Of a stretch of DNA of 64,000 bases, positions 1-64,000 are shown piece after piece. Within the stretch, counting starts at the first letter, position 1. The number at the start of each line of letters is the position of its first letter. The DNA is taken from the NCBI GenBank assembly GCA_000156115.1, contig DS995276.1:810017-874016 (forward strand), read 5' to 3'. Position numbers and translations under genes: made by a program. The stretch is from Rhodobacteraceae bacterium HTCC2083. Its GTDB lineage: Bacteria; Pseudomonadota; Alphaproteobacteria; Rhodobacterales; Rhodobacteraceae. Below the pieces are notes generated by a model. The model did not search any database, had not been told where the DNA came from, and saw nothing but the letters and a program-made list of their open reading frames with translations.

Positions 1-202
1 TCACTGTCGTCCCAGGCGCGCGATTGATGAAATGCACCGCACGATGATGCGCGCGCCCATATGCCATCTCGGAAAGGATACGATCAGGATCAGCGGTAAA
101 GCCCTGATAGGCAAAGAACATCGCCTCGATCCCTTGGCGCAATTGTTCATCTGTGAGGAACAAAAGCATATCACTGTGTTGGGCTGCGCTGCGTTCGGAC
201 AT
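1..202 (-). CDS. MarR-family transcriptional regulator, PetP-like (partial, C-terminus outside window)
   Basis: The first 67 residues are present; the gene runs off the left edge. The start is the ATG at 202. The N-terminus contains LLFLTDEQLRQGIEAMFFAY, then FTADPDRIL and YGRAHHRAVHFINR, which I recognise from the MarR-type regulators called PetP in Rhodobacter relatives. The winged-helix part lies outside the window. It is divergent from ilvE with about 150 bases between them, an arrangement familiar from Rhodobacteraceae. The family call is from memory of that N-terminal pattern; the DNA-binding domain cannot be checked here. Confidence 0.75.
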   Translation of the reverse strand, partial: MSERSAAQHSDMLLFLTDEQLRQGIEAMFFAYQGFTADPDRILSEMAYGRAHHRAVHFINRAPGTTV

Positions 203-351
203 GACACGCCTTTCCTTGGCTTTCGCAAATTATATGTCAGCTTTATTGACTTTCCAACAACAGACTGTTAGCGATTCTCAGTTTTAACGCAATAATATGT
301 CCACTTCGGCCATAAATTGCGCAACAAATGAAAAAATGAAAGGGGCGCACT

Positions 352-1221
352 ATGGCTGGATCTTATGCAGATCGCGACGGTAAAATCTGGATGGACGGCA
401 AACTCGTCGAATGGCGCGACGCCAATGTGCACATCCTGACTCATGCGATGCACTATGCATCTTCGGTTTTTGAGGGCGAGCGCTGCTACTCTGGCAAGAT
501 TTTCAAATCGCGCGAGCACTCAGAGCGTTTGATCACCTCCGGCAAGCTTATCGACTTTGATATCCCCTACACGGTGGACGAGATCGAAGCGGCCAAGCAA
601 GCGGCACTTGATGCGAATGGTCTGAAAGACGCTTATGTGCGCGCAGTTGCGTGGCGCGGTGCTGGTGAAGATATGGGTGTCGCATCCTCGAAGAACCCTG
701 TTCATATGGCCGTAGCTGTATGGGAATGGGGTAATTATTACGGCGACGCGAAGATGAAGGGCGCGAAGCTCGATATCGCAAAATGGAAACGTCCATCGCC
801 TGAAACGGCACCCTCGCAAGCCAAGGCTGCTGGCCTCTATATGATCGCGACCATGTCCAAGCATGCCGCAGAAGCCAAAGGGTGTTCTGACGCGATGATG
901 TTTGATTACCGTGGCTACGTGGCAGAGGCGACAGGTGCGAACATCTTCTTTGTAAAAGACGGTGAAGTGCATACGCCAAAGCCAGATGCGTTCCTTAACG
1001 GGATCACGCGCCAAACGGTGATCGGCATGCTGAAAGAACGCGGCATCACTGTGAACGAACGTGTGATCATGCCCGAGGAGGTTGAAGGGTTTGAGCAATG
1101 CTGGCTAACAGGCACAGCAGCAGAAGTGACGCCAGTGGGTCAGATTGGTGATTACAATTTTGAAGTTGGCGCGCTAACGCGTGAGATTTCAGAAGCCTAT
1201 GAGAAGCTTGTACGCGAGTAA
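352..1221 (+). CDS. ilvE: Branched-chain amino acid aminotransferase
   Basis: Class IV PLP-dependent aminotransferase of 289 residues, normal for the family. It performs the last step of valine, leucine and isoleucine synthesis, moving an amino group from glutamate to the branched 2-oxo acid in the cytoplasm. The Schiff-base lysine is most likely K158 in the SQAKAAG segment, matching the AAKAGG segment of E. coli IlvE. HYASSVFEGERCY near residue 34 and the GYVAEATGANIF segment near residue 188 are family hallmarks. An AAGGGG ribosome site lies about 7 bases before the ATG. A possible TTGACT -35 box lies at 246-251, with only a weak -10. The gene ends before a clear intrinsic terminator. Confidence 0.93.
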   Translation: MAGSYADRDGKIWMDGKLVEWRDANVHILTHAMHYASSVFEGERCYSGKIFKSREHSERLITSGKLIDFDIPYTVDEIEAAKQAALDANGLKDAYVRAVAWRGAGEDMGVASSKNPVHMAVAVWEWGNYYGDAKMKGAKLDIAKWKRPSPETAPSQAKAAGLYMIATMSKHAAEAKGCSDAMMFDYRGYVAEATGANIFFVKDGEVHTPKPDAFLNGITRQTVIGMLKERGITVNERVIMPEEVEGFEQCWLTGTAAEVTPVGQIGDYNFEVGALTREISEAYEKLVRE

Positions 1222-1242
1222 TCAATCCGAAGAGATAAAATG

Positions 1243-1277
1243 AAAAAGCCGGCTCCTTATGGGATGCCGGCTTTTTT
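1243..1277. terminator. Bidirectional intrinsic terminator between ilvE and the ABC operon
   Basis: AAAAAGCCGGC at 1243-1253 pairs with GCCGGCTTTTT at 1266-1276 across a 12-base loop. An A-run on one side and a T-run on the other let it serve both ilvE (plus strand) and the converging ABC permease gene (minus strand). Confidence 0.9.
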
Positions 1278-1297
1278 AATTATGCGATAAAGCCGGA

Positions 1298-2218
1298 TTA
1301 ACCCGGGCTCATACCGCGTAGCTTTTCGGAGCGGCGGCGCAGCAGTTCCACAACTGTCAGCAAAGCTATCGAGATAATAACAAGGATCGTCGCGACCGAG
1401 AGGATCGCAGGGCTGATCTGTTCGCGGATACCATTCCACATCTGACGTGGGATGGTTTGCTCATCGAGCCCCCCAACGAACAGGACGACGACAACTTCAT
1501 CGAACGAGGTCACAAAGGCGAACAAGGCACCAGAAATTACGCCCGGCAAGATCAATGGCATTTGCACCTTAAAGAACGTGCGTGTCGGGCTTGCGCCCAT
1601 GTTAGCTGCCGCCTTGGTCAAGGAATGATCAAACCCAACCAGCGTTGCCGTTACGGTGATGATCACAAAAGGAATACCCAAGGTCGCATGCGCAAGGATC
1701 ACCCCAAGATAAGGAATACCCCAGTCTTGGATTTTGATCGATGAGTAGAAGAAGAACAGGCCCGTCGCTGTAATGATGATCGGTACGATCATAGGTGAAA
1801 TCAGGATCGCCATGATGATGCGACGGCCGGGCATCTCAGGGCGCGACAGACCGAGGGCCGCGATTGTGCCGAGCGATGTTGCGATCACAGTCGAGAAGAA
1901 ACCGATAATGATCGAGTTCTTCGTCGCATTGATCCACGCCGCATTGTTCCACGCATCCGCCCACCAGCTTGAATCGCGCGGGGCGTCGGGTTCGTTCATG
2001 CCAAACGTTAGCAGCAAATCATACCAACGGGTCGAGTAACCCGTCGGGTCAAACTTCAGCATCTTTTCGGTGAAGGTGAAATACGGCTCCGCATTAAAGC
2101 TGAGTGGAATTACAATCAGGATCGGCAAAATCAGGAACAGAAAGATTAGCGCGCAGATCGTCAGATAAACGTAATGCCAGACACGCTCAAGCGTGGACGC
2201 ATGTGTTGGAAGAGCCAT
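1298..2218 (-). CDS. ABC transporter permease, PotC-like
   Basis: Inner-membrane permease of 306 residues with about six predicted hydrophobic segments. The first is at roughly residues 15-38. The cytoplasmic EAA-type loop that contacts the ATPase is AAANMGASPTRTFFKVQMPLI. It resembles PotC-type subunits of spermidine/putrescine-class importers. It is the last gene of a four-gene minus-strand operon (ATPase, binding protein, permease, permease), 6 bases after the preceding permease. Substrate cannot be read from the permease; polyamine or a related small organic compound is an inference from family resemblance. Confidence 0.88.
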   Translation of the reverse strand: MALPTHASTLERVWHYVYLTICALIFLFLILPILIVIPLSFNAEPYFTFTEKMLKFDPTGYSTRWYDLLLTFGMNEPDAPRDSSWWADAWNNAAWINATKNSIIIGFFSTVIATSLGTIAALGLSRPEMPGRRIIMAILISPMIVPIIITATGLFFFYSSIKIQDWGIPYLGVILAHATLGIPFVIITVTATLVGFDHSLTKAAANMGASPTRTFFKVQMPLILPGVISGALFAFVTSFDEVVVVLFVGGLDEQTIPRQMWNGIREQISPAILSVATILVIISIALLTVVELLRRRSEKLRGMSPG

Positions 2219-2224
2219 ATCGCG

Positions 2225-3502
2225 TTACCCCAGTTTCAGGTTGTCGATGCCGATAAGGCGATCATAGAGCCAATAGAGCAGCAGAACCGCCCCCAGCAGA
2301 ATTGCAGCCAAGGCGGCGGCCAAAGACCAGTTCAGCGACTTGGTCATGTGGAAAGCAATCAAGTTGGAGATCAGCTGACCATCCGCACCACCGACCAAGG
2401 CAGGCGTAATGTAGTATCCGACAGATAGGATGAACACCAAAAGCGCACCCGCGCCAATGCCGGGCACGGTCTGCGGAAAGTAGATACGGCGAAACGCGGT
2501 CCAGCTGGTCGCGCCCATAGAGCGTGCCGCGCGCACATAGCTTGGGTTGATCATGCTCATCACAGAGTACAAAGGAAGCACCATGAAAGGCAGCAAAATA
2601 TGCGTCATCGCAATCACCGTACCTGTCTGATTGTACATCATCTGAATACGGTTTTCATCCGCGAGGATACCCGTCGCCACCATAGCGTCATTCAAGACAC
2701 CCTGACTCTGCAAGACAATCATCCAACTCGTCGTGCGTACCAAAAGTGATGTCCAGAAAGGCAGCAAAACAAGGATCATCAACAAATTGGATTTGCGCAT
2801 CGGCAACGTGGCCATCAAATGCGCGATTGGGAACGCCAGAAAGAAACAAATGACGGTGATCATCAGCGACAAGATCAAAGTGCGTTTGAAGAGCGTCACA
2901 TAGACCTGACGGTTCTCAGGCACCATTTCGACAGAGCCATCATCAGCCCGTTTGCGATCTAAAGCAGCAAGGTAGAAATTCACCGTCACAGCAATTGAGG
3001 CCGTGCGCATCGCTTGCCAAAGACTTGGGTCAGCCCAGTCCTCATCCAGATCAATGATCGCTTCTTTAAATGGCGGTTCGAGTTTTTTAGCCTTACGCGC
3101 AGCTTTAGTGAACATGGAGCGCGAGCCAGACAATTCGTAATTGATACGCGTGCCGGCTTGGCCCGGCGCTTTCAATTCACGCAGGACCACCAAGTCAGCG
3201 GCAAGAGCGGCATAAGCCGTTTCATCAGGGTCTGTGCCTTGGGGGTTTTCCTCAAACCATTCAGCGAGATTGGTCATGATCGGCGTACTGACGCCTGTGC
3301 CGAAGTCTTTGGAAATTGTGAAGCCGGTGTTGTTCACGGACTTATAGAGCATCTGCCCAATCGGAAAGATGAAGCTGACGATGATGAACGCCAAAAGTGG
3401 GAGCACCAAAAGGAATGCGCGTCTTTTGGCTCTGGATTGAGCATGCGCCAGCGCTTCTTTAAGCGGCTTGCCGTCTACGGTTGTCAGCATGCTAGGTCCC
3501 AT
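2225..3502 (-). CDS. ABC transporter permease, PotB-like, with large periplasmic insertion
   Basis: Permease of 425 residues, longer than the roughly 280-300 usual for PotB. The extra length lies between the first membrane helix (about residues 30-55) and the transporter core that begins near residue 205. This gives a hydrophilic region of about 150 residues predicted to face the periplasm. The EAA loop is ARSMGATSWTAFRRIYFPQT. A second in-frame ATG at 3490 has a GGGA upstream and could be the true start. It pairs with the downstream PotC-like subunit to form the heterodimeric channel. Permeases of this size are known in alphaproteobacterial polyamine-type systems. Confidence 0.87.
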   Translation of the reverse strand: MGPSMLTTVDGKPLKEALAHAQSRAKRRAFLLVLPLLAFIIVSFIFPIGQMLYKSVNNTGFTISKDFGTGVSTPIMTNLAEWFEENPQGTDPDETAYAALAADLVVLRELKAPGQAGTRINYELSGSRSMFTKAARKAKKLEPPFKEAIIDLDEDWADPSLWQAMRTASIAVTVNFYLAALDRKRADDGSVEMVPENRQVYVTLFKRTLILSLMITVICFFLAFPIAHLMATLPMRKSNLLMILVLLPFWTSLLVRTTSWMIVLQSQGVLNDAMVATGILADENRIQMMYNQTGTVIAMTHILLPFMVLPLYSVMSMINPSYVRAARSMGATSWTAFRRIYFPQTVPGIGAGALLVFILSVGYYITPALVGGADGQLISNLIAFHMTKSLNWSLAAALAAILLGAVLLLYWLYDRLIGIDNLKLG

Positions 3503-3549
3503 CGTGTCGTAAAATTCTTTTGCTCAGCGCTTATATCGCCGAAGGAATA

Positions 3550-3580
3550 GCCCCGCCCGTCCAGTGCAGGAGGGCGGGGC
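3550..3580 (-). promoter_or_regulatory. Stem-loop after the binding-protein gene (mRNA stabiliser or attenuator)
   Basis: GCCCCGCCC (3550-3558) pairs perfectly with GGGCGGGGC (3572-3580) around a 13-base loop, in the gap between the binding-protein stop and the permease start. There is no T-run on the minus strand. A role in protecting the upstream mRNA, so that binding protein exceeds permease, is more likely than complete termination. That role is inferred from similar ABC operons. Confidence 0.6.
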
Positions 3581-3590
3581 CAAAGATCGC

Positions 3591-4664
3591 TTACTTCGCC
3601 AACCAAGCGTTGAACCGCTCGTTCAGCTCTGCGTCTTTGTCGACCCAGAACTCGAAGTTGTTGACCAGTGCGTTGCCGAGGTTTGCAGCAGCTGTTGGCA
3701 TGTGTGGTGCCATGTCTGTTGTACCATCGGAGTACTTACCAACCAAAGCGCCAGAAGACTTACGCGCTGGACCGTAGGAGATCCAAGACGCCTGATCCGC
3801 CAAACGCTGTGTGTCTGTAGAGAACGCAATGAACTTCAAAGCTTCTTCTTTGTTTGGCGCACCCTTTGGGATGACAAACAAATCGAAGTCTAGGATCTGA
3901 CCGTCCCAAACAACTTCCAAAGGCTGGTTCTCAGCGATGGCAGCGTTGAAGATACGACCGTTATACGCTGTGGACATAACAACTTCGCCGTCCGCAAGCA
4001 ATTGTGGAGGCTGAGCCCCCGCTTCCCACCAAACGATGTCTGCTTTGATCTCGTCGAGCTTAGCGAATGCGCGATCTACGCCTTCGTCTGTGTCGAGCAC
4101 TTCGTACACTTCACCCGCTGGAACGCCGTCCGCCATCAAAGCCATCTCAAGCGTCGCTTTTGCAGACTTGCGCAGACCGCGCTTGCCCGGGAAGTCCGCT
4201 GTGTTGAAGAAATCATCAATGCTGTCAGGTGCTGTCGGATTGTTGTCTTTGTTGTATGCAAAAACAGTGGACCAAACGATGTTCGCAACGGCACAATCCT
4301 GAAGTGCACCGTCGATGAAATCATCCGCTGCCGCTGTGCCATCTGGCGCTGCTGGAAGGATGGATTGATCGATCTCTTCAAGCAGACCTTCGTCGCAAAG
4401 ACGAACTGCGTCAGAGAATTCAACGTCAGCCACGTCAACTGTGACGTTACCCGCTTCAACCTGTGCTTTGATCGGTGTCGCTGGGTTGTCAGAATCAACA
4501 GAGTTGATCGCGATGCCTGTCTCGGATGTGAACGGCTTGTGATATGCTTCGACCTGGCTCTTTGTATAAGCGCCACCCCAAGACATGACTGTGACTTCCT
4601 GAGCGGACGCCGCGAAGGCTACGCTTGTCAGGGCTGTCGCCAAGAGTGCTGTTTTAAGTTTCAT
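3591..4664 (-). CDS. Periplasmic substrate-binding protein of the polyamine-type ABC importer (PotD/PotF-like)
   Basis: Protein of 357 residues with a Sec signal peptide (MKLKTALLATALTSVAFAASA, cleavage about residue 21) followed by EVTVMSWGGAYTKSQVEAY, the opening typical of extracellular solute-binding family 1. GRIFNAAIAENQPLEVVWDGQ and the VIPKGAPNKEEALKFI segment are also typical. A GGGAGA ribosome site precedes the ATG. It is flanked by a terminator-like hairpin upstream and a stem-loop downstream, so its level may be set separately from the other operon genes. Ligand identity is not determined; putrescine, spermidine or a related amine is an inference. Confidence 0.88.
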   Translation of the reverse strand: MKLKTALLATALTSVAFAASAQEVTVMSWGGAYTKSQVEAYHKPFTSETGIAINSVDSDNPATPIKAQVEAGNVTVDVADVEFSDAVRLCDEGLLEEIDQSILPAAPDGTAAADDFIDGALQDCAVANIVWSTVFAYNKDNNPTAPDSIDDFFNTADFPGKRGLRKSAKATLEMALMADGVPAGEVYEVLDTDEGVDRAFAKLDEIKADIVWWEAGAQPPQLLADGEVVMSTAYNGRIFNAAIAENQPLEVVWDGQILDFDLFVIPKGAPNKEEALKFIAFSTDTQRLADQASWISYGPARKSSGALVGKYSDGTTDMAPHMPTAAANLGNALVNNFEFWVDKDAELNERFNAWLAK

Positions 4665-4730
4665 TATAGTCTCCCTAGTTACCTATTCATTTGTTCAAGG
4701 TTTGCGTCATAGGTATTACTCAAACCCTTT

Positions 4731-4760
4731 GAAAACCGCGAGGCGAGAGGCGCTCCGCGG
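4731..4760 (-). terminator. Terminator-like hairpin between the ATPase and binding-protein genes
   Basis: Read on the minus strand, CCGCGGAGCG pairs with CGCCTCGCGG (one mismatch, one G-T) around CCTCT and is followed by TTTTC. It lies just downstream of the ATPase stop. It could be an attenuator inside the operon or the end of a separate ATPase transcript. Confidence 0.55.
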
Positions 4761-4773
4761 CAAATCGAAAATG

Positions 4774-5874
4774 TTATGCGTCGAGCGCGCGGCAGTCTTC
4801 TGCCAACCAGCCAATTTCCACTTCGCTGCCCGGCTCCAGACGGACTTGATCGGGCGCATTTCGTGACTTGATGACAAAATCATCTTTGCCAGCGACACGC
4901 AGACGCGTGCGGAAAATGTCGCCCATATAGATAAACTCAAGCACTTCCGCTTTCAGCGTGTGCGCTTCTGCGCTCAGGCGATCTTTGTTAAATTCAACAC
5001 GCTCAGGACGGATGGATACGCGCGTGCGCTCACCCGCTTTGGTAACATTCACTGGTTTGCAATCGATCAAACCACCGCCATCAAGCTGAACCAGCGCAAT
5101 GCCGTTCTTGATCTCTTTGACAGTACCCTCAAGCGTGTTGTTTTCACCGATGAACTGCGCCACGAAACTGTTTTGCGGACTCTCATATAGCTCATCCGGT
5201 GGCGCTAGCTGTTGAATACGGCCATCTTCAAACACAGCAACGCGGTCTGACATTGTCAGCGCTTCAGTCTGATCGTGCGTGACGTAGACCACGGTGATCC
5301 CTAGATCATCCGCGATGCGCTTGATCTCGAACTGCATGGTTTCGCGTAACTGCTTGTCGAGCGCGCCAAGCGGTTCGTCCATCAGAACCAACTCGGCCTC
5401 AAATACCAGCGCGCGCGCAAGGGCGATCCGCTGTTGCTGGCCACCGGACAATTGCGCGGGACGGCGCCCACCGAACTCACCCATTTGAACTAATTCAAGC
5501 ACGTGCTTCACCTTCGCTTCGCGCTCTGTTTTCGGCATTTTGCGCACTTCGAGCGGGAAGCTTAGATTTTCGGCAACTGTCATATGCGGGAAAAGCGCAT
5601 AGTTTTGGAACACCATACCGATGCCGCGCTTATGCGGTGGAATATTGTTGATCGGCTGTCCATCAAGACGAATGTCTCCATGCGTTGCCGTCTCAAAACC
5701 CGCGAGCATCATCAGGCAGGTCGTTTTGCCAGAGCCCGATGGCCCGAGCATCGTAAGAAACTCGCCCTTTGGCAGTGATAGATTTAGATCTTTAACTACG
5801 AGGTTTTCGCCATCGTAACTTTTCTGTACGCGATCAAATTCAACGAACGCGTCTTTCGTATGACTATCGGCCAA
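4774..5874 (-). CDS. ABC transporter ATP-binding protein, PotA-like
   Basis: Cytoplasmic ATPase of 366 residues that powers the importer encoded downstream. Walker A GPSGSGKT is at residues 44-51, the Q-loop glutamine at 90, the signature LSGGQQQR at 142-149, Walker B LVLMDEP at 162-168, and the switch histidine at 200. A C-terminal TOBE-type region follows from about residue 240. The start appears to be a TTG at 5874, preceded by GGGGAG at good spacing. It is the first gene of the four-gene minus-strand transport operon. Confidence 0.93.
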   Translation of the reverse strand: MADSHTKDAFVEFDRVQKSYDGENLVVKDLNLSLPKGEFLTMLGPSGSGKTTCLMMLAGFETATHGDIRLDGQPINNIPPHKRGIGMVFQNYALFPHMTVAENLSFPLEVRKMPKTEREAKVKHVLELVQMGEFGGRRPAQLSGGQQQRIALARALVFEAELVLMDEPLGALDKQLRETMQFEIKRIADDLGITVVYVTHDQTEALTMSDRVAVFEDGRIQQLAPPDELYESPQNSFVAQFIGENNTLEGTVKEIKNGIALVQLDGGGLIDCKPVNVTKAGERTRVSIRPERVEFNKDRLSAEAHTLKAEVLEFIYMGDIFRTRLRVAGKDDFVIKSRNAPDQVRLEPGSEVEIGWLAEDCRALDA

Positions 5875-6053
5875 AAGTGGCTCCCCATGTCTCTCCAGCA
5901 GGTTTTCCCCGCCTTTTGCGTCCGGAGACTAAAACGCGACTCGCTGCGCAACGCAACCAATTTGCTGACTTGGTGTTCGATTTCACTGAAACGAGACCGA
6001 TTCGACTGAAATTCAATCAAAACCGAAGTGTATCGCCTTTGAATTCCACCGAA
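5875..6053. other. Intergenic region upstream of the ABC operon
   Basis: This 179-base gap lies between the SGNH hydrolase stop and the ATPase start. It should hold the promoter of the ABC operon on the minus strand. No convincing -35/-10 pair or operator was recognised by eye. Confidence 0.4.
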
Positions 6054-6794
6054 TCAGGATCTTATCTTGTGGCGCGCGATATCGGTTCTGGTGATTTCAT
6101 CTGCCATGATCTGTCCCCAAAGCGCATAGGTGCGCGCGCTTGGATGAAACCCGTCAGACGCCATCGCATCAGGGGTGAAGGGTAGATCGATCGTAAACAA
6201 ATGCGTGTCTGCATCGTTTACAATATCTTCCTGCAAAGCGTCGTTCATGCGGGCAGCGTGCGCCCCTAGAATCCACTGCAACAGCGATGGAAGCACTGGG
6301 AAATGTTGCAGCGGGGGCACTGCAGTTACAAAGATCTTGCGTACCTTGAAGCGCGCGCGCAGGTGGTTGCGTAACTGTGTTTGGCGCGCGCGCCACCGCG
6401 ACACAAACAAAAGCTGCGCCACGTCATTCACACCAAGCGCAAGGACCGCGACATCATATGCAGTTCCAGGCTCAGAGCCGAGCAGCACAGTGGCAGATTT
6501 GGTTGTCGCACCGGTCTTCGCAACGAGCTTCCAGCCTACACGATGCGTCTTTTCCAAGGCTGCCACTAATTGACCGCTCAGTGCATCCTTTTGATCCGCA
6601 ACACCGACACCCGCGCCGGAGGAATCACCAACGATCAAAACGCGCAAATCTGACCCTTTGCCGCTGCATCCCTCGCGCGGGCCGGCAGCCTCTGGCAGGA
6701 TCAATGCTTTGCGTTTGATACGTAGACCTTGAAGCAGCATCCAAGGGGCCAATGGCAGGCGCACCAAAACGTCTAAAGGTGGCAAAAACCCCAT
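6054..6794 (-). CDS. SGNH/GDSL-type hydrolase
   Basis: Protein of 246 residues with the SGNH blocks in order: GDSS at 56-59 (S58 the predicted nucleophile), the block III GVND at 121-124, and DGFHPS with D214 and H217 completing the catalytic triad. It therefore probably hydrolyses an ester or acyl group; the substrate is unknown. A weak hydrophobic stretch near the N-terminus could be a membrane anchor but no cleavable signal is clear. It starts immediately after the stop of the upstream EamA transporter gene, so the two are probably translated together. Confidence 0.85.
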   Translation of the reverse strand: MGFLPPLDVLVRLPLAPWMLLQGLRIKRKALILPEAAGPREGCSGKGSDLRVLIVGDSSGAGVGVADQKDALSGQLVAALEKTHRVGWKLVAKTGATTKSATVLLGSEPGTAYDVAVLALGVNDVAQLLFVSRWRARQTQLRNHLRARFKVRKIFVTAVPPLQHFPVLPSLLQWILGAHAARMNDALQEDIVNDADTHLFTIDLPFTPDAMASDGFHPSARTYALWGQIMADEITRTDIARHKIRS

Positions 6795-7748
6795 CTACTC
6801 GCGCTTTTTGCGTGCACGAATGAGCAGGCCAATCCGCAGGCTTGTTCCTGTCTCTGTACGTGTGCGCGTACGCAGGACTGGCGTATTTTCAGATGCATTT
6901 GCGCGCCCTTCACGCAGCACGATGTAAAGACCACTGCCAATGATGATTACAGCCCCCAAAATTGTCGCGCGCTCAATCGTTTCATTGAACAAAAGCGCAC
7001 CAAACAGGGTGGCCCAAATGATTTGCGAATATTGCATCGGCGCGACGATCACCGCCTCGCCCGCTTTGTAGGCTGCAATCACAAGAGCAGACCCAAGGAG
7101 CGCCATCAACGACATCAAGGCGATGCCGCCCATATGCTCAACCGGCATAGGTTTATAGACGAATCCCAAGAGTGCACCCATGACGACAAAGTTAGACATC
7201 ATCGGAAAGATAAGCAGCACAACGCTGCGTTCATCCTTGCCGATCTTGCGCACAATAATGGACGCAAACGCACTCCCGAACGCAGCTACCAAGGCCGCCG
7301 CATGGCCAAGCGTCAGATCTTGCGCCCCAGGTTTCAGCACTACCAGAACTCCGCCAAGCCCCACGAGAACAGCAACCCAACGGCGTATTCTAACCGTCTC
7401 CCCAAGGATCGGAATAGCGAAGATTGTGATCAACAAAGGCGTCGCAAATAGGATCGCATAGACCTGAGCAAGCGGCAGCGTCGAAAAAGCGTAATAGGCG
7501 GACACACCCGTAAGTGTCGTTGCGAGTGTGCGAAAGGCGGTCCAATAGGGATGACGCGGGCGCAAGTTCCCTGAACTTGCATCGCGGATCAGCATCAATG
7601 TGACCCAAGGAAAGCCGAAAAGGACAGAGAAGAAGATGATCTGGATCGGTGAATAATTAGCGCCAAGGATTTTCACGATCACATCATGCGTGGCGAAGAT
7701 CGCGAACGCGAGCAGCGCAAGCAATGCGCCTGTTGTGTTGCTGCCCAT
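6795..7748 (-). CDS. EamA/DMT-family membrane transporter
   Basis: Inner-membrane protein of 317 residues with about ten predicted helices arranged as two repeated EamA halves; the second half starts near residue 150. It belongs to the drug/metabolite transporter superfamily, which exports amino acids, nucleosides and other small metabolites. The last 35 or so residues are hydrophilic and rich in R/T, predicted cytoplasmic. It is first in a two-gene unit with the SGNH hydrolase. The exported compound cannot be inferred. Confidence 0.88.
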   Translation of the reverse strand: MGSNTTGALLALLAFAIFATHDVIVKILGANYSPIQIIFFSVLFGFPWVTLMLIRDASSGNLRPRHPYWTAFRTLATTLTGVSAYYAFSTLPLAQVYAILFATPLLITIFAIPILGETVRIRRWVAVLVGLGGVLVVLKPGAQDLTLGHAAALVAAFGSAFASIIVRKIGKDERSVVLLIFPMMSNFVVMGALLGFVYKPMPVEHMGGIALMSLMALLGSALVIAAYKAGEAVIVAPMQYSQIIWATLFGALLFNETIERATILGAVIIIGSGLYIVLREGRANASENTPVLRTRTRTETGTSLRIGLLIRARKKRE

Positions 7749-7802
7749 GTTTCGGCCTCGTTCGCTAAATCGGAATTACAGCAAACATCACGAGATTGGG
7801 AT

Positions 7803-7832
7803 GCTAAGGCAAGCGCTTAAGCCCGCCTTAGC
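7803..7832 (-). terminator. Inverted repeat downstream of leuB, candidate terminator
   Basis: GCTAAGGC (7803-7810) pairs with GCCTTAGC (7825-7832) around a 14-base loop that itself contains AAGCGCTT. It sits 20 bases beyond the leuB stop. The T-run on the minus strand is weak, so termination strength is uncertain. Confidence 0.5.
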
Positions 7833-7852
7833 TGCTTTCATCATAGAAAAGC

Positions 7853-8956
7853 TTAAAGCGATGCGTCGAGTGCTGAGAGGATAGCATCACCCATTTCTTT
7901 GGTATTCACAGGCGTGCCATCGTTGGCCTGCATCAGGTCTGCTGTGCGCACGCCATCGGCGAGCACTTTTTCTACAGCCGCTTCCAAACGATCCGCTTCG
8001 GCACCTTGATCAAAGCTATAGCGCAACGCCATCGCGAAACTCAGGATACAAGCGGACGGGTTCGCTTTGCCTTGACCTGTAATGTCCGGTGCGGAGCCGT
8101 GTACCGGCTCATACAATGCTTTCGGACGACCATTTTCCATCGGCGCACCAAGGGAAGCGGATGGAAGCATACCAAGAGAACCCGTCAACATCGCTGCGCA
8201 ATCGCTCAAGATGTCGCCGAACAGGTTGTCCGTGTAGATCACATCAAACTGTTTAGGGGCACGCACCAGCTGCATCGCACCGTTGTCGGCATACATGTGG
8301 GACAGCTCAACCTCTGGATAATCCTTGGACACCTCTGTGACGACCTCGCGCCAAAGAATGCCGCTCTCCATCACGTTGGCTTTTTCCATGGAGCAGAGCT
8401 TTTTATTGCGGCGCATCGCCAACTCAAACGCAGAGCGCGCGCCGCGCTCAATCTCAGCTTCCGTATAGCGCTGCGTGTTGATGCCAACGCGCTCGTTACC
8501 GACCTCAAAGATGCCGCGTGGTTCACCGAAATAAACACCGGACGTCAGTTCGCGTACGATCATGATATCCAGACCCGCGACCAATTCTGTCTTCAAAGAC
8601 GAGAAATCCGCAAGCGCGTCAAAGCACTGTGCAGGGCGCAGGTTGGAATATAGGTCCATTTCCTTGCGAAGGCGCAGCAAACCGCGCTCGGGCTTTACGG
8701 AAAAGTCTAGATCGTCATACGCAGGACCGCCCACAGCGCCAAGCAGAACAGCGTCCACCTCTTGCGCTTTGGCCATCGTATCGTCGTGCAAAGGCGTGCC
8801 ATGCGCGTCATACGCTGCACCGCCCACAAGGTCTTCGCTCACGTCGAAGTTCAGGCCGCGCTTGTCGCCGTACCATCCAATGATGCGTTGAACCTGCCCC
8901 ATTACTTCGGGACCAATGCCGTCACCGGCCAGAATTAGGAGAGATGGGTTGCTCAT
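7853..8956 (-). CDS. leuB: 3-isopropylmalate dehydrogenase
   Basis: Protein of 367 residues, the usual LeuB length. It oxidises and decarboxylates 3-isopropylmalate with NAD+ in leucine synthesis. GDGIGPEVM at the N-terminus, the [18 protein letters not shown] substrate-binding stretch, and [13 protein letters not shown] followed by [11 protein letters not shown] (metal-binding aspartates) are diagnostic. An AGGAA ribosome site precedes the ATG. It lies about 4 kb from leuC/leuD on the same strand and is separated from them by unrelated genes, so the pathway is split over at least two transcripts. Confidence 0.96.
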
Positions 8957-9017
8957 AGCGTTGTTCCTGAATGGGTTAATCTGTTGCCCATCGCCCTACC
9001 TAGAAGGGGCCTTAGGG

Positions 9018-9926
9018 TCAAGCTTCGCCGCTTTGAAAGACCGCGCCAATTCCATCTTCCAACATATCCCAAACCCGCTTGATCCGTGGCGTTGCGCGCA
9101 TGATCTCGGGCGCGGCAAGCCATATGGGAAGCGTGGGCAGGTCAACATCTGGCAATACGCGCGCAATCAATGGGTCAACGCTCGCGAAGGATTGCTGCGT
9201 AAACCCAACGCCACACCCCGCGCGCACAAGTTCCCAATAGGTGTTCTGATCATCGCAGCGCACATCAAAGAAATCACGCGTCGCGGGCCAACCCAGATCA
9301 CGCATGCCAACGATAATACGGTCATCGCGGTCGTAGCCGACAATGGAATGCTCCAATAGATCCTCAATCCGCTCTGGCGTGCCATGTTTCGCAAGATAGC
9401 TTTTAGCCGCGTAAATCCCCATCTTCGCAGTGCTAATCTGTTTGGTAATCACATCAAGCTGCGTGCTGCGATACATGCGCACGGCGATGTCCGCCTCCCG
9501 AAACAAAAGGTTTTCGCTCGCGTCAGAGGGGACGATTTCGATCTGAATATCAGGCTCCTCTTCCCTGATCCCCGCGATAATCGAAGGAAGCACATGATGC
9601 GCCATGACCTCGCTCGCAGTGATGCGCACGGTGCCTTGCATCTTGTGATCGCGCCCCGCGGCCCGCAGGCTAAGCTTCCCAAATGCTGCGCGCATTTCTT
9701 GCGCGGGTTCGAGCAAGCTCTCGCCCGTATCGGTCAATCTGAAACCTCGCGTTTGGCGTTCGAACAGACGTAAGCCTATTTGTTCTTCCAGCAGTTTGAT
9801 TTGCCGTCCCAACGTCGGTTGGCTTTGCGACAGCGAGCGCGCAGCAGCAGAAAGCGAGCCTGTTTCAGCCACAGCCAAGAACGCGCGGATGAGGGACCAG
9901 TCGAGATTGGTGAAATCAGTATCCAT
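9018..9926 (-). CDS. LysR-family transcriptional regulator
   Basis: Protein of 302 residues. The N-terminal winged helix (about residues 9-67) has the LysR pattern AFLAVAETGSLSAAARSLSQ followed by TLGRQIKLLEEQIGLRLFER; a periplasmic-binding-protein-like effector domain follows. It is divergent from the SDR gene at 10017 with a 90-base gap. Regulating that gene is the simplest reading. A dyad ATTCA-ATTA-TGAAT (9925-9938) overlaps its own start codon and could be an autoregulatory site. Confidence 0.9.
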   Translation of the reverse strand: MDTDFTNLDWSLIRAFLAVAETGSLSAAARSLSQSQPTLGRQIKLLEEQIGLRLFERQTRGFRLTDTGESLLEPAQEMRAAFGKLSLRAAGRDHKMQGTVRITASEVMAHHVLPSIIAGIREEEPDIQIEIVPSDASENLLFREADIAVRMYRSTQLDVITKQISTAKMGIYAAKSYLAKHGTPERIEDLLEHSIVGYDRDDRIIVGMRDLGWPATRDFFDVRCDDQNTYWELVRAGCGVGFTQQSFASVDPLIARVLPDVDLPTLPIWLAAPEIMRATPRIKRVWDMLEDGIGAVFQSGEA

Positions 9927-9938
9927 TCAATTATGAAT
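9925..9938. promoter_or_regulatory. Possible LysR operator in the divergent gap
   Basis: ATTCA (9925-9929) and TGAAT (9934-9938) form a short dyad overlapping the LysR start codon. LysR proteins often bind AT-rich dyads in such divergent regions. The dyad is short and could be chance. Confidence 0.3.
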
Positions 9939-10016
9939 ACATGATCTATAAATTTGGTAAATACCGCAATGAATATGAATGACGCATAACCCCTCCATCA
10001 ACACATGGAGAATGAC

Positions 10017-10916
10017 ATGAAACAGACAGTTTTAGTCCTTGGCCCGACGGGTCGTTTTGGTCGCAACGCCGCCCTCGCGTTTGAAAATGCGGGCTGGCAG
10101 GTGCGCCGTTTTGATCGCAAGCGCGATACTTTGGAAAGTGCTGCGCACAGTGTCGATGTGATCGTGCAAGCGTGGAACCCGCCATATCACAAATGGAGCG
10201 CACAAGTAGCCGCAATGCAACCCTCCGTTCATCGCGTTGCGTTGGCAAATGATGCTACTGTGATCATCCCCGGCAATGTTTACATATTTGGCGAACAAAC
10301 GCCCGCGCCTTGGTCGCATACATCGCAGTATGCGGCGCGCAATACGTTGGGCAAAATCCGCATCGCGATGGAGCAAAGTTACAAAGACGCAGGCGTACGT
10401 ACCATCGTGCTACGCGCGGGGGACTATCTCGATACAGAAGCCTCAGGCAATTGGTTCGACAAAATCATGGCACCGGGTCTACGCAAAGGGGTTCTGACCT
10501 ATCCGGGGACACCCGACATTGATCACGCCTGGGGATTTTTACCCGATGTTGCGCGCGCCGCTGTCGCCTTAGCCGAGATGCGCGAGACTTTAGATCGCTT
10601 CACCGATGTTTGCTATAAAGGTTACACTTTAAGTGGCGAGCAACTTGCCGCCACGATAGCCACCGCACGCGGCCATGATGTGCACCTCAAGCTGATGCAC
10701 CGCTGGCCGCTTCAACTGTTGCGGCCTTTCATGCCCGATATAAAGCATATCATTGAGATGGAATATCTGTGGCACACACCCCATTCGCTTGACCCAACGC
10801 TGTTCAATGAATTGGTGCCAGATTTCTCAACGACCCCAGCGGTGGACGCATTGCGTAAAGCCAGTGCGTTTGTGCCAATGCCTAAGGGTGCGCGACTTAG
10901 TCCTATGGTTGCGTAA
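10017..10916 (+). CDS. NAD(P)-dependent epimerase/dehydratase-type SDR protein
   Basis: Atypical short-chain dehydrogenase/reductase of 299 residues. The Rossmann nucleotide-binding loop GPTGRFGRN is near residue 9. VIIPGNVYIFGEQT and LRAGDYLDTEASGNWFDK fit sugar-epimerase/NmrA-type proteins that act on or sense NAD(P)-linked substrates. The ATG at 10017 is chosen because GGAG (10007-10010) sits 6 bases upstream; an earlier in-frame ATG at 10005 overlaps that site. It is divergent from the LysR gene. Its 3' end overlaps the converging EEP-family gene by 14 bases. The exact reaction is unknown. Confidence 0.82.
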   Translation: MKQTVLVLGPTGRFGRNAALAFENAGWQVRRFDRKRDTLESAAHSVDVIVQAWNPPYHKWSAQVAAMQPSVHRVALANDATVIIPGNVYIFGEQTPAPWSHTSQYAARNTLGKIRIAMEQSYKDAGVRTIVLRAGDYLDTEASGNWFDKIMAPGLRKGVLTYPGTPDIDHAWGFLPDVARAAVALAEMRETLDRFTDVCYKGYTLSGEQLAATIATARGHDVHLKLMHRWPLQLLRPFMPDIKHIIEMEYLWHTPHSLDPTLFNELVPDFSTTPAVDALRKASAFVPMPKGARLSPMVA

Positions 10917-12021
10917 TATCCATCCAGATCATGCGATTTCGACTGGCCTTCTCCACCGCAGTGCGTAGGGGGCCAGTTTCGGGCCAGACCACATTAGCCT
11001 GCCCGACCAACCACTCAGCGCTTGGCAAAATATACGACACCCGATGCGCGCCTGCCTTTTCCCAGAATGCCGTCGCGATACCACCCAGCTCACTTTCGGG
11101 TTTCACATCTTGCACACGCTTATCCTCCAGCAAATCGGCAATTGCACTGCGATCCCCCTCCCCCTTGTTCGGATCAAGGTTGGCATTGCCCATGAGTACA
11201 AAACGCTCTTTAGGAAAATCGCCATAGGTTCCCTTCATCACAGCGCTTAACAGCACTAATTGCGCGCGATTGCGCAGGCCGTTCAGATCCTCTGGCCCGT
11301 CGAAAACTGGGGTTTGGTTTTGGAACAAGGCTAACGTGACAGGCTTCGTGTCCTCCGCTTGAATTTCGACGACCCATAACCCTTGCGACACCAACTTTTG
11401 CAACGTGCGCGCTTGCGTAGAGGGGTAGGCGTTACTGTCACGATCAAGCGGCATCTTTGCCCCTTCCACATCTTCCCAAAGCAGATCATTTAAATGAAAC
11501 TTCAGCTTGATTGGATGTTTTGATAGCAAGAGCATCCCACCCTCACCCGCGTAACGCGCCCAAGTCTGGCGATCCCCCGTGCGACCATCCCCATCCAGAT
11601 CAACCGCCGTGGGGATCATCGAATTTGGCGCATGTGTGAACGTATATTCATAACCAAGCACTGCGCCAAGCGCCCGAGCCGTGCGACGTTCAAGGTCAAA
11701 ATCAACCTTGGTGAGAAGCAAAACGTTTGGATCAACAGCCTCCACCAGCTGTTTTAATGCAGTGATTTGCTTGTCTTTGCCGCGCTCTAGATCGCGCAGC
11801 AAGATCCCCGGCCCTTTACGGGTGAGTTCCGCATGAAATGTCGCCACGCGAAATCCCTCCGCAGCACCTACGAAGGGACAAAGCAGTAAACCTGTAAGGA
11901 AAATCAGGCGGTTTGCGCATCCGATTGAGCGTAAGCGCGACGACGTTTTTCTTCGATCATCTCGGCAACGCGACCCATCGCGATACCGCGCATGATCATG
12001 CTTGCAGGAAGGAAGGCCCAT
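10903..12021 (-). CDS. Endonuclease/exonuclease/phosphatase-family protein, probably exported
   Basis: The segments FRVATFHAELTRKGPG, VDPNVLLLTKVDFD, GGMLLLSKHPI and RFVLMGNANLDPNKGEG match the EEP superfamily, although the usual NxN and GDxN motifs are altered (FHAE, GNANLD). Catalysis is therefore uncertain. A hydrophobic stretch LIFLTGLLLCPFVGAAEG at about residues 39-56 looks like a signal peptide. The only in-frame ATG lies at 12021 and makes the gene overlap the upstream membrane-protein gene by 118 bases. No ATG, GTG or TTG lies between it and the signal stretch, so the start is uncertain. Confidence 0.7.
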   Translation of the reverse strand: MGLPSCKHDHARYRDGSRCRDDRRKTSSRLRSIGCANRLIFLTGLLLCPFVGAAEGFRVATFHAELTRKGPGILLRDLERGKDKQITALKQLVEAVDPNVLLLTKVDFDLERRTARALGAVLGYEYTFTHAPNSMIPTAVDLDGDGRTGDRQTWARYAGEGGMLLLSKHPIKLKFHLNDLLWEDVEGAKMPLDRDSNAYPSTQARTLQKLVSQGLWVVEIQAEDTKPVTLALFQNQTPVFDGPEDLNGLRNRAQLVLLSAVMKGTYGDFPKERFVLMGNANLDPNKGEGDRSAIADLLEDKRVQDVKPESELGGIATAFWEKAGAHRVSYILPSAEWLVGQANVVWPETGPLRTAVEKASRNRMIWMDITQP

Positions 12022-12734
12022 GCGCTTATCGTCCAGATCAAAGTTTGCGGATCATCCATGGTCAGGTTTCCAACCAGATCCGTTGCCGTCTTCACGACCG
12101 CTGGGATTAAGAATGGCAGAAGAAATCCAAAGATAATGTTAATGCTCGAGTCACGCTTGAGACGCACAAGAACATCGCCGCCGCCTGTGGGGTCAAACAA
12201 AGGCAGGTTCACCCATACATTGAACGCACCGGATTTAGAGGGCCATTTAGCGATGCGCACCAAAAGAACGAAGATCACCAAAGAGAGCAATGAGATCGCG
12301 TAGGCAAGGCCAGCGGCAGTACGTACAATTTCCACCAATTCGATAGATGCGTTGGCATCGAGCATGAGGATAATCAGACGCACTGGCGAGTATGGCACGT
12401 CAATCGCATTGCCGAGCACGTCGCCCCAGTGCTTCACCGTAAGGGTCAAATTTGTTGGCTCGAACACGCCTTTGCACATCAAAGACAGGGAAGTCACAAT
12501 CGCGAGGATCGTTATATACCGGTGTCGGTTAAAGGGGGCTGCGAAGCGAAATTCAATAATTGACGGGTATTTGAAGAAGTACTCAACGAACGTGAAGAGC
12601 GCCGCAAGGAACGCGATCAGAACGACCATCATGCTGTTCTCGACTACGACTCCGGTCAAAATCACCGAAGGTGTTATGACCAAAATCCAAACGAGTATCG
12701 AACGCAAAATTGCGCCAATAATATTCGTAACCAC
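11904..12734 (-). CDS. Multi-pass membrane protein of unknown function
   Basis: I do not recognise this family. The protein is about 276 residues from the GTG at 12734, chosen because AAGGGA lies 6-7 bases upstream. A longer reading from a TTG at 12806 has no ribosome site. Five or six hydrophobic segments are visible, with a cluster of charged residues at the C-terminus (VAEMIEEKRRRAYAQ). Its gene overlaps the start of the EEP-family gene downstream, suggesting translation coupling. A conserved Roseobacter-group membrane protein is likely but not verified. Confidence 0.7.
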   Translation of the reverse strand: MVTNIIGAILRSILVWILVITPSVILTGVVVENSMMVVLIAFLAALFTFVEYFFKYPSIIEFRFAAPFNRHRYITILAIVTSLSLMCKGVFEPTNLTLTVKHWGDVLGNAIDVPYSPVRLIILMLDANASIELVEIVRTAAGLAYAISLLSLVIFVLLVRIAKWPSKSGAFNVWVNLPLFDPTGGGDVLVRLKRDSSINIIFGFLLPFLIPAVVKTATDLVGNLTMDDPQTLIWTISAWAFLPASMIMRGIAMGRVAEMIEEKRRRAYAQSDAQTA

Positions 12735-13128
12735 GTTGTTTCCCTTCAACTTGGACGCTGTCGATACGATGCCGACCGCTTGTTCCAACTTGAGTCCGCT
12801 CGTCAAAACGGTTGTGCCTCAATCTTGCCCTATTTGTGCCTTGATCGAGTCAACTTCTCAAGCTGTGACACCAACATGCTTAATCAAATGGGCCAAATGA
12901 GGGAGAAACTGGTGCGCGATTACATCATTTTCAGTACCGAAAAAAGGCAATGCAAAATCAATGCACTACATGTTGTGCTTCATGTAGAATTCATCCCTAC
13001 GGCCCCGGCTTTCTGAAATATATGAAAGAAATCGCGAGGTGGTTCTCCTTAGACACGGTTAACCAAGATAGGCTTGAGAGAGGCCACGCGCGGCAGCCTC
13101 TTTCCAAATTTCTTCACTTAATGTGCGC
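12735..13128. other. 394-base intergenic region between leuD and the membrane-protein gene
   Basis: No credible gene was found on either strand. The only structure noted is an imperfect hairpin at 13077-13103 (AGAGGC pairing with GCCTCT), 26 bases beyond the leuD stop. It lacks a T-run and is a weak terminator candidate. The promoter of the membrane-protein gene should lie here on the minus strand, but no clear boxes were seen. Confidence 0.45.
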
Positions 13129-13734
13129 TTAGACCCATGGGCGTGCAGCAGATGCTGACGCCTCAAACGTGTCAATTGCACTGGCTTTTTCCATGGTTAG
13201 GCCAATGTCATCGAGGCCTTCCGCAAGGCAGTGCTTTTTGAAGCTATCAAGCTCAAACGAAAACACTTCGCCATCAGACGTGGTCACAGTCTGTGCCTCT
13301 AGGTCGATGTCCATCCGCGCGTTAGCACCTTTCTCAGCGTCTTTCATCAACACGTCCACTGCCTCTTGTGGCAATACGATTGGCAAAATGCCGTTCTTGA
13401 AGCAGTTATTGTAAAAGATGTCAGCGAAGCTGGTGGAGATCACGGATTTGATCCCAAAGTCCGCCAAAGCCCAAGGCGCATGTTCCCGTGAGGAACCACA
13501 GCCAAAGTTGTCACCCGCCACAATGATCTGCGCATCGCGGTAGGCTGGCTTGTTGAGAACGAAGTCCTCGATCTCGTTGCCTTCGCGATCAAAGCGCATC
13601 TCGTCAAAGAGGTTCACACCGAGACCGGAGCGTTTGATCGTTTTCAAGAACACTTTCGGGATGATCATGTCCGTGTCGATATTCAAGAGCGGCATAGGAG
13701 CCGCGATACCGGAGAGGTTTTCGAATTTTTCCAT
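13129..13734 (-). CDS. leuD: 3-isopropylmalate dehydratase small subunit
   Basis: LeuD of 201 residues, the same length as the E. coli protein. With LeuC it isomerises 2-isopropylmalate to 3-isopropylmalate in leucine synthesis. [15 protein letters not shown] and [17 protein letters not shown], with the family serines, are diagnostic. The start is the ATG at 13734, with AAGGAAA about 7 bases before it. The reading frame is open upstream without a stop and joins the Tat-like ORF at 14169, so a 346-residue fusion could also be made. The internal ribosome site and exact LeuD length favour separate initiation. Confidence 0.93.
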
Positions 13735-14169
13735 TGTCGTTTCCTTTGTCGCATCTGCGCGCCGCGCAGTGCTGTTTGGAGTATCTTGTGTGCGTGGCTG
13801 AGTGGCCTCTTTAAGATCGCGCGCTGCTGTTTGACTTGCTACGATGCTGTCCTCGGGACGTTGCCAAAACTGGCTCCACGCCCAGCGCCCTGATTTGGTC
13901 GCCCGTTGGATCAGGCCAACAACACCTTGCTTTGACAGATCAACCATCAACGCATTCGCCTGATCAATACCAAGGCCCAATTGCTGCGCCATGCTAAACA
14001 CCAAGAAATTTACGCGGTGTTTAGCTTGATCCAGTGCCATCTTCATCGCCAAAGCAGGGTAAGCTGCTTTAGAAGCCGTTCCCACAGCTGCCGCACCCGC
14101 TGGTAGAGCACGCATAAGGGGCGCACTCAACGCGCTCCCCAGCAGTTGAAGAAAGCCACGCCGTTTCAT
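13735..14169 (-). CDS. Tat-signal-like hypothetical protein read in frame into leuD
   Basis: This 145-codon segment lies between leuC and leuD. It begins [17 protein letters not shown], with RRGFLQ resembling the twin-arginine export motif, followed by a hydrophobic, alanine-rich stretch. The rest is hydrophilic, with no recognised domain. Its ATG directly follows the leuC stop (TAAATG), implying translational coupling. There is no stop codon before leuD, so ribosomes would continue into LeuD and the product boundary is unclear. A separate small Tat-like gene in this position is familiar from other Rhodobacteraceae. Loss of its stop codon in this genome is my inference. Confidence 0.6.
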
Positions 14170-15576
14170 TTAGACCAGCTCACGAATGTCGGTGAGGCGA
14201 CCCGTAAGCGCAGCCGCAGCAGCCATTGCAGGGGACACAAGATGCGTGCGCCCTTTATAACCCTGACGACCCTCGAAATTACGGTTCGAGGTCGCAGCGC
14301 AGCGCTCATGCTCAGACAGCTGATCCGGGTTCATCGCAAGGCACATGGAGCAACCCGCAAGGCGCCAATCAAAGCCTGCTTCGCGGAAGATATCCGCGAG
14401 GCCTTCTTCCTCAGCCTGCGCTCGCACAAGACCAGAGCCCGGCACGATCATCGCGCGCATGCCCTCTTTGATCTGCTTGCCTTTAACAACTTCAGCAACC
14501 GCGCGGAAATCCTCGATACGGCCGTTGGTGCAAGAACCGATGAAGACTGTATCAATCTCGATATCCGTCAGTTTCTGACCGGGTGTTAGGCCCATATAGT
14601 CAAGCGCGCGCTGCGCGGCTTCAACCTTGCCACCCTCGAAATCGGAAGGGGACGGAACCACACCAGAGATCGGCAAAACATCCTCTGGGGATGTACCCCA
14701 CGTTACGCTCGGTTCGATATCCGCGCCGTTGAGCGTCACGACCTTATCAAAGTGCGCGCCTTCGTCGGTGAAGAGCGTGCGCCAGTATGTTTCAGCCGCT
14801 TCCCACTCAGCGCCTTTTGGGGCGTGGGGGCGACCTTTGCAATATTCGTAGGTTTTCTCATCAGGCGCGATAAGCCCTGCGCGCGCACCGCCCTCAATCG
14901 CCATGTTGCAAACAGTCATGCGGCCTTCCATGGAAAGGTCACGGATCGCTTCGCCACAATACTCGATGACGTAGCCAGTACCGCCAGCGGTTCCAGTTTC
15001 ACCGATCACAGACATGGTGATGTCTTTCGCGGTCACACCCGGCTTCAACTTGCCTGTGATCTCGACCTTCATGTTCTTGGACTTCTTCTGGATCAGCGTT
15101 TGCGTCGCCAGAACATGCTCCACCTCAGACGTGCCGATACCATGTGCCAAAGCACCAAACGCACCATGCGTCGCTGTGTGTGAGTCACCACAAACAACAG
15201 TCATCCCCGGAAGGGTCCAACCCTGCTCTGGTCCAACGATATGCACGATCCCCTGACGCACGTCAGAGACAGGATAGTAGTGAATGCCGAACTCTTTCGC
15301 GTTCGTATCAAGGGCGGCGACCTGAGTCGCGCTGTCCTCTGTCATGTTCTTTGGATCATCACGGCCTGCGGTTGTCGGTACGTTGTGATCCGGCACAGCG
15401 ATTGTTTTGTCAGGTGCGCGCACCGTACGGCCCGTCATGCGCAAGCCCTCGAATGCCTGCGGCGAGGTCACTTCGTGTACAAGGTGGCGGTCAATATAAA
15501 GAAGGCATGTGCCATCTTCCGCTTCATGCGCGACATGCGCATCCCAGATTTTGTCATAGATCGTTTTGGGGGACAT
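14170..15576 (-). CDS. leuC: 3-isopropylmalate dehydratase large subunit
   Basis: LeuC of 468 residues in the aconitase family. It binds the 4Fe-4S cluster and isomerises 2-isopropylmalate with Leu[14 protein letters not shown] and the later [12 protein letters not shown] supply the three cluster cysteines, and [13 protein letters not shown] is the family signature. The ATG at 15576 is chosen over 15594 because GGAG lies about 8 bases upstream and the protein then starts like other LeuC proteins ([14 protein letters not shown]). It is the first gene of the leuC - Tat-like ORF - leuD unit. Confidence 0.95.
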
Positions 15577-15646
15577 TTGGTCCACTCCCGTCATTGTTAG
15601 CTATAGGGATTTGGCGCAGCGCAAAGGCTGCCAGATCAAAGCAGGC

Positions 15647-15736
15647 TTAGAATAGTCGAGCCAGTACAGCGCGCGATGCGCCGTAAAAGCGTTCGCGCAA
15701 ACGCGCGTGCTCGTTCAGATCGAAAACTTGTTTCAT
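15647..15736 (-). CDS. Possible 29-residue small protein
   Basis: A short open frame from ATG 15736 to TAA encodes a basic peptide starting MKQVFDLNEHARLRERFYG. A weak GAAAG sits 4 bases upstream. It lies between the SDR gene and leuC on the same strand. Nothing else explains this gap. No homologue is known to me and it may not be translated. Confidence 0.25.
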   Translation of the reverse strand: MKQVFDLNEHARLRERFYGASRAVLARLF

Positions 15737-15759
15737 ATGCTTTCAAATACACAGGCAAA

Positions 15760-15776
15760 CCCCTTCGTTCAAGGGG
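15760..15776 (-). terminator. Short hairpin after the SDR gene
   Basis: CCCCTT (15760-15765) pairs with AAGGGG (15771-15776) around a 5-base loop, about 20 bases past the SDR stop. On the minus strand it is followed by only TTT. Termination is possible but weakly supported. Confidence 0.35.
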
Positions 15777-15797
15777 GAACCTTTTGCGCAGATAGAC

Positions 15798-16562
15798 TTA
15801 CAGCCCCAACTGCACGCTAGTCCCCAAGGCCGACATGCCACCGTCAATGGTGATGTCTTGCCCTTTGATCCAGCCACTTTCAGCGCTGAGCAAATAGAGG
15901 ATGACGTCAGCGATTTCTTCGGGGTAGCCGGGACGACCAACGCGCGCGACGTTTCTTGTCATGCGATCCCCAAAGGCGGCTTCGAAATCATCCAAGATGC
16001 CCGTGCTCACCGCCGCAGGGCTAACGGAATTCACGCGCAGTGATTTGGCGAGCAAACGTTCTGTATTGGCGATGCCCCAAACGACGACCGCTTCTTTGGA
16101 GAGATCGTAGGCGCGCACGTAATTGATATCTTGATTGGCGATGAAATCATCTAGCGCTGCCACGTTTTCCAAGGCTATCAGCGCTTTCACTTGTTCGATG
16201 TTGGTACGCCACGCAGCCCCTGCGCGCGAGGCAACATTCACGATTGCGCCCCCTTGTTTCAACATCGGCTCAACCGCGCCCGTCAACCGCACCAAGCCCA
16301 GATAATTCACTGCGAGAACGGTTTTCATAAGCCCCTCGCGCGGGGGCACACCTGCATTGTTCACTAAGCATTCAAATGTGCCCGACAGCTTTGATACCGC
16401 AGCATCGATGGCATCGCGATCAGACATATCCACTTTAATCCAGTGATCCGCACCAGTAGGTTCTACGATATCAAACGCCGTAACTTCGTACCCTGCTGCC
16501 TTGAGTTTTTGTACTGTCGCTGCCCCGATGCCAGTCGCTGCACCTGTGATCAAAGCTCGCAT
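15798..16562 (-). CDS. Short-chain dehydrogenase/reductase
   Basis: Classical SDR of 254 residues. The cofactor loop TGAATGIGAAT is near residues 6-16, the NNAGVPP motif near residue 88, and the catalytic YDLSK has its tyrosine and lysine. The C-terminal IKGQDITIDGGMSA completes the fold. A roughly 25-residue insertion before the active-site tyrosine (IALENVAALDDFIANQ...) resembles coniferyl-alcohol or hydroxysteroid dehydrogenase subfamilies. It oxidises or reduces an alcohol/ketone with NAD(P); substrate unknown. It stands alone, divergent from the FGE gene. Confidence 0.88.
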   Translation of the reverse strand: MRALITGAATGIGAATVQKLKAAGYEVTAFDIVEPTGADHWIKVDMSDRDAIDAAVSKLSGTFECLVNNAGVPPREGLMKTVLAVNYLGLVRLTGAVEPMLKQGGAIVNVASRAGAAWRTNIEQVKALIALENVAALDDFIANQDINYVRAYDLSKEAVVVWGIANTERLLAKSLRVNSVSPAAVSTGILDDFEAAFGDRMTRNVARVGRPGYPEEIADVILYLLSAESGWIKGQDITIDGGMSALGTSVQLGL

Positions 16563-16663
16563 ATTTTTGCCCCTTCAATTGATGATCAACACTGGACCCC
16601 TTGCGCGTTTCTATTGCAAGCGCTCTAGTAACACCTGCGACCATCCTCAAAAGTAAAGCCATT

Positions 16664-17605
16664 ATGACCATTAAAGCCACATGTTGCGGCGCATCACGCA
16701 ATGCAACACCTCAAAACAGGCCTAGCGCCGAGATCATCGCCGCGCGGACTGTCGATGACTTTGATACTGTCGCAATTCCAGCAGGGCGCAGCGTTTATGG
16801 AACCGCAACGCCGCAAATCCCCAATGACGGGGAAGGACCGATGCGCAGCAAGCGCGTGCGTGGTTTTACCTGCGGCGTGACCACAGTTACCAACGCGCAG
16901 TTCAAAGCGTTTATTGACGCGACAGGATATGTAACCGAAGCCGAGGACTTCGGCTGGTCCTTCGTCTTTTACAGCGACATCGCGAAAGAGATCGGCCCGA
17001 CCCAAGCTGTGCCGGGTGTGGAATGGTGGCACCGCGTTGATGGGGCGAACTGGCGCGACATCAATGGCCCCTACACCTATGCTGCAGCATGGGATCCCGA
17101 TCATCCTGTCGTGCAAATGTCATGGCGCGATGCGCGTGCATACGCGGCTTGGGTGGGTGGCCGCCTTCCGACAGAAGCGGAATGGGAACATGCGGCACGC
17201 GGAGGCTTGGGCGACGTCAAATTTCCTTGGGGCGATCAAGAGCCTGAGGAAAAAGGCTATACGCCCTGCAACATTTGGCAAGGCGATTTCCCCAATACCA
17301 ACACGTGCGCGGATGGCTACCAACGCACGGCACCTGCGCGTTCGTTTGAGCCAAATACTTATGGATTGTTCAATATGGTCGGCAATGTCTGGGAATGGAC
17401 CAGCGATGCCTATCATGTTCAGTCGCTCAAAAAGGATGTGAAGCGACGGTTGGTGCAGATGAAAGGGTTCAAACTGTCAAAAGGTGGTTCCTTCCTGTGC
17501 CACAAAAGTTATTGCTATCGGTATCGCATCGCGGCACGATCTGGCACATCGCCCGATAGCGCCACGCCACATCATGGGTTTCGCGTCGTTTGGGATGCGG
17601 TGTAA
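16664..17605 (+). CDS. Formylglycine-generating enzyme (sulfatase-activating)
   Basis: Protein of 313 residues from ATG 16664. It has the FGE-sulfatase fold: GVTTVTNAQFKAFIDATGY, DHPVVQMSWRDARAYAAW, GRLPTEAEWEHAARGG and NMVGNVWEWTSD in order. The C-terminal GGSFLCHKSYCYRYRIAAR carries the C279/C284 pair that corresponds to the copper-binding, redox-active cysteines of true formylglycine-generating enzymes. Many paralogues lack them. It would oxidise the sulfatase cysteine to formylglycine. No sulfatase gene is present in the window, so its client lies elsewhere. An earlier TTG start at 16601 has no support. Confidence 0.88.
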   Translation: MTIKATCCGASRNATPQNRPSAEIIAARTVDDFDTVAIPAGRSVYGTATPQIPNDGEGPMRSKRVRGFTCGVTTVTNAQFKAFIDATGYVTEAEDFGWSFVFYSDIAKEIGPTQAVPGVEWWHRVDGANWRDINGPYTYAAAWDPDHPVVQMSWRDARAYAAWVGGRLPTEAEWEHAARGGLGDVKFPWGDQEPEEKGYTPCNIWQGDFPNTNTCADGYQRTAPARSFEPNTYGLFNMVGNVWEWTSDAYHVQSLKKDVKRRLVQMKGFKLSKGGSFLCHKSYCYRYRIAARSGTSPDSATPHHGFRVVWDAV

Positions 17606-17633
17606 TCGAGAAAATCAGATCACGGGCAAACCT

Positions 17634-18476
17634 ATGAACGAACATGCAAACAAACCCTGCATCATCTGCGTTGCGATCACAGGATCTGTGCCCAAGAAAG
17701 CCAACAACCCTGCAGTTCCGATCACAGTCGCTGAGCAAATTGAAAGCACACATGAGGCCTTCGAAGCAGGCGCTTCGATTGCGCACTGCCATGTACGCAA
17801 TGATGATGAAACGCCCTCTTCTGATCCCGAAAAGTTCGCGGCTCTGAAAGAAGGTATTCAAAAGCACTGTCCAGGCATGATCGTTCAAATGTCGACCGGC
17901 GGGCGATCCGGCGCGGGTGATGAGCGCGGCGGAATGTTGCCGTTGAAACCTGATATGGCATCGCTCTCTGTAGGGTCGTGCAATTTCCCGACGCGCGTGT
18001 ACGAAAACAGCCCTGACTTAATCAAGTGGCTGTCCGCCGAAATGCACACATACAAAGTGACGCCTGAAATCGAAGCCTTCGATCTGAGCCATATCTTACA
18101 AGCGATACAAATGCACAAGGACGGCCTGCTTTATGGCACGCTGTATGTGCAGTTCGTGATGGGTGTAAAAAATGCCATGCCTGTCGATAAAGAGGTGTTT
18201 GATTTCTACGCCAAAGTGATGAAAACCCGCGCGCCTGATGCACCGTGGTGTGCCGCTGGTGTTGGTCCCGGTCAGATCCTTGTGAATGAATGGGCGATTT
18301 CCTCAGGCGGGCACACGCGCACAGGGTTGGAAGATAATCTACGTTTGGATCGCGCCACGCTCGCACCGTCTAATGCAGCCCTTGTTGCGCGTACGGTTGC
18401 GCTTTGTGAAAAATACGCACGCCCCGTCGCAACATGGGAACAAGCGCGCGATATCTTGGCGGTACCCTTGCGTTAA
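17634..18476 (+). CDS. BKACE-family beta-keto acid cleavage enzyme (DUF849)
   Basis: Protein of 280 residues from the ATG at 17634. AHCHVRNDDETPSSD supplies the zinc-binding histidines (H51, H53). VQMSTGGRSG and AGVGPGQILVNEWAISSGGHTRTGLEDN complete the family pattern. BKACE enzymes cleave a beta-keto acid with acetyl-CoA, giving acetoacetate plus a new CoA ester; substrates range from keto-aminohexanoate to dehydrocarnitine. The pocket residues that set the substrate cannot be judged by eye. It follows the FGE gene by 28 bases and may be co-transcribed. Confidence 0.88.
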   Translation: MNEHANKPCIICVAITGSVPKKANNPAVPITVAEQIESTHEAFEAGASIAHCHVRNDDETPSSDPEKFAALKEGIQKHCPGMIVQMSTGGRSGAGDERGGMLPLKPDMASLSVGSCNFPTRVYENSPDLIKWLSAEMHTYKVTPEIEAFDLSHILQAIQMHKDGLLYGTLYVQFVMGVKNAMPVDKEVFDFYAKVMKTRAPDAPWCAAGVGPGQILVNEWAISSGGHTRTGLEDNLRLDRATLAPSNAALVARTVALCEKYARPVATWEQARDILAVPLR

Positions 18477-18546
18477 CGTTGACTTGTGCTGTTGCCATTT
18501 GCGCGACACACTGGATTAAACACCCGAGCAGACAATTTTTCATCCA

Positions 18547-19909
18547 GTGAGCGACGCGCAAGAGCAAAACACATCTGAGGCGACCGAGACGGTAGTGGCT
18601 GAAAACCCTGCCCCGACCCCTTGGATAATCTACGCGACGTCGCATTTTCTTTTGCGGACATCGCGCAGAACCTCAACGAAAACCTACTACGACCCTGGAT
18701 CGCCTATCAAATCGCCATCGCGATTGGCGTGTTTGTTGTCGCGTATTTTCTGACAACCTCGCTAAAAGCACGCTTTCAGAATTGGATTCGCGCGCGAAGG
18801 CTGGCAGACGTGGCGTATGCGTATCTTTGTGATGTTGCACCGCCGTTTGCTTTTGCTCGTCTATGTTGTGCTGATCTGGATCACCTTGTTGGTGAAGCGC
18901 GAAATCACATGACCCTCGCGCTCCTATTTGATCGGGATAATCGCAAATCTAGCCACCGCTTGGTTCTTCATCGCTTTCGTTACGCGCTATATTCACAACT
19001 CGCTATTGCGCGCGATCATCCGCTATGGCGCATGGATTTGGGTGACGTTGAGCAGCGCCAACCTGACGGACGAAACCCAAGAGCAGCTTGAAAACATCGC
19101 GTTCAAGCTTGGTACGATGCGCTTGTCGTTTTGGGCCGTCGTCTAGGCAGTGGTAATCCTTGCGATCTTGTTCGCGGGCGCGCGGTTTATTTCAACTGTG
19201 TTCACCGCTACGATCCACAAAAACGAAGAAATTTCGCCATCCATGCAGGTGTTTGCAATCAAGTTCTTGCAAGTGCTGCTTTATGGCTCTGCCTTTTTTA
19301 TCGGGATGCGCACGGTTGGTTTGGACCTGGCTGGACTCGCGGTTCTATCGGGCGCAATTGGTGTCGGCCTTGGTTTTGATCTGCAAAAGATGGTCTCCAA
19401 CCTTGTGTCCGGCATTATCATTCTGCTCGATAAATCGATAAAACCGGGGGACGTAATTTCTCTCGGGTAGACGTTCGGCTAGATCAACGCCCTTGGTGCG
19501 CGCTACGTGTGCATCGTGACCCGCGATGGCAAAGAGTACCTGATCCCGAACGAGGATCTGATCACAGGCCAAGTAGTCACTGGTCGCATTCTTCCGATTT
19601 TGTGCGTCTCGATATCTTCTTTGGCACTGCGTATGACGATGACCCCTCAAGGTGCGCCATAGCGATTGAGGCGGCGCAAACCGTGAAACGTGTCCTCGGC
19701 GATCCACGCGCACCTGTGTGTCATGAGATGGGTTTTGGGGATAGTAGTGTCGATTATACCCTGCGGTTCTGGATCATGGATCCAGCGGGGGGCCTCACAA
19801 ATGTGCGCGGCGCAGTGTATTTGGCTTTGTGGGATACGTTTAAGGCGAATGGGGTTTCTATACCGTTCCCCCGAGAGAGGTGCGGATGTTGGAGGGTGAG
19901 ACGCAATAG
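18547..19909 (+). pseudogene. Decayed mechanosensitive channel gene (MscS family)
   Basis: Pieces of one MscS-type protein can be followed through two frames. They begin at GTG 18547, then give WIAYQIAIAIGVFVVAYFL (from 18621), ANLATAWFFIAFVTRYIHN, and the pore region VLSGAIGVGLGFDLQKMVSN followed by KSIKPGDVI. Next come [14 protein letters not shown] and a C-terminal [10 protein letters not shown] segment. Disruptions seen: frame changes near 18615, 18795, 19585 and 19875, and in-frame stops at 18910 (TGA), 19144, 19468 and 19480 (TAG). With this many lesions no channel can be made. The old stop is at about 19907-19909. Confidence 0.9.
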
Positions 19910-20020
19910 AGCTTAAGAGCGGATAGCCGCTTGGAGCACCATATTGACCAATGCTGCAACTTGTATGAATAGCTGCTTCGCTTAGTGACGACGGTAAATT
20001 CGATTTCGCAAAAGTTAGAA

Positions 20021-20061
20021 GAAAAGCGGCGATGCCAAAACTGGCACCGCCGTTTTTTTTC
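20021..20061. terminator. Strong intrinsic terminator after the TRAP operon
   Basis: CGGCGATGCCA (20027-20037) pairs with TGGCACCGCCG (20042-20052), one mismatch, with loop AAAC and eight T's on the plus strand. On the minus strand it follows the DctM stop by about 20 bases and is followed by CTTTTC. It probably works in both directions. Confidence 0.8.
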
Positions 20062-20073
20062 GCATGGCCACAT

Positions 20074-21483
20074 CTATTTCGTAATGATCTCTGGACCCAT
20101 AAATGTGTTGGGCAAGACCGTTGAAATCCACGGCACATAAGTCACCAAGATCAAGAATACGAAGAGTACGGCAAGGAATGGCAGTGCCGCGCGCACTACG
20201 CTCATCATTGGCATTCCGGCCACGCCCGAGGTCACGAAAAGGTTCAACCCGACCGGAGGTGTAATCATTCCGATCTCCATATTGACGACCATGATGATAC
20301 CTAGGTGGATCGGATCAATGCCAAGCTCGATCGCAATGGGAAATACCAGTGGTGCCACGATTACGAGCAAACCTGACGGTTCCATGAACTGGCCGCCGAT
20401 CAACAGGATGATGTTGACGACGATCAAGAACATGACCGGCCCGAAACCAGCAGAAAGCATCGCATTAGCGATATGTTGTGGGATTTGTTCGTCGGTTAGA
20501 ACGTGCTTCAAGATAAGCGCGTTTGCGATCACGAACAGCAACGTGACTGTCAGCTTGCCGGCATCGAACAAAGTGCGTTGTGTATCTGGATGGAAAAACG
20601 CGGTCACGATGGCCCAAGGACGGTGACGCAAGGGTATGCTACCCGGCGTTTCATTCACCGCCGCGGCTGACAGGCTGCGCACCTGTCTATCTGCGAGTGG
20701 CCCCATATCCTTGTAGACGAACGTTGCGATAAAGAACGCATAGACTGCGGCGACTGCGGCCGCTTCGGTTGGAGTGAAAATACCCCCGTAGATGCCGCCA
20801 AGGATGATAACGATCAGGAAAAGGCCCCAACCGGCATCGCGGCCAGAGGCGAAGATTTCGCCCCAACCCTGCCACTCTCCCTTGGGCAAATTCTGAATTC
20901 TTGCGATGACATAGATCGTCGTCATCAGCATGAATCCGGCGAGCAATCCGGGGATGACCCCGGCCAGAAACATCCGACCGACCGAAACCTCTACCGACGC
21001 AGCATAGACTACCATGACGATGGATGGTGGGATCAGAATACCCAATGTCCCTGCTGTACAAATGACGCCTGCTGCAAAGTCTTTGGTATATCCCACCTGA
21101 CGCATTCCACCGATCACGATGGTTCCGATTGCCACAACAGTCGCAGGCGAGGATCCTGAAAGAGCCGCAAACAGCATACAGGCAAAGACCCCGGCAATCG
21201 CCAAACCGCCTGGCAAGTGTCCGACGCAGGCGATTGAGAACCGAATGATGCGTTGAGCAACACCCCCCGTCGTCATGAATGAGGATGCCAGAATAAAGAA
21301 CGGGATGGCGAGAAGCGTATAGTGGCCTTCAAACGCGCTGAAGAGGGTTTGGGCAACTGACGCCAGCGAACTGTCGGAAAAGACTAACAGAAATAGTACT
21401 GACGACATGCCGAGCGATATCGCGATCGGCACACCGATGAGCATGAGACCGATGACTAATGTGAAAAGGATGACAACTTCCAT
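20074..21483 (-). CDS. TRAP transporter large permease, DctM-like
   Basis: Integral membrane protein of 469 residues with about 12 hydrophobic segments. It opens LFTLVIGLMLIGVPIAISLG and contains SGSSPATVVAIGTI and GILIPPSIVMVVYA, hallmarks of the DctM family that drives sodium- or proton-coupled uptake of organic acids. A hydrophilic segment of roughly 40 residues near the middle (from about residue 260) is longer than usual. It overlaps the DctQ stop by one base (TAATG) and ends the dctP-Q-M unit. Confidence 0.93.
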   Translation of the reverse strand: MEVVILFTLVIGLMLIGVPIAISLGMSSVLFLLVFSDSSLASVAQTLFSAFEGHYTLLAIPFFILASSFMTTGGVAQRIIRFSIACVGHLPGGLAIAGVFACMLFAALSGSSPATVVAIGTIVIGGMRQVGYTKDFAAGVICTAGTLGILIPPSIVMVVYAASVEVSVGRMFLAGVIPGLLAGFMLMTTIYVIARIQNLPKGEWQGWGEIFASGRDAGWGLFLIVIILGGIYGGIFTPTEAAAVAAVYAFFIATFVYKDMGPLADRQVRSLSAAAVNETPGSIPLRHRPWAIVTAFFHPDTQRTLFDAGKLTVTLLFVIANALILKHVLTDEQIPQHIANAMLSAGFGPVMFLIVVNIILLIGGQFMEPSGLLVIVAPLVFPIAIELGIDPIHLGIIMVVNMEIGMITPPVGLNLFVTSGVAGMPMMSVVRAALPFLAVLFVFLILVTYVPWISTVLPNTFMGPEIITK

Positions 21484-22148
21484 TAGTTTTCTCCCTGCAT
21501 CTGGTCACGAATTTCTTCTAACTCGTCTTCAACTTCGTGGCTCGCAACGACACGATCAGTCTTACCAATCCAGAGTGCCCATCCTGCTTGCACAAAGCGC
21601 AACAGGAAGAGCGCCATCGACAAAGGAAGAACAACGTAAGGTATCATGCGTGGAATTTTTTCGTATTCTTCGCCTTCGTTGAAAACCGCCTCCATCCATC
21701 CCAGGATGGCGGGATGCGGTATGTCGTTGACCTCATACCAGCCTTTGCCGCGGTAGTTCTCTTCAAAGCCTAGTGGAAACCAGCGCCCTTCAGTTCCCGG
21801 GAGATTGGCGAAATTGGCCCAGTAATCCCAAGCGCCTTTCAGCATCAACAAGCTGAATGAGATGCACACAACCACCGCTGCCAAACCCATGATGCGGCGC
21901 GGTTGCGCGGACAAAGCATTGACCACAATATCGACGCCAAGGTGAGCGCCTTTTTTGACCGCGTAGGACGCACCGAGAAGCACAAGCCACCCGAACAGAA
22001 AGACTGTTAGTTCTAAGGCCCAAAGAATATTCTGGTTGAAGCCGTAACGCGTCACCACATTTGCGAATGTGATCAACGTCATCGCACCCAGGATGCCTGC
22101 AATCAGCGTTTCCTCAATGCGGTCTGTGAACGCTTTTGAATGATCCAT
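21483..22148 (-). CDS. TRAP transporter small permease, DctQ-like
   Basis: Membrane protein of 221 residues with four predicted helices, as expected for DctQ. ALELTVFLFGWLVLLGASYA and the GAHLGVDIVV segment are typical. A hydrophilic insertion of about 50 residues (GTEGRWFPLGFEENYRGKGW and following) lies between helices 3 and 4 and probably faces the periplasm. Such DctQ proteins are longer than the minimal form. It forms the membrane complex with DctM. Confidence 0.9.
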   Translation of the reverse strand: MDHSKAFTDRIEETLIAGILGAMTLITFANVVTRYGFNQNILWALELTVFLFGWLVLLGASYAVKKGAHLGVDIVVNALSAQPRRIMGLAAVVVCISFSLLMLKGAWDYWANFANLPGTEGRWFPLGFEENYRGKGWYEVNDIPHPAILGWMEAVFNEGEEYEKIPRMIPYVVLPLSMALFLLRFVQAGWALWIGKTDRVVASHEVEDELEEIRDQMQGEN

Positions 22149-22205
22149 CCTGAACCCTCCCTTTGAGCATCGAGGGCGGACTGCCCGCCCTCGATGAGAT
22201 TATGT

Positions 22206-23207
22206 TCAGTTTCCAGTATTGAAGGACTGCGCGGCGTCGATCATGTCCTGACCAACGTCACCAGAGAACTGCTCCCAGACAGGCTTCATCGCATCGACCC
22301 ACGCCTGACGCTCTTCGGGTGTCAGTATGCGAACTTCTGCACCTGTATCGATGATGGCCTGACGATTTGCTTGGTTGACCGCGTAAGACTCAGCATTGCG
22401 AAGCTCGGTAACCTCTTTCAAGATTGTCAGGAATTGCTCGCGCACATCTGCGTCTAGGCTGTCCAACCAATCAACACTGGTCACGACCAGATAGTCGATA
22501 ACACCGTGGTTGGTTTCAGTGATACCGTCCTGAACCTCAAAGAACTTTTTGCCATAAATATTGGACCAAACGTTCTCTTGTCCGTCAACAACACCCTGCT
22601 GCAACGCTCCATAAACCTCGGAAAAGGCCATCTTTTGTGGGGCACCGCCGATCGCTTCCATTTGCGCCACGAGAACGTCAGATGACATCACGCGGAACTT
22701 CAACCCGTTAGCATCAGTTGGCGTCATCAGTGGTACATTGGCAGACATTTGCTTCATGCCGTTGTGCCAGAACGTCAAACCCTGCAGGCCGCGACGCTGC
22801 ATGCTATCGAGCAAGGCTTGTCCCGCTTCGGAAGCTTGGAACGCATCAACTGCTTCGATGTCCTCAAACATGAAAGGCAAGTCGAAAATGCGGAATTGCT
22901 TAGTGAACTTCTCAAATTTTGACAGCGATGGGGCCGCCAATTGAACGTCACCCTGAAGCAATGCTTCGAGCACCTTGTTATCGTCATAAAGGGTCGAATT
23001 CGGGAAGACTTCTAAGCAGGCTTTGCCGTTCATCTCCTCGTTAACACGCTCTTCAAGAAGTGTCGCAGCAATGCCTTTAGGGTGTTTGTCAGTGTTCGTG
23101 ACGTGGCTGAATTTGATAACCATTTCGCCATCGTCGCAAGCCGCCACTGCGGATGTTGCGCTAAATGCCAATGTCATGGATAGTGCTGTGCTTAGCAGAA
23201 ACTTCAT
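22206..23207 (-). CDS. TRAP transporter periplasmic binding protein, DctP-like
   Basis: Protein of 333 residues with a signal peptide (MKFLLSTALSMTLAFSATSAVAA) and the DctP fold: IKFSHVTNTDKHPKGIAA, DLPFMFEDIEAVDAFQ, LKFRVMSSDVLVAQMEAIGG and QQGVVDGQENVWSNI. The arginine in LKFRVM is the conserved residue that pairs with the ligand carboxylate. The ligand should therefore be a small organic acid. A GGAGGA ribosome site precedes the ATG. It is the first gene of the TRAP operon and is divergent from the hydrolase/LeuCD2 operon. Confidence 0.92.
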   Translation of the reverse strand: MKFLLSTALSMTLAFSATSAVAACDDGEMVIKFSHVTNTDKHPKGIAATLLEERVNEEMNGKACLEVFPNSTLYDDNKVLEALLQGDVQLAAPSLSKFEKFTKQFRIFDLPFMFEDIEAVDAFQASEAGQALLDSMQRRGLQGLTFWHNGMKQMSANVPLMTPTDANGLKFRVMSSDVLVAQMEAIGGAPQKMAFSEVYGALQQGVVDGQENVWSNIYGKKFFEVQDGITETNHGVIDYLVVTSVDWLDSLDADVREQFLTILKEVTELRNAESYAVNQANRQAIIDTGAEVRILTPEERQAWVDAMKPVWEQFSGDVGQDMIDAAQSFNTGN

Positions 23208-23296
23208 TTTTTCCTCCGTTGAACCGTTGTTGCCGTACCTCCAGATTTTTTCTGGAACGGCTTATGTCGAAGAGATTACTGGGGTTTCGCCTGAAG

Positions 23297-23315
23297 ATTA
23301 GTCGGCATAACTAAT
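23297..23315. promoter_or_regulatory. Dyad operator 1 in the TRAP/hydrolase divergent region
   Basis: ATTAGT (23297-23302) and ACTAAT (23310-23315) form a perfect 6-base dyad around 7 bases. This has the T-N11-A geometry of LysR binding sites. A LysR gene closes the plus-strand operon, so it is the likely partner. Confidence 0.6.
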
Positions 23316-23325
23316 CAGTTTTTCC

Positions 23326-23347
23326 GATTAAACATTCTCGTTTAATC
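23326..23347. promoter_or_regulatory. Dyad operator 2 in the TRAP/hydrolase divergent region
   Basis: GATTAAAC (23326-23333) and GTTTAATC (23340-23347) are perfect 8-base arms around 6 bases. The centre is about 30 bases from dyad 1 and 50 bases before the hydrolase start. Paired sites at this spacing fit a LysR recognition-plus-activation layout. Confidence 0.6.
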
Positions 23348-23388
23348 TGAGATAGTGGATAAAAATTCATGTCCTAAGGGGGGTCGAA

Positions 23389-24294
23389 ATGTTCAAGGAT
23401 TTCGTGGAAGAGCGCATCGAAGGTGAAGGAGCAACGTTGTTTGTCCGCCGCGCCGGGCCAACAGGTGCGCCACCGCTTGTCCTTCTACATGGCTATCCAC
23501 AAACATCCGCCATGTGGCACGGTGTAGCCCCCATTCTGGCCCGCTCGTTTCAGGTCATTTGCCCCGATCTGCGCGGCTACGGTCGATCTGACAAGCCAGC
23601 GTCCGACGCGGCGCACGCGCCTTATGCAAAGCGTGCTATGGCGAACGACATTGTCGCTGTCATGCGGCGCTTGGGCCATAAACGATTTCTTGTTGGGGCC
23701 CATGATCGCGGAGCGCGGGTCGCTCATCGGTTGGGTCTGGACTATCCTGACCACGTCGCGGCCATGGCATTGCTCGACATCGCGCCGACCCGCGAAATGT
23801 ATACGGGCACAAATGCGGCATTCGCACATGCGTATTGGCACTGGTTTTTTCTGACTCAGCCAAGCCCACTACCTGAGCGCATAATAGGCGCAGATCCCGA
23901 AGGGTTCTGGAAGCTGAAATGCTTTAATCAGGCGCGCGGTGATAATCCGTTTATACCCGAGGCCCTGGCGGAATACCTAAATGCCTTCGCAGACCCCAAC
24001 GCTATTCATGCAAGCTGTGAAGACTATCGTGCTGCCGCCACGATCGACATCGCACACGATGATGCGGATCAGGGCCGCAAACTTCACATGCCCATTCTGA
24101 CCCTTTGGGCGAAACGAGGTGTGATTGAGACTTGCTTTGACGCGCTTGCACTATGGCGACAGCGGGCAGAAAGGGTTGAAGGCGAAGCGCTCGACACCAC
24201 ACATTACATGGCCGAAGAAGTCCCGGGTGACGTCGCTACACGCATGTCTGATTTCTTTGCCCGTAACCCAATTCACGCAAAGGCTACCGCATGA
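23389..24294 (+). CDS. Alpha/beta hydrolase, haloacetate (fluoroacetate) dehalogenase-like
   Basis: Protein of 301 residues. Compared from memory with fluoroacetate dehalogenase of Rhodopseudomonas palustris, all key positions are kept. Nucleophile D106 with R107 and R110 lies in HDRGAR; D130, H151 and W152 lie in AYWHWFF; Y213 in CEDYRAA; H272 in THYMAEE. The His-Trp-Tyr trio is the halide pocket, so hydrolytic removal of halide from a 2-haloacid is predicted. Epoxide or ester hydrolysis remains possible in this fold. A strong AAGGGGGG ribosome site precedes the ATG. Its stop overlaps the next start (ATGA). Confidence 0.82.
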   Translation: MFKDFVEERIEGEGATLFVRRAGPTGAPPLVLLHGYPQTSAMWHGVAPILARSFQVICPDLRGYGRSDKPASDAAHAPYAKRAMANDIVAVMRRLGHKRFLVGAHDRGARVAHRLGLDYPDHVAAMALLDIAPTREMYTGTNAAFAHAYWHWFFLTQPSPLPERIIGADPEGFWKLKCFNQARGDNPFIPEALAEYLNAFADPNAIHASCEDYRAAATIDIAHDDADQGRKLHMPILTLWAKRGVIETCFDALALWRQRAERVEGEALDTTHYMAEEVPGDVATRMSDFFARNPIHAKATA

Positions 24295-25670
24295 GACGGA
24301 CACTTTATGACAAACTGGTCGACGCCCATCAGGTGTGCGATTTGCCAGATGGCGACATGCTGATCTATGTCGATTTCCACATCATGAATGAATACACCAG
24401 TCCGCAGGCCTTTTCGGGTCTAGACACAAAGGCGTTAAGCGTTTGGCGGCCCGAGGCGCATCTGGCTGTGGTCGATCACGTGAACGCAACCCGCAGCGAT
24501 GAGCCGCATGATGCGGCGTCCAAACTCTTGATCGACAATCTGGAAGACAATTGCACAAAACACGACATCGCTTTCTACGGTCTGGGCGACCCGCGACAGG
24601 GCATCGAACACGTTGTGGTTCCTGAACAGGGGTTGGTCACACCCGGCATGTTAATTGCCTGCGGCGACAGCCACACCACAACCTATGGCGCATACGGCGC
24701 GTTGGGGTTTGGCATTGGCACGTCGGAAGTGGAACACGTCCTTGCAACCCAGACGCTGCGCTACAAACGCATGAAAACCATGCGGGTGATGATCGACGGC
24801 GAAACCGCACCCGGCGTGACCGCGAAAGATATCATCATGAAAGTCGTGCAGGTCGTTGGCGCAGGTGGGGCCAATGGGTTTGCGGTTGAGTTTGCAGGTT
24901 CTGCTATTCAAAGCCTCGACATGGCTGGACGGATGACCGTCTGCAATATGGCGGTTGAGTTAGGCGCGCGGGCGGCATTGATTGCAGTAGATGAAGTCAC
25001 CGAAGCCGCGTTACAAGGCCACGCCCACAGTGGTCAGTTCGCGTTCGAAGGTGAAAACTGGATGAGCGACCCCGAGGCCGTCTTTGATAAAGAGGTCACG
25101 ATTGCAGGCAGCGACATCGAACCGTTAATTACGTGGGGCACCAGCCCGGATCAATCGGTACCCATAACTGCAAATGTGCCTGTTGCGTCGGACTATGTCT
25201 CTCCGAAAGCCAAAGCCGCTTTGGATCGCTCTTTGAAGTACATGGGGCTAACCGAGGGACAATCAGCCCAGTCGATTAAAATCGACACAGCCTTCATTGG
25301 GTCTTGCACGAACAGCCGGATCGAAGACCTGCGCGAGGCGGCCAAGATACTCGAAGGTCGGAGGGTTGCGGTGGGCATCGAAGCCATCGTCGTGCCCGGC
25401 TCTGCGATGACGCGGATCAAAGCCGAAGCCGAAGGTCTGCGCGCGATCTTCGAAGCCGCCGGTTTTGAATGGCGACCAGAGGCGGGCTGTTCTATGTGTC
25501 TGGCGATGAACGACGACATCGCGATGGATGGTGAACGCGTCGCCTCATCAACCAACCGGAATTTTGAGGGCCGACAGGGCCGCGGCGCACGCACGCACCT
25601 TATGTCACCCGCAATGGTCGCGGCGGCTGCTGTCGCGGGGCATCTCGCAGATGTGCGAGGTTTCACATGA
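24291..25670 (+). CDS. Second LeuC-type dehydratase/isomerase large subunit
   Basis: Aconitase-family protein of 459 residues. The 4Fe-4S cysteines are in GSCTNSRIEDL and [10 protein letters not shown], and the signature CGDSHTTTYGAYG is present. It is a second copy alongside the biosynthetic LeuC at 14170-15576 and clearly diverged from it (for example WRPEAHLAVVDHVNATR and an NSRIEDLREAA segment). Paralogues of this type hydrate or isomerise substituted maleate/malate compounds such as citraconate, 2-methylmalate or dimethylmaleate. It overlaps both neighbours by 4 bases, which places it in a catabolic operon with the hydrolase, not in leucine synthesis. Confidence 0.85.
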   Translation: MRRTLYDKLVDAHQVCDLPDGDMLIYVDFHIMNEYTSPQAFSGLDTKALSVWRPEAHLAVVDHVNATRSDEPHDAASKLLIDNLEDNCTKHDIAFYGLGDPRQGIEHVVVPEQGLVTPGMLIACGDSHTTTYGAYGALGFGIGTSEVEHVLATQTLRYKRMKTMRVMIDGETAPGVTAKDIIMKVVQVVGAGGANGFAVEFAGSAIQSLDMAGRMTVCNMAVELGARAALIAVDEVTEAALQGHAHSGQFAFEGENWMSDPEAVFDKEVTIAGSDIEPLITWGTSPDQSVPITANVPVASDYVSPKAKAALDRSLKYMGLTEGQSAQSIKIDTAFIGSCTNSRIEDLREAAKILEGRRVAVGIEAIVVPGSAMTRIKAEAEGLRAIFEAAGFEWRPEAGCSMCLAMNDDIAMDGERVASSTNRNFEGRQGRGARTHLMSPAMVAAAAVAGHLADVRGFT

Positions 25671-26281
25671 AAGACCAAAAGATGATTAAAACGATCAAAG
25701 GGGTTGCAGCACCTTTACCGCTGGCCAATGTCGACACAGACGTGATTATGCCCAAGCGGTTTCTAATCACGATCACCCGCGAAGGATTGGCGGATGGCAC
25801 TTTCGCAGATCTGCGTTTTGATAATGCTGGGGGTCCTCGACCCGAATTTATCTTGAACAAAACACCTTGGACTAAGGCCAATATTCTGGTTGTCGGCGAC
25901 AATTTTGGCTGTGGTTCTAGTCGGGAACATGCTGTCTGGGGTATGCGCCAACTTGGTATTGATGCCTGTATTGGAACAAGTTTCGCCGGAATATTCTACG
26001 ATAATGCGCGAAAGAATGGTTTAGCACTGCCGATTATCTCTCCAGAGACGCGGGATTTGCTTTTGCAGGCCGCAGGCAACGGTACCGAGATAACAATCGA
26101 CCTTAATGGCCGCAGGCTCACAACTGGTAACATTAGCGCACCATTCGAGATGGACGACGCTACACAAACAGCGCTGATCCAAGGACGCAATGATACGCTG
26201 GACACATTGGAACATGCAGATGCGATCCGAGACTATGAGGCAGGATTGAATAGCGAAATGCGGGTAAGCGTCAACAAGTAG
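25667..26281 (+). CDS. Second LeuD-type dehydratase/isomerase small subunit
   Basis: Protein of 204 residues, the LeuD length, with NVDTDVIMPKRFLITITREG and [17 protein letters not shown]. It partners the large subunit encoded immediately upstream (4-base ATGA overlap). It differs from the biosynthetic LeuD in the loop after the first motif (RFLITITREGLADGTFADL versus [19 protein letters not shown]), the region that helps set substrate choice in LeuCD/HACN enzymes. Substrate unknown. The tail after residue 190 is hydrophilic. Confidence 0.85.
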   Translation: MKDQKMIKTIKGVAAPLPLANVDTDVIMPKRFLITITREGLADGTFADLRFDNAGGPRPEFILNKTPWTKANILVVGDNFGCGSSREHAVWGMRQLGIDACIGTSFAGIFYDNARKNGLALPIISPETRDLLLQAAGNGTEITIDLNGRRLTTGNISAPFEMDDATQTALIQGRNDTLDTLEHADAIRDYEAGLNSEMRVSVNK

Positions 26282-26300
26282 ACCAATAAGGAAACACAGA

Positions 26301-27185
26301 TTGGACATCAGACAGCTGGAATGCTTCGTCGCCGTCGCGGAAGAGCTACACTTCCGTCGAGCAGGCGAACGTTTGGGGTTAAGCCAATCGGCTCTTTCTG
26401 AACGGATCTCAGCGTTGGAACATGAACTTGGTGCGCGACTGTTTTTCAGAACGACACGGCAGGTTAGCCTGACCCAAGCTGGGTCAGAGTTCGTCCAGGA
26501 TTCCAAAAGGATACTTGCCGATATCGAAAGGGCGGTCTCAAATGTTCGCCACACCGCCGAGTCTGACCTACGCCACATCCGTGTGAGCGGGGTAGATGAG
26601 GCGATATCAATGCTGCTGCCCAAAGCTCTCCTTGCGTTTCGTCGGACGGACCCAAAGGTCCATGTGCAAGTACTGGAAACCTCGTCTTCTGAACAACATT
26701 CCCAAGAGTTGATTGGCCATCGTACTGATGTGGCATTCGTGCGCACCCCTCAACAAGACGATTTTATATCTAGTGAGTTGCTTCATCGGCAGCCGGTGTT
26801 GGTGGTCCTTGCCAATACAAACCCTCTTTCAAGCTCTGTCTCATTGTCAGCGTCCGATATCGCCAACCAGCCAATCGTCGGGTATCCCAAACACGCCCGA
26901 CCAATCCTCCACGAAGCGTTGTGGAACGGTTTTCGCAAAATTGGCGCTCAACCAAACATTGTCTGTGAGTTAATTGATAAATCTACAATGTTGCAGTTTG
27001 TAGCTCAGGGACTCGGAATTGCATTGGCACCTGCCTGGGTCAGGAATATCGCCCCGCCGGGTGTTTCCTTCGTCCCGTTTGAACCATGCGAAAACCTCAT
27101 TGAACTATACGTTGCATTCCGCAAATCCGGAAATTCAGACACCGTCAAAAGATTCGTCGATGCAGTAAGAAAAACCACGGTTTAA
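26301..27185 (+). CDS. LysR-family regulator of the catabolic cluster
   Basis: Protein of 294 residues from a TTG start at 26301, preceded by AAGGA at good spacing. The N-terminal helix-turn-helix reads ECFVAVAEELHFRRAGERLG then SALSERISALEHELGARLFF. The effector domain follows from about residue 90. It lies 19 bases after the LeuD-type gene, so it is probably the last gene of that operon. It likely controls the divergent promoter region holding two dyads. The inducer should be a cluster metabolite. Confidence 0.9.
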   Translation: MDIRQLECFVAVAEELHFRRAGERLGLSQSALSERISALEHELGARLFFRTTRQVSLTQAGSEFVQDSKRILADIERAVSNVRHTAESDLRHIRVSGVDEAISMLLPKALLAFRRTDPKVHVQVLETSSSEQHSQELIGHRTDVAFVRTPQQDDFISSELLHRQPVLVVLANTNPLSSSVSLSASDIANQPIVGYPKHARPILHEALWNGFRKIGAQPNIVCELIDKSTMLQFVAQGLGIALAPAWVRNIAPPGVSFVPFEPCENLIELYVAFRKSGNSDTVKRFVDAVRKTTV

Positions 27186-27241
27186 GGGCCCGAGACCGTG
27201 ATTTTCCTCGATGATAAGGAAACGCTGCTCAATGCAGCACT

Positions 27242-27680
27242 TAGGGTCAGGACTTATAACCAAAAGATGACGGCTTCTGCGAGAGCAATTGCAGAGAAGA
27301 AGACGGTTGGGGATCTGTCGTAATGGGTTGAGATACGTCGCCAGTCTTTCAGCCTGCCAAACATCCTTTCGATGCGGTTGCGGCGCTTGTCGTTCTTGAC
27401 AATCTTTTTGCGCGACTTGCGACCGGGGATTATATAGAACCTTAGGAGGTCTATACTCGGCGGGAGCGTCACACCACCTTAAACCATTGCGATTGATGAA
27501 GATTATACCACTCAGAACGCGACGGTCATCCACACGAGCCCGACCTCGGCACTTTGGAAAATACGGCCCCAGTCGCTGCATCCGCGCCTCAGTCAACCAA
27601 TACAAATTGCTCATAGTATCCTGGGGACCGTGAAGCGTGGCAGCGCGGCAATCTCAATCAGTTAATGGGTCCTGACCCTA
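27242..27680. mobile_element. Deleted IS5-family element (IS427-like group)
   Basis: Near-perfect terminal inverted repeats beginning TAGGGTCAGGAC lie at 27242-27253 and, inverted, at 27669-27680. Each end carries TA, consistent with a TA target duplication. The element is 439 bases, about half of the usual 800-900. Its transposase has lost the middle (see the pseudogene inside it). It marks the right edge of the TRAP/hydrolase cluster. Group assignment rests on the ends and transposase N-terminus recognised from memory. Confidence 0.82.
27254..27614 (-). pseudogene. IS5-family transposase remnant with internal deletion
   Basis: The N-terminal part from 27614 reads MSNLYWLTEARMQRLGPYFP and VDDRRVLSGIIFINRNGLRW, typical of IS5/IS427 transposases, up to about 27430. 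The C-terminal part then continues in another frame with RNRIERMFGRLKDWRR and SAIALAEAVIFWL, ending at 27257. About 380 bases between them, including most of the DDE catalytic core, are missing. The element cannot move by itself but might be moved by a related transposase. Confidence 0.88.
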
Positions 27681-27949
27681 GCAAACGCGTGGTCGACAAA
27701 CTCTGAAAACTGCCGTTAGCAAAGAAAGCGTCAAAGTCTAGAAAGTCCGCATAGCAGACTTACGTGGCGATCAGGAGCTCCAAATCCTGCTCCAACGAAT
27801 GCTGCACCTGCACAACTTGAGATTTCCGCACACCACTGCTACACCCATAAAACCCAGCACCGGGGCAGAATCGGTGTGTCTTTTTGGAGGGCAGTGTTCT
27901 GTCTGTTAAAACCGATGCGGCAGGCGCCGTTGATCAAGGGTCCGCGACA
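27681..27949. other. Unassigned region between the IS remnant and rsfS
   Basis: About 270 bases with no recognisable intact gene. A small hairpin (CACCG at 27858-27862 with CGGTG at 27872-27876, followed by TGTCTTTTT) could end transcription coming from the left. The frame of rsfS stays open upstream to a TTG at 27884. In related genomes I would expect nadD near rsfS; it is not seen here. Confidence 0.4.
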
Positions 27950-28318
27950 ATGACCGGCCCCGATGACACCAGCAGCGATGCGCTTCTGGCCTTTATCCTA
28001 AACTCGCTTGAAGAAGACAAAGCCGAAGACGTCGTGAAGATTGATCTGCGCGGGAAAACGGCGATTGGCGATTATATGATCGTGTGCTCCGGCCGCTCCA
28101 CACGCCAGGTTGTGGCGATCTCCGAGAAGCTGTCTGATCGTATGAAGCAAGAGCTGGGCCGTGCCTCCAAGCTTGAGGGCAAAGGCAGCGGTGATTGGGT
28201 GCTTGTTGATACGGGCGATATCATCGTACACGTCTTTCGACCCGAAGTGCGCGAGTTTTATCAGATCGAAAAGATGTGGATGGGCGGCGAAGAGCCTATG
28301 CCACGCCCCATTTCCTAA
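27950..28318 (+). CDS. rsfS: Ribosome silencing factor
   Basis: RsfS of 122 residues from ATG 27950 (AAGGG about 8 bases upstream). The frame is open to a TTG at 27884, giving 144 residues; the longer N-terminus is possible. RsfS binds ribosomal protein L14 and blocks subunit joining during starvation. [21 protein letters not shown] and the [18 protein letters not shown] segment, then [10 protein letters not shown], are diagnostic. It starts the run rsfS-rlmH-gpmI-EnvC-like-ctpA. Confidence 0.92.
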
Positions 28319-28319
28319 C

Positions 28320-28790
28320 ATGAAAGTTCACATCTGTGCCGTCGGGCGTATGCGCGCGGGGCCAGAGAAAGTGCTTTTTGACGACTATCAAACGCGGTTT
28401 GATCGTACGGGTCGGGGTCTTGGTCTCGGCCCTTTGTCTGTTCTAGAGGTCGAGGACAAAAAGAACCTTGGGATGAGCGCGGAAGCAGTTCTGCTAGATC
28501 GCATCATTCCCAAAGGTGCCGTGATCTGCGCGATGGATGAGCGCGGCACGGTGATGACCTCTCCCAAGTTTGCATACAAACTTGGCGATTGGCGCGATGC
28601 GGGGCGTTCTGATTTGGCATTGATCATTGGTGGTGCTGACGGGATTGATCCTGAACTTCGCGGACGTGCTGATTTCAAACTTAGCTTTGGATCGATGGTC
28701 TGGCCCCACATGCTGGCCCGTGTGATGCTGGCCGAGCAACTCTACCGAGCGGCATCAATCCTCTCAGGATCACCATATCACCGCGTTTAG
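28320..28790 (+). CDS. rlmH: 23S rRNA (pseudouridine1915-N3)-methyltransferase
   Basis: SPOUT-class methyltransferase of 156 residues, the usual RlmH length. It methylates pseudouridine 1915 in helix 69 of 23S r[22 protein letters not shown] and [20 protein letters not shown], which form the knot and AdoMet site, are diagnostic. The C-terminus GSPYHRV is the family ending. The ATG at 28320 begins 1 base after the rsfS stop, so the two are translated together. Confidence 0.95.
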
Positions 28791-28848
28791 CTTTGCCTTG
28801 CCGCGCTGCTTTTCGTAGAAGACACAAAAGCCAAAGAGAGAGCCTGAA

Positions 28849-30366
28849 ATGAGCATCCCCAAACCTGTCGTTTTGTGCATTCTTGATGGTTGGGGGTTGT
28901 CTGATGACACGGCTGCCAATGCGCCTGCTTTGGCAAACACCCCCAACTTCGATCGCATTATGCGCGACGGCCCTTCTGCCCAGTTGATCACGCATGGTCC
29001 TGATGCCGGTTTGCCAAGCGGACAGATGGGTAATTCGGAAGTGGGTCACACGAATATCGGCGCTGGGCGCGTTGTTGCTATGGATCTTGGGCAGATCGAT
29101 CTTGCGGTTGAGAATGGTAGCTATTTTGAGGCGGAGGCCTTGGTTGAGTTTATTGGCAAGATGAAGGCGAGCGGCGGCACAGCACATGTGATGGGCTTGC
29201 TATCTGACGGGGGCGTGCATGGGATGCTGACGCACATGATCGCCTCATTCGACGTGATCGCCAAGGCGGGCGTGCCCGTTGCGCTACATTTGATCACGGA
29301 TGGCCGCGATGTTGCGCCGTCTTCTGCGCATGGCTATCTTGAAAAGATTGAGAGCGCTTTGCCCGCTGGTGTCAAGATCGCCACCGTTTGCGGACGCTAC
29401 TATGCGCTGGATCGAGACAACCGTTGGGAACGTGTGAGCACTGCGTTCCATGCGATGGTGAACGCACAAGGTGCTGCACAGCCAAACGCTAAAAGCACCA
29501 TAGACGCCGCGTATGCGAACGACATCACGGATGAGTTCATTGAAGCAACAGTGATTGACGATTATGCGGGTGCGCGCGATGGGGATGGTCTGTTCTGCCT
29601 TAACTTCCGTGCAGATCGTGCGCGCGAGATCTTAGCAGCGCTTGCTGATCCAGTGTTTGACGCCTTCACAACTGGCACGCGCCCAGACTGGGCCACGGCC
29701 CTCGGGATGGTCGAATATTCCAAGGCACATAACGCCTACCTCGACACAGTCTTCCCACCGCGCGACATCCCAAACACTTTGGGCGCATGGGTCGCGAAAC
29801 ACCGGCTACGCCAATTCCGCTGCGCCGAAACAGAAAAATATCCACATGTCACCTTCTTCTTGAATGGCGGCGTCGAGGTTCCTGAGCAAGGGGAAGATCG
29901 TTACATGGCCCCTTCGCCCAAGGTCGCGACCTACGACATGCAGCCAGAAATGAGTGCTGGTGAAGTCACTGACGCGTTTGTCGGCGCCATCAACGACGGT
30001 TACGATATAATCATCACTAACTATGCCAACCCGGACATGGTTGGGCACACGGGTGATCTAGATGCAGCAATCAAAGCTTGCGAGGCGGTGGATCAAGGAC
30101 TTGGACGCGTGCTTGAAGCGTTGAAGAGCGCTGGAGGCGCGATGATAGTTACCGCGGATCACGGCAATTGCGAACAGATGTTAGACCCTGAAACAGGCGG
30201 ACCACATACGGCGCATACAACGAACCCTGTGCCTGTGGCACTGGTTGGTGGCCCCAAGGATGCAAAACTCCGCAACGGTCGTCTCTCCGATCTTGCGCCA
30301 ACATTGCTTCAACTCATGACACTAGAGCAACCCAGCGACATGACTGGTGAAAGCTTGATCAAATAA
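28849..30366 (+). CDS. gpmI: 2,3-bisphosphoglycerate-independent phosphoglycerate mutase
   Basis: Protein of 505 residues. It interconverts 3- and 2-phosphoglycerate in glycolysis and gluconeogenesis, with two metal ions (usually manganese). The phosphorylated serine is S63 in GQMGNSEVGHTNIG, and LDGWG near residue 12 holds the first metal aspartate. ITDGRDVAP and NYANPDMVGHTG, then TADHGNCEQM, complete the alkaline-phosphatase-superfamily metal site. GAG AGAG-type ribosome sequence precedes the ATG. Its stop overlaps the next start (TAATG). Confidence 0.95.
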   Translation: MSIPKPVVLCILDGWGLSDDTAANAPALANTPNFDRIMRDGPSAQLITHGPDAGLPSGQMGNSEVGHTNIGAGRVVAMDLGQIDLAVENGSYFEAEALVEFIGKMKASGGTAHVMGLLSDGGVHGMLTHMIASFDVIAKAGVPVALHLITDGRDVAPSSAHGYLEKIESALPAGVKIATVCGRYYALDRDNRWERVSTAFHAMVNAQGAAQPNAKSTIDAAYANDITDEFIEATVIDDYAGARDGDGLFCLNFRADRAREILAALADPVFDAFTTGTRPDWATALGMVEYSKAHNAYLDTVFPPRDIPNTLGAWVAKHRLRQFRCAETEKYPHVTFFLNGGVEVPEQGEDRYMAPSPKVATYDMQPEMSAGEVTDAFVGAINDGYDIIITNYANPDMVGHTGDLDAAIKACEAVDQGLGRVLEALKSAGGAMIVTADHGNCEQMLDPETGGPHTAHTTNPVPVALVGGPKDAKLRNGRLSDLAPTLLQLMTLEQPSDMTGESLIK

Positions 30367-31496
30367 TGCATATCCTGCGCGCCCTTTTGATTGCTTTTGC
30401 GTTCGCCACTCCGGCGGTAACGCAAGACAATCCAGGGGCGACAGCGCAGGCCGCAGCGGATCGTTTGCGCGCGGCTTCAAGTCAGTTGCAAACCGCCAAA
30501 TCCGCGCGTGATCGTGTGAAGGCCTTGACCTCGACAGTGCAAGCGTTTGAGACGGGTCTTGATGCAATGCGTGAAGGACTACGCCTTGCATCAACGCGCG
30601 AAAACGTGCTGAGCCGTCAGCTTGCTGCTCGCGACGGTGAAGTTGCTGAACTACTGGGCGTGTTGCAAACGATCTCGCGCGCGCCCGCGCCTGTGCTGCT
30701 GGCGCATCCTGACGGGCCTGCGGGTGCCGTGCGCTCTGGAATGCTGGTCGCGGAAATGACGCCTGCGCTGACAGCCCGTGCGAATGCGTTACGACGCGAT
30801 GTGGAAGAAATGGCGCTGTTGCGATCCTTGCAGGAAACCGCGACGAATGAGTTGCGCACGGCTCTTATGGGCGTTCAAGACGCGCGCGCCGCGTTGAGCC
30901 AAGCTATGGCAGATCGCAAAGACCTACCAAAAATGTTTGTCGAAGATCCGGTGCGCACCGCGATCCTGATTAGTTCGACCAAAACGCTTGATGCGTTTGC
31001 AGGCGGCTTGAGTAAGATTACAACCTCTGAAGCCCTTGGCCCTTTGCCTGATATTGGCACGCTTAAGGGATCACTGCCTTTGCCCGTTGAGGGCGTGGTT
31101 CTGCGCCGCGCAGGCGAAGCCGATGCATCGGGTATCAAGCGCCCCGGCATCCTTGTCGCTGCGCGCCCGCGTTCTTTGGTGACGACGCCCACAACAGCGA
31201 CCATTCGATATCATGGACCGCTCCTTGATCTTGGCAATGTCGTGATTTTGGAACCCCAAGCGAACCTCTTATTCGTCCTCACAGGACTCGAAACGCTCTA
31301 CGGGGAGATCGGCCAAGTTTTGCCCGCAGGCTTTCCGGTCGGCTTAATGGGTGGAAATACCGCGCAATTGGACCAGATATCGTCACAAGGGAGTGAAGGG
31401 GCTGGAAACACCCGCTCAGAAACGCTCTACATAGATGTAAGAGAAAACAATAATTCCGTGGACCCACTGAGTTGGTTCAAGGCAAGCAAGGAATGA
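30366..31496 (+). CDS. EnvC-like murein hydrolase activator, M23/LytM-type
   Basis: Exported protein of 376 residues: signal peptide (about residues 1-19), then a coiled-coil region (about 25-200) rich in alanine and leucine, then a C-terminal LytM-like domain. The C-terminal part (TIRYHGPLLDLGNVVILEPQ and YGEIGQVLPAGFPVGLMGG) keeps the fold signature, but no full zinc-binding set is evident. EnvC-type proteins activate amidases at the division septum instead of cutting murein themselves. It is coupled to gpmI and followed by ctpA, a common alphaproteobacterial order. Confidence 0.85.
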   Translation: MHILRALLIAFAFATPAVTQDNPGATAQAAADRLRAASSQLQTAKSARDRVKALTSTVQAFETGLDAMREGLRLASTRENVLSRQLAARDGEVAELLGVLQTISRAPAPVLLAHPDGPAGAVRSGMLVAEMTPALTARANALRRDVEEMALLRSLQETATNELRTALMGVQDARAALSQAMADRKDLPKMFVEDPVRTAILISSTKTLDAFAGGLSKITTSEALGPLPDIGTLKGSLPLPVEGVVLRRAGEADASGIKRPGILVAARPRSLVTTPTTATIRYHGPLLDLGNVVILEPQANLLFVLTGLETLYGEIGQVLPAGFPVGLMGGNTAQLDQISSQGSEGAGNTRSETLYIDVRENNNSVDPLSWFKASKE

Positions 31497-31500
31497 GCAC

Positions 31501-32844
31501 ATGAAAAAGTTTATCATGGCCGCAGTCGGGGGCACATTGGCCGGGATCGTCCTGACCACCCAAGTCGCTGCCCCGCTATTGGCCCAAGAAGCGGACAAAA
31601 AGGTAAATGTCTATGAACAGCTTGATCTGTTTGGCGACATCTTTGAACGTATCCGCGCGCAATATGTTGAGGACGTCGATGAAGGCGATCTGATCGAAGC
31701 CGCCATCAATGGCATGCTTACCTCGCTTGATCCGCATTCTTCCTATCTGTCACCAGACGATGCCAACGATATGCGTGTACAAACGCGTGGCGAATTTGGC
31801 GGTCTTGGTATCGAGGTCACGCAGGAAGAGGGCTTTGTTAAAGTCGTCTCCCCCATCGATGGCACCCCTGCTGATGAAGCTGGTATCGAAGCCGGTGATT
31901 TCATTACCCACGTTGACGGAGAAAGCATTCTTGGTCTCGCGCTGGATGGTGCGGTTGAGATGATGCGTGGCCCCGTTGGGTCTGAGATCATCGTGACAAT
32001 CGTACGTGAAGGCGAAGCAGAGCCGTTTGACGTGTCGATCATTCGCGATACGATCAAGCTCACAGCCGTGCGTTCGCGTACGGAAGGTCAAACCGTCGTT
32101 CTGCGTGTCACAACGTTCAACGACCAGACAACGCCCAACCTTGAAGAGAAGCTCGCCAAAGAAGTTGAAGAGCTGGGCGGTATGGACAATGTCAACGGCT
32201 TTGTCATTGACCTGCGTAACAACCCCGGCGGTTTGTTGACCCAAGCGATCCGTGTCTCTGATGCGTTTCTTGAGAAGGGTGAGATCGTTTCGACCCGTGG
32301 CCGCGATCCAGCGGATGGCGATCGTTTCAATGCAACACCGGGTGATCTAGCGATGGGCAAACCTGTTGTTGTTCTTATCAACGGAGGCTCTGCGTCCGCG
32401 TCCGAAATCGTCGCGGGTGCGTTGCAAGACCACCGCCGCGCGATTGTGATTGGCACCAAAAGCTTCGGCAAAGGCTCTGTGCAAACGGTTATGCCTTTGC
32501 GCTCCAACGGGGCTATGCGTCTGACGACAGCGCGGTATTACACGCCATCGGGCCGATCAATCCAAGCCTTGGGTGTCTCCCCTGACATCATCGTAGAGCA
32601 GCCCCGCCGTGCGCCCGAAGCAGAGAATGAGGCAGAGGAAGAAAGCATTTCCCGCCGCAACCGTTCTGAATCCGATCTGCGCGGTTCTTTGGACAACGAC
32701 AGCCTGACAGAAGATGAGATCCGTCAAATCGAAGCGGACCGTGAGAAGGCCGAAACGGCGGCGCAATTGCGTGAGGACGATTACCAATTGGCCTATGCGA
32801 TTGATATCCTCAAAGGCCTCAGCGCGCTGGGTCCGGACAAGTAA
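31501..32844 (+). CDS. ctpA: C-terminal processing serine protease (S41)
   Basis: Periplasmic protease of 447 residues. It has a signal peptide or N-terminal anchor (about 1-28), a PDZ domain (about 95-175, with GGLGIEVT), and the S41 catalytic domain. The Ser-Lys dyad is predicted as S299 in GGSASASEIVAG and K324 in SFGKGSVQ. It trims exported proteins and controls murein hydrolases. The tail after about residue 375 is acidic and charged (EAENEAEEESISRRNRSESD). It starts 4 bases after the EnvC-like stop and is followed by a terminator. Confidence 0.94.
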   Translation: MKKFIMAAVGGTLAGIVLTTQVAAPLLAQEADKKVNVYEQLDLFGDIFERIRAQYVEDVDEGDLIEAAINGMLTSLDPHSSYLSPDDANDMRVQTRGEFGGLGIEVTQEEGFVKVVSPIDGTPADEAGIEAGDFITHVDGESILGLALDGAVEMMRGPVGSEIIVTIVREGEAEPFDVSIIRDTIKLTAVRSRTEGQTVVLRVTTFNDQTTPNLEEKLAKEVEELGGMDNVNGFVIDLRNNPGGLLTQAIRVSDAFLEKGEIVSTRGRDPADGDRFNATPGDLAMGKPVVVLINGGSASASEIVAGALQDHRRAIVIGTKSFGKGSVQTVMPLRSNGAMRLTTARYYTPSGRSIQALGVSPDIIVEQPRRAPEAENEAEEESISRRNRSESDLRGSLDNDSLTEDEIRQIEADREKAETAAQLREDDYQLAYAIDILKGLSALGPDK

Positions 32845-32867
32845 GCAAACGCGAATTCAAATCCAAC

Positions 32868-32897
32868 AGGGGCAGTTCTGAATAGAGCTGCCCTTTT
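32868..32897 (+). terminator. Intrinsic terminator after ctpA
   Basis: GGGCAGTTCT (32870-32879) pairs with AGAGCTGCCC (32884-32893) around GAAT, followed by TTTT. It closes the rsfS-to-ctpA transcript. Confidence 0.8.
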
Positions 32898-32935
32898 GCT
32901 TTTAAGGTAACCTCTTGTAAGCTCTACGCAAATAC

Positions 32936-33328
32936 TTGGAGATTCCACTGAAGACTGTCGCCCTGGTGCTAACTGGCCTCTTGGCCTTGCTTCACATCTA
33001 CATAACTTGGTTTGAAATCTTTGCCTGGACGACAGTTGGCCCTGGTATTTTCGACATGCTTCCAACAGATCTATTTGAACAAACAACCCAACTTGCTGCG
33101 AACCAAGGCATCTATAACGCCTTCCTTGCCTTTGGCCTCGACTGAGCGCTCTTTATCAAAGATCCTAAATGGCAAAGGCACATAGCAAACTGCTTTTTAG
33201 GTTTCGTTCTCGTCGCAGGGGTCGTTGCGAGCATACGAGTTGCCATAAAATCCGGTTTACCCCAGTTCGTACCGTCTGCGATTGCACTGCTTTTCCTCAA
33301 TCTCAGCAAATCATCATCCGTAAACTAA
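32936..33328 (+). pseudogene. DUF1304 membrane protein, broken by one stop
   Basis: The frame from about 32948 (CTG, TTGGAG ribosome site upstream) reads KTVALVLTGLLALLHIYITW and ANQGIYNAFLAFGLD. It meets TGA at 33143-33145, then continues in the same frame with ALFIKDPKWQRHIANC and LGFVLVAGVVASIRVAIKSG to a TAA at 33326. That matches a DUF1304 protein of about 126 residues with four helices. Two single-base changes explain the damage: a likely ATG-to-CTG start loss and one nonsense codon. Confidence 0.85.
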
Positions 33329-33347
33329 GCAAGAAAAGGTCCTGCAT

Positions 33348-33816
33348 ATGCGCCGCCTCATCACGTTTCTAACCACACACGCCATCGCAGTTGGTATCGG
33401 CTTTGCGCTCGGGATCTATCTTTTGCCTATTCTCACAGCCCCTAGCAGTCCTGATGCCGCAATGCTGGAAGAGAAAGCGCAAAGCGCCCTCTTTACCGCA
33501 GAGCTAACGCGCGATTTGAAGGGCAGCAACTTTCTACATTGGGGTGAAGGTACGATTAGCGTCAGCAAAGATGAGATCGTGCACCAAGGTAAGCTCGCCC
33601 CAGCCCAGACTATTTTGTCTACCTCACCAATGAGTTTGTCAAAGATGAGCCGGATTTGAAGCCCTCAAAGACTAAGCGCGCCGCGTTGGTCCGGTCAAAA
33701 CATTCGGTGGATTCTTGTAAACTGTCCCTGACGATATCGACGTTGGCGCTTACACAAGCATCGTCGTGTGGTGCGAAAGTTTTGGTGAGTTTATCACCGC
33801 CGCAAAGTGCCGCTAA
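33348..33816 (+). pseudogene. DM13-domain membrane-anchored protein, frameshifted
   Basis: It begins MRRLITFLTTHAIAVGIGFA, a membrane anchor, followed by LKGSNFLHWGEGTISVSKDE. Frame changes occur near 33605 (next piece DYFVYLTNEFVKDEPDLKPS) and near 33690. A TAA at 33718 interrupts the last frame, which then continues TVPDDIDVGAYTSIVVWCES to a stop at 33814. The pieces add up to a DM13-type protein, a small domain suggested to bind redox cofactors. At least three lesions make it non-functional. Confidence 0.85.
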
Positions 33817-34292
33817 GCGTTATCTTTCAAACGCCCGCGCGCATCACTGCGCGCGCCCTCAGCAGTTACCAAATCAGCAACGCGCCCTAGCCCGTGGGGC
33901 GGCATACCAGAATACACGTTTTCATACTCACCCGCGCGCACCAGATAGGTTTAGTGCAAAATGCCGACGTCACCGCGGCTATGCTTCATACGTTTGTTGA
34001 ACGCACGCCATACCGGAAAGTACGCGTGCTCTTGCGATTTTGCGTAAGCTTCGAGATGGGCAAAACTGCGCCAATACTGCACGCTCAGCACCGCACCACC
34101 GGAGGTATACCCTAGAAAGCCCGTCTCCTGAGCCGGCAAGGCGTCCAGCTCTTTCAGCATCGCAGGCATGGTTTTCAGCAAGGGCAGCCATTTGTGGATC
34201 TTCCACCACACGTTCACCTTCAACCCAATGAGAAAAAAGACAAAATCACCCTCAATCTGCGCTGTCATACGCTCGTTAATTATCTTTGCCAT
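33813..34292 (-). pseudogene. DUF4188 protein, broken by one stop
   Basis: From ATG 34292 the frame reads MAKIINERMTAQIEGDFVFF, then GFLGYTSGGAVLSVQYWRSF and AFNKRMKHSRGDVGILH. It meets TAA at 33951-33953, then continues in frame with [20 protein letters not shown] to a TAG at 33813. That is a complete DUF4188 protein of about 159 residues with a single nonsense codon. Its 3' end overlaps the converging DM13 pseudogene by a few bases. Confidence 0.85.
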
Positions 34293-34378
34293 TGCGCTGA
34301 TCCCGTTCTGTGATTCCCCTAGTACAAAGCCTCGCCAACAGATACACAAGGGCCAGTGCATACGCCGAAAGGTCCACG

Positions 34379-34861
34379 ATGACACCCGAGCAAATCAACG
34401 CCCTCCCTTACCGCCCTTGCGTCGGTATTATGCTAGTGAACGAGGCTGGCGAAATTTTTACAGCCCAGCGTCTCGATAGCAGCGCGAACGCTTGGCAAAT
34501 GCCGCAGGGCGGGATCGACAAAGGCGAAGAAGCGGGCGTTGCAGCTCTGCGCGAGTTGGAAGAGGAAACAGGCGTCACGCCAAACCTTGTAACAGTGATC
34601 AGGGAAACAAAAAGCTGGTTTCCCTATGACTTGCCTCACGCGCTTGTGCCAAAACTCTGGAAAGGGCGCTACAAAGGGCAGGAGCAAAAATGGTTCCTCA
34701 TGAAGTTTCACGGCAGCGACGCAGACATCAACATCGACACGGAGATCCCCGAGTTCTCCGAATGGCGTTGGACGCCTGCGGATCAATTGGTCGCCAATAT
34801 CGTGCCCTTCAAACGCGACGTTTATTCCAGCGTCTTGGAGGAATTTGCACCGCACTTCTAA
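34379..34861 (+). CDS. rppH: RNA pyrophosphohydrolase (Nudix)
   Basis: Nudix hydrolase of 160 residues from ATG 34379 (AAAGG 6 bases upstream). It removes pyrophosphate from the 5' end of mRNAs, opening them to RNase decay. The Nudix box [22 protein letters not shown] lies at about residues 44-65 and starts from the RppH-type [17 protein letters not shown] near the start and the KWFLMKF segment fit RppH. A longer frame upstream lacks support. Confidence 0.92.
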
Positions 34862-35316
34862 TCGCGGCTCCACTGCATGCACTGTCTTGCTTACCCTATG
34901 GTCTGCCCGAAGCACTTGCGGAAATTGACGGGTCCGAAGATGGATATGTCGCCGTGACTGGCAAGCTGTCTTTTAACAAAAACAAGCTTCCTAAGCCCGA
35001 TTTTGAGAACCAAGGGCACACGCCTGAATTGATAAAAATCAAAGCGCGTTTGTCTGGCAAAGCGCTGTCGCGCTCAGGCTTTACAACTCCATTCAACACG
35101 CCACTCACATTGCAAGTACACTGCCTCGGTGAATGGTGCGCAGGTGCCGGCCAAACGTCTAATGTCCTCGTTTTCTTGAAACAAACAAATCAAGGATACA
35201 CGCTCGACTTAAGTCCTTGCGGCGGCCATCTCTTTTCTGAACCGACCAAGAAAGATCTAAAGACTGTGCAACGATGCTACCTGAGCGAGCAATGTCCAGA
35301 ACCCAATCAGTACTGA
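34762..35316 (+). CDS. Secreted hypothetical protein with paired cysteines, start uncertain
   Basis: I do not recognise a named family. The clear part begins with a signal-peptide-like stretch [15 protein letters not shown] at about 34843, followed by [20 protein letters not shown]. Further cysteines occur in [26 protein letters not shown]. The listed ATG overlaps rppH by 100 bases; an ATG at 34690 is also in frame. A GGAGGA at 34837-34842 sits before the signal stretch, but only ATT follows it. The original start may have been lost. Confidence 0.5.
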
Positions 35317-35366
35317 TAGCATCCTATCTCTTATAATATATCCGCTGGAGGCATCAGCCCTTGTAT

Positions 35367-36710
35367 TCATTCCAAACGTTCAAGCAGCTTTAGCGACGCG
35401 TAACCGTCGGGGATCATCCCAACTGATCGTTGAAACCCTTTGATCGCAGCAATCGAATTTGGGCCAATCTTGCCATCAACACCTTTGGTGTTAAACCCCG
35501 CCCCCGTGAGCAGTCGCTGCATTTTTTGCCGTTCTTTATAAGTCAAAGCACGGTCTTCACGCGGCCACTCCGCTTTGATCGGTTCCGCGCCACGAATGCG
35601 ATCACTCAGATGGCCAATACCTATCACATACGCATCAGCCGCATTATAACGCTCGATCACTTTGAAATTGTCAAACACCATAAACACAGCTCCACGCGCG
35701 CCTGCGGGCAATAGAATTGCCCCAACGCCATGATCAGGTACAGGCTTTCCATCGACGTCAAGCACGCCCAAACCGGCCCAATCAGCCGGTGCGCGTTTGA
35801 TCTTACGGTTCGCCAGATCATAGTTGAATCCGTTGGGCAACGTAACCTCAACGCCCCAAGGTTGCCCAGTTTGCCACCCAAATTTGCTCAGGTACGCAGC
35901 CGTTGATGCCAATGCATCTGACGGATCATTCGCCCAAATATCGCGCCGCCCATCGCCTGTGAAATCAACCGCATGATCCAGATAGGACGTTGGAATAAAC
36001 TGCGTGTGTCCCATCGCACCGGCCCAGCTGCCTGTCATGTTTTTCGGCGTTGTATCACCCGATTGAAGGATTTTCAGCGCGGCGATTAATTGGCTTTCAA
36101 AGAAGCGTCCACGACGTCCGTCATATGACAAGGTCGCCAGCGCCGAGACGATGGGCGTGTCACCGCGAAATTCGCCATAGGCACTCTCTAGGCCCCAAAC
36201 CGCAACAACAACCTCTTTCTCCACGCCATATTTCGCCTCGATCGCGTCCAGCTTGGCACGGTGTGTCTCAAGTGCGGCTTTGCCATTTGCGATGCGTCTG
36301 TCCGAGGCTGCGCTATCAAGGTAGTCCCAAATCGTTTTAGTAAATTCTGATTGATTGCGGTCCCGCTCGATCACTTTGGGCAGGTAAACGACATCACGGA
36401 AGGACTGATCAAAGGCCGCAGGGCTTATCCCGGCGCTTAACGCGCGTCCTCGAAAAGCTGATATCCAACGCTTGAAACCTACATTTGACGTGGCAGCAAG
36501 AATGGCTTCAGGCGTCACGGCGCGTTCCTTCTTAGTCACGTTTGGGCGCGCGTTGGGGCGGATCTTGGAGGTGAGCTTGGCCGTTTGCTCTGCCGTCACT
36601 GCATATGCGTTCGGGCGGCTTTCGGGGCGAACAGTGGTCTCGACGCTCTCCGCTAAAGCCAAGCCAGAAAGGGACGTCATCGCACAGAATACAAAAAATT
36701 GAACGCGCAT
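35367..36710 (-). CDS. Lytic murein transglycosylase (MltB-type) with peptidoglycan-binding domain
   Basis: Exported protein of 447 residues: signal peptide (about 1-20), an S/T/P/R-rich linker, the lytic transglycosylase domain (about 75-370) and a C-terminal PG_binding_1 domain (about 385-445, NTKGVDGKIGPNSIAAIKGF). The catalytic glutamate is in VAVWGLESAYGEFRG, and MGHTQFIPTSY is the next conserved block. It cleaves the glycan strand to leave 1,6-anhydro ends. It stands alone on the minus strand. Confidence 0.92.
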   Translation of the reverse strand: MRVQFFVFCAMTSLSGLALAESVETTVRPESRPNAYAVTAEQTAKLTSKIRPNARPNVTKKERAVTPEAILAATSNVGFKRWISAFRGRALSAGISPAAFDQSFRDVVYLPKVIERDRNQSEFTKTIWDYLDSAASDRRIANGKAALETHRAKLDAIEAKYGVEKEVVVAVWGLESAYGEFRGDTPIVSALATLSYDGRRGRFFESQLIAALKILQSGDTTPKNMTGSWAGAMGHTQFIPTSYLDHAVDFTGDGRRDIWANDPSDALASTAAYLSKFGWQTGQPWGVEVTLPNGFNYDLANRKIKRAPADWAGLGVLDVDGKPVPDHGVGAILLPAGARGAVFMVFDNFKVIERYNAADAYVIGIGHLSDRIRGAEPIKAEWPREDRALTYKERQKMQRLLTGAGFNTKGVDGKIGPNSIAAIKGFQRSVGMIPDGYASLKLLERLE

Positions 36711-36772
36711 AGGTTTACCTTTTCAAACCATTTCCGTTCACGGTAGCGCGATTACTTCCAATACAAAATAAA

Positions 36773-37492
36773 TCAGGAGAACAGAGTGCGGGTATTCGCC
36801 GACGCAAAGGGATCATTGCGGATACGTTCGATGAATTCTCGCAACATCGGCACGCGGTTTGGGCGAAAACTATCCTCGCTCACCACAAGATCACGCATGC
36901 GATCCAATCGAAACGAGTGATAGTCCTGACGCAAGTGACAATAGGCCAGCAGACAATGCGCGTTATCAATGGCCGTTATTCCCAAAGGATCAACGCTGCG
37001 TTCGCTCGCAGCACCTTCTTTGTCCATATAAGCAAAGGTGATGCGCATTTCGGCCCATGCTGCCTGTCGCAGCGCGCGCGGATCAACGCCTGGTTTGGGG
37101 CCCTCACGAAAGTGACGCGCAGAGAGAACTGCATGTTCCAAACCATGCGCTTGGCTCGGCGATAATCTGCCCTTGAACTTACTCAAGGCACGACCGTCTG
37201 CCTGTGCTAGCGAAGGATCACCTGTTTGCCCGACTTCGCGCAATCCAAGCACAAAGGCTTCAATTTCTTCATCATCAAACCCTAAGGGCGGTAAAGTCGC
37301 GTCCTCGATAAGCGTGTAGCCATAGCCAGCCTCCCCATCGATCACCGCGCCGAGTAAACGTAAACTATCGATATCGCGGTAAATCGTGCGCAGCGACACA
37401 TCCATGTCCCGCGCCAGACTTTGTGCGAGAACAGGCGGCGCGGCTTGGCGCATGGCTTGCATTAGCTGAAACAGGCGGGTGGTGCGGGACAT
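36773..37492 (-). CDS. YafY-type HTH regulator with WYL domain
   Basis: Protein of 239 residues from ATG 37492. The N-terminal HTH_11 domain (MSRTTRLFQLMQAMRQ, then LARDMDVSLRTIYRDIDSLR) is followed by a WYL ligand-sensing domain (GITAIDNAHCLLAYCHLRQD and YHSFRLDRM). It is divergent from the GST gene with an 83-base gap. In this family the regulator commonly controls its divergent neighbour; that link is inferred. Confidence 0.9.
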   Translation of the reverse strand: MSRTTRLFQLMQAMRQAAPPVLAQSLARDMDVSLRTIYRDIDSLRLLGAVIDGEAGYGYTLIEDATLPPLGFDDEEIEAFVLGLREVGQTGDPSLAQADGRALSKFKGRLSPSQAHGLEHAVLSARHFREGPKPGVDPRALRQAAWAEMRITFAYMDKEGAASERSVDPLGITAIDNAHCLLAYCHLRQDYHSFRLDRMRDLVVSEDSFRPNRVPMLREFIERIRNDPFASANTRTLFS

Positions 37493-37575
37493 AAACTTCT
37501 TCTTGAGAGGCTTACTGACAATAACTGTCAGCAGCATACGTTAGCAAGGTCTTCAGAAACATAGGAGATCACATC

Positions 37576-38304
37576 ATGCTTACCCTACTCACATTTCCCG
37601 GCAGTTTCGGCGCGCCAAGCCATAGCCCCTACTGCGTCAAAGCCATGTGCTTGCTGCAAATGTTGGGTCTGAACTGGCAGCCAGAGTATATGCACGACCC
37701 TCGCAAAATGCCGCTGAGCCGTTTGCCCGTTCTGAAAGACGGCGATCAATTGATCCCAGATAGCGCACACATTCAAATGCATCTTGAAGCGAAGGGTGTC
37801 GATTTCAACGCAGGTCTGAGTGAACTTGAAAAGGCCCAAGCGCATGCGTTGGTGCAGATGACGGAAGCGGGGCTTTACAATATTCTTGTGCATGATCGCT
37901 GGCTTGTGGATGCCAGTTGGGAGCACACCCGCGCCGAGTTTTTCAAGGCGATCCCTTGGCTTATTCGTGGGCCTTTGACCCGCAACCTTCGCAAAGGCAT
38001 CCGTTCGAAAATGATGGCGCAGGGCACGGCGCAGTTTTCCGAAAGCGAGCGTGTAGAGCATATGAAGCGTGATCTAGTTGCGCTTTCAGCCCAGTTGGGC
38101 GAATCCGCTTTTCTGTTTGGTGACGCACCCACTGCGGCGGATGCAGCCATTGCGCCTGTCCTTGATATGATCCTCAATTTGCCCGTCGAAACCGCAGCAC
38201 GCTGCCTTTTGCGTAGCTGGGACGGATTACCCGCCTATGTCGTCCGTGTAAGCGACGCGATCTATCCGGGCGCGCAACCGGTCAAACTTAGCGTTGCCGC
38301 TTAA
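37576..38304 (+). CDS. Glutathione S-transferase
   Basis: Protein of 242 residues with an N-terminal thioredoxin-like domain (SHSPYCVKAMCLLQMLGLNW; PRKMPLSRLPVLKDGDQLIP; DSAHIQMHLE) and an all-helical C-terminal domain (FLFGDAPTAADAAIAPVLDM). The SPYC segment holds the likely glutathione-activating residue. It conjugates or reduces electrophiles with glutathione; substrate unknown. It is divergent from the WYL regulator. Its 3' end overlaps the converging rnr gene by 17 bases. Confidence 0.9.
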   Translation: MLTLLTFPGSFGAPSHSPYCVKAMCLLQMLGLNWQPEYMHDPRKMPLSRLPVLKDGDQLIPDSAHIQMHLEAKGVDFNAGLSELEKAQAHALVQMTEAGLYNILVHDRWLVDASWEHTRAEFFKAIPWLIRGPLTRNLRKGIRSKMMAQGTAQFSESERVEHMKRDLVALSAQLGESAFLFGDAPTAADAAIAPVLDMILNLPVETAARCLLRSWDGLPAYVVRVSDAIYPGAQPVKLSVAA

Positions 38305-40549
38305 CCTTGCGCTTCACATTATCAGTCTTGCGTTTGGAGGTTTTCTCTTTGCGCCGGACGGGTTTGCCGCGACCACGATGACCACCGCCGCCACCTTTGG
38401 GCAAGGCTTGACCGTCAATCGTCAGCATCTCCAACTCGACTCCACCCGTTTGCGGTGTGGTCGAGGCCAGTTTGACGGTAACGCGTTGACCAAGCCCGAT
38501 CATAAAGCCTGAATCGGACCCCATAAGTGTGGAGCTATCTGCATCGAAATGAAAGAACTCGCGCCCCAAAGAGCGGACAGGCACAAGCCCATCGGCCCCC
38601 GTCGCGTCAAGTTTCACAAAGACACCAAATTTGACGACACCGCTGATGCGCCCACCCAGTTCTTCGCCCACATATTCGCTTAAGAACGCGGCCAGATAGC
38701 GGTCCGTCGTGTCGCGTTCCGCCATCATAGAGCGACGTTCGGTTTGGGAAATATGTTCGCCCGTTTCTTTCAGACCATCCGCATCCTTTTGCGTCAGGCC
38801 ATCTTTGCCCCAACCATGCGCGGTGACCAAAGCACGGTGCACAATCAGGTCCGCATAGCGACGAATGGGCGAGGTGAAATGCCCGTAATTGCGTAGCGCG
38901 AGGCCGAAGTGACCAAAATTCTCGGGGGAATAATACGCTTGCGTCATGGAGCGGAGGGTTGAAATATTGATCAGCTCTGCCTCGTCCGTATCGGCTGCTT
39001 GGCGCAAAAGCTGGTTGAGGTGCTTGGTCTGCAAGACCTGCCCCTTCGCCATGTTCAAACCCGCGCTTTGCGCCGTTTCGCGCAAAGCGTTCAGCTTTTC
39101 CTGAGAGGGTTCTTCGTGCACGCGAAACAAAAGCGGCTGCTTCTTTTCGATCAAAGTTTCCGCTGCGCAGACATTGGCAAGTACCATAAATTCTTCGATT
39201 AGGCGATGCGCATCAAAGCGCTCTGCAAAGGCAACAGACGTGACTTTACCTTCGTCGTCCAAAATGATCTTGCGTTCGGGCAGATCCAGTTCCAGCGGCT
39301 GACGCAGCGCCCGCGCCTTTTTCAAAGCACCGTAAGCGGCGTAGAGCGGGCGCAGAACCGGGCTGACAAACGGTTCTGTTTTTTCATTCGGATTGCCGTC
39401 CATTGCCTGCTGAACCTCGGTATAATTCAGTGAGGCTGGGGACTTCATCAGGCCACGCAAAAATTCATGGGATAGCTTCTGGCCATCAGCATCAATGACA
39501 ATGCGTACCGCAATACAGGCGCGCGAAACGCCCTCATGGAGGGAACACAGATCACCAGACAGGCGATCTGGCAGCATCGGCACAACGCGATCCGGGAAAT
39601 AGCTGGAGTTGCCGCGATTGCGCGCTTCTACGTCCAACTCGGATCCCGGTGTCACGTAGTGAGCGACATCGGCAATCGCAACCCACAGGCTGTGACCGCC
39701 TTTATTGGCTGAGTCCATATCGGGTTCTGCATAGCAGGCATCATCGTGATCGCGCGCATCGGAAGGGTCGATGGTAACCAGCGGTACATCGCGCAGATCG
39801 GTGCGTCCGTCTAAACCAGCGGGGGTTTTTGCATCCGCTTCTGCGATCACTTCATCGGGGAAATGATCGGGGATGCCGTGCTGATGGATTGCGATCAGCG
39901 ACACGGCTTTGGGCGCAGTCGGATCGCCAAGGCGCGCAACAATCTGCGCACGCGGTAGGCCCATGCGAGCCTTCGTGCCCGTCAACTCGGCTTCAATCAA
40001 TTCGCCATCTTTGGCACCGCCTGCAGCGCCTGCTGGCACCTCCCATTCTTTGGCAGCACCTTTGTCGATGGGTAGAATGCGCCCACCTTCATGGCCTTGG
40101 CGAAACACGCCAAGGATACGTTCAGGGTTCGCGCCAATGTGACGAATAAGGCGGGCTTCATAAAGGTTTCCTGCGCCTTTGATCTTGTTCACGCGCGCCA
40201 AGATGCGATCGCCCGCGCCCAGCGCTTTGTCGCCTTGTTTGGGGATGATCAGTATTTCAGGTTCTGGGCCTGTACCCTCCCACTCCATCGCTTTGGCTGT
40301 AAGATCGCCATCGCTATCGGGGCCAAGAACTTGCAAGACAGATACAGGCGGCAGGCTATCAGGATCGCGAAACGTCTTTTTGCGCTTGGTCAAATGCCCT
40401 TCTGCTTCAAGCTCTTTCAAGATGCGCTTGAGATCAATCCGCTTGGCCCCCTTGATACCAAACGCCTTCGCGATATCGCGTTTGGCGGTCTGGGTCGGGT
40501 TGTCGATGATCCATTGCAAGATCGCGGCTTTGGTGGGTAATTTATTCAT
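38288..40549 (-). CDS. rnr: Ribonuclease R
   Basis: 3'-5' exoribonuclease of 753 residues. Order: N-terminal winged helix (KRDIAKAFGIKGAKRIDLKR), cold-shock domains, RNB catalytic domain starting VTIDPSDARDHDDACYA with the metal-binding aspartates, then an S1 domain (SGVVKFGVFVKLDATGADG). The tail is highly basic (RGKPVRRKEKTSKRKTDNVK), as in RNase R. It degrades structured RNA and helps clear defective mRNA and rRNA. Single gene on the minus strand. Confidence 0.95.
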   Translation of the reverse strand: MNKLPTKAAILQWIIDNPTQTAKRDIAKAFGIKGAKRIDLKRILKELEAEGHLTKRKKTFRDPDSLPPVSVLQVLGPDSDGDLTAKAMEWEGTGPEPEILIIPKQGDKALGAGDRILARVNKIKGAGNLYEARLIRHIGANPERILGVFRQGHEGGRILPIDKGAAKEWEVPAGAAGGAKDGELIEAELTGTKARMGLPRAQIVARLGDPTAPKAVSLIAIHQHGIPDHFPDEVIAEADAKTPAGLDGRTDLRDVPLVTIDPSDARDHDDACYAEPDMDSANKGGHSLWVAIADVAHYVTPGSELDVEARNRGNSSYFPDRVVPMLPDRLSGDLCSLHEGVSRACIAVRIVIDADGQKLSHEFLRGLMKSPASLNYTEVQQAMDGNPNEKTEPFVSPVLRPLYAAYGALKKARALRQPLELDLPERKIILDDEGKVTSVAFAERFDAHRLIEEFMVLANVCAAETLIEKKQPLLFRVHEEPSQEKLNALRETAQSAGLNMAKGQVLQTKHLNQLLRQAADTDEAELINISTLRSMTQAYYSPENFGHFGLALRNYGHFTSPIRRYADLIVHRALVTAHGWGKDGLTQKDADGLKETGEHISQTERRSMMAERDTTDRYLAAFLSEYVGEELGGRISGVVKFGVFVKLDATGADGLVPVRSLGREFFHFDADSSTLMGSDSGFMIGLGQRVTVKLASTTPQTGGVELEMLTIDGQALPKGGGGGHRGRGKPVRRKEKTSKRKTDNVKRKVKRQR

Positions 40550-40594
40550 ACTGATAGGCCCTACACGCTAATGCGAACGAACTAAACGCAAATC

Positions 40595-41671
40595 CTAACG
40601 CGCGGGCAAAGCATCGATGAAACCATCAATCGCCTCGATACGATTTCCGTGACTTGGGTGGCTCGACATCCATTGCGGCGCGTCGCCCGTTGTTTCTGAA
40701 ATCTTTTCAAAAAACGACTTGAGACCCTTGGGATCAAACCCCGCTTTATATGACAAGGCCACACCGAATTTGTCCGCTGCAGTTTCTTGCTTGCGACTAT
40801 AGGACAGCGACAAAAGCGCGTTGCCCTCCAGCAGGATATCTTCCATCAGCGGCCCGGTTTCACCAGCCAAAAGCGCGACAAGAATATACGCCCCAAGCGA
40901 ACGATACAGCCGCCGCAACCCATGGTCTCCGACAACATGTCCAATTTCATGGCCCAGAATACCCGCAAGCAAATTGTCGTTTGCAAAGTTTTGCACCAAG
41001 TCATCCGTGAGCACCATAGTCCCACCCGGCAACGCGAATGCGTTCGGGCCAACAGATGGCATATCACGGAACAAAACGGTGAATTTTCGCCCCTCGCGTT
41101 CCTGTTCAGGTAAGGCCGAGATGACCTGTTCGTAAATCATACGCGCGCGCGTCTGGGCCTCTTGTGACAGTCCAGTTGGGTCCGCCATAACGTAGTCAAT
41201 CGTTTGCAACGTACCGCGATCAATCTGTTCCACCACGACGCTTGGGGTCATCGCAACCGCGAGCGCTGCCAAAATATCCAAACCAAAGCGCCACAACACA
41301 TACGCAGCTGCCAAACAGGCTATGGAAAACGCTACAAGATGCGGGCCAAATCGTTCAAGCTGGTGCAAACGCGCACCACGGCTTCCGGCGTCCAGTTGTG
41401 AAAACCCGGCGTGATCGCTAGTCTCGAACACGGTGCCGTCTTCGAAGATAAGCTTGCGCGCAGTCCGCCCCAAGGCCGCATCAATGTGCACCTCGCTGAG
41501 AGGGCTGCGCGCAAATTCTTCTTCCTCTTCCTCATCATGGCTTAGGTTGAGGACGCGCACCCATGTCACGCCCTCATGATCGGCACACTCCAACCGCGCA
41601 TCCCGCCGCCGGGACGCGCCCAGAAGGTAGACAAACCCTTCCAAAGAAAAGGACGCAGTCACCAAAACCAC
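40595..41671 (-). CDS. M48-family metalloprotease, membrane-bound
   Basis: About 358 residues from a GTG at 41671; a longer frame to 41719 overlaps the upstream gene. The zinc motif HEIGH lies in LAGILGHEIGHVVGDHG, with the third ligand in SRKQETAADKFG. One or two membrane helices precede it (about LVAFSIACLAAAYVLWRFGL). M48 proteases such as HtpX/BepA/LoiP handle damaged or misassembled envelope proteins. The C-terminal SSHPSHGNRIEAI is typical. The start is coupled to the stop of the DUF898 gene upstream. Confidence 0.88.
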   Translation of the reverse strand: MVLVTASFSLEGFVYLLGASRRRDARLECADHEGVTWVRVLNLSHDEEEEEEFARSPLSEVHIDAALGRTARKLIFEDGTVFETSDHAGFSQLDAGSRGARLHQLERFGPHLVAFSIACLAAAYVLWRFGLDILAALAVAMTPSVVVEQIDRGTLQTIDYVMADPTGLSQEAQTRARMIYEQVISALPEQEREGRKFTVLFRDMPSVGPNAFALPGGTMVLTDDLVQNFANDNLLAGILGHEIGHVVGDHGLRRLYRSLGAYILVALLAGETGPLMEDILLEGNALLSLSYSRKQETAADKFGVALSYKAGFDPKGLKSFFEKISETTGDAPQWMSSHPSHGNRIEAIDGFIDALPAR

Positions 41672-41672
41672 C

Positions 41673-42737
41673 CTAGATGGGCAGGCCGAGATCAATGCCT
41701 TCGATATCGGAATAGGCATCCCCGAGTGCGCTCATTTCTTCCTGTTGCGTCCCGATGAAGTCATCGACAGAGCTGCCAAGAACGACACCTGTATGATCCG
41801 CAAGATATCGGGCGATGCGAATTTGTGCCCAAGGCAACATCAAACCCAGCGTGCAAACCACGACGACCAAATTGGAAATCGCGATCCAGAAAAGTTGCGG
41901 CGCACTTACGTTAGAGGTGAGACAATGACCGCCGTCCAATGTGGTGCCGTTGTAGATCGCGTTGCGCGTCATCGCTTGATAAATCACCGCTGCCGGGATG
42001 AAGCCGATGAAGAATACTAGGTAGAATATCGCAATAGCGCCGACCGCCGCATTCGGATCATTGTCCATTTCTATCGCAGCTCCGCCAAGCGCCGTCAGGC
42101 TGAAGCCCATCGTCAGCGCACCAACGAGAAATACCGCGACGATCCAAAGCACCGCAACTCCAGCCGCTTTGTAAAATGCAGAAATCGGTGCGTCCATGTC
42201 AAAGGCAGCCGTCCCAAGATGGTGGTTGTTGATCGAGAACTTTTTCACTGTGCGATCCAAGATTGGTGCCGTTGTGTAGAGCGTCAATAGGCACAAGATC
42301 GGGTAGACAACAAAAACCACAAAAGCACGTGTGGTCGTCCCCACGAAGCGGAAACGCACGTTAGAGTAAGTAGACATACCCGCATTAAACATCAGCGCTC
42401 GCGTCAAAAGCCATGGGTAAAGCACGATCAAACCAAGCAGTAAGATTAAGCCAAGAATTGGCATCAGCGTCACGATGATTTGAAAGACAACAATCGCAGC
42501 AATTACGATCAAGCGACCTTTTAGGATTTGACCGCCGGTTGCATGGTAATCGAAGTTGCGTCCTTCCATATGCGTGTTGTTATAAAAGTATTTCTTCGCA
42601 CGCACTTTCGCCCAAGCGGAATAAATGCCGATTGTAATAATCGACAGCAAAAGATTGACGATCCAAATACCGAACCATTCTTTCGCACTGCCTGTAAAAT
42701 CAAATTTCTGAGAATTAATTGTTTGCTCCAATGACAT
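41673..42737 (-). CDS. DUF898 (YjgN-type) membrane protein
   Basis: Multi-pass membrane protein of 354 residues from ATG 42737 (GGAG at good spacing). The N-terminus FDFTGSAKEWFGIWIVNLLL followed by TIGIYSAWAKVRAKKYFYNN, and the repeated C-terminal LPWAQIRIARYLADHT, are the DUF898 pattern. Function of the family is unknown. It precedes and is coupled to the M48 protease gene, an association also seen elsewhere, suggesting an envelope role. Confidence 0.88.
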   Translation of the reverse strand: MSLEQTINSQKFDFTGSAKEWFGIWIVNLLLSIITIGIYSAWAKVRAKKYFYNNTHMEGRNFDYHATGGQILKGRLIVIAAIVVFQIIVTLMPILGLILLLGLIVLYPWLLTRALMFNAGMSTYSNVRFRFVGTTTRAFVVFVVYPILCLLTLYTTAPILDRTVKKFSINNHHLGTAAFDMDAPISAFYKAAGVAVLWIVAVFLVGALTMGFSLTALGGAAIEMDNDPNAAVGAIAIFYLVFFIGFIPAAVIYQAMTRNAIYNGTTLDGGHCLTSNVSAPQLFWIAISNLVVVVCTLGLMLPWAQIRIARYLADHTGVVLGSSVDDFIGTQQEEMSALGDAYSDIEGIDLGLPI

Positions 42738-42771
42738 GGGAGACTCCACTAAAAATTAGCCTTTAGCGAAT

Positions 42772-42812
42772 GTTAACGGACAGGAGTCCTTCAGGGAACC
42801 CTGTCCGTTAAC
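42772..42812. promoter_or_regulatory. Perfect 13-base inverted repeat upstream of the DUF898/M48 operon
   Basis: GTTAACGGACAGG (42772-42784) and CCTGTCCGTTAAC (42800-42812) match without error around 15 bases, within which TCC/GGA can pair again. It sits 35 bases upstream of the DUF898 start and 38 bases past the DUF2064 stop. No T-run follows on either strand, so an operator or mRNA hairpin is as likely as a terminator. Confidence 0.6.
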
Positions 42813-42850
42813 TACTAAGAACTATTTTACTGCCAGAAATACAGCCTTGA

Positions 42851-43429
42851 TCACATAGCTATTAGATCATCCACCGTATCCACATCACGCAAGGTCGCGA
42901 CATAGGCGATGCTCACATCCCCTAGAGAGCGCGCGCTATCCGTTAGGGCGTGCTCGGAAGACCAACGCACATCGGTGAGGATATCGGCGCGTGGGGGGCG
43001 TGCACGCTTCATCCCGATGAGCCAATAACCACCATCCGGCGCGGGGCCAAAGACCGCTTCATGATTGCCCAGCGCGTTGAAAGCTTCTGCGATGCGGGGG
43101 CGCGTGATGTCGGGAATATCGGCACCAATGATGCAGACGAGGCCATTGGGAAGACCTCGCAAAAGGCGGGACATGCGGTGACCAAGATCACCGCGACCTT
43201 GCGCGACACGAGGGAGATGGGCGGGCCAAATGCGGCTGGTGAGGCCCTCAACATCAGGGGCGACGGCGAGGATTGTGTCCCAGCGGGGGTCCTCGATCCG
43301 GCGCAACAAAGCGCCGACCTGATGACGAAACCACCATGCGGAAGCGGTAAGGTCGATGTCCCGACCCAGGCGCGTTTTCACACGACCAGGATGGGGCTCT
43401 TTCACCATGACGACCAGCTTGGCCCTCAT
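42851..43429 (-). CDS. DUF2064 / TIGR04282-type glycosyltransferase-like protein
   Basis: Protein of 192 residues with a GT-A-like fold: MVKEPHPGRVKTRLGRDI near the start, LVCIIGADIPDITRPRIAEA (the metal/nucleotide motif) and AVFGPAPDGGYWLIGMKR. Members are linked to arsenosugar or related nucleotide-sugar chemistry. No arsenic genes are visible here, so the role is open. It overlaps the GNAT gene by 4 bases and is last in the dapE operon. Confidence 0.88.
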   Translation of the reverse strand: MRAKLVVMVKEPHPGRVKTRLGRDIDLTASAWWFRHQVGALLRRIEDPRWDTILAVAPDVEGLTSRIWPAHLPRVAQGRGDLGHRMSRLLRGLPNGLVCIIGADIPDITRPRIAEAFNALGNHEAVFGPAPDGGYWLIGMKRARPPRADILTDVRWSSEHALTDSARSLGDVSIAYVATLRDVDTVDDLIAM

Positions 43430-43839
43430 AGAAAAAGTTCCATCATACGGTGATCGATGCCTGCGTCGTTGAAGACGTCGCCGTAAGCTTTGAAACCGAA
43501 CCCTTCGTAGAACCTGAGCGCGTCAAGCTGTGCGCCAAGAACTGCGCGCGGATGGCTTTCTGCGCGCGCCCATTCGAGACAGGCTTGGATTAAAGCTTGG
43601 CCTTGATAGGTCCCACGCGCGTCTTTCAAGACGCAAACGCGGCCAATTTTGGCGGAGCCATTTGTAATAAACACACGGGCTGTACCAACTGCTTTGTCCT
43701 CTACGTAGGACAGGAAATGGACGGAGTGTTCGTCCATCCCATCGACTTCATCCTCAGTGCTCACACCTTGTTCATCGGTGAAGACAATTTTACGGATGAG
43801 CTGACACGTAACAATGTCAGTCGTCTGGACGACATTCAT
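43426..43839 (-). CDS. GNAT-family N-acetyltransferase
   Basis: Protein of 137 residues with the acetyl-CoA-binding pattern [20 protein letters not shown] and the C-terminal [19 protein letters not shown]. The fold resembles ElaA/YjcF-type acetyltransferases. Target unknown. It overlaps dapE and the DUF2064 gene by 4 bases each, so the three are one transcription unit. Confidence 0.9.
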
Positions 43840-44981
43840 GCGAAGTAGTCTTTCAGGATGCGTAAGTAAATGCTTTTGAGCTGTGCGATTTGCTCGATTG
43901 GGACATTCTCATCGACTTGATGCATGGTTTTACCAACGAGACCGAACTCCACAACAGGGCAATGGTTTTTCACGAAGCGAGCATCAGATGTGCCGCCTGT
44001 GGTGGACATTTCGGGGGTTACGCCTGTCTCTGCTTCGACAGATTTGGCGATAAGATCGGAAAGCGGACCGGGTGGCGTGATAAAGCTTTCACCGCTGATT
44101 TTGATTTTGAGGGTGATGGGCATGTCGAACTCGGACGCGACTTTGTCAGCTTCGACTTGAAGCCACTCGGACAGGCTCGCACCGGAATGAAGATCATTGA
44201 AGCGGATGTTCACGGTGGCGCGGCAATTGGCGGGGATCACATTGGTCGCAGGGTTGCCGGTGTCGATCGTGACAACCGCGAGGGTGGAGGCATCGAAGTG
44301 ATCTGTACCTTGATCCAGCTCATGGCCGGCAAGACGGTCCATCAGGCGCGCGAGTGCAGGCAAAGGATTTTTGGCGCGGTGTGGATAGGCGGAATGGCCT
44401 TGTTTTCCCGTGACCTCAAACCAGCAGGTCAGCGAACCACGACGACCGATTTTCATCATTTCACCCATCTCATTCGGGCAGGTTGGCTCCCCGACCAAAC
44501 ATACGCTCATCCGTTCGTTTTCACGCTCCATATAGTCGAGCAGGGCGGTCGTACCATCGAGCGCATCGCCCTCTTCATCGCCGGTAATCGTCAAGATCAC
44601 CGCGCCGTCTGGTGGTGTCGTTGCGACGAAATCAATCGCAGCGGCTGCAAAAGCAGCAACGCCAGCCTTCATGTCGGTCGTGCCTCGCCCGTACATTATG
44701 CCATCGACGATATCCGCACTGAACGGCCCGTGCATCCATGCTGTTTGATCGCCAATCGGCACAACGTCCGTGTGCCCATTAAAGCCGAAGGTCTTCACCG
44801 CGCCTTTAATGCCCCAACGCGCAAAAAGGTTGGAAATGCCAGCACGATCAACGCGCGAACACTCAAAACCTGCATCATCCAACAACTTTTGCAGAAGAAT
44901 CAAAGCACCGCCTTCTTCGGGCGTCACCGACGGACAACGGACGAGATCGGCGGTAAGTTTGACGGGATCAATGGGCTGCAT
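43836..44981 (-). CDS. dapE: Succinyl-diaminopimelate desuccinylase
   Basis: M20 metallopeptidase-family enzyme of 381 residues. It releases L,L-diaminopimelate from its succinylated form in lysine and peptidoglycan synthesis. [13 protein letters not shown] and [17 protein letters not shown], then [12 protein letters not shown], give the dizinc ligands and the catalytic glutamate. The ATG at 44981 has AGGAT 8 bases upstream; an ATG at 44987 is closer to it. It is first in a three-gene operon. The partner dapD lies 4.5 kb away. Confidence 0.95.
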
Positions 44982-44987
44982 AAGCAT

Positions 44988-45247
44988 ATCCTATGGGGCT
45001 TGCGTGGTGGAACCTTGCTACCGCCCTGCGCTAAGTGATGCAATTGGTTGAAAGAATTGTGACCAAAATGGGACGCCTCGCTGACATACATCCCCAGATT
45101 GCTGATAAAACTGTTCCTGTGTGCCAGAGGTCCATGTTAGCGTTTCGTTAATAAATTGACCCGAGGCAGGGCAAACAGCAGTACAGGTCCAACGTGGCCA
45201 CCCAAAAATGACCTGCAAAAGTGCGGGCGTGACGCAGTTTGAACTGT
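44988..45247. other. Intergenic region between dapE and the anchor-L/Hint gene
   Basis: About 260 bases that should contain divergent promoters. On the minus strand an open frame at 45018-45218 would encode a 66-residue cysteine- and tryptophan-rich peptide (TTG start, no ribosome site). I cannot support it as a gene. Nothing else was recognised. Confidence 0.4.
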
Positions 45248-45268
45248 CTCAATACGAAAGGTATTGAG
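45248..45268 (+). promoter_or_regulatory. Hairpin holding the ribosome site of the anchor-L/Hint gene
   Basis: CTCAATAC (45248-45255) and GTATTGAG (45261-45268) form a perfect 8-base stem around GAAAG. The ribosome site AAAGG straddles the loop and the first stem base. The start codon is at 45271. Such a fold can tune translation; this is a prediction from the sequence alone. Confidence 0.5.
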
Positions 45269-45270
45269 GC

Positions 45271-46845
45271 ATGCCAGCAACCGGCGCAGAGCTAGGTTAC
45301 AACACAAGCGCATCCGCGTTAGCGATGGCTAATGCCATCTTTGGCAGCGGTGTGACCGTCACAGGCGCGAGCTATTCAGGCGATAATCGCAGTTCGGCAA
45401 TATATTCGAACGGCGACGCCTTGTCCCCCGATGCAACACCAGGTGACACAGGGGTTATCCTATCCACAGGTCGCGCGGACCGTTTCACACAAAGCAATGG
45501 CGATCCAAACCGCGTGACGAATACTTCGACGAACACCTCTGGGGTTAACAACGATTCAGATTTCAACGCAGCTGCAGGTGCAAACACCTATGACGCGTCT
45601 TTTCTTGAGGTGGACTTTACGTCGCCAACTGCTGGCTTCATCACGATGCAGTTCGTTTTCGCATCCGAAGAGTACCCCGAATATGTGAATTCGCTTTTTC
45701 AGGATATGGTCGGCGTCTGGATTAACGGTTCCCAAGTCAACCTGACAGTTGGCAACGGAGACGCTGATCCCGGCAACTTGAACGCAAGCGATAACAGCAA
45801 CCTATTCATCAACAACACCAGCGATGATTACAACACCGAAATGGATGGTTTCACCGTCACAATGACGATGACCATTCCGATCAACTCGGGCACGAATTCG
45901 ATCAAGATCGGCGTCGCGGATGTTGCGGATAGCAGTTACGATTCCAACTTATTGATTGCGGCGGACTCGATCCAATCCGCGTTGCTTGCAAATGATGACA
46001 GCGCAAACATCAATCCTACTGGTTCGAAAACAATTAATGTGCTGGCCAATGATACGAACACCACCGGCGGCACGCTGACGGTGACACATATCAACGGGCA
46101 GTCGGTTGTTGTTGGTAGCATTATTACCCTCGGGACTGGCCAGACAGTTGAGCTAAACGCGGATGGCACACTCACTGTTGTTGGCGACGGGGACGTTGAG
46201 GACGTCAATTTTACCTACGCGATTGAAAGCTCCATGGGCGAGTCTGACACAGGGTTCGTTCTTCTCAACATGGTGCCCTGCTTTGTCGCGGGAACCCTGA
46301 TTGAAACGGCACATGGCAAGATGCCCGTAGAAGTCTTGGAAGTGGGCGATCTGATCCTCACGCGCGATCAAGGCTATCAACCCTTGCGTTGGATCGGCCA
46401 GCGAGACGTGGTCGCAACCGGCAAAATGGCCCCTGTGGAGATTGCCGCGAACACGTTTGGCGAACACGGTGTTTTGCGCGTCTCACCGCTGCATCGCATT
46501 TTGTTGCAGGATGAATTGGCGGAACTTCTCTTCGGTGAATCCGAAGTGTTGGTCGCCGCAAAAGAGCTAGTGAACGATCAAACAGTGCGCATCCGCGAAG
46601 GCGGCGATGTCACCTATGTTCATCTCCTTTTTGATCGCCATCAAATTGTTATTTCGAACGGTCTCGAAAGCGAGAGCTTTCTGCCCGGCGGTCAGATCAC
46701 TAGTCTTTTCGAAGAAGAGGCTGTTGCAGAAATTTGCGCGATATTCCCGGAACTCGATCCCCATACAGGTGAAGGTTATAGCCCTGCCGCACGGCGTATC
46801 TTGCGCAAATATGAAGCGGATCTTCTGTTGGGGCGCCTAGCGTAA
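45271..46845 (+). CDS. Secreted protein with choice-of-anchor L and Hint domains
   Basis: Protein of 524 residues. The N-terminal choice-of-anchor L region (about 10-240) contains GVILSTGRADRF and FVFASEEYPEYVNSLFQDM, then a VLANDTN-type cadherin-like segment (about 240-330). A Hint (hedgehog/intein) domain begins at C337 in VPCFVAGTLIETAHGKMPVE, followed by GDLILTRDQGYQPLRWIG, RVSPLHRILL and LLFDRHQIVIS. C337 could start self-cleavage by N-S acyl shift. No N-terminal signal is visible, so export probably uses a type I-like route. The next gene starts at its stop (TAATG). Confidence 0.88.
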   Translation: MPATGAELGYNTSASALAMANAIFGSGVTVTGASYSGDNRSSAIYSNGDALSPDATPGDTGVILSTGRADRFTQSNGDPNRVTNTSTNTSGVNNDSDFNAAAGANTYDASFLEVDFTSPTAGFITMQFVFASEEYPEYVNSLFQDMVGVWINGSQVNLTVGNGDADPGNLNASDNSNLFINNTSDDYNTEMDGFTVTMTMTIPINSGTNSIKIGVADVADSSYDSNLLIAADSIQSALLANDDSANINPTGSKTINVLANDTNTTGGTLTVTHINGQSVVVGSIITLGTGQTVELNADGTLTVVGDGDVEDVNFTYAIESSMGESDTGFVLLNMVPCFVAGTLIETAHGKMPVEVLEVGDLILTRDQGYQPLRWIGQRDVVATGKMAPVEIAANTFGEHGVLRVSPLHRILLQDELAELLFGESEVLVAAKELVNDQTVRIREGGDVTYVHLLFDRHQIVISNGLESESFLPGGQITSLFEEEAVAEICAIFPELDPHTGEGYSPAARRILRKYEADLLLGRLA

Positions 46846-47903
46846 TGGGATGGCTTGCCTATAGCGGTGGACACGGCACAGCGACTGCACATGCATCGAT
46901 CACACCAGAAATCATGATTGAAACTGGGGCTTTAGTGCTTGAGGCACCCTTGCCGTCTGATCGGCGTGCCGCCACGCTTTTGGAAGTCGCGAGCCTGCAT
47001 CCCGAACCTTCCTTGCTGCGAATCCAATCAATTCCGGGCGAGGGATTTTCCGTTTTGATCAGCTCGAGCGCTTCAGTGTTTCACGCGCTGATCTCTCACA
47101 CGTTGCAATCACGTACGGATAGTTTCCGCCTGACCCTGAATTGGGATTCGACGTCCGGTGACGGCTTTCTATCCATTGAACATCCCGGCGATGACGCGTT
47201 GTTCACCCGCGATTTAACACGATGCATTCCGATGCCTGGCGCACTTATTCTTGGGGCACTTGCGGAAATGCGCAGTGCAGATGTGGCGCAAAACCTATCC
47301 TATATCGGCTTTCATCAAGGTCCAATTCATGTTGGTCCCTCGCCAACCCTAGATTTCCACACGCCAGTTCTAACACCTCAAGGCTATCGCAAGATTGGTG
47401 CGATGAAACCCGGTGATACAGTGATCAGCACCAGCGGCGACATTGTTCCCGTGCTGGGTGTGTTCAAGAAAACCACGCCAGCCTTTGGCAGCTACGCACC
47501 TGTAAGATTACGCGCGCCTTACTTCGGATTGCAGTCCGATTTAGTCATGGCGGGCACCCAGCGCTTGATCGTTGGTGGCTCTAATGTTGAATACACATTC
47601 GGCTGCGACGAAGTCCTTATCCCCGCACAACACCTGATCAATGGCACCGCAGCTATTGCACAGCCTGCAATTGGCACCGTGACATATTTTCAGCTTTTGC
47701 TCCCTGAAAACGAAGCGTTCATTGCAAGTGAACTCAACTTGGAAAGTCTGTTCATCGGACGTCTGCGCAGACGCAAAGATATCTTTCAACGCACATCTTT
47801 GTCCGCTTTACCGCGCAATCTTTTGCCAGAGCACGCAGCGTCCGCAAGCCAGATCTTGCGCCCCTATGAGGCCATTACACTAGCCGCAATGCGCGCCGCT
47901 TAA
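46845..47903 (+). CDS. Hint-like protein lacking the usual catalytic cysteine
   Basis: Protein of 352 residues. The N-terminal 165 residues resemble no family I know. From about residue 168 a Hint-like fold follows: DFHTPVLTPQGYRKIGAMKP-GD, then VRLRAPYFGLQSDLVMAGTQ (the usual SP-HH position is altered) and YFQLLLPENEAFIASELNLE. Where active Hint domains have cysteine, this has D170. Self-splicing is therefore unlikely. It is translationally coupled to the anchor-L/Hint gene, suggesting a joint role. Its 3' end overlaps the converging gene by 4 bases. Confidence 0.75.
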   Translation: MGWLAYSGGHGTATAHASITPEIMIETGALVLEAPLPSDRRAATLLEVASLHPEPSLLRIQSIPGEGFSVLISSSASVFHALISHTLQSRTDSFRLTLNWDSTSGDGFLSIEHPGDDALFTRDLTRCIPMPGALILGALAEMRSADVAQNLSYIGFHQGPIHVGPSPTLDFHTPVLTPQGYRKIGAMKPGDTVISTSGDIVPVLGVFKKTTPAFGSYAPVRLRAPYFGLQSDLVMAGTQRLIVGGSNVEYTFGCDEVLIPAQHLINGTAAIAQPAIGTVTYFQLLLPENEAFIASELNLESLFIGRLRRRKDIFQRTSLSALPRNLLPEHAASASQILRPYEAITLAAMRAA

Positions 47904-48250
47904 TGCGCAGGCTTATCGTCAAACAAAGGCGTCATTTGAGCGATGATAACGGAATTCTCATCAAGCGCGCGCTGCATCAATGCGCGTTCATCATCAGAAA
48001 TGTCATGCCCTTCGGCCCTGCGTTCGTCGAGCGTGCCGTATCCCGTGACATCCAAAGGCGCGACATCCGCCTGCTTTAAGATGGCGACAGTCTCACGCAC
48101 GGCTTCCGCTTCATCAACACCGGAGGCGTAAATCATCAGGGCCGCCCCGCTTGATCCTTCGGGAAAACCGTCACCGCTAGAGCGACCAGCTTGCACCAAA
48201 AGCGTGAAGACTTGTTGCTTTTTGCGGGGTTTTTTGGGCTTATCAGACAT
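47900..48250 (-). CDS. Hypothetical protein, conserved-looking in Rhodobacteraceae
   Basis: No named domain recognised. The protein is 116 residues from ATG 48250 (a longer frame reaches 48286). It opens with a basic stretch MSDKPKKPRKKQQVFTLLVQ, then GAALMIYASGVDEAEAVRET and VTGYGTLDERRAEGHDISDD. The alternating pattern is that of a small soluble alpha/beta protein. It converges on the Hint-like gene and is divergent from the glutamate-receptor-like pseudogene. Confidence 0.65.
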   Translation of the reverse strand: MSDKPKKPRKKQQVFTLLVQAGRSSGDGFPEGSSGAALMIYASGVDEAEAVRETVAILKQADVAPLDVTGYGTLDERRAEGHDISDDERALMQRALDENSVIIAQMTPLFDDKPAH

Positions 48251-48365
48251 AAGTTTCGGCGTATCTGCTGCACTGCCTTGCGTCAAGCACCGCGGTTGGT
48301 TGACGAATAGGAGCTAAATCTATCAGTGTCTCGCGAGTTCTCACACCACGGCGGACCCTGCACCA

Positions 48366-49439
48366 ATGGCATATTTGAAACGCATCGTTCTGACCTTTTT
48401 GACGCTTCTCTCTTTGACTGTGCCAGCAGCGGCGCAATCGGATGACCCGTTGGTCTTCGCAACTGTGCACCGCCCTCCTTTCGCGGATACTGAAGGGGAC
48501 CAGATCACAGGTTTCAGTATTGATCTGATGCGCGCAATCGCAGATCAGCTAGGCCATGAGGTCGTGTTTGAGCCAAACACCCGTTTTGGCGATATGTTAA
48601 GTGCCGTGCGTTCAGAACGTATTGACGGTGCAATCGCCAATATCTCGATTACGGCAGAGCGCGAGCGTACGATGGCCTTTAGCCAACCGATCTTTGGTAG
48701 TGGTATCAAAATTATGATCCCAAACGAAGGATCAGGGGCCAGCATCTTTGCTTTGTTCACTTGGGATATTGCGCTCGTCGTTTTACGCGGCTTGGCCTTG
48801 CTGTTTTTTGGCGGTCTGCTGATGTGGTTTTTTGAACGTCGCGTACAACCCTATTTCGGCAAACCCGCACGCGAAGCGCTGTTTCCCTCATTCTGGTAGG
48901 CCCTCAATCTGGTAGTTAACGGGGGATTTGAAGACCGCGCGCCGCGCTCAACCTTCGGGTGCATCTTCGCGGTGCTGTTGGTCGTGTCGAGCTTGTTTAG
49001 CGTGTCGATCTTTGTCGCCTCCATCACCGCGGCGATGACCGTAAACGCGCTTAGCTCCAACGTGCAAAACCTGCGTAATTTAGAAGATCGCCGCATCGCA
49101 ACTGTGACGAACTCAATAAGTGCTGCGTTCCTCACTGCAAATAGATTGGTAGTTGCTAATTATGCCTCGCCTGACGAAATATTCAAAGCGTTTGAGGCTG
49201 GTGTAGCCGGCGCCGTCATCTTCGACGGACCCATCTTTGCCTACGATTAACAGAACAACGCCCAAGACAAAGCCGGCGTGCTAGAGCGTACGTATCGTCC
49301 TGAGAATTACGGAATTGTTCTAAGCAGCGGCAGCCCGCTAAAAGAAGAGATCGATCAGGTTCTGTTGAAATTCCGCGTGGATGGTACCTACAACGATCTG
49401 CTCAGCAAGTGGTTCGGCAATATTTACTCACCTATCTAA
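48366..49439 (+). pseudogene. Ionotropic glutamate-receptor-like channel, broken by two stops
   Basis: A single frame runs from MAYLKRIVLTFLTLLSLTVP (signal peptide) through a split ligand-binding domain (VFATVHRPPFADTEGDQI; GFSIDLMRAIADQLGHEVVF; MAFSQPIFGSGIKIM). It then passes helix VLRGLALLFFGGLLMWFFER, a pore-like segment and helix LLVVSSLFSVSIFVASITAA, and ends in the second ligand-binding half (YGIVLSSGSPLKEEIDQVLL). That is the layout of bacterial GluR0-type channels. The frame holds TAG at 48897 and TAA at 49248 but no frameshift. The final stop is 49437-49439. Confidence 0.88.
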
Positions 49440-49449
49440 AGGCGAGACA

Positions 49450-49484
49450 GCAAAGGCACCGATCATAGCGCCTTTGCCTTTGTT
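49450..49484. terminator. Terminator between the receptor pseudogene and dapD
   Basis: GCAAAGGC (49450-49457) pairs with GCCTTTGC (49470-49477) around 12 bases, followed by CTTTGTT on the plus strand. On the minus strand it follows the dapD stop by about 10 bases. A bidirectional role is plausible. Confidence 0.6.
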
Positions 49485-49487
49485 CAT

Positions 49488-50315
49488 TTAGTCGCGCAGC
49501 AACTCGTTGATGCTGGTCTTGGAGCGCGTCTGCGCATCAACACGCTTCACGATCACCGCACAATAAAGGTTCACCCCATTCTTACTTGGCATGGAGCCTG
49601 CAACAACGACCGAGCCCGCAGGCACTTCGCCATATGTGAACTCACCTGTTTCGCGATCAACGATCTTGGTAGACTGGCCGATAAATACACCCATGCCAAG
49701 GACGGAGCCTTCACGCACGATGCAGCCCTCAACAACTTCGGAGCGCGCGCCGATAAAGCAATTGTCTTCAATGATTGTTGGACCCGCCTGCATCGGCTCT
49801 AGAACACCACCGATGCCAACACCGCCGGAGAGATGCACGTTTTTGCCGATCTGCGCGCAGGAACCAACAGTGGCCCATGTATCAACCATCGTGCCCTCAT
49901 CGACATATGCGCCGAGGTTCACAAATGACGGCATAAGGACCGCGCCGGGCGCGATGAAGGCAGATTTGCGGACGATACAGTTAGGCACCGCACGAAATCC
50001 TGCGGCTTTCCATTGCTTATCTCCCCACCCTTTGAACTTGCTGTCGACCTTGTCCCACCAGCCAGCGCCTTGAGGGCCACCTTCCTGCTGCTCCATATCT
50101 TTGATGCGAAAACCAAGTAGAACCGCCTTTTTCGCCCATTGATTAACGTGCCAATTGCCGTCCGCCTGCTTTTCAGCAACACGAAGCTTGCCGCTATCAA
50201 GTGCGTTCAGCGTATCTTCAATCGCCTCGCGCTGCTCGCCGGTTGTGGCGGGTGTGATTGTGTCGCGAGCCTCCCAGGCCGCTTCGATGGCAGTTTCTAG
50301 CTGTGCATTAGACAT
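49488..50315 (-). CDS. dapD: Tetrahydrodipicolinate N-succinyltransferase
   Basis: Protein of 275 residues with left-handed beta-helix hexapeptide repeats: [59 protein letters not shown]. It adds succinate to tetrahydrodipicolinate in lysine/diaminopimelate synthesis; DapE later removes it. The N-terminal helical domain (about 1-95) is normal for DapD. It is a single-gene unit on the minus strand, divergent from the LOG gene. Confidence 0.96.
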
Positions 50316-50446
50316 GGGATTCCCTCGCTACGTTGAATTTGCGGCTTTAGACAACAAAGTCCCCGCTGGCGCAATCGCGATCGTGACTGGCAAGGCGCGC
50401 AGTGGCTCGTTAGACATGCCTTAACCCGATTTAAAGGACGCGAGAC

Positions 50447-51292
50447 ATGAAAGACGACAAGAAAAGCCCCTTCCGCGATGCAGGCACGGACCGCCAAGCA
50501 ACCGAGCAAGTGCCAGATACGCCACAAACCCGCGCACCTGCCTACAAGTTGGCTTTTGCGGATGAGGATTTCTTGTGTCGCGACGAGTTACGTTCTGTGC
50601 GATTGCAGTTGGAATTGCTCAAGCCTGAATTGATCATGGACGAGCGCGGGATCGAAAGCACGATTGTGCTCTTTGGTGGCGCTCGTATTCCAGAGCCTGC
50701 GAATAAGAGCTCTGCAAGGACCAAGACTTTAGCGGACCTGTCAAAGTACTACGATCAAGCGCGCGAGTTTGCCCGTGTAATGACCGAAAAATCGATGAAG
50801 TCCTATGGCAAAGAAGATGTCATTGTCACAGGTGGTGGACCCGGTGTGATGGAAGCGGGAAACCGTGGTGCGATGGATGCGGGTGGTGCGTCCATCGGCT
50901 TAAACATCGTGCTACCCCACGAGCAGGCCCCCAATGAATACGTCACGCCGGATCTGTGCTTCAACTTCCACTATTTCGCGATCCGCAAGATCCATTTCCT
51001 TATGCGGGCTAAGGCGATTTGCGTGTTTCCAGGTGGGTTTGGCACGCTGGATGAAACCTTTGAGGCTTTGACGCTCATTCAGACGGGACGCATGCAGCGG
51101 GTTCCTGTTCTGCTTTTTGGTCGTCAGTTCTGGGAGAACATTATCAATTGGAATGCTTTGTCCGAAGCGGGTACGATTTCGGCAGAAGATCTTGACCTGT
51201 TCCGCTTTGTTGAAACAGCTGAGGAAGCGATTGACGCGATTGAGAACTGGGATGGCGCGGGCGAGCGTCGCGGCCAAATTCCAGGGAGATAA
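50447..51292 (+). CDS. LOG-family protein (TIGR00730-type nucleoside-monophosphate phosphoribohydrolase)
   Basis: Protein of 281 residues. The Rossmann-like core has VTGGGPGVMEAGNRGAMDAG and the signature PGGFGTLDETFEAL, which matches the PGGxGTxxE motif of LOG enzymes. These split an adenosine- or cytokinin-type 5'-monophosphate into base and ribose phosphate. The N-terminal 60 residues are an extension seen in long bacterial members. It was once annotated as lysine decarboxylase, which is not supported. It ends 3 bases before agmatinase and is probably co-transcribed. Confidence 0.88.
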   Translation: MKDDKKSPFRDAGTDRQATEQVPDTPQTRAPAYKLAFADEDFLCRDELRSVRLQLELLKPELIMDERGIESTIVLFGGARIPEPANKSSARTKTLADLSKYYDQAREFARVMTEKSMKSYGKEDVIVTGGGPGVMEAGNRGAMDAGGASIGLNIVLPHEQAPNEYVTPDLCFNFHYFAIRKIHFLMRAKAICVFPGGFGTLDETFEALTLIQTGRMQRVPVLLFGRQFWENIINWNALSEAGTISAEDLDLFRFVETAEEAIDAIENWDGAGERRGQIPGR

Positions 51293-51295
51293 GAG

Positions 51296-52255
51296 ATGTC
51301 TGAGAATGGCTATGAAACGGGTCGTTTGAACCTGCCCTTCGTGGGTATTTCGACCTTTGCCAAGAAACCTTATGTGGCGGATTGGGATGCGATTGACGCG
51401 GACGTCGCTGTTCTTGGAGCGCCTTTTGATTTCGGCACCCAGTGGCGCCCAGGCGCGCGTTTTGGGCCACGTGCCGTGCGCGAAGCGTCGACTTTGTTCA
51501 GCTTTGGCCATGCGGGTGCCTATGATCACGAGGATGACGCCACATATTTGGGTGGTGACGTGCGCATCGTGGATATTGGCGACGCGGATATTATTCATAC
51601 CAAGACCACCGAAAGCCATGCCAACATTGAACATGGCGTGCGCAAGGTTCTGGAAGCGGGCGCACTGCCAGTGACCATTGGGGGTGATCATTCGATCAAC
51701 ATTCCCTGCATTAATGCGTTTTCTGAGCAAGAGCCGTTCCATGTCGTTCAAATCGATGCGCATTTGGATTTCGTGGATGAACGCCACGGCGTCACCGAAG
51801 GCCACGGCAACCCCATGCGTCGCGCGATAGAGAAGCCCTACGTCAGCGGCATGACCCAGCTTGGCATTCGCAATGTGTCGTCCACCGCGAAAGAAGGCTA
51901 CGAGGATGCGCGCGAGCGTGGGTCTGATATTTTATCTGTGCGACAGGTGCGCAAATTGGGTACGGAGGCTGTTTTGGATCGCATCCCAAAGGGTACGCGG
52001 ATCTATGTCACAATCGACATTGACGCCTTTTGCCCCTCTATCGCCGCGGGAACGGGCACGCCAAGCCATGGCGGGTTCCTTTACTACGATGTCCTAGAGA
52101 TCTTGCAAGGATTGGCCGCGCGCAATGAGGTTATAGGGATCGACCTTGTTGAAGTTGCGCCCGCTTATGATCCAAGTGAGAGTACGCAGATTTTGGCGGC
52201 GCAACTATTGTTGAACTTTCTCGGATTTATCTTTCATGCCAAAGCGCAGCGCTAG
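51296..52255 (+). CDS. speB: Agmatinase
   Basis: Arginase/agmatinase-family enzyme of 319 residues. It hydrolyses agmatine to putrescine and urea. The two-manganese site is visible in TIGGDHSINIPCINA, VVQIDAHLDFVDE and VTIDIDAFCPSIAAG. Related ureohydrolases (guanidinobutyrase, guanidinopropionase) share these motifs, so the exact guanidino substrate is less certain. It is second in a unit with the LOG gene. A polyamine-type ABC importer lies 46 kb away. Confidence 0.85.
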   Translation: MSENGYETGRLNLPFVGISTFAKKPYVADWDAIDADVAVLGAPFDFGTQWRPGARFGPRAVREASTLFSFGHAGAYDHEDDATYLGGDVRIVDIGDADIIHTKTTESHANIEHGVRKVLEAGALPVTIGGDHSINIPCINAFSEQEPFHVVQIDAHLDFVDERHGVTEGHGNPMRRAIEKPYVSGMTQLGIRNVSSTAKEGYEDARERGSDILSVRQVRKLGTEAVLDRIPKGTRIYVTIDIDAFCPSIAAGTGTPSHGGFLYYDVLEILQGLAARNEVIGIDLVEVAPAYDPSESTQILAAQLLLNFLGFIFHAKAQR

Positions 52256-52295
52256 GAATGATATGAGGATTTGAGTTTAAAGGGCATGATGACGC

Positions 52296-52778
52296 CTACA
52301 GTGTTTTGAACATCACAAACGCATCAATCATCCCGTCTTTGGGGTGCTTGAATGCGTGCGGTAAGCGGCCCACAATGTCAAAACCAGCGCGCGTCCAAAT
52401 GTCGATGGCGCGGGTATTGTTGGATAGCACAAAGTTGAATTGCATAGCCTGATAGCCTTTCGCTTTCGCGCGGGTGAGCGCATCGGCTAGCATTGCGCGC
52501 GCGACGCCCTTGCCAGCGGAGTTCGGCGCGGTGATGAAGCCACAATTACACACATGAGCGCCACCGCCTTGGGCATTGGTTTTCAAGTAGTAAGTGCCAA
52601 GTCGCTCGCCCTTCTCCTCAATCACTAAGCAACCTGCATTTGCTCCCGTCCAGTAGCTTAGCGCGTCTTGCTCGGAAATTTCTGGATCGATGGCATATGT
52701 TTCGCCACTTCGAAACACGGGTTTCAGCATCGTCCACAGGTGGTGGTGGTCTCGTTTCTCAACAGCTCGGATTAGCAT
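52296..52778 (-). CDS. GNAT-family N-acetyltransferase
   Basis: Protein of 160 residues. The acetyl-CoA loop is NSAGKGVARAMLADALTRAK and the C-terminal NNTRAIDIWTRAGFDIVGRL is a GNAT hallmark. AHVCNCGFITAP forms the beta-4 region. The target is unknown. It is an isolated gene on the minus strand, divergent from the DUF2794 gene. Confidence 0.9.
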   Translation of the reverse strand: MLIRAVEKRDHHHLWTMLKPVFRSGETYAIDPEISEQDALSYWTGANAGCLVIEEKGERLGTYYLKTNAQGGGAHVCNCGFITAPNSAGKGVARAMLADALTRAKAKGYQAMQFNFVLSNNTRAIDIWTRAGFDIVGRLPHAFKHPKDGMIDAFVMFKTL

Positions 52779-52862
52779 TGTTCTTGCTTTCTTGTTTCTG
52801 CTGGATCGGTACGTTTACAAGAGATGCTTGATTTACATCCAAAACGACGCAAGTGTGAAGCT

Positions 52863-53207
52863 ATGACCGAACAAACTCCCATTCAATTGCATCCTAGTCC
52901 TGCGCACATGCAGGTGGCTTTTCATCGCACCGAACTCGGACCAATCATGTCGCTATACGGGCAGATGGTCGCGGCTGGCGAATGGCGCGATTACGGGATT
53001 TCTTGCCTCAAGGACTTGGCCGTGTTTTCAGTATTCAAACGCACTGCTGAGAACCCACTTTATCGGATCGAAAAGCGCCCCAAACTTCGCAATAAACAAG
53101 GGCAGTATTCAGTCGTTGGGATGGACGGGCAGATCCTAAAACGCGGCAATGATTTGCGCGTAGTGTTGCGCGTGCTTGAACGCAAACTCATCCGTGCGGT
53201 TGACTAA
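52863..53207 (+). CDS. DUF2794-family protein
   Basis: Small protein of 114 residues from ATG 52863. VAFHRTELGPIMSLYGQMVA followed by GEWRDYGISCLKDLAVFSVF and LYRIEKRPKLRNKQGQYSVV fit DUF2794, an alphaproteobacterial family of unknown function. Its 3' end overlaps the converging NlpC/P60 gene by 4 bases. Confidence 0.85.
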   Translation: MTEQTPIQLHPSPAHMQVAFHRTELGPIMSLYGQMVAAGEWRDYGISCLKDLAVFSVFKRTAENPLYRIEKRPKLRNKQGQYSVVGMDGQILKRGNDLRVVLRVLERKLIRAVD

Positions 53208-54022
53208 AGACGCACATGACGCGTGACGTCGCCGTCGCCTTGGGCGGCAATACGCGCAAGCGCAACATCCAAACCCTCCAACACCACAGACATATGATGT
53301 GCATTCGCGTGGATCAGCGTTTTAGTGTCCGCCAACATCGCTACATGACCTTTCCAAAACAGTAGATCGCCCGCCTTTGGATTGCCGCTGGCTGTGCGCC
53401 CAAGACTTTGTTCTTGCAAATCACTATCGCCAGCGCAGTCTATCCCACAGACCATCAACACGACTTGAACCAGCCCCGAGCAATCAATCCCAAAGCGACT
53501 GTTGCCACCCCAAAGATAGGGCGTTCCCAGAAACAGACGCGCAATTTGCGCTGGGCTGCGTTCAACCTCGCCAATCTCTTTCAAATGTTGTCTTGGTATA
53601 TAGCCCTGCGACGTTTGCGCGAAACGTGCGTGCATTTCTATGACCGCGATCTTAGTACCAAAGCTTAGCGCGTCTTGGTCAGGGGACTTGAAGTTTTCTT
53701 CTTCATAAAGATGGCTGGAGGGCGCATTGATCCAATGGGTCGTGGTCTCTATGGCACTGATTTGCGCGCTCTGAAGGTATCCGCAATAGCCATCTTTGTC
53801 GGCTTGCACAAAAGACCAGCCTTCCCGATCTTCCAACACGTTCAGTGTTTCGCCCATCAGCAGCTGGCGATCCCGTGGGCCATCCGGCGCGCGTAAAAGA
53901 TCGGCAACTGGCACCGATACCTGACGCATCGCCCCTTTGACATAAGCGTCGGCAGGAACCGTACCGCGCAACATTTCAGCGGCGACACGACCATTTGCAG
54001 GGGTAAGGCGTGGATCGCTCAC
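53204..54022 (-). CDS. NlpC/P60-family cysteine peptidase (C40)
   Basis: Protein of 272 residues. SH3-like domains (about 25-150, GETLNVLEDREGWSFVQADK) precede an NlpC/P60 domain with the catalytic cysteine in FGIDCSGLVQVVL and the histidine in LFWKGHVAMLADT. It probably cuts a peptide bond in the murein stem. No signal peptide is visible. It starts at a GTG overlapping the stop of the M17 aminopeptidase gene (GTGA), so the two peptidases form one unit, likely for murein peptide recycling. Confidence 0.9.
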   Translation of the reverse strand: MSDPRLTPANGRVAAEMLRGTVPADAYVKGAMRQVSVPVADLLRAPDGPRDRQLLMGETLNVLEDREGWSFVQADKDGYCGYLQSAQISAIETTTHWINAPSSHLYEEENFKSPDQDALSFGTKIAVIEMHARFAQTSQGYIPRQHLKEIGEVERSPAQIARLFLGTPYLWGGNSRFGIDCSGLVQVVLMVCGIDCAGDSDLQEQSLGRTASGNPKAGDLLFWKGHVAMLADTKTLIHANAHHMSVVLEGLDVALARIAAQGDGDVTRHVRL

Positions 54023-55404
54023 AGGTCTAGCAATTTTGGCAGTGCCGCAAGTAGCGCCCGAGACGCTTGGCCTACGCCACCTTTGAGGCGTGCGGGCGCG
54101 CTGCTGGGTTGCCAGCCGTAAATATCAAAATGTATGTAGTTGGGTGTTTCAGTTGCAAAGCGACGCAAAAACAAGGCCGCCGTGATGGAGCCTGCAAATC
54201 CACCCTTAGGCGCATTGTCGAGGTCCGCGATGCCAGGTTCGATCATCTCCTCGTATGGATCCCAAAACGGCATGCGCCAGACCGGATCCTGCACCTGCTT
54301 TGCAGCAGTTTCCAAGGCCGCAGCGCTAGCGTCGCTTTGCGCATAATAGGGTGCAAGATCAGGGCCCACTGCGACGCGGGCCGCGCCCGTCAGTGTTGCC
54401 ATTGAAATAATCGCATTAGGGGTGTCTTCATCCGCCAAGGCCAGCGCATCCGCCAAAACAAGGCGGCCTTCCGCGTCTGTGTTGTTGATCTCAACCGTGA
54501 GCCCTTTGCGTGAGGTCAAGATATCCTGCGGGCGAAACGCATCCGCGCTGACGGAGTTTTCAACCGCGGGCACAAGCACGCGCAATTGCAAAGGCACATT
54601 CAGCGACATGATCATATGCGCAAGTCCAAGCACGGTGGCCGCGCCGCCCATATCCTTCTTCATCAACCCCATGGAACTGCCCGGCTTTAGGTTCAAACCG
54701 CCCGTATCAAAACACACACCTTTACCAACAAGCGTTAGCTTTGGCCCTGCCTTGCCCCAGCGCATATCAATGAGCCGAGGGGTACGTGACGCCGCGCGAC
54801 CAACCGCGTGTATCATCGGGAAGTTCTGTGCGAGGAGGTCATCGCCTTCGATGACAGTAACGTCAGCGGCATGTGATTTCGCTAAGCTTCGCACGGCTTC
54901 TTCTAAGTCAGGCGGCCCCATGTCAGAGGCGGGCGTGTTGATCAGATCTCGCGTCAGTGCTTCGCCTGCTGCAATCGCTTCCAACTCTGTTGCGTTTGCT
55001 GAATCAGGGCATATCAGATCGGTCTTTGCACCGCTTTGAGATTTGTAACGATCGAATGTGTAACCTGCGAGGAGCCAGCCCAAAAGCTCAACATTCAGGG
55101 CGTCTTCATCCAAATCTGTAACCAAGTGAAATGTCTGCTCAGAAAGCGACATACGTGCACGAGCTAAAGCAAAGCGGGAGCGTAATCTTGCAGTTTGCGT
55201 TCCATATCCGACAAGAGCGCCAGCACTCTCCCCCGCCTCAGATGGATAAGTCACAGATGCCCCAAAACCGGCAGTAAAGCCGCTTGCACGTACCCAATTT
55301 TGAACGTGGCCTGGCTGATCTGCCAACCACTTTTTCAAACCATCGCCAGAGACCAACGTTAAGGGCAAACTGGGCGCATCGGGCTTTGCAAATTTCAGGG
55401 ACAT
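54019..55404 (-). CDS. Leucyl aminopeptidase family protein (M17)
   Basis: Cytoplasmic dizinc aminopeptidase of 461 residues. GKGVCFDTGGLNLKPGSSMG with the following KKDMGG, and NTDAEGRLVLADALALA carry the metal and catalytic residues. It removes N-terminal amino acids from peptides. The N-terminal domain (about 1-150) is divergent, as usual. It is coupled to the NlpC/P60 gene downstream. Confidence 0.92.
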   Translation of the reverse strand: MSLKFAKPDAPSLPLTLVSGDGLKKWLADQPGHVQNWVRASGFTAGFGASVTYPSEAGESAGALVGYGTQTARLRSRFALARARMSLSEQTFHLVTDLDEDALNVELLGWLLAGYTFDRYKSQSGAKTDLICPDSANATELEAIAAGEALTRDLINTPASDMGPPDLEEAVRSLAKSHAADVTVIEGDDLLAQNFPMIHAVGRAASRTPRLIDMRWGKAGPKLTLVGKGVCFDTGGLNLKPGSSMGLMKKDMGGAATVLGLAHMIMSLNVPLQLRVLVPAVENSVSADAFRPQDILTSRKGLTVEINNTDAEGRLVLADALALADEDTPNAIISMATLTGAARVAVGPDLAPYYAQSDASAAALETAAKQVQDPVWRMPFWDPYEEMIEPGIADLDNAPKGGFAGSITAALFLRRFATETPNYIHFDIYGWQPSSAPARLKGGVGQASRALLAALPKLLDL

Positions 55405-55508
55405 GGGTGCATTCTCATGATGTTTTCGACTGCTGCCAAGCTATCTGCTTCGCCCTGCCCTGCAAGCACCGAATTCAATGCGCGCCAAATCTTGCCAATC
55501 CTTGCGCC

Positions 55509-55889
55509 TTAAATCGGAATATCCTGCATGTCCCAGATAGCTGTCAAAGACTGATCAGAGTTGCGCAAAAGTCGCGAGAATGTCGCGCCTAGCGCCACCC
55601 AGTCATTCATGTCGATGCAGGTTATAACATCGTTTGAGACCCGCGAGAGCGTGTTCAACCCGACCTGATCCGCAATCGTAATCAAGGATCGAATGGTCCG
55701 TCGCAATTCTAGTGTCGCGCCTGCCGCATATAGCTTTTTGCTTTGCTTGACGCGGATCGCCATTTCTTCCATTGCGCGGCAGAGCACATTGTCCGCCTCA
55801 TCCTCACCCAGCTTTGTATAAAGCAGTTCAAGTTGTTCTGCATTTAAGCGCACGCTTTCGCGCGGCAGCATTGGTGTTATCTGTTCCAT
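55509..55889 (-). CDS. Hypothetical helical protein
   Basis: No named domain recognised. The protein has 126 residues, acidic at the N-terminus, mostly helical: LNAEQLELLYTKLGEDEADN, MEEMAIRVKQSKKLYAAG, and ADQVGLNTLSRVSNDVITCI. It looks like a conserved Rhodobacteraceae protein, which I cannot confirm. It is divergent from the carbonic anhydrase gene. Confidence 0.7.
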   Translation of the reverse strand: MEQITPMLPRESVRLNAEQLELLYTKLGEDEADNVLCRAMEEMAIRVKQSKKLYAAGATLELRRTIRSLITIADQVGLNTLSRVSNDVITCIDMNDWVALGATFSRLLRNSDQSLTAIWDMQDIPI

Positions 55890-56033
55890 TGGCTCACCCC
55901 GAATTCGCCCCCACGGCCAAACCTCTATGCGACAACGTTCTTCCCAAAAGGTTTAGACAGCGCGCTCTTTTCTCTCGAAATTCTTTCAAATTCAGCGTAT
56001 CGCGGATGAAACGTGAATGAAGGGGCGTTACCC

Positions 56034-56684
56034 ATGAGCTATGCTAAACCGCTACCCAGTTACCTTGTCCAACGCTATCACGGCTGGAAAGCGACGACCC
56101 ACTCGGAAAATCGTGCCTGGTACAAGCGACTTGCGAATGAAGGCCAGCGCCCGCGTGCAATGGTGATTTCATGCTGCGATAGTCGTGTTCATGTGACGTC
56201 AATTTTTGGCGCAGACCAAGGTGAATTTTTCATCCACCGTAATATTGCCAATCTCGTACCCGCCTACGCACCCGACGGTGATCATCATGGCACGTCCGCA
56301 GCTATTGAATATGCGGTTACTGCGTTGAAAGTGGCACATATTATCGTACTTGGGCATTCCAACTGCGGTGGCATTCAAGGCTGTTTAGACATGTGTACTG
56401 GGAATGCGCCCGAGCTTGAAAAATCGAGTAGTTTCGTTGGCCGGTGGATGGATATTTTGCGACCTGGTTACGAGCGTGTGAGCCAAGAAAACGACGCAGC
56501 TTCATTGCCGACTGCGTTGGAAAAAGAAGCCGTTGTCGTGTCACTAGAAAACCTGATGTCCTTTCCTTTCATCGAGGAGGCCGTCACATCTGGCGAACTT
56601 ACCCTTCATGGGCTTTGGACTGAGATTGGGGAAGGTACTTTAGAATGTCTTGATTCAAATACGCGAGAATTTTCACCGCTTTAA
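56034..56684 (+). CDS. Beta-class carbonic anhydrase
   Basis: Protein of 216 residues from ATG 56034; an upstream GTG at 56013 overlaps its AAGGGG ribosome site. Zinc ligands C48 (in ISCCDSRV, with the D-R dyad), H110 and C113 (in LGHSNCGG) are intact. It interconverts CO2 and bicarbonate in the cytoplasm. It is followed 79 bases later by the bicarbonate transporter SbtA and then its PII-like partner, so the three form a bicarbonate module. Confidence 0.92.
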   Translation: MSYAKPLPSYLVQRYHGWKATTHSENRAWYKRLANEGQRPRAMVISCCDSRVHVTSIFGADQGEFFIHRNIANLVPAYAPDGDHHGTSAAIEYAVTALKVAHIIVLGHSNCGGIQGCLDMCTGNAPELEKSSSFVGRWMDILRPGYERVSQENDAASLPTALEKEAVVVSLENLMSFPFIEEAVTSGELTLHGLWTEIGEGTLECLDSNTREFSPL

Positions 56685-56700
56685 TCTTTCATTCTCTTTT

Positions 56701-56743
56701 ACAAGTACCATTTAGCTAAAAATCACCTGAAAAACGTACTTGT
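56701..56743 (+). promoter_or_regulatory. Inverted repeat between carbonic anhydrase and sbtA
   Basis: ACAAGTAC (56701-56708) matches GTACTTGT (56736-56743) exactly, around 27 bases. It lies in the short gap before sbtA and ends about 6 bases before the sbtA ribosome site. It may be an mRNA fold or a regulator site; it may also be chance. Confidence 0.4.
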
Positions 56744-56763
56744 GCGCATTAGGAGTTCTGATC

Positions 56764-57738
56764 ATGGACGTCTTTTCGTTGGCGGCTGAAACACTAGTAA
56801 CGCCCATCGTTCTTTCCTTTGTTCTTGGCTTGTTTGCAGCACTTGTACGATCTGATCTTAGCATTCCCGAGGCCGTTGCCAAAGGCATGTCACTATATCT
56901 CTTGTTCGCAATAGGTTTCAAAGGTGGAGTCAGCCTTGCAGATCATGGAAACGAGCTGACCCTTGGGTTGACCTTACTGGCAGGCGTCCTGCTGTCTGCG
57001 ATAATCCCCTTTGTGGCCTACGCGGTCTTACGACTTATGAGCGGTCTTAACGCGCTGGATGCTGCGGCTGTTGCGGGGCACTACGGATCGATCTCGATCG
57101 TTACTTTCGTCGCCTCTACCTCCGTGCTCGAAAGCCAAGGTATTATGTATGATGGTTACATGGTTGCCGTTGCCGCCGCGATGGAAGCACCCGCGATCCT
57201 ATCCGCGCTCTGGCTTGTCACGCGGACCAAGGGCGGCGGCACGATGGAACCGGGTCTGTGGCGTGAAATCATGCTTAACGGGTCTATCGTTCTGTTGATC
57301 GGTGCGTTTTTGATCGGAATGATCACCGGCGAAGACGGCCTTAAAGAGATCGCCCCCCTCGTGATTGCGCCATTCAAAGGTGTGCTTTGCCTCTTCCTTC
57401 TCGATATGGGCATTATCGCCGGACGGGGCCTGCGCAAAGGGCGCGGCGTACTAGATGCGGGCGCGATCGCCTTTGGTATCGTAATGCCGATGATTGGTGC
57501 CATATTTGGTCTTGGCGCAGCTGTGCTACTTGGGATTCCCCTAGGCAGTGCACTATTGTTGATGGTACTAAGTGCATCCGCCTCCTACATCGCGGTGCCC
57601 GCTGCAATGCGTGTCGCTCTGCCTGAGGCAAACCAGTCAGTTTATCTCACGCTATCTCTTGGCGTGACCTTCCCTTTCAACCTTGTCATTGGCATTCCGC
57701 TTTATCTTGCGCTTGCCACTGTCGCTATCGGAGGCTGA
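56764..57738 (+). CDS. sbtA: Sodium-dependent bicarbonate transporter SbtA-like
   Basis: Membrane protein of 324 residues from ATG 56764 (AGGAG 8 bases upstream) with about ten helices in two inverted halves. LSFVLGLFAALVRSDLSIPE, LLFAIGFKGGVSLADHG, AGHYGSISIVTFVAS and SASASYIAVPAAMRVALPEA are the SbtA (formerly DUF897) pattern. It takes up bicarbonate with sodium. Cyanobacterial SbtA is controlled by SbtB, whose homologue follows 4 bases after the stop. Confidence 0.9.
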   Translation: MDVFSLAAETLVTPIVLSFVLGLFAALVRSDLSIPEAVAKGMSLYLLFAIGFKGGVSLADHGNELTLGLTLLAGVLLSAIIPFVAYAVLRLMSGLNALDAAAVAGHYGSISIVTFVASTSVLESQGIMYDGYMVAVAAAMEAPAILSALWLVTRTKGGGTMEPGLWREIMLNGSIVLLIGAFLIGMITGEDGLKEIAPLVIAPFKGVLCLFLLDMGIIAGRGLRKGRGVLDAGAIAFGIVMPMIGAIFGLGAAVLLGIPLGSALLLMVLSASASYIAVPAAMRVALPEANQSVYLTLSLGVTFPFNLVIGIPLYLALATVAIGG

Positions 57739-57742
57739 TGCG

Positions 57743-58054
57743 ATGCAAACTCACAAAGCAAAACGCGTTGATATTACGATTGAAAAAATCATGCTCTCGC
57801 GCCTGACAGATGCGATAGAAAAAGCAGATGTGTCTGGCTATTCCATTCTACCTGTCTTTGGCGGATCTGGTCGCTCTGGCGCTTGGACACGCGAAGACAA
57901 CATCGGGCGCGGCGATGGCATGGTGCAGGTTGTCTGCATCATCAAGCCTGGGCGCTTGGATGCGTTACTCGACTCAGCGTTTGAAGTAGTTGATCGCCAT
58001 ATCGGCGTCGTGACGATCACCGACTGCGAAGTGTTACGGGCAGAGCGTTTCTAG
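57743..58054 (+). CDS. PII-like protein, SbtB/CPII type
   Basis: Small protein of 103 residues from ATG 57743 (GGAGG 8 bases upstream). The fold matches PII: KRVDITIEKIMLSRLTDAIE, the T-loop region GGSGRSGAWTREDNIGRGDG, MVQVVCIIKPGRLDALLDSA, and HIGVVTITDCEVLRAERF. The C-terminal cysteine-containing loop of cyanobacterial SbtB is absent. It probably senses adenine nucleotides and gates SbtA. This gene order identifies it as the transporter's regulator and not GlnB/GlnK. Confidence 0.88.
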   Translation: MQTHKAKRVDITIEKIMLSRLTDAIEKADVSGYSILPVFGGSGRSGAWTREDNIGRGDGMVQVVCIIKPGRLDALLDSAFEVVDRHIGVVTITDCEVLRAERF

Positions 58055-58566
58055 GGCGCTGCGATCACAGAACGTTTCAGTTCCAACAAACGAATCCGCT
58101 GCGATAGTGTTCTGCTTTCTTGCAACAAAAACGCTCGCGCTTCGCTGCTGTCCTCAGCCACAACACGGCGGTCAATTTCATCGATCCGGTATTGCACCTG
58201 TTCTATGTCATCTGTGAGTTCGTGAAACTCCAATCCATTTTTGTTAGCAGCTTGTAGCGCACTCATTTGCGGAGCAGGGCAGACAGGGCGAAGCTTGTTG
58301 CCTTTCTTACCCTCAGAAAAGGCTTCTGCAGGGACACAATATGCTGGCAGCCCTCTTTGGCGTCCTTTTTCCTAAAGACTTTGAACTGGACTTACTCCCG
58401 TTTTCGAACAGGCCTTCGCATGCTTTTGCAAGTAGTCACTAGTGCGCCCATTGGTACCGTCACGAAACCCAATTTCTTCCCAGTTACCGTTCAAACACTC
58501 TTCTTTGCCGATGGTTGCACAGGCTGAAAGGCTTAGAAGAAGACTTATGATTAATGGGGCGCGCAT
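58051..58566 (-). pseudogene. DUF2799 lipoprotein, split by one stop
   Basis: From ATG 58566 the frame gives a lipoprotein signal (MRAPLIISLLLSLSACAT, lipobox LSAC) and ECLNGNWEEIGFRDGTNGRT. It meets TAG at 58372-58374 and continues in frame with EKGRQRGLPAYCVPAEAFSE, RPVCPAPQMSALQAANKNG and a C-terminal coiled coil. That order is the DUF2799 layout. It looks like two small genes but is one gene with a nonsense codon. Its 3' end overlaps the SbtB gene by 4 bases. Confidence 0.85.
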
Positions 58567-58659
58567 GGGTTGTCCTTGCATGGGTGAATACGCGCTTAAC
58601 CAAAACCACTTTGCAGTTGTTATGCAATATCACCAGATTTGAAACAGCTTCGGTCACGC

Positions 58660-58686
58660 AAAAACCCCGCCTTGAAAAGACGGGGT
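58660..58686 (-). terminator. Intrinsic terminator after asd
   Basis: On the minus strand ACCCCG pairs with CGGGGT with further CTT/AAG pairing in the loop, followed by TTTTT (58660-58664). It lies about 25 bases beyond the asd stop. Confidence 0.85.
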
Positions 58687-58710
58687 CCTCAGGAATTCTT
58701 TTAAGAGCGT

Positions 58711-59733
58711 TTAACCCTTCTTCAACACACGATTACCAAGCGTTTCCGCAATTTGTACCGCGTTCAAGGCAGCCCCTTTGCGAAGATTGTCAGACACGCA
58801 CCACAAGTTCAAACCATTGTCGATTGTGCTGTCTTGACGAATGCGCGAGATAAACGTCGCATAGTCGCCAACGCATTCAACAGGTGTCACGTAACCACCG
58901 TCTTCACGTTTGTCGATCACCATCACACCAGGCGCTTCACGCAGAATATCGCGGGCTTCATCTTCATCGAGGAAATCCTCGAACTCGATGTTCACAGCCT
59001 CGGAATGGCCAACGAACACAGGGACGCGCACACAGGTCGCTGTGACTTTGATGGAAGTGTCGACGATCTTCTTCGTCTCCGCGACCATCTTCCATTCTTC
59101 CTTGGTTTCACCGCTGTCCATGAACACGTCGATATGCGGGATCACATTAAACGCAATCTGCTTGGTGAAGGTTTTTGGCGGCTTATCGTCTGTCGGGTTG
59201 TAGATCGACTTAGTTTGATCCCAAAGCTCGTCCGCGCCAGATTTACCAGCGCCGGAAACCGACTGATAAGTGCTAACAACAACGCGCTTGATGCGCGCGC
59301 GGTCGTGCAAAGGCTTCAAGGCTACAACCATTTGCGCGGTCGAGCAGTTGGGATTCGCAATGATATTCTTCTTTGCATAGTCGTGAATCGCCTCTGGATT
59401 CACCTCGGGAACGATTAAAGGAACATCAGGATCATAGCGATAAAGCGAGGAATTATCGATCACAACGCAGCCCGCTTTCGCAGCGACAGGCGCGTATTGC
59501 TTGGTCGCTTCGGAACCAACCGCAAACAGCGCCATATCCCATCCCGTGAAATCAAACGTGTCTAAGTCTTTCGTCTTCAACGTTTTTTCACCAAAGCTGA
59601 CTTCCGTACCTATGGATTTTCGGCTTGCCAAAACGGCCAACTCATCCACTGGGAACTGACGCTCATCCAGGATGTTCAACATTTCACGGCCCACATTACC
59701 GGTGGCGCCAACGACGACGACTTTATACCCCAT
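58711..59733 (-). CDS. asd: Aspartate-semialdehyde dehydrogenase
   Basis: Protein of 340 residues. It reduces aspartyl phosphate to aspartate semialdehyde, the entry to lysine, threonine and methionine. VVVGATGNVGREMLNIL is the NADP-binding start, the catalytic cysteine is in NPNCSTAQMVVALKPL, and VPVFVGHSEAVNIEFE carries the active-site histidine. It works with dapD and dapE elsewhere in the window. It is a single gene ending at a terminator. Confidence 0.96.
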   Translation of the reverse strand: MGYKVVVVGATGNVGREMLNILDERQFPVDELAVLASRKSIGTEVSFGEKTLKTKDLDTFDFTGWDMALFAVGSEATKQYAPVAAKAGCVVIDNSSLYRYDPDVPLIVPEVNPEAIHDYAKKNIIANPNCSTAQMVVALKPLHDRARIKRVVVSTYQSVSGAGKSGADELWDQTKSIYNPTDDKPPKTFTKQIAFNVIPHIDVFMDSGETKEEWKMVAETKKIVDTSIKVTATCVRVPVFVGHSEAVNIEFEDFLDEDEARDILREAPGVMVIDKREDGGYVTPVECVGDYATFISRIRQDSTIDNGLNLWCVSDNLRKGAALNAVQIAETLGNRVLKKG

Positions 59734-59847
59734 CGGGTCTCTCCTTTACGGGTTGTGAAGGCACACGGCGCGTACCAACGGGGACGCTATACGCGCAAGT
59801 GAGACCTTGGAAAAGAGGGGATGCCCTGCGATACAGAAAGTGTGACT

Positions 59848-61017
59848 TTAATCGATGCGATCTTCGCTAAACGCATAGATCAAAATGCCGATGGCAAGCA
59901 TCGCTGCGAAGAATAGGAAAATCATCTGATAAGGATCCGCCACATTAGTCGCACTTGGCGTCAGAGTCGCGTGCATTCGGCCCGAGATCACTTGCCAAAC
60001 CCCAACGCCACCGATGCCAAACAAGTTCATCAAGGTCACGCCACGCCCTGCCAAATGCGCCGGAACGAAAGCGCGCCCATGTGCCATCAACAAAGGAAAG
60101 GACACGCCGAAGAAACCAGCCGCTGCAAAGAGCGCAACCGCGCTCCAATAGCCTTTTGCGACGCCAAGACCCAGCAACAGCACAAAAAGAAAAGCCATCG
60201 CATTGCCAAACAGCGCCACCCATTTGCGCGTGCCAAACATACGATCAAGTGGTCCATACGTGAAGGTTCCAACAATCATCGCAACACCCATCCAAAGGCT
60301 CGCAATGCCAGCATTACCGCCAAAGACATCCGTGACATAGGGCCCAATCCAAAGCCCTCTCATCGCGCCAGCAGGAGCGTAGTAAACTAGCATTAGCGGA
60401 AAAATGAACCAAAGCGCGCGGATCTTGAACAGATCCAATACCGAGCCCTTTTCATCACCCTGCACAACAGGCGGATCTTTCAGCACTAGCCAAAGGCCCA
60501 CGGCAATTAAGACCGTCACCGCCACTAACGCCCAAAGCGTCTCCCGCCATCCGAACACGTCAACCGCCCAGGTCAAAGGCACAGATCCAGCGAGATTCCC
60601 AAGCGATCCAACCCCAATCATCACAGCACCCAAGGTCGCGAACATCTTCGCCGGATACATGCGTGCGAATACAAAGAAACTCGCCATCAAGACAGGTGAG
60701 CACCCAATACCGATCAAAAACATCGCTATGTTGATATGCAATGGCGTTGTGGCAAGCGCGAAAACAGCCGCGCCCCCTGCGCCGCCCAAAAGCAACAAAA
60801 TCGCCGAGGTGCGTCGCGGCCCGTGCGTGTCAAGCGCCCAACCCACAGGGATTTGCATCACAGCGAAGGACAAAAACCACAATCCAGATGCTGTCGCCAA
60901 CATATCAGGCGTCGCCCCGATATCATCGCCCAAAACATCCGTAAGGACCGCCAGAAATGCTCGATAGAACTGGCTTAGCACATAGGCCAAGCACAAAAGA
61001 ACCAAACCAAATCGCAT
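59848..61017 (-). CDS. Major facilitator superfamily transporter
   Basis: Membrane protein of 389 residues from ATG 61017, with 12 predicted helices in two halves. SQFYRAFLAVLTDVLGDDIG and MQIPVGWALDTHGPRRTSAI (the loop 2-3 motif) are typical. GTFTYGPLDRMFGTRKW is the matching motif of the second half. Substrate unknown. It sits 155 bases downstream of the CoA-transferase on the same strand, with a palindromic repeat between them. Confidence 0.88.
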   Translation of the reverse strand: MRFGLVLLCLAYVLSQFYRAFLAVLTDVLGDDIGATPDMLATASGLWFLSFAVMQIPVGWALDTHGPRRTSAILLLLGGAGGAAVFALATTPLHINIAMFLIGIGCSPVLMASFFVFARMYPAKMFATLGAVMIGVGSLGNLAGSVPLTWAVDVFGWRETLWALVAVTVLIAVGLWLVLKDPPVVQGDEKGSVLDLFKIRALWFIFPLMLVYYAPAGAMRGLWIGPYVTDVFGGNAGIASLWMGVAMIVGTFTYGPLDRMFGTRKWVALFGNAMAFLFVLLLGLGVAKGYWSAVALFAAAGFFGVSFPLLMAHGRAFVPAHLAGRGVTLMNLFGIGGVGVWQVISGRMHATLTPSATNVADPYQMIFLFFAAMLAIGILIYAFSEDRID

Positions 61018-61098
61018 CAACCTTGCCCCTTCAGCCACCGCCAACACGTCAGTGGCAGATTAGTGCGTAGGCAACAAGCACCTGTACTTCTTTGGTCC

Positions 61099-61138
61099 AT
61101 AAATACCTCGGGGAGCGCGAGGGGCTGGCCCCTCGCCT
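61099..61138. repeat. GC-rich palindromic intergenic element
   Basis: GCGAGGGGC (61117-61125) and GCCCCTCGC (61128-61136) are perfect arms around TG, next to CCATAAATACCTCGGGGAG. I recall similar elements in intergenic DNA of other Rhodobacteraceae, but this window has only one copy. It lies between the CoA-transferase and MFS genes. Confidence 0.5.
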
Positions 61139-61171
61139 ACATCGGATTGCCAAAGGCAATTCGAAAACCAA

Positions 61172-62287
61172 CTACGTGTCATCCTCACCCAATTTGGGCG
61201 ACGCCCGATGCAAAGCTAGTTCTGCATCCGAAAACACAAAAGGCGAGCGCACAGACGGAATGCCATCCAACTTAATCTGCATACCGCGCGCTTTGATTTG
61301 CGGATCGTCTAGCATCTCGCCCATATCATTGATCGGCCCAGCGGGCACACCGTGCGCTTCGCAGGCGGCTAGCAGGTCCGTTTTGGATATCTCGGACGTG
61401 CGCGCCGTCAAAAGTCGCGTCATTTCATCCCGATTGGCGATACGATCGGCGTTGGTCGCGAAACGCGCTTCAACGCCCATCTCTTCAACACCAAGCAGCA
61501 AACACAAACGTTGGTACTGCGGATCATTTCCTGTCGCTATGATAATGTGCCCATCCGCACAATCGAACACTTGATAGGGCGTCAGGTTCATATGCGCATT
61601 GCCCATCATCCCTGGCGCATCACCCGTCGCGAGATAGTTCATCGCTTGATTTGCAGTCACCGACGCCGCGACATCCAGCAAAGACATGTCAATATGCTGC
61701 CCTTTGCCTGTCGTTTGACGCTGAAAGACCGCCGCCAAAATACCAGAGACAGCATAAACACCAGTAAAAATATCTGTAATCGCAACGCCTGATTTTTGTG
61801 GCTGACCACCCGGCTCACCCGTGATGGACATCAATCCAGACATACCTTGGATGATAAAATCATAGCCCGCGCGATGAGCATACGGACCCGTCTGGCCAAA
61901 CCCCGTCACAGAGCAATAGATCAATGCGGGAAACTCGCACTTCAAGGTCGCGTAGTCCAAACCGTACTTAGCCAAACCACCGACTTTAAAATTCTCAATC
62001 AGGATATCCGCGTCCGTCAAAAGCGCTTTTAACTGCGCTTGGCCGTCTTCCGTACGAAAATCAATTGTGACTGACTTCTTCCCACGATTGCACGAATGGA
62101 AATAGGCGGCAGAAGTATCGCCCTCGCGTTCGATAAACGGCGGACCCCAGCGACGTGTATCATCGCCTTGAGGCGCTTCCACTTTTGTCACTTCTGCGCC
62201 AAGATCAGAAAGGGTCTGGCCAGCCCAAGGGCCAGCCAGTATGCGCGCCAATTCGACGACTTTCAGGCCTTGAAGCGGAGCGTTCAT
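61172..62287 (-). CDS. CaiB/BaiF-type (class III) CoA-transferase
   Basis: Protein of 371 residues. GLKVVELARILAGPWAGQTL and DLGAEVTKVEAP are the family start. The catalytic aspartate is in SGVAITDIFTGVYAVSG, and HIIIATGNDPQYQRLCLLLG follows. It moves CoA between carboxylic acids, typically in organic-acid breakdown. Substrate cannot be read. Its start overlaps the stop of the DsbA-like gene by 4 bases. Confidence 0.92.
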   Translation of the reverse strand: MNAPLQGLKVVELARILAGPWAGQTLSDLGAEVTKVEAPQGDDTRRWGPPFIEREGDTSAAYFHSCNRGKKSVTIDFRTEDGQAQLKALLTDADILIENFKVGGLAKYGLDYATLKCEFPALIYCSVTGFGQTGPYAHRAGYDFIIQGMSGLMSITGEPGGQPQKSGVAITDIFTGVYAVSGILAAVFQRQTTGKGQHIDMSLLDVAASVTANQAMNYLATGDAPGMMGNAHMNLTPYQVFDCADGHIIIATGNDPQYQRLCLLLGVEEMGVEARFATNADRIANRDEMTRLLTARTSEISKTDLLAACEAHGVPAGPINDMGEMLDDPQIKARGMQIKLDGIPSVRSPFVFSDAELALHRASPKLGEDDT

Positions 62288-62880
62288 TCCGCCAGATTTT
62301 CCTCTATAATCGCAGAGAAATCAGCGTAGTTCATGTTTGAATACGGCTCACCATTGATCAAAAATGATGGGGTCGAGCCTACATCGTCGCGCTCTGCGTT
62401 CTCTTGATACCAAGCGACCAAAGCCTGCGCATTGTCTGCGTCTTCAAGGCATGCATTCAACTGCGCCTCTTCCATCCCGCCTTTGAGACCGATCTTGCGA
62501 AGCTCCGCAACGATCGCCGCAGGATCACCTGCGCGTGACCAAAGTGATTGTTCTTTGAACAGCAGATCCGTCATGCCGAAGAAACGATCCGGTCCCGCGC
62601 AGCGCGCGATCATTGACGCCCAAAGGCCGAAACGATCAAAATAGACTTCGCGAAACACAAATTTCACTTTACCCGTGTCGACATAATCCTTCTTCAAATC
62701 CTTGTAGGGACCTGCATGGAAAGACGCGCAGTGCGGGCATGTGTAGGATGCGTATTCGATGATCTCGACTTTCGCATCTGGGCTGCCTTGCACCATGTCG
62801 GCGATGTCACCTTCTTGTGCGGTTGCCATGCTCAGGCTGAATAGAACCGCAGCAGCGGTGGTGACTAGGGTGCGAAGCAT
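62284..62880 (-). CDS. DsbA-family thiol oxidoreductase
   Basis: Periplasmic protein of 198 residues from ATG 62880 (GAGGAGA upstream). Signal peptide about 1-21; thioredoxin-like active site C48-P-H-C51 in YTCPHCASFH; helical insertion (about 70-155); cis-proline in GSTPSFLINGE. It forms disulfide bonds in exported proteins or accepts electrons from them. The gene follows the DUF721 gene and overlaps the CoA-transferase gene; the same cluster is common in the group. Confidence 0.93.
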   Translation of the reverse strand: MLRTLVTTAAAVLFSLSMATAQEGDIADMVQGSPDAKVEIIEYASYTCPHCASFHAGPYKDLKKDYVDTGKVKFVFREVYFDRFGLWASMIARCAGPDRFFGMTDLLFKEQSLWSRAGDPAAIVAELRKIGLKGGMEEAQLNACLEDADNAQALVAWYQENAERDDVGSTPSFLINGEPYSNMNYADFSAIIEENLAE

Positions 62881-62891
62881 TCGGCTTCTCC

Positions 62892-63398
62892 TCAATTTTG
62901 GGATTTGGTTAATACGTTTTGCGCAAGCCGCTCAAGGGCGTTGCGCAAATCATCGCTTTTTACACCACCGGCTGATTGCGCAGCGGCGGCTTTGATTTCG
63001 GGGGACGGCTCTGGTTTCCTGGGGGCCACAGGGCGATCAAACACAGCGCGCCCCTCAGCAAAACCAGTCGGGGCAGTTTGCGTGATTTTCACGCGACTGA
63101 TCGCGTTATAGCCATAGACCGCATTCACTTTGGCGCGGATCTGTTCCTTTTGCATCTCCAAAATCGGCGCCTGGGCACCTGTCGTGAGAAGCGTCAAAGT
63201 CGCACCGAACCCTTGGCGGCCGTAGCTCACATTCACAGGGCGCGCGATGGATGCATTGTCTTCGCCAACCACCTCTTCCCAATGGGTCAAAAGACGGGAC
63301 TGCGCAAAGCCACGGGACTCGGACGCTTTGCGAATCCGCTGCGTCAGAAGGCTCGACGTGCGAGCAAATCCTTTTGAAGGTGCGCGGCGCTGCGCCAT
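62892..63398 (-). CDS. DUF721 family protein (DciA-like)
   Basis: Protein of 168 residues from ATG 63398 (AGGA upstream); an ATG at 63419 is also possible. SRLLTHWEEVVGEDNASIAR and GATLTLLTTGAQAPILEMQK, then EQIRAKVNAVYGYNAISRVK, are the DUF721 core. Related DciA proteins load the replicative helicase. A direct role here is not shown. The C-terminal third is a proline- and alanine-rich tail. It is divergent from mutY. Confidence 0.85.
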   Translation of the reverse strand: MAQRRAPSKGFARTSSLLTQRIRKASESRGFAQSRLLTHWEEVVGEDNASIARPVNVSYGRQGFGATLTLLTTGAQAPILEMQKEQIRAKVNAVYGYNAISRVKITQTAPTGFAEGRAVFDRPVAPRKPEPSPEIKAAAAQSAGGVKSDDLRNALERLAQNVLTKSQN

Positions 63399-63492
63399 CG
63401 AATCTGTCCTACCTTGCATTTTCTTTCTCTCCGCTATCTTAGAGGGCGACGCGCTGGGTTCCAGCAAAACCGAACAAACAGGTATATAAACA

Positions 63493-64000
63493 TTGCGTGA
63501 GATCGCCGACCCTTCGACGCTTTTAGAATGGTATGACCATAATGCGCGCCTCATGCCGTGGCGCGTTAGCCCACAAGACCGGCGTGCGGGAGTGCAACCT
63601 GACCCTTACCGCATCTGGCTGTCAGAGGTGATGTTGCAGCAAACAACTGTGGCCGCCGTCAAGGAATATTTCGTGCGTTTCACGCGACGCTGGCCAAGCG
63701 TGACGGATTTAGCCGGTGCCAAAGATGCAGATGTCATGGGCGAATGGGCCGGGCTTGGGTATTATGCGCGAGCGCGCAATCTGTTGAAATGCGCGCGCGT
63801 AATTGCGGATGAGTACGATGGCATTTTCCCAAACACGCACGCAGAGCTTTTGACGCTTCCGGGCATTGGCCCCTACACCGCCGCTGCCGTGTCTTCTATC
63901 GCTTATGATCTTCCTGAAACCGTGCTCGATGGAAATGTCGAACGTGTGATGTCGCGGCTTTATGATATTCACACGCCGCTTCCAACGTCTAAGCCTGAGT
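63493..64000 (+). CDS. mutY: A/G-specific adenine glycosylase (partial, C-terminus outside window)
   Basis: The first 169 residues are present. The start is a TTG at 63493; an in-frame TAA just upstream rules out a longer protein. MPWRVSP, PYRIWLSEVMLQQTTVAAVK (the catalytic glutamate follows in this family pattern), MGEWAGLGYYARARNLLKCA and LPGIGPYTAAAVSSIAYDLP (helix-hairpin-helix and catalytic aspartate region) are diagnostic. It removes adenine mispaired with 8-oxoguanine. The 4Fe-4S cysteines lie outside the window. Confidence 0.95.
   Translation, partial: MREIADPSTLLEWYDHNARLMPWRVSPQDRRAGVQPDPYRIWLSEVMLQQTTVAAVKEYFVRFTRRWPSVTDLAGAKDADVMGEWAGLGYYARARNLLKCARVIADEYDGIFPNTHAELLTLPGIGPYTAAAVSSIAYDLPETVLDGNVERVMSRLYDIHTPLPTSKPE

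Follow-up and report, generated by a model that had tools for sequence, protein, structure and literature searches.

We show here that a beta-carbonic anhydrase (CA), an SbtA-like transporter, and a CPII-like PII protein are encoded by a compact plus-strand operon (positions 56034-58054) in a Rhodobacteraceae bacterium that carries core anoxygenic photosynthesis genes and lacks RuBisCO, and that the transporter-PII pair tracks the reaction-centre genes pufLM across the family when the phylogenetic tree is controlled for. With a probability of roughly 0.55, we read the operon as an energy- and bicarbonate-sensing inorganic-carbon supply for non-Calvin carboxylation in anoxygenic photoheterotrophs, with bicarbonate as the putative substrate. 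Incorporation of CO2 by aerobic anoxygenic phototrophs that lack RuBisCO, and the contribution of light to it, is a question in marine carbon cycling; a compact operon of this kind would link the uptake and interconversion of inorganic carbon to energy sensing, and gives that question three candidate genes. In the open-licence literature, the body of work that we searched, with subscription papers largely outside it, we found no description of a CA-SbtA-CPII operon linked to pufLM.

The operon was delimited using ORF calls and domain profiles in the window, that is, the whole stretch of 64,000 nucleotides analysed. The genes for the CA (56034..56684, + strand; ATG at 56034, stop at 56684; 216 aa; PF00484, E 1.8e-45), the class a SbtA-like transporter (56764..57738, + strand; ATG at 56764, stop at 57738; 324 aa; PF05982, 374 bits, E 7.5e-112), and the CPII-like PII protein (57743..58054, + strand; ATG at 57743, stop at 58054; 103 aa; PF00543, E 4.1e-11) are preceded by the purine-rich ribosome sites GAAGGGG, TTAGGAG, and CGGAGG, respectively, and are separated by 79 and 4 bases, which bears out the first-pass annotation's description of three consecutive genes with good ribosome sites, the last two 4 bases apart. 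Both adjoining ORFs (55509-55889, 126 aa; 58051-58266, 71 aa) lie on the minus strand, so that the transcription unit most simply consists of the CA, sbtA, and PII genes. Its promoter presumably lies in the divergent intergenic region (55890..56033, + strand), in which no sigma-70-like site was found, and a promoter and terminator scan gave signal no higher than shuffles. Besides the sbtA ribosome site, the CA-sbtA spacer (56685..56763) holds an 8-bp inverted repeat (ACAAGTAC, 56701-56708; GTACTTGT, 56736-56743) that is not conserved; of 76 trio loci, 5 have an 8-bp repeat of any kind, and one of these is the window's. Farther out lie an M17 aminopeptidase (LAP) gene and an NlpC/P60 gene on one side and, on the other, a semialdehyde dehydrogenase gene taken as that of aspartate-semialdehyde dehydrogenase (asd).

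The catalytic residues of the window CA are C47, D49, R51, H108, and C111; following plant beta-CA, we take C47, H108, and C111 to be the Zn ligands and D49-R51 to be the Asp-Arg pair. These residues are invariant in 76/76 upstream-CA and 10/10 downstream-CA relatives, drawn from public sequences and the loci of other genomes, whose mean identity to the window CA is 68% and 40%, respectively. No signal peptide is evident by eye.

The transporter carries the SBT family domain (PF05982), and its AF2 model (pLDDT 89.5) has the predicted SbtA fold, with Synechocystis SbtA 8zor_A as best match (Z 41.4, rmsd 2.3, 320 aligned), comparable values against 7cye_A (Z 38.4, rmsd 2.2, 313 aligned), and LYCHOS as the next fold after SbtA (Z 22.1). 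SbtA-family proteins of relatives fall into two main classes and a few intermediates (188 class a, 22 class b, 5 between), class b bearing the cyanobacterial signature and the window transporter belonging to class a. In Synechocystis SbtA, the HCO3- side-chain ligands S114, Y140, S324, and S327 have been proposed from cryo-EM, docking, and mutants, and Ala at any of the four lowers transport to about 10-40% (PMC8352866). The window protein keeps two of them, S111 (=S114) and S274 (=S324), and has A137 in place of Y140 and A277 in place of S327. This is the rule among class a proteins and intermediates, in which S114 is found in 193/193 and S324 in 192/193, Y140 is replaced by A, V, L or M in 191/193 (one gap, one not printed), S327 by A in 187/193, and D325 by Y in 192/193; in class b, all four ligands are present in 22/22. 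Given the altered substrate site and the 28-29% identity shared with three class b SbtAs, canonical and of cyanobacterial type, from other genera in the family, bicarbonate is a putative substrate and the fair name is SbtA-like; the SbtA identity first proposed thus holds for domain and fold but not for the ligand set. We regard bicarbonate as the likely cargo of what is presumed to be a Na+/anion symporter.

Labrenzia alexandrii DFL-11 is a bacteriochlorophyll-bearing strain. Its 'Labrenzia SbtA-like' protein showed no HCO3- uptake in E. coli, according to the available part of PMC4275256, which describes the same assay as also negative for the cyanobacterial bicarbonate transporters BicA and BCT1; the negative for the Labrenzia protein is weak evidence, because the activity of BicA and BCT1 was missed too. 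All five Labrenzia/Roseibium loci in our set encode class a proteins, 66-69% identical to the window transporter, from which we infer that the assayed protein is probably class a.

Profile searches with the PII-like protein placed CPII 5d4n first (E 5.1e-17), Cyanobium SbtB second (E 2.6e-12), and classical PII far lower (best E 0.0035). Its AF2 model (pLDDT 85.9, below 50 only at residues 52-55) best matched CPII 5d4o_A (E 1.4e-9, TM 0.89, rmsd 1.7). CPII is therefore its nearest relative, ahead of SbtB in alignment, profile search, and fold, and the earlier comparison with SbtB survives as to the PII-like family but not as to the closest member. The T-loop reads GGSGRSG, with G41, G43, and G46 invariant in 33/33 aligned proteins (alignments A1 and A2 omit 2 of 34 PII and 1 of 32 SbtA picks). 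The C-terminal CGPxGC, a hairpin kept in some SbtB homologues (PMC8352866), is absent, the protein stopping at F103 (...LRAERF). In the SbtA-SbtB complex, the T-loop enters the transporter cleft (PMC8352866), and by analogy the PII-like protein may gate the window transporter.

Conservation of the gene order was followed in the best 80 of 577 relatives of the window transporter, a set of named loci in which close relatives are over-represented. The transporter gene is followed by a CPII-like gene in 78 of these best 80 loci, and a CA gene adjoins the pair in 41 (32 upstream, 9 downstream) and is found on neither side in 39, although loci close to contig ends (e.g. L023, L029, L306, and L336) may lose a neighbour; the trio is thus not a chance array. 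Downstream-CA loci belong mainly to Roseibium, Labrenzia, and Thalassospira. Within the fetched flanks of the 32 upstream-CA loci among the best 80, LAP was found in 28, NlpC in 28, and asd in 25, so that the trio occupies an old place in the chromosome between LAP/NlpC and asd, more in keeping with inheritance and loss than with recent transfer.

The host genome (4,018,415 bases, rated 100% complete) gave no match to the RuBisCO large-subunit profile PF00016, which matched 5 of 14 control genomes, and gave two matches to the reaction-centre family PF00124, pufL and pufM (C5:966881-968549), about 100 kb from sbtA, itself the sole SbtA-family match in the genome. The host is a light-using heterotroph, with core anoxygenic photosynthesis genes and without RuBisCO, and, from its named relatives, presumably aerobic. 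The first-pass annotation held that a RuBisCO or carboxysome locus elsewhere in the genome would make the module ordinary; as to RuBisCO, its reading stands. The plain heterotroph that it assumed has to be given up because pufL and pufM are present, and because the module follows these genes through the family.

This association was surveyed in 295 genera, one genome per genus, with SbtA over the cut-off in 92 (two matches below it, in G008 and G071, were not counted), pufLM in 122, and RuBisCO in 49, the last counted only above 380 bits, weaker PF00016 matches (252 bits and below) presumably being RuBisCO-like. SbtA of any class was found in 67/122 genera with pufLM vs 25/173 without (OR 7.2, p 2e-13), and the SbtA-like+PII pair in 51/122 vs 11/173 (OR 10.6, p 1.8e-13); the full trio, which had been put forward for a search across Rhodobacteraceae, occurs in 36 and 8 genera, respectively. 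As an internal control, SbtA-like genes without PII showed no association, being spread over 5 genera with and 12 without pufLM (17 in all; OR 0.57, p 0.45), and RuBisCO itself does not track pufLM (OR 0.45, 295 genera). Canonical class b SbtA was found in 26 genera with pufLM vs 1 without, five genera (G030, G098, G157, G180, and G181) being assigned to class b by score alone; genera with fragments only (G021, G086, G222, and G252), and also G030 (partial 314-bit match), were counted as lacking class a.

An rpoB tree with midpoint root was built from the 148 even-numbered genera of the 295, of which 125 had a full or nearly full gene, six with partial rpoB and the rest without a match being left out. 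Over these 125 genera, the phi of pair and pufLM was 0.474, a value that none of 5000 traits simulated under the pair's own gain and loss rates attained, and a Pagel test of any SbtA against pufLM was likewise significant (LR 25.1, p 4.8e-5). Among 32 independent pairs of puf-bearing and puf-lacking genera, the module was present in the puf-bearing member only in 15, in the puf-lacking member only in 2, in both in 1, and in neither in 14 (sign test on 15 vs 2, p 0.0012; rpoB tree, habitat not a covariate). The link extends beyond the family for the transporter alone, without tree correction: any-class SbtA was found in 14/18 other Alphaproteobacteria with pufLM vs 42/267 without (OR 18.8, p 4.9e-8), in a draw of 289 genomes, several of which may share a genus and from which 4 of the same family among those listed were left out. 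The pair is not required for phototrophy, as it is lacking in 71 of the 122 genera with pufLM and on both sides of 14 of the 32 contrasts. PpsR-type sites (TGTN12ACA) were not in excess upstream of 74 trio loci (5 observed vs 3.4 expected). The distance between sbtA and puf on eight long contigs gave a combined p of 0.006; the contigs were hand-picked among those with both genes, several other same-contig genomes being left out, and for this reason we do not rely on it.

If the operon is an inorganic-carbon supply, the SbtA-like symporter would couple Na+ to the entry of an anion, for which HCO3- is the likeliest candidate, import being the presumed direction, and the T-loop of a CPII-like PII trimer would dock on the transporter and gate it in response to bicarbonate and the adenylate state. 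Imported HCO3- would be equilibrated with CO2 by a cytosolic beta-CA, and both HCO3--using carboxylases (PEP, pyruvate, and acetyl/propionyl-CoA) and CO2-using ones (malic enzyme, PEPCK, and crotonyl-CoA carboxylase) could be fed. A cytosolic CA beside an importer would speak against a carboxysome-type HCO3- pool, which it would short-circuit, and for a supply of CO2 and HCO3- together. In the portion of PMC2749216 available, Roseobacter denitrificans is described as obtaining 10-15% of the carbon in its protein through anaplerotic CO2 fixation, chiefly via malic enzyme and without a Calvin cycle, which makes anaplerotic fixation a plausible client for such a module; against this, the same portion reports that added CO2 gave no growth gain in the medium tested. 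Supply to anaplerotic carboxylases, as the first-pass annotation had suggested, is thus supported as an inference. We would give slightly less than even odds to the module being a dedicated CPII-gated importer of inorganic carbon (or a related anion) for anoxygenic photoheterotrophic life, retained alongside bacteriochlorophyll photosynthesis and mostly missing where that trait is missing, with no Calvin cycle and a substrate site of its own, class b in other genera forming a parallel system with even stronger phototroph bias.

The substrate-site residues altered throughout class a (Y140, S327, and D325), and intact in all 22 class b proteins as far as the HCO3- ligands go, could instead mean that the symporter carries another small anion, such as a short carboxylate, with the CPII-like protein reporting bicarbonate or energy and the CA handling metabolic CO2. 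The E. coli result for one SbtA-like protein, probably class a, points the same way as far as PMC4275256 is available, but that assay missed BicA and BCT1 as well, and both partners of the transporter indicate inorganic carbon: a CA adjoins the pair in two arrangements and the nearest PII structure is CPII, which together support an inorganic-carbon role and leave this alternative unlikely, though worth keeping in mind. The operon may also consist of ordinary accessory genes that accompany pufLM through a common habitat (sunlit water) or common ancestry, with no functional tie, as would suit a trio mostly inherited and lost in its old chromosomal slot and a pair present in only 51 of 122 genera with pufLM. 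Shared ancestry as the sole cause is excluded by the tree simulation and the 15 vs 2 contrasts, and neither the PII-less SbtA-like genes nor RuBisCO follow pufLM; we give this account low odds, although it is compatible with inorganic-carbon transport and the odds therefore overlap.

A role in pH or Na+ homeostasis, in which HCO3- import and CA would buffer the cytosol during light-driven proton pumping in alkaline sea water with no link to carbon assimilation, fits the Na+ coupling expected from the fold, the presence of a CA, and one PII-less SbtA-like gene that follows a gene for an NhaA-type Na+/H+ antiporter (L276). We consider it improbable, given that a regulator of PII type points to some metabolic requirement and that this lone antiporter neighbour lies in a genome lacking pufLM and belongs to the PII-less kind not linked to these genes. 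SbtA, PII, and CA are all parts of the CO2-concentrating mechanism (CCM) type, and the operon could be the remnant of a CCM from a lost Calvin cycle. This is very improbable indeed: SbtA is rarer in genera with RuBisCO (8/49) than in those without (84/246; OR 0.38), a difference that was not significant in a Pagel test on the tree (LR 5.2, p 0.27), for which reason we claim only the lack of a positive link, and the operon parts look maintained, since the CA catalytic residues and the PII T-loop are conserved. A present CCM or Calvin-cycle role is rejected, the host having no PF00016 match and hence no RuBisCO to be supplied, and SbtA having no positive link to RuBisCO across genera.

CPII is reportedly carboxysome-associated, going by the title of Wheatley 2016. 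Thiomonas intermedia CPII (5d4n, 5d4o, 5d4p) resembles the window PII-like protein most closely in sequence and fold, gap-free over the T-loop; the two differ in being 24% identical and in that the window's host genome lacks RuBisCO. By their PDB titles, the CPII structures have ADP, AMP, and bicarbonate bound, and ligand binding by the window protein is putative. Synechocystis SbtA-SbtB (slr1512-slr1513; 7cye, 7cyf, 7egl) likewise combines a transporter gene with a PII-like gene in one operon, and shares the predicted fold and S114/S324 with the window's pair. The window transporter is, unlike its Synechocystis counterpart, without Y140 and S327 (22-24% identity in structural alignments), its operon adds a CA and a CPII-like PII without CGPxGC, and its host has no RuBisCO.

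SbtA-like proteins are known in heterotrophs (PMC10117731, citing von Rozycki 2004), and those of cyanobacteria, whether class a or not, have been suggested not to replace SbtA (PMC11890772), both papers as far as their text is available. Like the window transporter, the proteins of PMC10117731, PMC11890772, and PMC4275256 are distant SbtA homologues, partly in bacteria without a CCM; unlike it, they are presented in the available parts of these papers with neither a CA-SbtA-CPII operon nor a pufLM link. Some caution is due here, as 'SbtA' labels in Proteobacteria also cover the class a subfamily, with its putative substrate. A further related case is 'Candidatus Phycosocius', an aerobic anoxygenic phototroph without RuBisCO, for which Sbt is proposed to feed anaplerosis in the available text of PMC10008586; that case concerns a single lineage, and the same text describes no PII or CA operon and no survey.

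In Flavobacteriia, sbtA is biased to proteorhodopsin-bearing strains, as stated in the accessible part of PMC5932025, a case that resembles ours in the bias to light-using heterotrophs and differs in phylum, in the type of phototrophy, and in that a rhodopsin link is absent from our Alphaproteobacteria. An extension to rhodopsin phototrophs, which we had expected, was accordingly rejected: among Alphaproteobacteria lacking pufLM, rhodopsin was found in 4/42 with SbtA vs 4/38 without, the 38 controls being the first such genomes in the list, unmatched for genome size. Within the window's own family, rhodopsin was detected in 6 of 295 genera, 3 of which carry SbtA.

The operon of genes encoding carbonic anhydrase (CA), the SbtA-like transporter and the PII-like protein occupies a conserved chromosomal slot (53204-59733 in the window), with M17 aminopeptidase (LAP) and NlpC/P60 genes on one side and a presumed aspartate-semialdehyde dehydrogenase gene (asd) on the other. 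Among named relatives with an upstream CA gene, LAP and NlpC/P60 genes were each found in 28 of 32, and asd in 25 of 32. The spacer between the CA gene and sbtA carries an 8-bp inverted repeat, ACAAGTAC/GTACTTGT (56701-56743), which is not conserved, any 8-bp repeat being present in just 5 of the 76 loci with all three genes. On its own contig, sbtA (G000:C5:866819) lies 100 kb from pufLM (G000:C5:966881), and a short distance between the two tends to occur across 8 long contigs (combined p 0.006), a hand-picked and biased sample.

Besides the SbtA-like transporter, the family has a canonical SbtA of the cyanobacterial type (class b; loci L351-L372), identified in 27 of the 295 genera surveyed, one genome each; 26 of these 27 are pufLM-positive. 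A PII-like gene was found near class b SbtA in 2 of 22 loci, and a LysR-type regulator gene adjoins it in 3 of the 4 loci examined.

Within the subfamily that includes the window transporter (class a), 12 of 23 loci from pufLM-negative genomes of the family had no PII neighbour (L269, L270, L271, L273, L274, L276, L277, L280, L281, L282, L331 and L346); genes for a LysR regulator, an acyltransferase, a PfkB kinase and an NhaA-type antiporter were among the neighbours in the three such loci examined. SbtA-like genes with no detectable PII neighbour were also observed in small genomes, of 1.2-2.0 Mb, from the alphaproteobacterial draw (L295, L304, L306, L307, L311 and L312; at L306 the sequence stops right after the SbtA-like gene, such that a PII neighbour may be missed).
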